A DNA stretch of 24,230 nt, taken from positions 1 to 24,230 of IMG/VR virus record IMGVR_UViG_3300017773_000135; one strand, given 5' to 3'. The position numbers were made by a program, and so were the translations under genes. The notes beneath the pieces were generated by a model. It was not told the DNA's origin, searched no databases, and was given only the letters and a program-made list of their open reading frames with translations. This DNA comes from a virus. Below, one piece after another: positions 1-24,230 of the stretch (position 1 is the stretch's first letter; every line of letters starts with the position of its first letter).

Positions 1-109
1 GTACGTCGTTCGTTCTTCGTGGAGCGCGAGCAACGCGAGTGGTTCGCGGTTCGCTGCCCTTGAATCGTTCAGGATTGAGGTGTCGTTCGAATAATTCTGA
101 TGTGTTCAT
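1..109 (-). CDS. 5' end of a leftward gene of unknown function (partial)
   Basis: The reverse strand carries a start codon (complement of 107-109) preceded by AGGAG (complement of 116-120) at 6-nt spacing. The frame stays open for 36 codons to the window edge. The visible peptide begins MNTSELFERHLNPERF and then becomes rich in Arg and Thr. I do not recognise it. It is the only gene on this strand and it diverges from the whole structural cluster, so I infer it heads the early/replication operon. A promoter-like motif pointing at it lies at 331-350, giving a leader of roughly 220 nt. The start call is good because of the ribosome binding site; the function is unknown. Confidence 0.72.
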   Translation of the reverse strand, partial: MNTSELFERHLNPERFKGSEPRTTRVARAPRRTNDV

Positions 110-182
110 GTCTTACTCCTATAAGTTAGAGACACAAAAACAACCGACCGTGATTCACGGAACGTGAAGCGCGAAAAACAGG

Positions 183-219
183 ACAAGGTTCCAAAAGCAA
201 AAACAGAAACAAGGTTCCA
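183..219. repeat. Pair of 11-bp direct repeats in the control region
   Basis: ACAAGGTTCCA occurs exactly at 183-193 and again at 209-219, 26 bp apart from start to start (about two and a half helical turns). The sequence between them is purine-rich. Two exact 11-mers this close inside a divergent intergenic region suggest a binding site for a regulator or initiator, but no partner can be named. Confidence 0.5.
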
Positions 220-268
220 TAAATCCCGATCCGGGGTACGTAGGCCGCAGGCCGCAAGGAGGGAGATA

Positions 269-385
269 GTGCGTGAGCGATTCAGAAAACAAAAACCTAA
301 AAAAATTTTTAAAAAAATTTCTCAAGTAATTAATATTAGTATAGATACTATATTCTGTTACTATGCGAATCATGGACTCGCATAA
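269..385 (+). CDS. Possible 38-aa basic leader peptide
   Basis: A GTG at 269 lies 6 nt after AAGGAGG (256-262), the best Shine-Dalgarno sequence in this region. The frame runs 38 codons and overlaps the start of the HNH gene. The peptide is Lys/Arg-rich (begins MRERFRKQKPKK) and then Ile-rich. A second GTG at 273 would give an 18-aa lysine-rich peptide instead. Because the HNH gene has no good ribosome binding site of its own, translation through this short frame could couple to it. Against it: the composition mostly reflects the A/T tract, and the promoter-like motif at 331-350 lies inside it. I treat it as a weak candidate. Confidence 0.25.
   Translation: MRERFRKQKPKKIFKKISQVINISIDTIFCYYANHGLA
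331..350 (-). promoter_or_regulatory. Promoter-like 20-bp motif, leftward copy
   Basis: Read on the minus strand this is TAGTATCTATACTAATATTA, matching 17 of 20 positions of the copy at 8273-8292. It points toward the leftward gene that starts at 109. It also contains a near palindrome (TAGTAT-AG-ATACTA on the plus strand, 337-350), so weak activity in the other direction, toward the HNH gene, is conceivable. The call rests on repetition and placement; promoter activity is inferred. Confidence 0.55.
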
Positions 386-833
386 AACTTGTGCAACTTG
401 TCAAATAGAGTACCCCGTTGAAGATTTTACTGATGCGGGATACAACCGAAAAGACTGCAAAGCGTGTAGATACGCGAGTCGACGTAAAAAGTGGTCCAGT
501 TCCTATAGTGAATACCTGAATAAACTCCACAACCAAGCAAGATCCGCTCGAGCAAAAGATTATGAGTGGACGATTAACACTGAAACTCTAGTCAAATTAT
601 GGCAAGAGCAAGATGGTCACTGCGCATTATCCGGTGTTGCAATGACTCATCATAGAGATGGTACTGGTAAAAAAGAATTTAATGCTTCTATCGATAGAAT
701 TGACCAAAACGCTGGTTATACACCACAAAATATCCAGTTAGTTTGCTACCGTGTTAATATTTTGCGACATAACCTACCAGAAGACATGTTTTATTGGTGG
801 ATTAAAACAATTCACGAACAATCTTGCGATTAA
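363..833 (+). CDS. HNH endonuclease with N-terminal zinc ribbon
   Basis: A 156-aa protein with two parts. Residues 10-35 hold a zinc-ribbon pattern of two CxxC pairs (C10/C13 and C32/C35) followed by basic residues. Residues about 85-135 hold an HNH-type core: GHCALSG (85-91), paired His96/His97, SIDRID (109-114) and GYTPQNIQLVC ending in a conserved Asn132. The Ser-(Leu/Ile)-Asp-Arg-Ile-Asp plus GYT..N combination is typical of phage HNH nucleases, which cut or nick DNA and often sit beside terminase genes. It could assist packaging or be a free-standing homing nuclease. Start 363 or 372 cannot be separated, since neither has a clear ribosome binding site. The gene lies between two promoter-like motifs rather than inside the late block. 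Confidence 0.85.
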   Translation: MRIMDSHKTCATCQIEYPVEDFTDAGYNRKDCKACRYASRRKKWSSSYSEYLNKLHNQARSARAKDYEWTINTETLVKLWQEQDGHCALSGVAMTHHRDGTGKKEFNASIDRIDQNAGYTPQNIQLVCYRVNILRHNLPEDMFYWWIKTIHEQSCD

Positions 834-834
834 T

Positions 835-854
835 TAATACCTGAGCTAATATTG
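835..854 (+). promoter_or_regulatory. Promoter-like 20-bp motif before packaging genes
   Basis: TAATACCTGAGCTAATATTG differs from the copy at 8273-8292 only in the three central bases. It fills the gap between the HNH stop codon (833) and the ATG at 859. If transcription starts at or just after the end of the motif, as in T7-type promoters, the first transcript would have almost no leader before ATG 859. Inferred to drive the packaging and portal genes. Confidence 0.6.
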
Positions 855-858
855 CGTC

Positions 859-1119
859 ATGCTGGATATAGAAGTAGTTGCTATACAAGGGCTCGATGCT
901 GCAATAGTTGGCACAACTGTCCGTAACAACTGCGAAGTGCTTGCGTACGACTACGATAAAGCGGTCGCCATCGTAATAGCTAACGGGCATTCCGAAGCTT
1001 ATGCCGAGGATTATATAACAGAGCTGTCGTCTCAAGAGTTTGAGGGCGCACCTGCTTTTGTGTATTTCAACAACGATACAGAGAATTATGGCGCAGACAC
1101 AGGAGTCACAATCCACTGA
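859..1119 (+). CDS. Small hypothetical protein upstream of terminase
   Basis: An 86-aa acidic protein (begins MLDIEVVAIQGLDAAIVG) with a central segment, YDYDKAVAIVIANGHSEAYAEDY at residues about 31-53, that looks like a small compact fold with no membrane segment. I recall similar small proteins preceding small terminase genes in other phages but cannot name a family. No ribosome binding site precedes ATG 859; an in-frame stop at 847-849 prevents an upstream start, and the promoter-like motif ends 4 nt before the ATG. Translation may therefore be leaderless, or may begin at an internal codon. It overlaps the small terminase gene by 32 nt. Function unknown. Confidence 0.65.
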   Translation: MLDIEVVAIQGLDAAIVGTTVRNNCEVLAYDYDKAVAIVIANGHSEAYAEDYITELSSQEFEGAPAFVYFNNDTENYGADTGVTIH

Positions 1120-1597
1120 TTTAGTCAGTGAACACACCGAGTTTCAGTCGCATATGCCATACATGGGCATAAGCCGCGGATCACTGACCATGCAGCAAGA
1201 AAAACTGGTCACGCTCATCGCTTCAGGTATGAGTACAGCGGCTGCGGGTCGCGGTGCTGGTTATTCTTCCCCTCAAGCAGCCTACGCTGCTGCAAAAGTC
1301 CCCTCTGTACAAAAAGCGCTCGACTATTATCGAGAAGAAATGCGCGAAACGGTCAAATTTACCAACCAAAACGCACATCTTATGTACATGGAGGCATATA
1401 ACGCCTCCGCAAACGCTACTGAGATGAAAAATACCACTGATTCCCTAGTCAAACTGCACGGTTTGGCTGCTCCAGATAACGCAACGCAAGTAAATATCAA
1501 CATTAATGGTACGAAACAGCTAGAACGCATGTCTGATGAGGACCTGTTGAAGATCGCAGGTAAAGATATTAACTATTTAGAACCAAAGAGTGATTAA
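1088..1597 (+). CDS. terS: Terminase small subunit
   Basis: A 169-aa protein that recognises phage DNA and loads the packaging motor. Residues about 33-85 show the usual small-terminase helix-turn-helix region: LTMQQEKLVTLIASGMS, then AAAGRGAGYSSPQAAYAA and PSVQKALDYYREEM. The second half (about 88-140) is helical with Asn/Ala-rich stretches, suited to ring assembly. It ends in a short acidic tail. The ATG at 1088 gives a normal length. The frame is open further upstream to a TTG at 1040, but that would overlap the preceding gene more deeply and add residues unlike the family. It lies one small gene block upstream of the large subunit, the usual order. Confidence 0.85.
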   Translation: MAQTQESQSTDLVSEHTEFQSHMPYMGISRGSLTMQQEKLVTLIASGMSTAAAGRGAGYSSPQAAYAAAKVPSVQKALDYYREEMRETVKFTNQNAHLMYMEAYNASANATEMKNTTDSLVKLHGLAAPDNATQVNININGTKQLERMSDEDLLKIAGKDINYLEPKSD

Positions 1598-1599
1598 TT

Positions 1600-1776
1600 A
1601 TGGCCATGAAGAAAAAACCGCGACCCGCGATTAGCGCACCGATGTCCAATAAGCGCGCTGAAGAAGCAAAGAAGGCACTAAAGATACAAGCAGCAAAGAA
1701 AGCCGCCGCTAAAGGGCCTGCAGCAAAGAAAAAGCCCAAGGCTAAAGCTAAGCCAAAAAAGAAATACGGGTATTAG
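1600..1776 (+). CDS. Lys/Ala-rich 58-aa basic peptide, histone H1-like tail
   Basis: A 58-codon frame starting 3 nt after the small terminase stop. The composition is dominated by Lys, Ala and Pro, with repeats such as AAKKAAAKGPAAKKKPKAK, and it ends KKKYGY. There is no hydrophobic segment or recognisable domain. Such tails bind nucleic acid non-specifically in histone H1-like proteins, so a role in DNA handling during packaging or in the capsid is plausible but inferred. The start could be ATG 1600 or ATG 1606 (MAM...); no strong ribosome binding site is visible, and tight spacing suggests translational coupling to terS. Low-complexity coding can arise by chance, so confidence is moderate. 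Confidence 0.6.
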   Translation: MAMKKKPRPAISAPMSNKRAEEAKKALKIQAAKKAAAKGPAAKKKPKAKAKPKKKYGY

Positions 1777-1777
1777 G

Positions 1778-1933
1778 TTGAACTGTTGGACGTGTAAGAC
1801 AGAGCTTATATGGGGCGGAGACGAAGGTTGTGAGGATTGTGAAGAGTACATCATGGTCTCTAACTTCAGCTGCCCTAACTGCCAAGCGCACGTTGAGTTT
1901 TATGTACCAAGAGAAATAGATGACGGAAGTTAA
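1778..1933 (+). CDS. 51-aa zinc-ribbon miniprotein
   Basis: A TTG start at 1778 (ACGGG at 1766-1770 may serve as ribosome binding site) opens a 51-codon frame that begins MNCWTCKTELIWGG and overlaps the start of the large terminase gene by 14 nt. It carries CWTC near the N terminus, CEDC in the middle and CPNC at about residues 32-35, spaced like a zinc ribbon, with an acidic stretch between. I recall similar small CWTC/CPNC proteins near phage terminases, but without a name. A role as a zinc-binding adaptor for DNA or for the packaging machine is inference. Cysteine spacing and context make it a real gene despite its size and non-ATG start. Confidence 0.72.
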   Translation: MNCWTCKTELIWGGDEGCEDCEEYIMVSNFSCPNCQAHVEFYVPREIDDGS

Positions 1934-3563
1934 CAAGGTCGAATGCATACGCTGCAAAGTGTCGCATCCCGAAACACTATACGCGGGAACAGATCGTCTT
2001 TGTGTTTATTGTAAAGCGGACATCGCGGAGCAAGGACCACTGCCCACGACCCCCGAACCAGAAGAAGAAAAAGTAACAACATTAGAAGAGAAGGCGCGCG
2101 CAGAACTTGCCTTACGATTCTTAACACGCAAACGGTTATTACCTTTTGTGGAAAGGTTCAACCCAGATTATCAAGCGGGTTGGGTGCACAAAGATATTTG
2201 TAAACGACTAGAGGATTTTTCAAGAGATGTCGCTGAAAAAAAGTCTCCAAGACTTATGTTATTCATGCCACCCAGACATGGTAAGAGCACGCTTGCGTCA
2301 GTGGCGTTCCCAGCTTGGCATTTGGGTAGAAACCCAGAGCACGAATTTATCAGTTGTTCATACTCGGGCTCGCTTGCAATGGCGTTTAGCCGAAAAGTCC
2401 GTGGACTCTTACGTGAAGAAGGGTTTAAGTCTGCTTTTAAAACCCGCCTTGATCCGCAGTCTCAGTCAGCTGAAGCATGGCTTACGACTAGTGGCGGTGG
2501 CTTTGTTGCTGCTGGTGTGGGCGGTGGTATTACTGGTAAAGGAGCTCATATCCTTGTCATCGACGACCCCGTAAAGAACCGTGATGATGCTGAATCACAG
2601 AATGCTAGAGAAAGCACTTGGGACTGGTATACCTCGACGGCATATACCCGTCTTGCTCCTGGTGGTGGTGTACTCGTTATTCTCACTCGTTGGCATGACG
2701 ATGATCTTGCTGGACGGCTACTCAAAGCAGCAGCTGATAATGGCGAACAATGGGAAGTTGTTAACTACCCCGCCAGAGCCGAAGTCGACGAAGAGTTCCG
2801 AAACCAGGGCGAAGCCCTACATCGCGAGCGTTACGACGAAGAAGCATTAGCAAGGATAGAAAAAGCCGTGGGCCCTAGAGATTGGTCCGCGTTATATCAG
2901 CAGAACCCCGTTGCTGATGACGGTGATTATTTCACCAGAGACATGATTAGTTATTACGACCGAGAAGATATTGACCATGACCGCATGAAATTTTACTGCG
3001 CGTGGGATTTGGCGATAGGTAAGAAGGATAGGAATGACTACACCGTAGGTATTGTAGTTGGTGTAGATGAGTACGACCAGATGTTCGTGGTTGATATGGT
3101 TCGTGGGCGTTTTGATGGTTTTGAATTAGTAGAGCAGATACTAGACCTGTACGAGGTTTGGAAACCATCAATCATAGGTATTGAGAAGGGCCATATAGAG
3201 ATGGCCCTCGGACCGTTCCTCGAGAAGCGTGTCCGCGAACGTGGGTTATATGAAGCATATTTTAAAGACCTTAAAACAGGTCGAAGAGATAAGGAGGCGC
3301 GAGCTAGAGCTATCCAAGGTCGGATGCAACAAGGCATGGTATTTCTGCCTAAAGAAGAACAATTTACAGGCCCTTTGGTAGCAGAGTTACTGCGCTTCCC
3401 TAATGGGGTACACGACGACCAGGTAGATGCCTTGGCATGGATCGGTTTGATGATGACAGAGTTTAGTACCTTCATCGAAAAGGTTGAATACATACCAAGC
3501 TGGCGAGATAGGCTTCCTGGATTACTAAAAGGTGAACGCACCAAATCGGCAATGAGCGCATAA
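1920..3563 (+). CDS. terL: Terminase large subunit (packaging ATPase and nuclease)
   Basis: A 547-aa motor that pumps DNA into the prohead and cuts it. The ATPase half shows Walker A PPRHGKST (117-124), Walker B ILVIDDP (211-217) and a coupling motif TRWHDDD (256-262). The RNase H-like nuclease half shows the acidic triad: Asp in WDLAIGKKDRND (D363), Glu in GIEKGH (E422) and Asp in HDDQVDALA (D500/D503). Unusually, the N terminus (residues 9-31) is a small zinc ribbon with CxxC pairs C9/C12 and C28/C31, joined by a Pro/Glu-rich linker (about 38-52) to the ATPase. No Met occurs between residue 1 and 113, so the extension is very likely translated. The start overlaps the preceding miniprotein by 14 nt. 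Confidence 0.95.
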   Translation: MTEVNKVECIRCKVSHPETLYAGTDRLCVYCKADIAEQGPLPTTPEPEEEKVTTLEEKARAELALRFLTRKRLLPFVERFNPDYQAGWVHKDICKRLEDFSRDVAEKKSPRLMLFMPPRHGKSTLASVAFPAWHLGRNPEHEFISCSYSGSLAMAFSRKVRGLLREEGFKSAFKTRLDPQSQSAEAWLTTSGGGFVAAGVGGGITGKGAHILVIDDPVKNRDDAESQNARESTWDWYTSTAYTRLAPGGGVLVILTRWHDDDLAGRLLKAAADNGEQWEVVNYPARAEVDEEFRNQGEALHRERYDEEALARIEKAVGPRDWSALYQQNPVADDGDYFTRDMISYYDREDIDHDRMKFYCAWDLAIGKKDRNDYTVGIVVGVDEYDQMFVVDMVRGRFDGFELVEQILDLYEVWKPSIIGIEKGHIEMALGPFLEKRVRERGLYEAYFKDLKTGRRDKEARARAIQGRMQQGMVFLPKEEQFTGPLVAELLRFPNGVHDDQVDALAWIGLMMTEFSTFIEKVEYIPSWRDRLPGLLKGERTKSAMSA

Positions 3564-3565
3564 AA

Positions 3566-5689
3566 ATGGCAAAAGCAACGAAGATCAACCCAGCGAAGGA
3601 AGAAGAAATCACACGTACCCAATGGGCCAGATATGAACGAGCTAGAGATAATGGGCACTTAGACTACGTTTATATGGCACAGAAATGTGATGAGTATTAT
3701 CAAGGTGAACAGTGGGACAGTGAAGATGAAGCCGCTTTAGAAGCAGAAGGCCGCCCTGCCCTCACTATTAATACTATTCTCCCTACTGTAAATACAATTC
3801 TTGGCGAACAATCAACACGACGAGCTGACATTCAGTTCAAACCACGAAGAGGTGGTGATGAAGCTGTAGCGCAGACGTTGAATAAGTTGTACATGCAAAT
3901 ATCCGACAACAACAAGCTGGACTGGGTTGAGCAGCAAGTGTTTTCTGACGGTTTAATTATGGATGGGCGTGGTTATTTTGATGTTCGCATGGACTTCAGC
4001 GACCACGTTGAAGGTGAAATTCGAATCACAGCTAAAGATCCGCTAGACATCTTGATTGATCCTGATGCTAAAGACGCTGATCCTAAGTCCTGGAATGAAG
4101 TCTTCGAAACTAAGTGGATGACTCTTGATGAGATAGAAGAGCTATACGGTAAAGCTAAGGCCGAGAGACTACTCTTCGTCGCTGAAAATGGCATGAGTTT
4201 CGGACCAGACTCTGTTGAGTATCAGGAGACACGTTTTGGAGATACGGAAACAAACGACGATTATTTTGGAGCCGGAGTACCAGGTGATGAAGAATATCGA
4301 AATGTAAAAGCATTAAGAGTAGTAGAACGTCAACATAAAAAACTAACGCGCTGCGATTTTTTTGTAGATCCTGATACAGGTGATCAACGTCAAGCTCCGG
4401 ATGCGTGGTCTGAGGGTAAAGTTAAAAAGTTTGCTAAGAAGCACAACCTATCAGTAGTTAGTAAGGTAATACGTAAAGTGCGTTGGACAGTTACTTGCGA
4501 TCAGGTTGTGCTGCACGATGATTGGTCACCCTACAATCAATTTACGGTTATCCCCTTCTTTTGTTATTTCAGACGTGGTCGACCTTTCGGTGTTGTACGA
4601 AATTTATTATCTCCGCAAGAGCAGTTGAACAAGATTGCATCTCAAGAGCTGCATATAGTTAATACTACAGCTAATAGTGGATGGATGGTTGAGTCTGGAT
4701 CGTTAGTTGGTATGACTACTGATGACCTAGAGGAGCATGGTGCAGAAACAGGACTTGTTCTTGAATACGCCCGAGGCACAACACCCCCGCAGAAAATCGG
4801 AGCAAACCAGATCCCTACGGGGTTAGATCGAATTGCACAAAAAGCGGCTCTAAACATTAAGACCATATCTGGTGTTAATGACTCTATGCTGGGTACAGAC
4901 AGCGCAGAAGTTTCAGGCGTTGCAATACAAGCGAAGCAAAATCGCGGCGCAGTAATGATACAAGTCCCACTTGATAACCTGCGTAAATCTCGTCAGTACC
5001 TAGCAGAGAAAATTTTAAATCTTATACAAACGTTCTATACCGAGCAGCGTGTAGTTCAGGTTACTAACGAGTCTGATCCTTTAAAACCTCGCGAACCTAT
5101 GGTCATAAATGAAATGACGCCTGAAGGCGAGATTATAAATAATCTTATGGTTGGTGAGTATGACGTGATTGTCTCTACCGCCCCTGCTCGTGACAGCTTC
5201 GATGAAGTTCAGTTTGCGGAGGCTATTAGCCTGAGACAAGTTGGTGTAGCAGTACCAGATGACGCAATTGTCGAGTACAGCCATCTTGCAAAGAAAGGTG
5301 AGTTAGCAAAACGCATTCGCACCATGACTGGCCAAGAACCCCCTACTCCAGAGCAAGCAGAAGCTATGGCTGCTCAGCAGCAAGTTGCTATGCAGCAGCT
5401 ACAACTTGAGATAGCGAAGCTCGAAGCAGAAGTTAGAAAGATACAGTCAGAAGCAGCAGTCAATATTGCCAAGGTACAAGAGCAGGCTGAGATTAATCCA
5501 CAGCTAAGAATGCAAGAACTGCAGGCCAAGATACAAATGAATCAGGAGCAATTAGCCCTCAGAAGAGAACTGTCTGCTGAGACAAATCAGATACGACAGG
5601 GACAAGCAGAGACTAGTGCGGCTACTAAGATAGCGACAACTGCTATGCAGCAAGCAAGAAATAACCCCCAACCCCAACAGGAACGATAG
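3566..5689 (+). CDS. Portal protein, P22-like
   Basis: A 707-aa protein forming the dodecameric ring at the capsid vertex through which DNA enters and leaves. It starts 2 nt after the terL stop. N-terminal features match the P22-like portal family: a charged helix (YERARDNGHLDYVY), the segment EQWDSEDEAALEAEGRPALT, then TILGEQSTRRADIQFKPR; a conserved DPLDILIDPDA segment follows near residue 155. The C terminus (about 590-700) is a long Gln/Ala/Glu-rich coiled coil (AAQQQVAMQQLQLEIAKLEA), as expected for a barrel or crown extension. Length agrees with P22-type portals (about 700). It sits between terL and the scaffold, the standard order. Confidence 0.92.
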   Translation: MAKATKINPAKEEEITRTQWARYERARDNGHLDYVYMAQKCDEYYQGEQWDSEDEAALEAEGRPALTINTILPTVNTILGEQSTRRADIQFKPRRGGDEAVAQTLNKLYMQISDNNKLDWVEQQVFSDGLIMDGRGYFDVRMDFSDHVEGEIRITAKDPLDILIDPDAKDADPKSWNEVFETKWMTLDEIEELYGKAKAERLLFVAENGMSFGPDSVEYQETRFGDTETNDDYFGAGVPGDEEYRNVKALRVVERQHKKLTRCDFFVDPDTGDQRQAPDAWSEGKVKKFAKKHNLSVVSKVIRKVRWTVTCDQVVLHDDWSPYNQFTVIPFFCYFRRGRPFGVVRNLLSPQEQLNKIASQELHIVNTTANSGWMVESGSLVGMTTDDLEEHGAETGLVLEYARGTTPPQKIGANQIPTGLDRIAQKAALNIKTISGVNDSMLGTDSAEVSGVAIQAKQNRGAVMIQVPLDNLRKSRQYLAEKILNLIQTFYTEQRVVQVTNESDPLKPREPMVINEMTPEGEIINNLMVGEYDVIVSTAPARDSFDEVQFAEAISLRQVGVAVPDDAIVEYSHLAKKGELAKRIRTMTGQEPPTPEQAEAMAAQQQVAMQQLQLEIAKLEAEVRKIQSEAAVNIAKVQEQAEINPQLRMQELQAKIQMNQEQLALRRELSAETNQIRQGQAETSAATKIATTAMQQARNNPQPQQER

Positions 5690-5699
5690 GAGTTCTTAT

Positions 5700-6716
5700 A
5701 TGAGTAAGCAAGAAGAAAACAAAGAAGAAACCACGCTCGAATTCGACGTAATGCCGGGTGCAGATCGCATTGAAGAAGATGATAGTGGCCCAGTTGACCT
5801 TAGTTTCGATGAAGTAGTTGAAGACAAAATCGAAAAGGTAGAAGAACAAGGAGAAGCTGAAGTTGTGGCCGAAGAAACCGAAGAAGAGACTGTGGCCGAA
5901 GAAACCGAAGAAGAGACTGTGGCCGAAGAAGAGACCGAAGAAGAACCTGACGAGGAGTCAGAACCTGAGCCCGAGTCAATAGCTGACGAGAAACCTGCTA
6001 AAAAACCTATGGTTCCTAAAGCACGATTAGATGAAGTACTCGCAAAACAAAAAGCTCTTCAAAAACAACTAGATGAGATAAATGCAGCAAATGAAAAAGC
6101 CCAAGACGCGCCGGAATCCTATGATTTTGACGCAAAAGAAGTGGAATACCAAAACATGGTCTTGGATGGTGAAACAGAGAAAGCGGTTGCACTTAGAAGA
6201 GAAATTAGAAAAGCAGAACGAGAGCAACTTGAATATGAAATGAGACAAGAGATGTCTCAAACCGTTAATAAAGACCGTCAAATGACTGCTCTGCAGCAGG
6301 CTGCAAGCGCAATGGAAGAAGCTTATCCAGTTTTTAATAATAACTCCGAAGAGTTTGATCAAGATATGACCAACGAAGTTGTTGAACTACGTGATGCGTT
6401 TATTTTGAAAGGATATGAAGCAGTAGATGCCCTATCAAAAGCTGTGAAATATGTTGTTAAAGATCACGATTTAGATAAATCAGTTGGAGAAGCCCCTAGT
6501 TTGGCTGGGAAAGCGCAGAAAAGTGATGAAGTGGCGAAGAAACGAGCAGAAGTAAGCAAGAAGTTACGCGCGGCAGAATCTCAACCCCCTGAATTACCAG
6601 GTGAAAGCTCGTCGACACACGGTGAAAAAGGGATTGACCTAAGCACTTTGACTGAAGATGAGTTCGCAGCATTACCTGAAGCAACATTAAAACGTTTACG
6701 AGGCGACATTTTATAA
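5700..6716 (+). CDS. Capsid scaffold protein
   Basis: A 338-aa, extremely acidic protein preceded by AGGAG. Residues 1-100 are Glu-rich and probably disordered, with a near-perfect 9-residue tandem repeat VAEETEEET (about 56-83). From about 101 the segment MVPKARLDEVLAKQKALQKQ begins a coiled coil, the pattern I associate with scaffolds of P22/N4-type heads; further helical regions follow to the C terminus, which is basic then acidic. Scaffolds guide capsid assembly and leave the head. Its position between portal and capsid genes and its lack of any enzyme motif support the call. The acidic half could alternatively interact with the basic proteins encoded just downstream. Confidence 0.82.
   Translation: MSKQEENKEETTLEFDVMPGADRIEEDDSGPVDLSFDEVVEDKIEKVEEQGEAEVVAEETEEETVAEETEEETVAEEETEEEPDEESEPEPESIADEKPAKKPMVPKARLDEVLAKQKALQKQLDEINAANEKAQDAPESYDFDAKEVEYQNMVLDGETEKAVALRREIRKAEREQLEYEMRQEMSQTVNKDRQMTALQQAASAMEEAYPVFNNNSEEFDQDMTNEVVELRDAFILKGYEAVDALSKAVKYVVKDHDLDKSVGEAPSLAGKAQKSDEVAKKRAEVSKKLRAAESQPPELPGESSSTHGEKGIDLSTLTEDEFAALPEATLKRLRGDIL
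5865..5948 (+). repeat. 27-bp in-frame tandem repeat in the scaffold gene
   Basis: Two identical 27-bp units (5865-5891 and 5892-5918), each beginning GTGGCCGAAGAAACCGAAGA, are followed by a diverged, slightly longer third unit (5919-5948). Each encodes about nine residues of VAEETEEET type. Perfect identity of two units implies recent duplication, and copy number is likely to vary between relatives. Confidence 0.9.
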
Positions 6717-6728
6717 AAGAGGTGATAT

Positions 6729-7019
6729 ATGGCATCAAAAAAAGACCCCCGGCTCGCGAGGGCTGGGGTTAGTGGATTCAATAAACCGAAACGGACTCCG
6801 TCCCATCCGAAGAAAAGCCACATTGTTGTTGCAAAGGAAGGTGACAAAATCAAGACAATTAGATTCGGAGAGCAAGGAGCGAAAACGGCGGGAAAACCCA
6901 AAGCGGGTGAATCTGACCGTATGAAAAAGAAACGGGCTAGCTTCAAGGCGCGTCATGCTAAAAATATAGCCAAAGGAAAAATGTCAGCAGCCTACTGGGC
7001 TAACAGAGCGAAGTGGTGA
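6729..7019 (+). CDS. Basic 96-aa conserved phage protein
   Basis: A 96-aa, strongly basic protein preceded by AGAGGTGAT. It begins MASKKDPRLARAGVSGFNKP, carries a short beta-like core HIVVAKEGDKIKTIRFGEQG (31-50) and ends in a Lys/Arg/Ala-rich helix finishing SAAYWANRAKW. I recall close relatives of this sequence in marine phage genomes, typically beside scaffold and capsid genes, but not an assigned function. The TIRFGEQG core flanked by positive charge suggests nucleic-acid or acidic-protein binding. It forms a pair with the next gene, which starts 4 nt downstream. Function unassigned. Confidence 0.8.
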   Translation: MASKKDPRLARAGVSGFNKPKRTPSHPKKSHIVVAKEGDKIKTIRFGEQGAKTAGKPKAGESDRMKKKRASFKARHAKNIAKGKMSAAYWANRAKW

Positions 7020-7023
7020 TCTA

Positions 7024-7419
7024 ATGGCTAGAAGTGACGAACCTAAGTGGAAACGTATTGTTGCAGCAGTAAAAGCAGGCAGCAAAGGCGGAAAACCGGG
7101 TCAATGGTCTGCTAGGAAAGCACAGTTAGCCACACAACGATACAAAAAGTCAGGCGGCAGCTATTCTGGCCCTAAAACTAAAGCCCAAAAGTCATTATCT
7201 AAATGGACAAATGAAAAATGGGGGACAAAATCCGGTAAAAACAGCACACAAGGTAAAAAAGCAACTGGTGAGCGGTATTTACCAAAAAAAGCAAGAGAAA
7301 GCTTAACCAAAAAGGAGTATGCGGCAACTTCCGCAAAGAAACGCAAAGACACCAAGGCGGGTAAACAAGTATCTAAGCAACCTAAAAAGATTGCGAAGAA
7401 AACATCACGTTATAGATGA
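7024..7419 (+). CDS. DUF5872-like basic protein
   Basis: A 131-aa protein very rich in Lys. It shows, in order, WKRIVAAVKAGSKGGKPGQ (9-27), WSARKAQLA (28-36), KSLSKWTNEKWGTKSGK (56-72) and GERYLPKKAR (82-91), and ends KKIAKKTSRYR. The KWTNEKWGTKSGK...GERYLPKKAR combination matches my memory of DUF5872, a family found in marine phages and some large viruses with no established function. The very high positive charge fits DNA or acidic scaffold binding inside the head, which is inference. It starts 4 nt after the previous gene; GGTGAT near the end of that gene may serve as ribosome binding site. Confidence 0.82.
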   Translation: MARSDEPKWKRIVAAVKAGSKGGKPGQWSARKAQLATQRYKKSGGSYSGPKTKAQKSLSKWTNEKWGTKSGKNSTQGKKATGERYLPKKARESLTKKEYAATSAKKRKDTKAGKQVSKQPKKIAKKTSRYR

Positions 7420-7427
7420 GGTAAAAA

Positions 7428-7730
7428 ATGAGTGATAAAGGCATAGTGATACCTACTTGGGCTATCCCATTGGTTGTTAGTTTGTTTGTTGGTGCTGTAT
7501 CTTATGGCGCAGCACAAGCCAACGCTGAAACTACAACTAAAGAAGTTAAACGCATAGAAGTGATAGTGAAAGAGACAGCTAAAAAAGCGGCTGAAAATGG
7601 CCAAGCACAAGCTGTTACAGAAACTAAAGTTGATGCGATTGTTGACTCTTTGGCTCGGCAAGAAAAGATCCAAGAAAAGACTAACGAGCAAATCCAAGCG
7701 TTAGTAGCAGCATTACTCGCTAAAAAGTGA
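7428..7730 (+). CDS. Membrane-anchored coiled-coil protein
   Basis: A 100-aa protein with one N-terminal membrane segment (about residues 8-29, IPTWAIPLVVSLFVGAVSYG) followed by a helical, probably coiled-coil, domain rich in Glu, Lys, Gln and Ala (35-95). GAGGT precedes the ATG. Orientation and function are unknown; the segment could be a signal anchor placing the coiled coil in the periplasm. Its stop overlaps the next gene (GTGA), the first link in a chain of four overlapping small genes. It resembles spanin or holin accessory shapes in outline only and lies far from the lysis cassette, so I do not assign it to lysis. Confidence 0.7.
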   Translation: MSDKGIVIPTWAIPLVVSLFVGAVSYGAAQANAETTTKEVKRIEVIVKETAKKAAENGQAQAVTETKVDAIVDSLARQEKIQEKTNEQIQALVAALLAKK

Positions 7731-7918
7731 AAATGGTGTTTGCCCTCCTTTTCTTCGTTAATGGCGAAGTTGAGGAGGAAAAGACACTGTATTACTTAAA
7801 AAAGCAACACTGTCTGTACATGTGTCAAGAACTAGCAAGACCCTCCAGTAAATATGAGGCAGTTGACTGTGTCTGTAGAGTTATGTGGGTCGATGTAAAG
7901 AATACAGTTGTCAGATGA
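7727..7918 (+). CDS. Small Cys-containing protein of unknown function, copy A
   Basis: Up to 63 aa. The start is either GTG 7727, which overlaps the previous stop as GTGA, or ATG 7733 (61 aa, beginning MVFALLFFVNGEVEEE). The N terminus is short and hydrophobic; the rest contains a C-x-x-x-x-C pair (CLYMC) and a second pair near the end (CVC). It shares an outline with the next gene: an initial VFAL segment, a middle C-x-Y motif, and a terminal Cys followed by a V-D dipeptide. I infer distant paralogy. Similar short VFAL-type proteins occur in marine phages without known function. The cysteines could form disulfides if exported, or bind metal. Confidence 0.6.
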   Translation: MKMVFALLFFVNGEVEEEKTLYYLKKQHCLYMCQELARPSSKYEAVDCVCRVMWVDVKNTVVR

Positions 7919-8157
7919 AGCAGTTAGTATTTGCTCTAATGCTGGAAACGCTGACTGCCGATGGTTTTGTAATCGAAACAGAAGAGTACGGTGTATGGGC
8001 TGATCTAAACAAATGCACATACTTTAGTAGAAGTATTAGTTTGCAAGGCGTTGAAGGCACGGCAGGTATTACATTTAAAGAAGCATACCCTGTTCCTATA
8101 CGGGCGTACTGTAAACCTAAGTACGTAGACCCAGAAATAACAGAGATATTTAAATGA
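7915..8157 (+). CDS. Small Cys-containing protein of unknown function, copy B
   Basis: ATG 7915 overlaps the previous stop as ATGA and gives 80 aa beginning MKQLVFALMLETLTADGFV. The frame is open upstream to an earlier ATG at 7885, but the 4-nt overlap and the match to its neighbour's N terminus favour 7915. It has a short hydrophobic start, CTYFSRS in the middle and AYCKPKYVD near the end. The two cysteines sit where the neighbour has its cysteine pairs. No enzyme motif is seen. Its ATGA junction to the next gene suggests tight translational coupling and fixed stoichiometry. Confidence 0.65.
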   Translation: MKQLVFALMLETLTADGFVIETEEYGVWADLNKCTYFSRSISLQGVEGTAGITFKEAYPVPIRAYCKPKYVDPEITEIFK

Positions 8158-8258
8158 TATCAGGTCAAGATTGGTCGGACATAAATACGTGGGTAGGGTT
8201 GGCTCTCGCCTTGATTCTCTTTGGGTTCACTGTTGTGAGTCTTATATTCTACACGTAA
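8154..8258 (+). CDS. 34-aa single-span membrane miniprotein
   Basis: ATG 8154 overlaps the previous stop as ATGA. The 34-aa peptide begins MISGQDWSDINTWVG and then runs LALALILFGFTVVSLIF as one membrane-spanning helix, ending YT. It is the fourth gene in an overlapping chain (7428-8258) and the last before the capsid promoter. Its size and layout (DWSD followed by a single helix) match the 34-aa product at 21185-21289 in the lysis cassette. A short helper of a membrane complex is plausible; the role is unknown. Confidence 0.68.
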   Translation: MISGQDWSDINTWVGLALALILFGFTVVSLIFYT

Positions 8259-8272
8259 GTGTTGCATTGTTA

Positions 8273-8292
8273 TAATACCTATACTAATATTG
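8273..8292 (+). promoter_or_regulatory. Promoter-like 20-bp motif before the capsid gene
   Basis: TAATACCTATACTAATATTG lies 14 nt after the stop of the small membrane gene and 217 nt before the capsid ATG. Its first six bases (TAATAC) are those of T7-type promoters. It also contains TATAAT (8271-8276), which could be a sigma-70 -10 box, but I see no -35 element at the right distance. It closely matches the copies at 835-854, 21936-21955 and 331-350 (minus strand). Inferred to give dedicated capsid transcription. Confidence 0.65.
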
Positions 8293-8509
8293 TACATACG
8301 TCCATCCCTACGATATGGGGTCGGCCCGTAGCCGTAAAAAACGTATCCCTCGCCTACAAAGGCGTAAAACCTGTCGAGGTCGCACCTCGTTAATAAGCGC
8401 TAGTTCGTTGTCCCACGATACGGGAATACGGATTAGCCGCTCCTTTAAGTCGGCTGATAAGGCGGCATGTGCCGCATAAATTATTTTGTCAATTTAATAG
8501 GAGGCCATC
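8293..8509 (+). promoter_or_regulatory. Structured 5' leader of the capsid mRNA
   Basis: This 217-nt stretch contains several potential hairpins in order: CCCTA/TATGGG (8306-8319, one-base bulge); CGCC-tacaaa-GGCG (8351-8364); CGAGGT-cgc-ACCTCG (8375-8389); ATTAGCCG paired with CGGCTGAT (8432-8458, one G-U pair); and GCGGC-atgt-GCCGC (8462-8475). Two imperfect copies of a CCC..ACGATA..GGG...TAGCCG block lie at 8306-8334 and 8412-8439. A T-poor A/T stretch and the strong AGGAGG ribosome binding site follow. A 54-codon Arg/Lys-rich frame (8315-8479) also exists but lacks a ribosome binding site. I favour an RNA leader affecting stability or translation; it is not a tRNA and matches no riboswitch I know. 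Confidence 0.5.
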
Positions 8510-9655
8510 ATGGCTTTAACAAACTTCGGTACGCTTACTGGCGACCAACTCCAAATGTGGAGCCGCGACTTCTGGAAAGTAGCTCGCAACCAATCTTTCA
8601 TCAACCAGTTCGCTGGTTCTGGTTCAAACGCAATGGTACAGCGCGTAACTGAACTAACTAAAAATCAAAAAGGCACTAAAGCTAACATCACTTTGCTTGC
8701 TGACATGACTGGCGACGGCATCACTGGTGACAACACGTTGGAAGGAAATGAAGAAGCCCTCCGCGCGTATGACATAACCATCGAGCTTGATCAGTTGCGA
8801 TTTGCAAACAGAATTGCTGGCCGAATGACTGACCAGAAGACTGTTGTTAATTTCCGAGAGCAATCTCGTGACGCACTTGCTTATGCAATGGCTGATCGAT
8901 GTGACCAGTTAGCATTCTTGTCTCTATCTGGTGTTGCATACACTCACAAGAACAATGGTGGTCTACGGGCTACTTCTAGCTCTGCTGGACACGAGTTGGT
9001 TGACCTTGAGTTTGCGTCAGACGTGTCTGCCCCTACTTCAGCTCGCCACCTTCGAGTAGACGGCGACGACCTTCTTGCTGGTGACACTACTGCTCTGGTA
9101 GCTGGTGACACTCTGAAGTATCGCCACATTGTTAACCTCAAGGCTTACGCTAAAGATAACTACATCCGTGGTATTCGTGGTGCTGGTAACCAGGAAACTT
9201 TCCACATGTTTGTTACTCCACAGCAAATGGCTGACCTCAAGCTTGATGCAGACTTCATCGCTAACGTTCGTAACGCTGGCGTTCGAGGAGCTTCTAACAG
9301 CTTGTTCGCTGGTTCTTCATCGTTGATGGTTGACGGTGTAATGATCCATGAGTTCCGTCATGTGTTTAACACTTCTGGTGCTACTACTGGTTCTTCATCT
9401 AACGCTGGCGCAGCTGGCTACAAGTGGGGCGCAGCAGCTAACGTAGTTGGCGGGCGTGCTCTGTTCTGTGGTGCTCAGGCCCTAGCTATGGCTGACATTG
9501 GTTTGCCTGAAATGGTTGAAGATACTTTCGATTATGGCAACCAGTCTGGTATCTCTGTAGGCAAGATCTTCGGACTTCGCAAGCCTAAGTACAATTCTGA
9601 CATTTCAGGATCTGTACAGGACTTCGGCGTTATCTGTCTAGATTCTGCACAGTAA
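8510..9655 (+). CDS. Major capsid protein, DUF4043/N4-gp56-like
   Basis: A 381-aa protein with the strongest ribosome binding site in the window (AGGAGG). Residues 13-32 (QLQMWSRDFWKVARNQSFIN) and GITGDNTLEGNEEAL (70-84), followed by a DQLRFANRIAGRM segment (94-106) and NFREQSRDALAYAMADRCDQ (114-133), are the signature I associate with DUF4043/N4 gp56 capsid proteins. Length agrees with that family. It builds the icosahedral shell over the scaffold encoded upstream. It stands alone in a cassette with its own promoter-like motif, a structured leader and a terminator directly after the stop, as expected for the most abundant virion protein. Codons look less A-rich than in neighbouring small genes, consistent with high expression. 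Confidence 0.9.
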   Translation: MALTNFGTLTGDQLQMWSRDFWKVARNQSFINQFAGSGSNAMVQRVTELTKNQKGTKANITLLADMTGDGITGDNTLEGNEEALRAYDITIELDQLRFANRIAGRMTDQKTVVNFREQSRDALAYAMADRCDQLAFLSLSGVAYTHKNNGGLRATSSSAGHELVDLEFASDVSAPTSARHLRVDGDDLLAGDTTALVAGDTLKYRHIVNLKAYAKDNYIRGIRGAGNQETFHMFVTPQQMADLKLDADFIANVRNAGVRGASNSLFAGSSSLMVDGVMIHEFRHVFNTSGATTGSSSNAGAAGYKWGAAANVVGGRALFCGAQALAMADIGLPEMVEDTFDYGNQSGISVGKIFGLRKPKYNSDISGSVQDFGVICLDSAQ

Positions 9656-9662
9656 GACAACC

Positions 9663-9688
9663 GCCCCCTCTTCGGAGGGGGCTTTTTA
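9663..9688 (+). terminator. Rho-independent terminator after the capsid gene
   Basis: A perfect 8-bp stem GCCCCCTC (9663-9670) / GAGGGGGC (9675-9682) closes a TTCG tetraloop and is followed by TTTTT. It begins 8 nt after the capsid stop codon. Some read-through must feed the next gene, since no promoter-like motif is visible in the 18 nt between it and ATG 9707. Confidence 0.95.
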
Positions 9689-9706
9689 TTTATATAGGAG
9701 TTAATC

Positions 9707-10084
9707 ATGAAGATTGTTAGTGAAACGTCATTAAGAGTGACCACCCTAGGTGGAACAGCCGTTTTGTTTGAAGCGGGCGTTCCAAGAGAGATAGCAGAAG
9801 AAGTTGGCTTATTAGCGATACAGATGGGCGCGAAAGAATATAACGACAAATATGTCGAAGAACAAAATGCTGAAGAAGCAGTGTTCGAAGAAGTAATTGA
9901 AGAAGCACCTGTCGTACCCACATCTGATCTTGTAACAGTACTTGAGAAGATGATGGACGAAGGTGACCCAAAGAATTTTAAAACCGACGGTTATCCCAAA
10001 GCAGCAGTAGTTAACAAAGCTATGGGAAGAACGGTCGATACAGATGAACGGGAAGCAGCCTGGGAATCGATACTCAACTCATAG
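9707..10084 (+). CDS. Small acidic head-region protein
   Basis: A 125-aa protein with AGGAG before the ATG. The N-terminal 45 residues look like a small beta/helix unit (TLGGTAVLFEAGVPREIAEE). An acidic linker (about 46-68) follows. The C-terminal domain (about 70-125) reads DLVTVLEKMMDEGDPKNF, GYPKAAVVNKAMGR and DEREAAWESI, a helix-rich pattern I recall at the ends of small proteins placed between capsid and adaptor genes in other phages. A head decoration, completion or assembly role fits the position but is inference. It is the first gene after the capsid terminator. Confidence 0.7.
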   Translation: MKIVSETSLRVTTLGGTAVLFEAGVPREIAEEVGLLAIQMGAKEYNDKYVEEQNAEEAVFEEVIEEAPVVPTSDLVTVLEKMMDEGDPKNFKTDGYPKAAVVNKAMGRTVDTDEREAAWESILNS

Positions 10085-10093
10085 GTATATATC

Positions 10094-10777
10094 ATGGCAG
10101 TCACAGTACAAAGCGTAATAGATAGGGCACAAACAGTACTTCAGGATACAACGGGTGTTAGATGGCCAGTTGTTGGAGAGCTAGTGTTATGGATCAACGA
10201 CGCTCAAAGAGAGATCGCTTTATTAAAACCTGATGCAAGCGCGGCAAACGAAACCGTTCCTTTAGTCACTGGAACAAAGCAGTCTATTCCTACTGGTGGC
10301 AACCGTTTATTAAAAGTAGTTAGAAATATGTCAGCTGCAAGCAGCGGAACTGGTAAGCGGTCGGTCCGATTAGTTGATAGAGAAGTACTTGATGCTCAGA
10401 GCCCTGATTGGCATGACCCCTCCGTGAGTGGTGACGCAGCACACTCTGCAATTGTAAAACACTATGTTTATGACGAGGCTAACCCCCGTAATTTTTACGT
10501 CTATCCTGGTGTGGCGGGTAATGCCTATTTAGAGATTATTTACTCTTCAAACCCAGCTACTGTAGCTCAAGATGGAACACTATCTATACCTGATATTTAT
10601 GCAAACGCGATTATGAACTATGTCTTGTACATGGCATACATGAAAGATGCGGAGTATGCAGGTAACGCTCAGCGAGCTAGCAGCCACTTCCAACTGTTTA
10701 CTGCATCGGTAACAGGTAAAGGGCAGATAGATGCTATGACTAATCCAAATATGGAACGTAGAACAGCGGCGGTATAA
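10094..10777 (+). CDS. Head-tail adaptor, DUF6682-like
   Basis: A 227-aa protein with AGGT upstream. It matches my memory of DUF6682 phage proteins: VIDRAQTVLQDTTGVRW (8-24), LVLWINDAQREIALLKPDA (30-48), the loop RLVDREVLDAQSPDW (92-106), VKHYVYDEANPRNFYVYPG (121-139) and a terminal helix NAIMNYVLYMAYMKDAEYAG (171-190). The WINDAQREI helix and KDAEYAGNAQRA repeat resemble adaptor proteins that dock under the portal (P22 gp4 type). It is placed after the capsid genes, together with a second adaptor-like protein, as in other short-tailed phages. The structural role is inferred from position and pattern. Confidence 0.78.
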   Translation: MAVTVQSVIDRAQTVLQDTTGVRWPVVGELVLWINDAQREIALLKPDASAANETVPLVTGTKQSIPTGGNRLLKVVRNMSAASSGTGKRSVRLVDREVLDAQSPDWHDPSVSGDAAHSAIVKHYVYDEANPRNFYVYPGVAGNAYLEIIYSSNPATVAQDGTLSIPDIYANAIMNYVLYMAYMKDAEYAGNAQRASSHFQLFTASVTGKGQIDAMTNPNMERRTAAV

Positions 10778-10779
10778 AT

Positions 10780-11460
10780 ATGGCGATTTCTTATGAGACG
10801 CTTCTCCCTGAAATACTGCCTATGGTGTATGGGTGTCCAGATACGTTAGTTGAAAATAGTATTAGGTCAGCTGTAATAGAACTGTGCGAAAAAGCCAGTG
10901 TATATCAGGCTGAATTGGACCCACTAACTACAGTGGCTAATATTTATGAGTATGATCTTGAGCCCCCATCAGGTACTACAGTACAAAAGATTCTGTGGGT
11001 ATCGCATCTTGGCAAAGATTTAGAACCCCTTACTTCTACCCTTTTAGAGCAACGTATACCTAAATGGCGTGAGGGCAACGGCGTCCCTGAATATTATGTT
11101 CAGCAAGGCGCTAGTCTTTTTTGGCTAGCCCCTATACCAACTTCTACTAGCGTAGGCAGTACTATTTTAAGGGCCGTTCTAAAGCCTACGCACACAAGCA
11201 CAGCCTGCGACAACGATGTGATGAATGACTATAGGGACACTATTATTAATGGTGCCCTCTTCCGGCTGTTAAGAATCCCAAACAAAGATTGGACTGACCT
11301 TACCGGGGCTCAAGTCTACAGCACTCTATTTAACCAAGGTGTTACTGCAGCTGAACGCAAAGCGCGGGGCGCGGACACCGGTGTAGCTAGAACGGTTAAG
11401 TATGGCGGAACTTCAGGAGCGTGGAGAACAAGGCGCAGGCGTTATGGTAACGGGGGTTAA
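10780..11460 (+). CDS. Second adaptor/tail-tube-like protein
   Basis: A 226-aa protein starting 2 nt after its neighbour. It opens with LLPEILPMVYGCPDTLVENSIR, has GVPEYYVQQGASLFWLAPIP (101-120) in the middle, and a conserved helix MNDYRDTIINGALFRLLRIP (148-167) followed by KDWTDLTGAQVYSTLFNQGV (169-188). The D..I..GAL..L...P...W.D...A..Y...F pattern recurs in phage connector and tail-tubular-A-like proteins. The C terminus is Arg/Gly-rich (GAWRTRRRRYGNGG). Likely it joins the portal/adaptor ring to the tail. No larger nozzle gene follows in this window. The family name is not certain. Confidence 0.7.
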   Translation: MAISYETLLPEILPMVYGCPDTLVENSIRSAVIELCEKASVYQAELDPLTTVANIYEYDLEPPSGTTVQKILWVSHLGKDLEPLTSTLLEQRIPKWREGNGVPEYYVQQGASLFWLAPIPTSTSVGSTILRAVLKPTHTSTACDNDVMNDYRDTIINGALFRLLRIPNKDWTDLTGAQVYSTLFNQGVTAAERKARGADTGVARTVKYGGTSGAWRTRRRRYGNGG

Positions 11461-11857
11461 TCCTGTTATCTCGGATATTGAAGAAAATATCCACTGGGTA
11501 GCTCCAGCGATTGAAGAAATTTTAGAAGCTAACCCGCAGCTAACTTATACAGCAGCGGACGTATATTTAGCTTGCAAACAGGATCAAGCGACGTTGTGGA
11601 CAACTAAAGACGGGATGGTTGTAACAACAGGAGAAACAGACCTGTTTACTAATGAAAGAACAATGCTTGTTTGGATAGCGTGGGCTTGGGAACGAGGTAA
11701 TAACTTAGTCACAAAGCATCAAGATTTTTTTATAGAGCAAGCCAAGATTGGTGGGTTTAAAAAATTAGAAGTTAGATCAGCAGTACCCGAGCTAAAGGAT
11801 TACGTTTTATCTCAGGGCTGGCAACTAGATACGATTGTTTATACGAGAGATGTGTAA
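11444..11857 (+). CDS. Possible GNAT-fold-like protein near tail genes
   Basis: With ATG 11444 the product is 137 aa, beginning MVTGVNPVISDIE, and overlaps the previous gene by 17 nt. The frame is open to an upstream ATG at 11402 (151 aa), but that adds residues forced by the deep overlap. Features: VWIAWAWERGNNLV in the middle, then IEQAKIGGFKKLEVRSAVPE and YVLSQGWQLDTIVYTRDV at the end. This closing pattern (helix-G-beta-S.....GW....-Y) resembles the second half of GNAT acetyltransferase-like folds seen in phage structural clusters. I see no clear acetyl-CoA loop (Q/R-x-x-G-x-G/A), so activity is doubtful. Function unresolved. Confidence 0.68.
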   Translation: MVTGVNPVISDIEENIHWVAPAIEEILEANPQLTYTAADVYLACKQDQATLWTTKDGMVVTTGETDLFTNERTMLVWIAWAWERGNNLVTKHQDFFIEQAKIGGFKKLEVRSAVPELKDYVLSQGWQLDTIVYTRDV

Positions 11858-12528
11858 TGGGAAGTAAACCGAAAGCACAAGATTACGAAGCCTCTGACGC
11901 AGAGAAAGCATCAGCGTCTGTAGCGATGGCAGAGTATAAATACTTTAAAGAAAAGTATGATCCTCTACTGCAAAAGATGCGCGATCAATCTTTGCGAGAT
12001 GACTCAGCAAAAACGCTACGGGGGCGCGCAAATGCAGATACTATGCAGGCCCTTTCTAAGAATTCAGCTCAGCGATCACTAAGAGGTGAGGACAGCGGTG
12101 ACTTATCTCAAGCACTACAAGGTCAGTTGGGCATAGCAAACAAATCTGGACTTGATATTAAGAACAAAATGCAAACGAGTGTTCTTGGTACAGCCCGCGG
12201 TCAGGCTGCTGATGCGCAGACAGGTATGGCTCAAGCCGCTAATTTGGCTACGTCTCAGGCTCTTACTAGAGCAAAAGCTAAACAGCAGGTTGCTGACGCA
12301 AAAATGACTGCAGCAGGTCAAGTAGCAGGCGCTGCTCTCATGCAGGGTATGCAGAACAAAGCAACTTCAGGTACTAAAGAAGGTGCAATGCCAGACGGTC
12401 AGATGGGGCCCGGAGCGCCGGAGACAGTCACAGGCTCTTTCTTTAATCCTGTTAATGATGCGGGGCAATCTGTCACAGGGTTCGGCAATCGTTTAGGTTA
12501 CACGAATTATTTCGGAGGAAGTATTTAA
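11857..12528 (+). CDS. Putative internal virion protein, small
   Basis: A 223-aa protein whose ATG overlaps the previous stop by one base (TAATG). It is rich in Ala, Gln, Lys and Met and largely helical. The N terminus is charged (YKYFKEKYDPLLQKMRDQSL), a central stretch is Ala/Gln-rich (QALTRAKAKQQVADAKMTAA, with AGQVAGAALMQGM at about 155), and the C terminus is Gly/Asn-rich. This composition and the order small, small, medium, giant resemble the T7 gp14-gp15-gp16 ejection set, where the smallest protein inserts in the outer membrane. No sequence signature proves this; the assignment rests on context and composition. Confidence 0.6.
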   Translation: MGSKPKAQDYEASDAEKASASVAMAEYKYFKEKYDPLLQKMRDQSLRDDSAKTLRGRANADTMQALSKNSAQRSLRGEDSGDLSQALQGQLGIANKSGLDIKNKMQTSVLGTARGQAADAQTGMAQAANLATSQALTRAKAKQQVADAKMTAAGQVAGAALMQGMQNKATSGTKEGAMPDGQMGPGAPETVTGSFFNPVNDAGQSVTGFGNRLGYTNYFGGSI

Positions 12529-13157
12529 TGTCACAGCTACCTGGAAGTTTTATGTATGGTATGTCCACTATGCCAGCTGACGTAACTCAGGCTCAGCGAG
12601 GTGGGTATCAAAACGCTTATTCTGGTAACAGTATAGGTTTGCCGTCAGTAAGTGACCCAGATGCTGCTTATGCGTCAATGACGCGTCAGGAATATCTTGA
12701 CTATGTCAATAATTATCGCGGGTTTGAAGAAAAACTCCTCGAAGATGTGCAAAACGATACTTCGCTTATAGATGCAGCAAGAGAAGATGCAGCTGCTGCT
12801 TCCGGCATCGCAGCGGGTGTTGCTACTAGAAATGCTAGTCGTTATGGCGCTGCCTTAACCCCTGCTCAAATGCAACAACAAACACGATCCTTGGATCGGG
12901 CTAATACGTTAGGGACAGTTCAATCTGTAAGTGACGCGCGTGTTGCCCAGAGAGAAGCAAACACCGCCAAACTTGCAGATTTAATCAACATAGGCCAGGG
13001 CGTAAATCGTTCTTCACTTAGTCAGATGGGCTCCGCAGCTCAAAATGCTACACAACGACAAAATGCCTTTGAGGCTGCAAAAGCACAGTCTAAAGCACAA
13101 ACTTACAGCACCATTGGTAGCTTAGGTGCTATGGCCATTATGGCCTTCGCATTTTAG
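12528..13157 (+). CDS. Putative internal virion protein with hydrophobic C terminus
   Basis: A 209-aa protein joined to its neighbour by TAATG overlap, with GGAGG upstream. It contains long Ala/Gln/Asn helices (AAASGIAAGVATRNASRYGA; LTPAQMQQQTRSLDRANTLG) and ends in a short hydrophobic segment IGSLGAMAIMAFAF (about 196-209). A terminal membrane-seeking tail on an amphipathic helical protein is consistent with an ejection protein that enters a host membrane, as proposed for T7 gp14. It could also be a minor tail component. Context among likely internal virion genes favours the former. Confidence 0.6.
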   Translation: MSQLPGSFMYGMSTMPADVTQAQRGGYQNAYSGNSIGLPSVSDPDAAYASMTRQEYLDYVNNYRGFEEKLLEDVQNDTSLIDAAREDAAAASGIAAGVATRNASRYGAALTPAQMQQQTRSLDRANTLGTVQSVSDARVAQREANTAKLADLINIGQGVNRSSLSQMGSAAQNATQRQNAFEAAKAQSKAQTYSTIGSLGAMAIMAFAF

Positions 13158-13169
13158 AGAGATATTTTT

Positions 13170-15236
13170 ATGGCACTTTTAGACGGTATTTTAGGTGGAG
13201 CGCAGAGTGTACAAGCCTTTGGCCAACAGCAGTTCCAAAACAAACTAGCTCGAGATAAGTTCGACGAACAGAAGCGTCAGTACGATCAGTCCTACGAAGA
13301 GAACGTTCGCCAGTTTAATATAAATGACGTGTATAACCGTGACGCCAACACTCGGGCAAACACTACAACAGCTCAAGCCACAGACAAATTTAATACAGAA
13401 AAAAAGACTGCTGCTAACGACAAACTTTGGAAAACATACAAAACAGCGGGTTTATTAACACCGGACGGCCTGTCGATTGATACTGATGTGCTGACGCAGC
13501 GCGTTAAGGACGGGGACCCCGTTGCAGAGCAAGTCATTCTAGGTATGGCTACCCAGTTCGGCGACCTTCCTGAAGGTTCAAAGGCAACCGAAATTAAGCA
13601 ACTACCTAACGGTGGTTACGCTGTAACTGTAGTGAACGCAGACGGATCTGTGGGTGCTGTTACCGAAGATGGATCTAGCGACCCTACATCCACAGTAGTT
13701 AACTTCGAAGCAGGTCAGCTGTCCAGGTTGGCTGCCGCTGAATTTGGTATGAATGTAATAACGGATTTAAGCGTTTTTGATGGGGTATCTGCGGTTAACC
13801 AAACAGATCGAGTTGAGGCTGATGCAGCGCGTCAAGGTACTCTGGATAAAATTACTGACCTTAGAGTACAGCGCGATGCATTAGATGCTTTACCCTCTGG
13901 GGGTCTGAAGCGCGGAGCAAAAGCTGTTATCGCTAATGCTAAAACCCCAGAAGAAGCGAACGAGGTTATTGCCCAAATCCAGAAAGATACAGGCCAAACG
14001 CCCGCTAGTTCAGATGGTGCGCCACAGCCTGACGCACCAGCAGCCGCGTTTGATATGTCGCAAGTTGACCGCTCTACTAAAGGTGGACGACTAATAGCTG
14101 CAGCGGAGGGTGTAACTACCAACCGCCGTCGCGGCAACCCTGGGAATTCACGAGAGCGCTTGACAGGTTATAGAGCTGAATTAGCCGATCGGATTAAGAC
14201 TACAGAAGCAAACCGTGCTCGCCTGAAAAACTTCAAAGCGCCCCCTGCTGAAAAGGATGGACTGCTTAAAGACAAGGCCGAACTCGCACAGATCGACGGA
14301 TATCTTAACAAAGATCAAGCCGCGCCCGTATTACCGCAATCACCAGAAAATGATTCTATTGTTGCAGCTACGGACGGTAAAACTACGGAAGAGGTCAAAG
14401 CTGCGGTTGATAGCGGTGAAGTACAGATGTCCGAAGCTGAACAGCAAAATGTTGCTCGGACTCTCATAGACAACGAGATTAAAGAATTAAAAGACCTACT
14501 CCGCTTAAATGCGAAAGACCAGGCTATTGCTCGAGTGGCGATATTAGCCTCTGAGAAAGATCCAACTATTCGCGCACAGATGTCCCGTGAGCTTAGTAAC
14601 CTGTTTGATAACGTAGAGAACAGCCCAAGCATGAGTCGTAAAGATGAAATTGACGATGGTGCTACCGCAAGAACTTATCGGTTAAACCGCGCTAAGTATA
14701 ACAAGTCGGTTAATGACGCTCTCAGAGGAGATTTTGAAACCGCAAACGAAAGGTCTGCGGCGCTTATTGAGACGACAACAAAACTATTCTTTGGTGAAAA
14801 TAGCGACGAACAAAACTTTAATGCTGAAACAGCTAACCAGTTGTTCAAAGGCCCTGCGCTTAACGGTTTCTTAACTCGTATGAAGACTGCTAGAACCGAG
14901 GCGGAAGCAGATCAGTATATGCTGGGACTTAATGCTGCCATCAGTTTAGGTATGGCGGGTCTGGCAGGAGAGCAGGACGGCGGTATTGCGGAGTCTATTG
15001 CTGACTTCTTTGTGCGTGGTGAAGTCACTGATAATAACAACCCGATCGACTTCGATCTTAGAAGAGTCATCGCCAACGATACAGAGAATCCTACAGAGTT
15101 TTACTACACCGATGCTGATGGTAATAAGACTGATGAAAAAATCGATGCTAAAGAGCTTCAGAACATATCAGAGAGCGTGTATGAGATAGTTAGAGAACAA
15201 GCCATCGCGAATACTCCTAAACCAAAAGGAGAGTAA
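13170..15236 (+). CDS. Putative internal virion (ejection) protein, 688 aa
   Basis: A 688-aa protein with GAGAG before the ATG. Residues 1-90 form a Gln/Asp/Asn-rich helical region (QQQFQNKLARDKFDEQKRQY). A mixed region follows (about 90-190), then further helices with a Pro/Ala-rich low-complexity linker near residue 285 (PQPDAPAAAFD). The C-terminal third is helical and acidic, including NAAISLGMAGLAGEQDGGI near 590. No catalytic motif is visible. Size and position before a giant protease-bearing protein match T7 gp15 (747 aa), which forms part of the DNA-ejection conduit. Assignment is by position and size. Confidence 0.68.
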   Translation: MALLDGILGGAQSVQAFGQQQFQNKLARDKFDEQKRQYDQSYEENVRQFNINDVYNRDANTRANTTTAQATDKFNTEKKTAANDKLWKTYKTAGLLTPDGLSIDTDVLTQRVKDGDPVAEQVILGMATQFGDLPEGSKATEIKQLPNGGYAVTVVNADGSVGAVTEDGSSDPTSTVVNFEAGQLSRLAAAEFGMNVITDLSVFDGVSAVNQTDRVEADAARQGTLDKITDLRVQRDALDALPSGGLKRGAKAVIANAKTPEEANEVIAQIQKDTGQTPASSDGAPQPDAPAAAFDMSQVDRSTKGGRLIAAAEGVTTNRRRGNPGNSRERLTGYRAELADRIKTTEANRARLKNFKAPPAEKDGLLKDKAELAQIDGYLNKDQAAPVLPQSPENDSIVAATDGKTTEEVKAAVDSGEVQMSEAEQQNVARTLIDNEIKELKDLLRLNAKDQAIARVAILASEKDPTIRAQMSRELSNLFDNVENSPSMSRKDEIDDGATARTYRLNRAKYNKSVNDALRGDFETANERSAALIETTTKLFFGENSDEQNFNAETANQLFKGPALNGFLTRMKTARTEAEADQYMLGLNAAISLGMAGLAGEQDGGIAESIADFFVRGEVTDNNNPIDFDLRRVIANDTENPTEFYYTDADGNKTDEKIDAKELQNISESVYEIVREQAIANTPKPKGE

Positions 15237-15239
15237 TTT

Positions 15240-18200
15240 ATGGCTTCAGACGCTCTGCAGTCTTTCCTTTTTAAGACACCTGTTTCGGGCGCTAATGGCG
15301 GCTTCAGTGGCGAGGAAGTCATTCAGGGTCTGCCTGATACAGGGCCCGTCAACCCAGATAGCATCGGTGACGCATTTGTCGCGGGTGTAAAGTCGGGAGG
15401 TGAAAGCCTCGGCGCAGATATCGAGTACTTCAAAGCCCTTTTCAATACAGCTATTGGCGATGAAGAAGCAGCCGAAACAAATGTGCGTCGAGCGCGAATC
15501 CAAGAAGCCCAAGCTGCGATTCCTGTTTCAACTATGGAGACCTTCGGTGAGTTCATCGAGGAGCCTACTATTGATGGGTTCTTCATGCAGATTGGTAAAT
15601 CAACCGGCCAACTATTCCCCTCTGCCGTAAGCACAATTGCTTCTGGTGGTACTGGCGGACTAGCAGTTGTTTTAGGTAAAGCAGGTATCAGTAAAGCAGG
15701 CAAGGTTGTTGCTAACCGTATTGTAAAAGATGCATTAAAGAACACTGCTGATGGCACTGCTGATGCTGTAGAGAGAGAACTCGCGCAATCAGCTTGGTCT
15801 GTATTTAGAAAAGGCGCTTATGCAGGTGCAGGCATATCAGAGTATATACCAATGGCAGGTGGCAATCTGTCTGAAGCACTTGAGGCTGGACAAACTTTAG
15901 ACCGCAGCACTGCTGGTCGAGCTGCTGCAGTGGCCCTACCTCAAGCCGTTATTGGTGTTGGTGCAGAAGCTGCAATGCTAAAACTTGTTGGCAGGGTTGC
16001 ATCAAAAAGAGCAGTTAAAGAAGGTTCTTTATTTGGTCAGCTCGCGAAAGATATAAGCGGCGGTGCTGCAAAAGGTGGCGCATTAGAAAGCGCTACTGAA
16101 GTTGTACAAGAAGGTATTGGCGTCGCTAACCGTATGCAGATGGATGATAGTTATACTGCTCAAGATGCAAAACTCCGTTTAGCAGAATCAGCATTTGCTG
16201 GATTCTTTGGGGGTGGAGCTGCAGCGGGCACAGGTAGCGCCGGCGCTAGCGTATTCAGCAAAGCTCGTCAGCTCATAGATCAAGGTCGTGAACAACAGAT
16301 AAATGACAAAGTAAACGAAGAGCAGTTCGGGGACATCAATAGCGGGTACACGACTGAAGAGCCGCAGGCAGATATAAACGCGCAGCTTGATGCTATGACT
16401 AATTCTAGTAGCACAAAGCAGGCAGTCTGGGCAGCAGGTCCAACCGCAGCATTCGGCGCAAAAGAAAACATCGCCACACCAGTAGAAGTCGGTGAGTCAA
16501 AGACACAGGGCTATGCAGCCTTTATCCCTGGTCGCGGCACCATTGTTTCTACTAGCAAGCAAATTGTCGACGACGTTATTGCCGCAGAAGCAAGCGATAC
16601 AGTGCTACAAGCGGCGCTCGGGTATAGCAACGTAAAAACCGAAGACGGCGACAAGGTCGTGCAGGTCTTTGACAAAGATGGTGGTGTTGTTTCCGAAGAG
16701 CTGACAGTAGAACAGAACCTCTCCTCTGCTTTAAGTGCAGCTAATGGCCTTATGCCTGACGGCGGTAAGATCGAAGTTACTTCAACAGAAAAAGCTCTTG
16801 AAGCTAGAAACCGCAGGCTGAAGAAAGAACAGGGTCCAGTAGTTCGTCCGATGAATGACCAAGACGCTAAGCAGGTCAACAAAGAAATGGGCTTCGGTAG
16901 CAAGACTACTGGGTTCGACGAAGGCGGCGGTATCTTCGAGCCTGAAACCACGAAACTCAAAGAGTATGCCCCGCGAAATAAAGATAAAGAGTACGAGAAC
17001 ACTAAGCCTACTCAGGAAGCCTTTGAAAAAGTGTTTGGCGATGAGATGGATATCGATTGGGACAGTGACTACTACGGCGGCATGAGCGAAAGCCTGTTGA
17101 AGGCAGCTGTTGCAGCTAAGAAGGCGAACCCTACTGCTCTGGTAACTCTTACTGAGGGCAAAGACGGCGCGTATGACTTAAACCTCGAGACTACCCCAGA
17201 CACAGAGACGTTCTCAATTGGAGGACAAGATCAGAAGTTTCCCATCGGCGAGTTCTTATCACAGTCAGTTAAAGACGCAGACCGCGTCGCAAAGAACGAT
17301 GACTTTAATAACAAAAACAAAGCTGAAGCTAAGGTCACAGTTGTTGCACCAGACGGTAAAGAGACAATGGCTATTCTGGCTGACCTAGTTAACGCTGGCC
17401 GGAGAATCGCGGCTAAGAGAGAAGGTATTAACTTCGCGAGCGTAAATGATCAACAGGCATACTCGGCCCTTGCTGGAGAGATGCTTGCGGACCCTGATAA
17501 CTCCTACGACATACAGATCGAAGGCGAATCCATCTTCGGAGAGCTTAGCCCGAGAGCCCGTATACAAAGTAATCGAATTAGAGTTAGTGGCACAAAAACC
17601 AACCCCACATCTTTACGGCAGTTGAACCGTCCGCAAGGTGGCCGCCGCTCTGCCCCCGAAGTTCGCACCTATGAACCAGTATCTTCTGATACGTCGCCGT
17701 CAACGGTCCTCTCACGAGCTCGTGAAGATTTTAAAGTTGAAGTAGATACAGAAGCTGATTTTAACGACGGTTATTATGCGCGTATGCCCCAAGGGCTACT
17801 GGAGCAGGCGGTCAATGACAAACAATACGCTGGCGGACTGAACGAAGTAGTTATCGAACAAGATGACAACGGTAATTATACGCTCCAGACTGCTGAGAAA
17901 GATCTTGCTGATCTGGAACCATTAGCTGGTTTAACACCTGAAGAACAGATTGCGGAGGACACGCGTCGTCAATTAGGAGATTTACCGCTTTCTAGCTTAA
18001 ACATCGAAGCTGGACGCCCAGAAAAAAGGGGCTACTCATCCGCGAAGCCTAAGCGTAAAGGCGGTCGCAACCCGATGAACGCGACTTACCCAGCAGGCAA
18101 CATTGGTCGCTTGGCCACACAGGTCACATCCGCTCTGGTCAAAAAGCTAAGACTCAAAAAACCTGTTTCTATTCTTGGTGTGAAAGAACTAGGCCAAATG

Positions 18201-20801
18201 TCAGAGGCTAAGTTCAACGAGATGTTTACAGACCCTCGCGTGGCAGCTTCTGTACGCGAGCAAATAAACGCTCTCCAAGACAACACGACTGCGTTGGGCC
18301 GATACATGGGCTTCAATGATGCGCATGTGATTCTTGTAGACAACCGTTCAGACAATCAGCTTCAGACAGCGTTAACCACTGCTCACGAGTTGGGGCATGC
18401 GTTGATCCAAGAAGAGATGTTGGGATCGCTGAATAACACAGCTTTGTATCGACGTTTAGTGCGAGAGTTTGAAAAGGCTCGGGCTGCTAAAGATGCGCCT
18501 GCTGCATATCAAGATCCTAACAACGAGCTAGCCTTCGAAGAATGGTACTCAGATCAGGTAGCAATCTACGCTAAGAACATATATTTGAAAAAAACCCTTC
18601 CAGCTAAGAACCTGTCGGCCAGCCACTTTAAGAAAGTTGCAGACAAGCTTGTATCTATGTTCAAAAGCATGTCGCAAGAAATGCGACGCCGGTTTGGTAA
18701 AGACGCACAGAACCAAGAATTCACTACGTACATGGACTCGCTTACTGAGAACAAACAACGCTATTGGACTGCTGCTAAGAACAAGGTCGGCACAAAAGAA
18801 GCTACCTTCCAGCAAAAGGCTCTTGTCAGAGCTATTGAAGACGCAATGCCAAAGTCTAAGTTTGAGAAAGGTGTTGAGTCCTTATCTCGATTAGTTAATG
18901 AAGTACTGAGTAATCCTACTGTTCGCAAAGCTACCCAGCTTGTTCGTACAGAGGATGGCGTACTGCGAACCATTAGCACCAAGATTGCAGACATGATGTA
19001 TATACCTGCTCAATCTGAAGGCAAAGGTTCAGACATGGGTTTCGTAAAGCGTAAAGCAGCGATTCGTAAGCGCATGATGAACGACGTGCGGAAGATTCTT
19101 GGGTCTGATTGGACTACACCTGAAGTTACAGCGACATTGGAAGCAGCAAGAGACGCTGATATCCCAACCGATCAGCTCCCAGAAGATGCGCGCAAGATAC
19201 GAGAGTTCTTGAGCAAGCTGTACGACAACTACATCTCGAAGACTCCAGGTAACACGATCGGCAAAAGAGATAACTATTTCCCAGTTGCCTTGGACCTCGC
19301 GAAGATTGCAGATGACCCAGAAGCCTTTGTGGGGTTGATGCTCCGCAAAGACTCTCAGATGACTGGAAGTCAGATACGTGACACCGTACACAAACTAGTC
19401 CAGCTGCAGAAACGCATAGTGGATGAAAACGAAATTAACGTTGATGCAACAGATCCATCAGCTGTTGCAGAGGCGGCTCGAGTATTTACAAACAGCCTGA
19501 GCCCTAGCGAACTAAAAGACTTCAGCCTACCCCCAGCGGAAGCATTGCAGGAATATATACGGGACCAATCAACTCGTAACGAGTTCCTTCGTGCAACACG
19601 CGCGCCTGATGGTACTGACCTTTTGCAGCAAGAACTCGACAAGCTGTCACCTGTTGACAGAAAAGAAGTCGTAGCGATGCTAGAAAGGCACATGGGTTAT
19701 ACCCGCAAGCCTCTTGGCCCCAAGCTACGAGCCGCTAACAGCTGGATGCAGTTGTTCCAGTGGGTCACGTTACTCCCACTTGCGACTGTGTCGTCCATTA
19801 CGGAACTGGGTGGAGCAGTACTAAACGGCAAAGACTTTGATGCGTTCGGTATGGCGTGGAAAGCGATGAAGGAAACTATTCAGAACCCAGTAGAAGCTAA
19901 AGAGCTTGGCGAGGACTTAGGCGTTACCTCAGAGCGCACAATGGAAAATATGATGATGACCGACGCTGATCATGAGTATATGGACCCCAAAGCGCGGGCC
20001 ATTGGCGATAAGTTCTTCCGAGCGATCGGCCTTGATTGGTTTACCCGTTTTACTAGAGAGTTTGCTTCGAATATGGGCGTGCAATTTATGTTGCGCCATG
20101 CAGTAAATGATAGCGGTAACCCTCGATCTGAGCGTTACCTAAGAGACCTGGGCGTATCAGCCGCAGATGTCAAAGCGTGGGAAGCAGATGGTAGGTCATT
20201 TGATTCTGACGCTGGGCGACGGGTTCAAGATGGCCTTACAAGATTCGTCGAAAGCTCAATGCTGCGTCCTAACTCAGCAGAGCGTCCCTCATGGGCAAAC
20301 GATCCTCGCTTCGCTTTGATCTGGCAGCTAAAGAGCTTTTTATACTCCTTCTCTAAAACTATCGGTGGCGGCATTATCCGAGAGGCTAAAGCGCGCGCTA
20401 AAGAACCTGGCGGCAGTGGTTTAGAGAAGCTAGGCGGTGTTGGACTTACTTTGGCGTTAGCGGGTGTTGCCTTTATGCCACTCGCCATGATCAGCCTCGA
20501 GCTACGAGAATTAGCTAAGTATTTAATTGCAGGCGTACTTCCAGGTGTTAACCAGAGTGGCGGTAGATACTTCCGATCGGACCGTATGGATTGGGGCCAG
20601 TATATGACTGAAATATTTGACCGATCTGGTTTTAACGGCCCTATGTCGATTATTACTTCTATGATGAATGCTGACAAATGGGGCAGCACGCCTTTAGCCC
20701 CTTTATTAGGCCCAACTTATGATCTTGCAGAGTCAGCGATACTAGATGGGTGGGAAGTTATCCCCGACCGCATCTTGCCTGGCTATAGCATTGTGTATTA
20801 G
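15240..20801 (+). CDS. Giant virion protein with embedded zinc metalloprotease
   Basis: An 1853-aa protein preceded by AGGAGAG. The first about 330 residues are Ala/Gly-rich helices with hydrophobic stretches (SAVSTIASGGTGGLAVVLG; AGFFGGGAAAGTGSAG). A long mixed region follows. HELGH (1049-1053) is a zinc-binding HExxH motif within a helix (TTAHELGHALIQ); the downstream LAFEEWYSDQ (about 1096-1105) offers a Glu third ligand, E1100 or E1101. Hydrophobic segments lie at about 1503-1530 (MQLFQWVTLLPLATVSSITE) and 1734-1775. Placement and size match T7 gp16 (about 1320 aa), but here a peptidase motif is present and no transglycosylase motif was seen. It probably enters the host envelope with the DNA. 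Substrate unknown. Confidence 0.8.
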   Translation: MASDALQSFLFKTPVSGANGGFSGEEVIQGLPDTGPVNPDSIGDAFVAGVKSGGESLGADIEYFKALFNTAIGDEEAAETNVRRARIQEAQAAIPVSTMETFGEFIEEPTIDGFFMQIGKSTGQLFPSAVSTIASGGTGGLAVVLGKAGISKAGKVVANRIVKDALKNTADGTADAVERELAQSAWSVFRKGAYAGAGISEYIPMAGGNLSEALEAGQTLDRSTAGRAAAVALPQAVIGVGAEAAMLKLVGRVASKRAVKEGSLFGQLAKDISGGAAKGGALESATEVVQEGIGVANRMQMDDSYTAQDAKLRLAESAFAGFFGGGAAAGTGSAGASVFSKARQLIDQGREQQINDKVNEEQFGDINSGYTTEEPQADINAQLDAMTNSSSTKQAVWAAGPTAAFGAKENIATPVEVGESKTQGYAAFIPGRGTIVSTSKQIVDDVIAAEASDTVLQAALGYSNVKTEDGDKVVQVFDKDGGVVSEELTVEQNLSSALSAANGLMPDGGKIEVTSTEKALEARNRRLKKEQGPVVRPMNDQDAKQVNKEMGFGSKTTGFDEGGGIFEPETTKLKEYAPRNKDKEYENTKPTQEAFEKVFGDEMDIDWDSDYYGGMSESLLKAAVAAKKANPTALVTLTEGKDGAYDLNLETTPDTETFSIGGQDQKFPIGEFLSQSVKDADRVAKNDDFNNKNKAEAKVTVVAPDGKETMAILADLVNAGRRIAAKREGINFASVNDQQAYSALAGEMLADPDNSYDIQIEGESIFGELSPRARIQSNRIRVSGTKTNPTSLRQLNRPQGGRRSAPEVRTYEPVSSDTSPSTVLSRAREDFKVEVDTEADFNDGYYARMPQGLLEQAVNDKQYAGGLNEVVIEQDDNGNYTLQTAEKDLADLEPLAGLTPEEQIAEDTRRQLGDLPLSSLNIEAGRPEKRGYSSAKPKRKGGRNPMNATYPAGNIGRLATQVTSALVKKLRLKKPVSILGVKELGQMSEAKFNEMFTDPRVAASVREQINALQDNTTALGRYMGFNDAHVILVDNRSDNQLQTALTTAHELGHALIQEEMLGSLNNTALYRRLVREFEKARAAKDAPAAYQDPNNELAFEEWYSDQVAIYAKNIYLKKTLPAKNLSASHFKKVADKLVSMFKSMSQEMRRRFGKDAQNQEFTTYMDSLTENKQRYWTAAKNKVGTKEATFQQKALVRAIEDAMPKSKFEKGVESLSRLVNEVLSNPTVRKATQLVRTEDGVLRTISTKIADMMYIPAQSEGKGSDMGFVKRKAAIRKRMMNDVRKILGSDWTTPEVTATLEAARDADIPTDQLPEDARKIREFLSKLYDNYISKTPGNTIGKRDNYFPVALDLAKIADDPEAFVGLMLRKDSQMTGSQIRDTVHKLVQLQKRIVDENEINVDATDPSAVAEAARVFTNSLSPSELKDFSLPPAEALQEYIRDQSTRNEFLRATRAPDGTDLLQQELDKLSPVDRKEVVAMLERHMGYTRKPLGPKLRAANSWMQLFQWVTLLPLATVSSITELGGAVLNGKDFDAFGMAWKAMKETIQNPVEAKELGEDLGVTSERTMENMMMTDADHEYMDPKARAIGDKFFRAIGLDWFTRFTREFASNMGVQFMLRHAVNDSGNPRSERYLRDLGVSAADVKAWEADGRSFDSDAGRRVQDGLTRFVESSMLRPNSAERPSWANDPRFALIWQLKSFLYSFSKTIGGGIIREAKARAKEPGGSGLEKLGGVGLTLALAGVAFMPLAMISLELRELAKYLIAGVLPGVNQSGGRYFRSDRMDWGQYMTEIFDRSGFNGPMSIITSMMNADKWGSTPLAPLLGPTYDLAESAILDGWEVIPDRILPGYSIVY

Positions 20802-20810
20802 GAATTTGAT

Positions 20811-21188
20811 ATGAGTATATTAACTACCCTCCTCGGCCCAGTTGCAGACTTAGGTAAAACCTACCTAAACAATAAAGCTGAAGAGAAACAAGCCAAACAT
20901 CAAGCAAAGATGAATGTCATTCAAAATGATGCTGATTGGGAATCCAAAATGGCGGATGCATCTGCCTCAAGTTGGAAAGACGAGTTTTGGACTATTATAT
21001 TAGCCATACCAATATTTATGACAGGTTATGCGATAGCCGCTGATGATATGGCGGTTGTAGAGCGCGTACAGCAAAGTTTCCAAGCACTGTCTGAGTTACC
21101 GGAGTGGTACCAATATTTATTATTTATTGCGATTTCTAGTTCGTTCGGGATTAAGGGCGCTAAAAAGCTAATGGAGCTACGAAAATGA
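20811..21188 (+). CDS. Holin, GTA-holin (3TM)-like
   Basis: A 125-aa protein with AGGA upstream. After a charged helical region it shows SSWKDEFWTIILAIPIFMTG (53-72), a membrane segment, then a loop ending LPEWYQYLLFIAISSSFG (96-113) as a second segment. The W-K-D-E-(F/Y) entry and P-x-W-Y before the last helix match the GTA_holin_3TM family as I recall it. A shorter hydrophobic stretch near the N terminus could be the third membrane contact. Holins permeabilise the inner membrane to release or activate the endolysin. It heads a four-gene chain ending in a peptidoglycan peptidase, which supports the role. Confidence 0.8.
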   Translation: MSILTTLLGPVADLGKTYLNNKAEEKQAKHQAKMNVIQNDADWESKMADASASSWKDEFWTIILAIPIFMTGYAIAADDMAVVERVQQSFQALSELPEWYQYLLFIAISSSFGIKGAKKLMELRK

Positions 21189-21289
21189 AACCCGACTGGT
21201 CTGATCCTGAAATACTAATCATGGCGATTGTTGCTAGTAGTGCCCTAACGATACTACTAGTTTTTACTTATAGGCTCGTACTTTTATGA
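21185..21289 (+). CDS. 34-aa membrane miniprotein in the lysis cassette
   Basis: ATG 21185 overlaps the holin stop as ATGA, and its own stop overlaps the next start as ATGA. The peptide begins MKPDWSDPEILIMAIVASSA and continues as one membrane helix ending YRLVLL. Two tight stop-start overlaps make it very likely a real gene. It has the same length and plan (DWSD, then one helix) as the product at 8154-8258. It may modulate holin timing (antiholin-like) or be a pinholin-type element, but nothing in the sequence decides this. Confidence 0.75.
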   Translation: MKPDWSDPEILIMAIVASSALTILLVFTYRLVLL

Positions 21290-21567
21290 ACGATCCAGAA
21301 ACTAACCGGCGGTTTGACCGGATAGAAATCAAAATCGATAAGTTGACGGAAGTAATGAGCAATGTAGCGCGCGTTGAAGAGCAGATCGTCGGTGTAAATG
21401 GCCGTCTCAAGCGTCATGAATATCGTCTTGATGAAAATGAAAAGAAGATAGAAGAAGTCAGCGAGATCGTAGCTACTAACTCTCAGGTGGTAAAAGTAGG
21501 GCAAGCGATCGCCGCGTCAATTTGGGCCGGTTTTATTGGTGTATTTATGTATATGTTTAAGGATTAG
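21286..21567 (+). CDS. Coiled-coil protein with C-terminal membrane helix (XhlA-like)
   Basis: A 93-aa protein. Residues 8-65 are heptad-like and charged (FDRIEIKIDKLTEVMSNVAR, then GRLKRHEYRLDENEKKIEEV), followed by one membrane segment (about 72-91, GQAIAASIWAGFIGVFMYMF) and a short FKD end. This N-terminal coiled coil plus C-terminal helix layout resembles XhlA-type haemolysin/holin partner proteins. Together with the holin-like gene and the peptidase it probably completes membrane disruption. A spanin role is less likely because no lipobox is present. Starts by ATGA overlap with the miniprotein before it. Confidence 0.75.
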   Translation: MNDPETNRRFDRIEIKIDKLTEVMSNVARVEEQIVGVNGRLKRHEYRLDENEKKIEEVSEIVATNSQVVKVGQAIAASIWAGFIGVFMYMFKD

Positions 21568-21569
21568 TA

Positions 21570-21923
21570 ATGAACGAGTTTAAGTATTTTAAATTGGAAG
21601 ACTTTGATTGCCAAGAAACTGGCAACAATGAAATGGACACGGGGTTTATTCATAAGTTAGATCACTTACGGGCTGCTTGCGGGTTCCCGTTTATTATAAC
21701 CAGTGGATACAGAGATCCAGAAGGCCACAGCCTTGAAAAAGCAAAGCAAAAACCAGGACAGCATGCACACGGTATTGCAGCAGACATTGCTGTAAATGGT
21801 GGTAGTCAGCGAATGACAATTGTGAAACATGCTGCGGCACTAGGCTTTACGGGTATAGGCGTTGCTAAAACGTTTATACATGTTGATATACGCACTACGA
21901 CTCCAATGCTTTGGTGCTATTAA
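21570..21923 (+). CDS. Endolysin, M15-type peptidase
   Basis: A 117-aa enzyme with AAGGA before the ATG. It shows TSGYRDPEGH (44-53), the zinc-binding QHAHGIAADI (64-73; ligands H65 and D72) and FIHVDIR (102-108; ligand H104, with D106), the pattern of M15 (peptidase_M15_3) D-Ala-D-Ala/L-Ala-D-Glu peptidases. It would cleave peptide bonds in peptidoglycan to lyse the host. There is no signal peptide, so it needs the holin encoded just upstream. Length is usual for single-domain M15 endolysins (about 115-140). It is the last gene of the lysis cassette; a promoter-like motif follows 12 nt later. Confidence 0.92.
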   Translation: MNEFKYFKLEDFDCQETGNNEMDTGFIHKLDHLRAACGFPFIITSGYRDPEGHSLEKAKQKPGQHAHGIAADIAVNGGSQRMTIVKHAAALGFTGIGVAKTFIHVDIRTTTPMLWCY

Positions 21924-21935
21924 TTACTGGAAATA

Positions 21936-21955
21936 TAATACCCAGACTAATATAA
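21936..21955 (+). promoter_or_regulatory. Promoter-like 20-bp motif before receptor-binding genes
   Basis: TAATACCCAGACTAATATAA matches the other copies in the first seven bases and in CTAATAT at positions 12-18. It lies between the endolysin stop (21923) and ATG 21979. TATAAT (21934-21939) sits 17 nt after TTGGTG (21911-21916), so a host sigma-70 reading is possible at this copy. Inferred to add transcription of fibre genes. Confidence 0.55.
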
Positions 21956-21978
21956 TCTATAAACTATAGGTACGTGAA

Positions 21979-22353
21979 ATGGCTTATTCAGACACACTTA
22001 AATTAGTAGCAGGCGATACGCTTCCTGAACTGACTTTTACGTTGAGAGACAGTAACGCTGCTGCGTCTGGACAAACTTTAGACGCTAACAATAGCGCCAC
22101 CTGGGCTCCAATTGATGTAACGGGGGCAACAGTACGGTTGCGGTTACGCGAACTTGGCAGCACAACAGTAAAAAGCACGTTGACCTGCACGGTTAGTGAT
22201 GGTTCAGCAGGCAAAGTTATTACTGATTTTCCAGCCGGAACTCTAGATACAGCGGGCACTTTTGAGGGAGAAATAGAAATTACTTTCTCTAGCGGTGGCA
22301 TACAAACGGTATATGACTTAATAAAGCTTCAAGTTCGGAGCGACTTTGATTAA
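21979..22353 (+). CDS. Baseplate/fibre adaptor-like beta protein
   Basis: A 124-aa protein with AGGT upstream. It reads as a beta-sandwich: LVAGDTLPELTFTLRD (9-24), a loop rich in Asn/Ala/Thr, PIDVTGATVRLRLRELGS (46-63), and GTFEGEIEITFSSGGIQTVYD at about 93-113. The G.D...L.F.L.D ... P.D.TGA.V.L.. pattern resembles the N-terminal attachment module of BppU-type baseplate and fibre proteins. It would anchor receptor-binding proteins to the tail. Its stop overlaps the next gene's start (TAATG). Confidence 0.65.
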   Translation: MAYSDTLKLVAGDTLPELTFTLRDSNAAASGQTLDANNSATWAPIDVTGATVRLRLRELGSTTVKSTLTCTVSDGSAGKVITDFPAGTLDTAGTFEGEIEITFSSGGIQTVYDLIKLQVRSDFD

Positions 22354-23195
22354 TGGCTAAAGTAGAAGTTACTTTTATTCGAATAAACGCATCGTCTTCT
22401 TATTCAGCACCAAGAAGCAGCATTTCCTATTCGGATATAAAAAGCTCTATTACTTTTAGTGATATAACTGCTGCCGAAGTTATTCTTGATTACGATACTA
22501 AGAATCGTTACTTCCGCGACGAAGGCTTCAGCGTAGCAGATATTGCCACACTAACAACCAACAAAATTTTTACAGACACACTCGACAACATTTCTGACTC
22601 ACTGCAGTCAATTGATACAGACAAAAGTTTAGGTGACGATTTTTCAATTGGCGATTTTGCATATGTGCTTCTTACTATACAACGTCAATTCGCTGACTCT
22701 ATATCTATTGGGGACAGCTCTGCGCTGACCGCCGGAATAAATAGATATGAAGTTTTAAATGCAGACGACGTATTTAATTACACATACAGCAAGTCTGTAG
22801 TAGATTCCGCAGTAGTGTTTGATTCACCCACTACTTCGTTTGATTCCTTAAAAGCAGAAGGCATATCAGTGTCAGATGTTTTTTCTCGAACACTCACTTT
22901 CTCAAGAGCGTTTACCGACACCATTACGATGGATGATTTCACTGATATTGGTGCAATCACAAAAGACACGGTTGGTAATAAATCTAACGCTGTGTCGTTT
23001 ATTGATACACAAACTTTTGCTACTGAGAAAGGCGTTATTGATACGCCAGTTCTTACTGACCTTTACACGTCAGTATTTGTTACAAGCCGTGCAGACACAG
23101 TGTCTGTTGCCGACTCGATCACTGTATTAAATAGGTCGTTAGCGCCCTCTCGCCTAAATGCTGGGGCGTTTAACACAGCTACTTTAAATAATTAG
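22353..23195 (+). CDS. Repetitive fibre-like protein (D-S/T-rich)
   Basis: A 280-aa protein starting by TAATG overlap. From about residue 20 it is built of irregular repeats around Asp-Ser/Thr with alternating hydrophobics: ISYSDIKSSITFSDI, FADSISIGDSSALT, VVDSAVVFDS, GISVSDVFSRTLTFSRAFTD, FIDTQTF and RADTVSVADSITVL. The spacing suggests a beta-strand repeat fibre. It ends LNAGAFNTATLNN, a Asn/Ala-rich tail I associate with marine phage fibre-type proteins. No catalytic motif. Probably part of the tail fibre or a fibre-associated protein; rapid divergence would be expected. Confidence 0.68.
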   Translation: MAKVEVTFIRINASSSYSAPRSSISYSDIKSSITFSDITAAEVILDYDTKNRYFRDEGFSVADIATLTTNKIFTDTLDNISDSLQSIDTDKSLGDDFSIGDFAYVLLTIQRQFADSISIGDSSALTAGINRYEVLNADDVFNYTYSKSVVDSAVVFDSPTTSFDSLKAEGISVSDVFSRTLTFSRAFTDTITMDDFTDIGAITKDTVGNKSNAVSFIDTQTFATEKGVIDTPVLTDLYTSVFVTSRADTVSVADSITVLNRSLAPSRLNAGAFNTATLNN

Positions 23196-23205
23196 GAGAC
23201 ATTTA

Positions 23206-23631
23206 ATGTTACAAGATAATTTAAAAATGACAGGCCATTTGGCCATTGCAGTAAACAACGAAGTTGTTCAAGAGGTGCCAAACCTGGTTGTGACTTCTGG
23301 TAAAGGCTACGTAGCTAGTCGCATGAAAGACGGCACTGTAAATGCCATGTCTCACATGGCTATTGGTACTGGTTCTACAGCAGCTGCAGCTGGTAACACA
23401 GCCCTTGGTGCAGAAGCAGATCGCAACTCTTTAACTAGCTCTACTGTTAGTGGCGGCACTATAACTTATGTTGCTACTTTCGGTGCTGGTGAGGGAACAG
23501 GGGCAATAACTGAGGCTGGATTACTTAACGCTAGCTCTGGCGGAACTATGCTTTGTCGTACGGTTTTTGCGGTGGTAAACAAGGGCGCACAGGACTCGAT
23601 GACTATTACGTGGAGCGTCACTGTAAGTTAA
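23206..23631 (+). CDS. Tail fibre/tip-like protein, 141 aa
   Basis: A 141-aa protein with AGGAG upstream. It begins MLQDNLKMTGHLAIAVNNEV and contains VPNLVVTSGKGYVASRMKDG (24-43), then MSHMAIGTGSTAAAAGNTAL (49-68) and a closing beta region (TVFAVVNKGAQDSMTITWSV). The NLVVTSGK...A.RM...HMAIGTGST.....NT.L pattern is widespread in phage tail-fibre or tail-tip proteins, as I recall it. It has no enzyme motif. It sits between the repetitive fibre-like gene and the next fibre gene, so it is likely a structural piece of the receptor-binding apparatus. Confidence 0.75.
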   Translation: MLQDNLKMTGHLAIAVNNEVVQEVPNLVVTSGKGYVASRMKDGTVNAMSHMAIGTGSTAAAAGNTALGAEADRNSLTSSTVSGGTITYVATFGAGEGTGAITEAGLLNASSGGTMLCRTVFAVVNKGAQDSMTITWSVTVS

Positions 23632-23658
23632 TTTTATTAACAGCCCGAGGTATTTAAG

Positions 23659-24230
23659 ATGGCGGTAAAGTTTAGTAACAACGCTGCTACGCTGTTAGCT
23701 GCAAATGCAACGAACTCTGACACAACATTAACTGTGTCAGATGGCTCAGTGTTCCCTTCCCTTTCCGGTTCGGATCATACATACGTAACGTTAGAAGACG
23801 TAAACGCAAATCGAGAAATCGTAAAAGTTACTGCGATAAGTGGTAACAGTCTTACAGTTGTCCGGGCACAAGATGGCACTACTGCGCGTGCGTTTTCTAC
23901 TGCAGATAAATGTGAGCTGCGCGTTATTGCTGCTTTACTAAACGATCTAAGCACTCAAGGTGATACAGAATCTGTCTCCATATCTGGAGATACGATGACA
24001 GGCAACCTATCTCTTGGCGATAACGTCAAGGCTACGTTTGGTGCTGGTGATGATTTAGAGATTTACCATGATGCTAGTGCAAGCTATATCGAAGAAAAAG
24101 GAACAGGCTCTCTTTACATAAAAGGCACTCAGTTGCGGATGCAAGCAACTGACGGAACTACTTATCTTGAAGCAAACGATGGTGGAGCAGTAACACTAAA
24201 GCATAGTGGAACTACTGTCTTTAACACCAC
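23659..24230 (+). CDS. Tail fibre protein, 5' part (runs off the window)
   Basis: ATG 23659, with GAGG at 23647-23650, opens a frame that is still open at the right edge (190 codons seen). Residues 1-90 hold a beta unit (SDTTLTVSDGSVFPSLSG; HTYVTLEDVNANREIVKVTA; NSLTVVRAQDGTTARAF) resembling fibre-attachment modules. After a linker, SGDTMTGNLSLGDN (109-122) and FGAGDDLEIYHDASASYIEE (127-146), with GTGSLYIKG (148-156), form the G-DDLEIYHD repeat typical of phage fibre and tail-spike shafts. It is probably the main fibre; the receptor-binding end is outside the window. Confidence 0.82.
   Translation, partial: MAVKFSNNAATLLAANATNSDTTLTVSDGSVFPSLSGSDHTYVTLEDVNANREIVKVTAISGNSLTVVRAQDGTTARAFSTADKCELRVIAALLNDLSTQGDTESVSISGDTMTGNLSLGDNVKATFGAGDDLEIYHDASASYIEEKGTGSLYIKGTQLRMQATDGTTYLEANDGGAVTLKHSGTTVFNT

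Follow-up and report, generated by a model that had tools for sequence, protein, structure and literature searches.

A conserved cassette of four overlapping small genes, found in the lysis modules of most relatives, lies upstream of the capsid gene in a virus fragment

Four overlapping genes between a basic-protein gene and the capsid gene

The DNA analysed here (the window), a virus fragment of 24,230 bases, has terminase, portal and major head protein genes that match PHROGs families, the nearest cultured match being the Pseudomonas phage KPP25 and its relatives (~39% identity for the portal and ~52% for the capsid protein). After the gene for a basic 131-aa protein and before the major capsid gene lie four small genes, here called A to D (Table 1), which are joined by 4-base overlaps reading GTGA at A/B and ATGA at B/C and C/D. 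An initial annotation of this DNA had described a chain of four overlapping genes with these overlaps, two of them encoding membrane proteins; we found all the frames at the same positions, and hydropathy gave one transmembrane (TM) segment each in A and D and no convincing one in B or C. B probably begins with the GTG at 7727, which lines up with the MKMVFAL start in relatives, where the codon is ATG or GTG, and a longer GTG start proposed for C by the ORF finder is improbable compared with the ATG at 7915. That no function could be named from the letters alone agrees with our searches, in which A–D had no significant family match in Pfam, PHROGs or PADLOC, nor A–C in NCBIfam.

Table 1. Coordinates of the cassette, its neighbours and the lysis genes in the window.
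Feature	Position	Strand	Description	Family match
Neighbour, basic 96-aa protein	6729–7019	+		phrog_7595
Neighbour, basic 131-aa protein	7024–7419	+		phrog_17747 and phrog_14910
Gene A	7428–7730	+	100 aa; one N-terminal TM (~residues 6–24) opening with an IPTWAIP motif, then ~70 aa predicted helical	
Gene B	7727–7918	+	63 aa from GTG; predicted soluble beta-beta-alpha-beta; Cys pairs CxxxC and CxC; paralogue of C	
Gene C	7915–8157	+	80 aa from ATG at 7915; predicted soluble beta-beta-alpha-beta; Cys34 and Cys66 nearly invariant	
Gene D	8154–8258	+	34-aa peptide, single TM	
Capsid-gene leader	8248–8509		~250 bases, strongly conserved	
Promoter-like site in leader	8248–8276		10/12 matches; scan overall near chance	
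Major capsid gene	starts 8510			phrog_334
Holin-like membrane protein (lysis module)	20811–21188	+		phrog_2524
XhlA-like coiled coil (lysis module)	21286–21567	+	C-terminal TM	phrog_1193, E 3e-4
Peptidase M15 endolysin (lysis module)	21570–21923	+		PF08291, above cut-off

The sequences flanking the cassette have features of their own. The 131-aa protein resembles a fusion, phrog_17747 and phrog_14910 being separate genes beside the lysis genes in relatives such as L115 and L118. The 96-aa protein has a net charge of +22 and also adjoins the cassette in relatives' lysis modules; proteins of its family are common to cyanophages, Roseobacter phages and HMO-2011, with up to ~80% identity in genomes that are otherwise different. 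On the other side, the leader of the capsid gene is conserved among 55 distinct relatives and contains several conserved stem-like stretches; an Rfam search of the window, this leader included, gave no match.

Conservation and coding evidence

Relatives were gathered from IMG/VR with four queries, namely the capsid protein, C, A and divergent C-like proteins. The search for the four-gene order in other phages, which the initial annotation had proposed, recovered A–B–C in 49 dereplicated loci, with the 4-base B/C overlap in 48 and an A/B start offset of −3, 0 or +2 bases in all 49. In 39 of these loci the gene after C encodes a small TM peptide, of which there are several different sequence types; a few of these D calls, starting with TTG or of unusual sequence, could be false. 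The genes form a co-inherited, translationally coupled unit, the tight coupling being what the initial annotation had read from the overlaps. Relatives of A were confirmed in viral contigs (n = 139), and its sole genome_contigs match, from Massilia (L200), was dismissed, the frames inspected nearby including no phage genes.

Pairwise median pN/pS values, which carry no tree correction, were 0.16 for A, 0.34 for B, 0.44 for C and, within the MISGQDW type, 0.36 for D, compared with 0.32 for the M15 endolysin, A being more constrained than the latter. Synonymous differences between copies of A, B and C are near saturation (median proportions 0.73–0.81), and the 90–95% identity of A across phage backbones therefore reflects strong constraint, recent transfer being ruled out as its source. 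Together with the conserved order and overlaps, these data show that A–B–C–D are four real genes.

B and C belong to a family that includes gp62 of HMO-2011

Profiles seeded with B, with C or with gp62 of Puniceispirillum phage HMO-2011 (AFV50593) find one another and all converge on 185 unique ORFs. On this sequence evidence B and C are paralogues within one family of predicted soluble proteins that they share with gp62. Cys34 is kept in 175 of the 175 aligned family members and Cys66 in 173, and Cys38 and Cys64 occur together in 49, singly in five and not at all in 121. This pattern suggests two paired sites, which may form two disulfides or, in B, a four-Cys metal site; the independent changes at Cys38/Cys64 are few, because the B subfamily shares much of the signal. 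AlphaFold2 predicts a beta-beta-alpha-beta arrangement for both C (pLDDT 88.1) and B (pLDDT 92.3), in which the 'VFAL' segment is modelled as the first strand rather than as a membrane helix.

Structural searches returned background-level scores for C against the PDB (Foldseek best E 1.3; VIA-align best Z 3.8), and a PDB sequence-profile search with the B/C alignment found no relative. Matches in BFVD were weak (best E 0.014) and fell on unnamed small viral proteins, including one of Pelagibacter phage HTVC025P; divergence within the mixed B/C alignment was too great for a pattern scan. Many tiny beta-alpha phage proteins inhibit host enzymes, and B and C might likewise be small cytoplasmic inhibitors serving host takeover or counter-defence, a reading to which their small soluble fold and a weak resemblance to T7 Gp2 (Z 3.3) and phi29 p56 (Z 2.5) would lend themselves. 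These Z scores are nonetheless at background level, and early takeover genes are not typically tied so constantly to two membrane proteins, as B and C are, or placed late or among lysis genes; we consider such a role quite improbable.

Among cultured phages, tblastn with C matched HMO-2011 alone, and weakly, and with A it found no relative. gp62 shares with the window's B and C their protein family and lies upstream of its phage's lysozyme gene, but it differs from the window's genes in being single-copy, with no A neighbour found, and is annotated as a hypothetical protein; it also adjoins a methanesulfonate monooxygenase gene. Pelagibacter phage HTVC119P (L331, 33501–33743) encodes, directly upstream of its lysozyme, an 80-aa protein that by eye resembles C in size and in its strand–Cys–helix–Cys layout, though the C-family profile does not match its sequence.

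Lysis-module location in relatives

We found that in other marine phages, of different backbones, the cassette is usually placed among lysis genes. Of the A loci whose flanks are complete, 21 of 30 have an endolysin or holin-like gene within 3 kb, as do 45 of the 58 C-family loci, the holin labels being given partly by homology to genes of PHROGs families of unknown function (one of the four families is named 'holin'). The corresponding control, anchored on the capsid gene in the window's lineage and, as a single gene in a single lineage, not an ideal one, gave 0/32 by the same measure. M15 endolysin homologues stand immediately before gene A in many relatives, and the exact order endolysin–A–B–C–(D)–holin occurs in about a dozen loci (M15–A–B–C–D–holin in L084, L091 and L124, for example, and M15–A–B–C–holin in L115). 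About ten further loci have the order A–B–C–(D), then holin and M15, as in L100 and L109, where A–B–C–D is followed by holin-like and M15 genes; in L108, a homologue of the phrog_2524 holin-like gene comes close after the cassette. The link thus spans two unrelated endolysin types (M15 and phage lysozyme) and several holin-like families, and C-family genes without A, gp62 of HMO-2011 among them, are lysis-linked too. D adjoins holin genes, and there are separate holin candidates.

In the window, by comparison, the cassette and the lysis genes are ~13 kb apart (M15 at 21570), and the latter have no cassette copy of their own. The observation in the initial annotation that the chain sits away from the lysis genes is therefore correct for this DNA but not in general, such separation being exceptional among relatives.

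A variable pre-capsid slot and changes of location

The slot before the capsid gene is variable, and the cassette is one option among several. In many capsid relatives the slot is empty, with 251–256 bases from the 131-aa gene to the capsid gene, and elsewhere it contains just one C-like gene, another kind of coiled-coil gene with an N-terminal TM, a coiled coil together with a secreted-looking protein, or A–B–C–D. In two relatives (L014, 4392–5749; L018, 4405–5744), a pre-capsid protein of ~280–295 aa with a signal-peptide-like N-terminus is accompanied by an N-terminal-TM coiled-coil protein. Conservation of order and frames among close relatives, whose failure the initial annotation had named as refuting its reading, holds in every place where the cassette is present, although the cassette as a whole is missing from many close capsid relatives.

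In a DNA tree of A–B–C, pre-capsid copies fall in three separate places among the lysis-linked copies, and the well-supported branches force at least three location changes. Such counts give no direction; we infer that the lysis site came first because it is the commoner state. Were A–D instead head or ejection proteins acting in capsid assembly or DNA entry, the head-operon position would be the functional one, in line with the window's arrangement, where the cassette has scaffold-side genes on one side and the capsid gene on the other. However, most relatives with the same capsid are without the cassette and most carriers have it at the lysis site, and we consider this explanation very unlikely.

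A mobile, optional unit of intact order that encodes membrane proteins is also what might be expected of a moron for superinfection exclusion or envelope modification, in which inner-membrane A and D, with B and C, would keep related phages from adsorbing or delivering their DNA; the pre-capsid slot is itself moron-like in that relatives have unrelated small membrane or secreted genes there. Against this stand the repeated placement of the cassette exactly between endolysin and holin and the very slow evolution of A, exclusion proteins often being ones that diversify. PADLOC gave no match either, its library consisting of defence systems with few phage exclusion genes. Since the ends of late regions also gather unrelated accessory genes, exclusion or another envelope function retains some probability, and we regard it as unlikely rather than remote.

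Possible role in lysis

Our favoured reading, held tentatively and at somewhat less than even chances, is that A–B–C–D belongs to the phage lysis module as a mobile accessory and, in the window's lineage, was relocated to the head operon. From its linkage to lysis genes we infer a lysis auxiliary at the inner membrane, and the cassette would most likely act at the host inner membrane late in infection. A–D would be made late and in fixed ratios from the structural transcript, with A and D as inner-membrane proteins and B and C as partners binding A, or possibly the holin or the endolysin. B and C might then tune the timing or manner of membrane and wall breach, in an antiholin-like or holin-helper role. 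The cassette is not essential for lysis, since the window's lineage works with the 13-kb separation and many relatives lack it. Counting against a lysis auxiliary, the phages that carry the cassette already possess holin, XhlA-like and endolysin genes; moreover, proximity to lysis genes may mark a hot spot, because late-region ends collect accessory genes, as with the methanesulfonate monooxygenase gene of HMO-2011.

The A, B, C and D families look undescribed, as they have no significant match in the libraries used and the cultured relative of C is only a hypothetical HMO-2011 protein; accessory gene sets of lysis modules as such are already known. The HMO-2011-type genome paper reports lysis genes generally, and its relevant passages name no function for small proteins of this kind (PMC9038755). 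With still more reserve than for the lysis accessory itself, we suggest that the cassette could be a widespread lysis-control module of marine phages, combining a highly conserved membrane-anchored helix and a mini membrane peptide with a pair of Cys-paired soluble paralogues, and portable between unrelated lysis systems. Phage lysis of marine bacteria drives ocean nutrient turnover, yet most lysis modules in uncultured marine phages lack annotation. A portable, conserved unit linked with several different kinds of endolysin and holin would help in studying how these phages time or complete lysis and, if the lysis role is true, roles could be assigned to protein families absent from the libraries used.

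Comparison with known lysis systems

XhlA/XhlB-type holin accessories also include a small membrane coiled-coil protein adjoining holin and endolysin, but A has its TM first, the opposite order, and no significant profile match to them (only phrog_1193 at E 0.26, with no Pfam XhlA match), and an XhlA-like gene is present elsewhere in the window. With the inner-membrane component (i-spanin) of two-component spanins such as lambda Rz/Rz1, A has in common an N-terminal TM followed by a predicted helical domain, and it lies in the lysis modules of most relatives, though not in that of the window. In a spanin-like system, A would be the i-spanin and a partner would link it to the outer membrane.

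The classical two-component spanin requires an outer-membrane lipoprotein (PMC6139136). A simple lipobox scan, which may miss unusual signals, found no such partner in the window, itself incomplete, or in most cassette loci, and the classical form was rejected; unlike Rz/Rz1, moreover, the cassette has an extra paralogous soluble pair. B and C, without lipobox or clear export signal and modelled as soluble, are poor candidates for the partner, and we judge a two-component spanin-like system very unlikely. The unimolecular spanin layout, with lipobox and C-terminal TM in one protein, is absent from each of A–D. Roseobacter phage CRP-1 (L333, 4870–5211) encodes, after the putative endolysin, a protein annotated as hypothetical that is a candidate for a unimolecular spanin, its N-terminus being lipobox-like and its C-terminal end carrying a TM.
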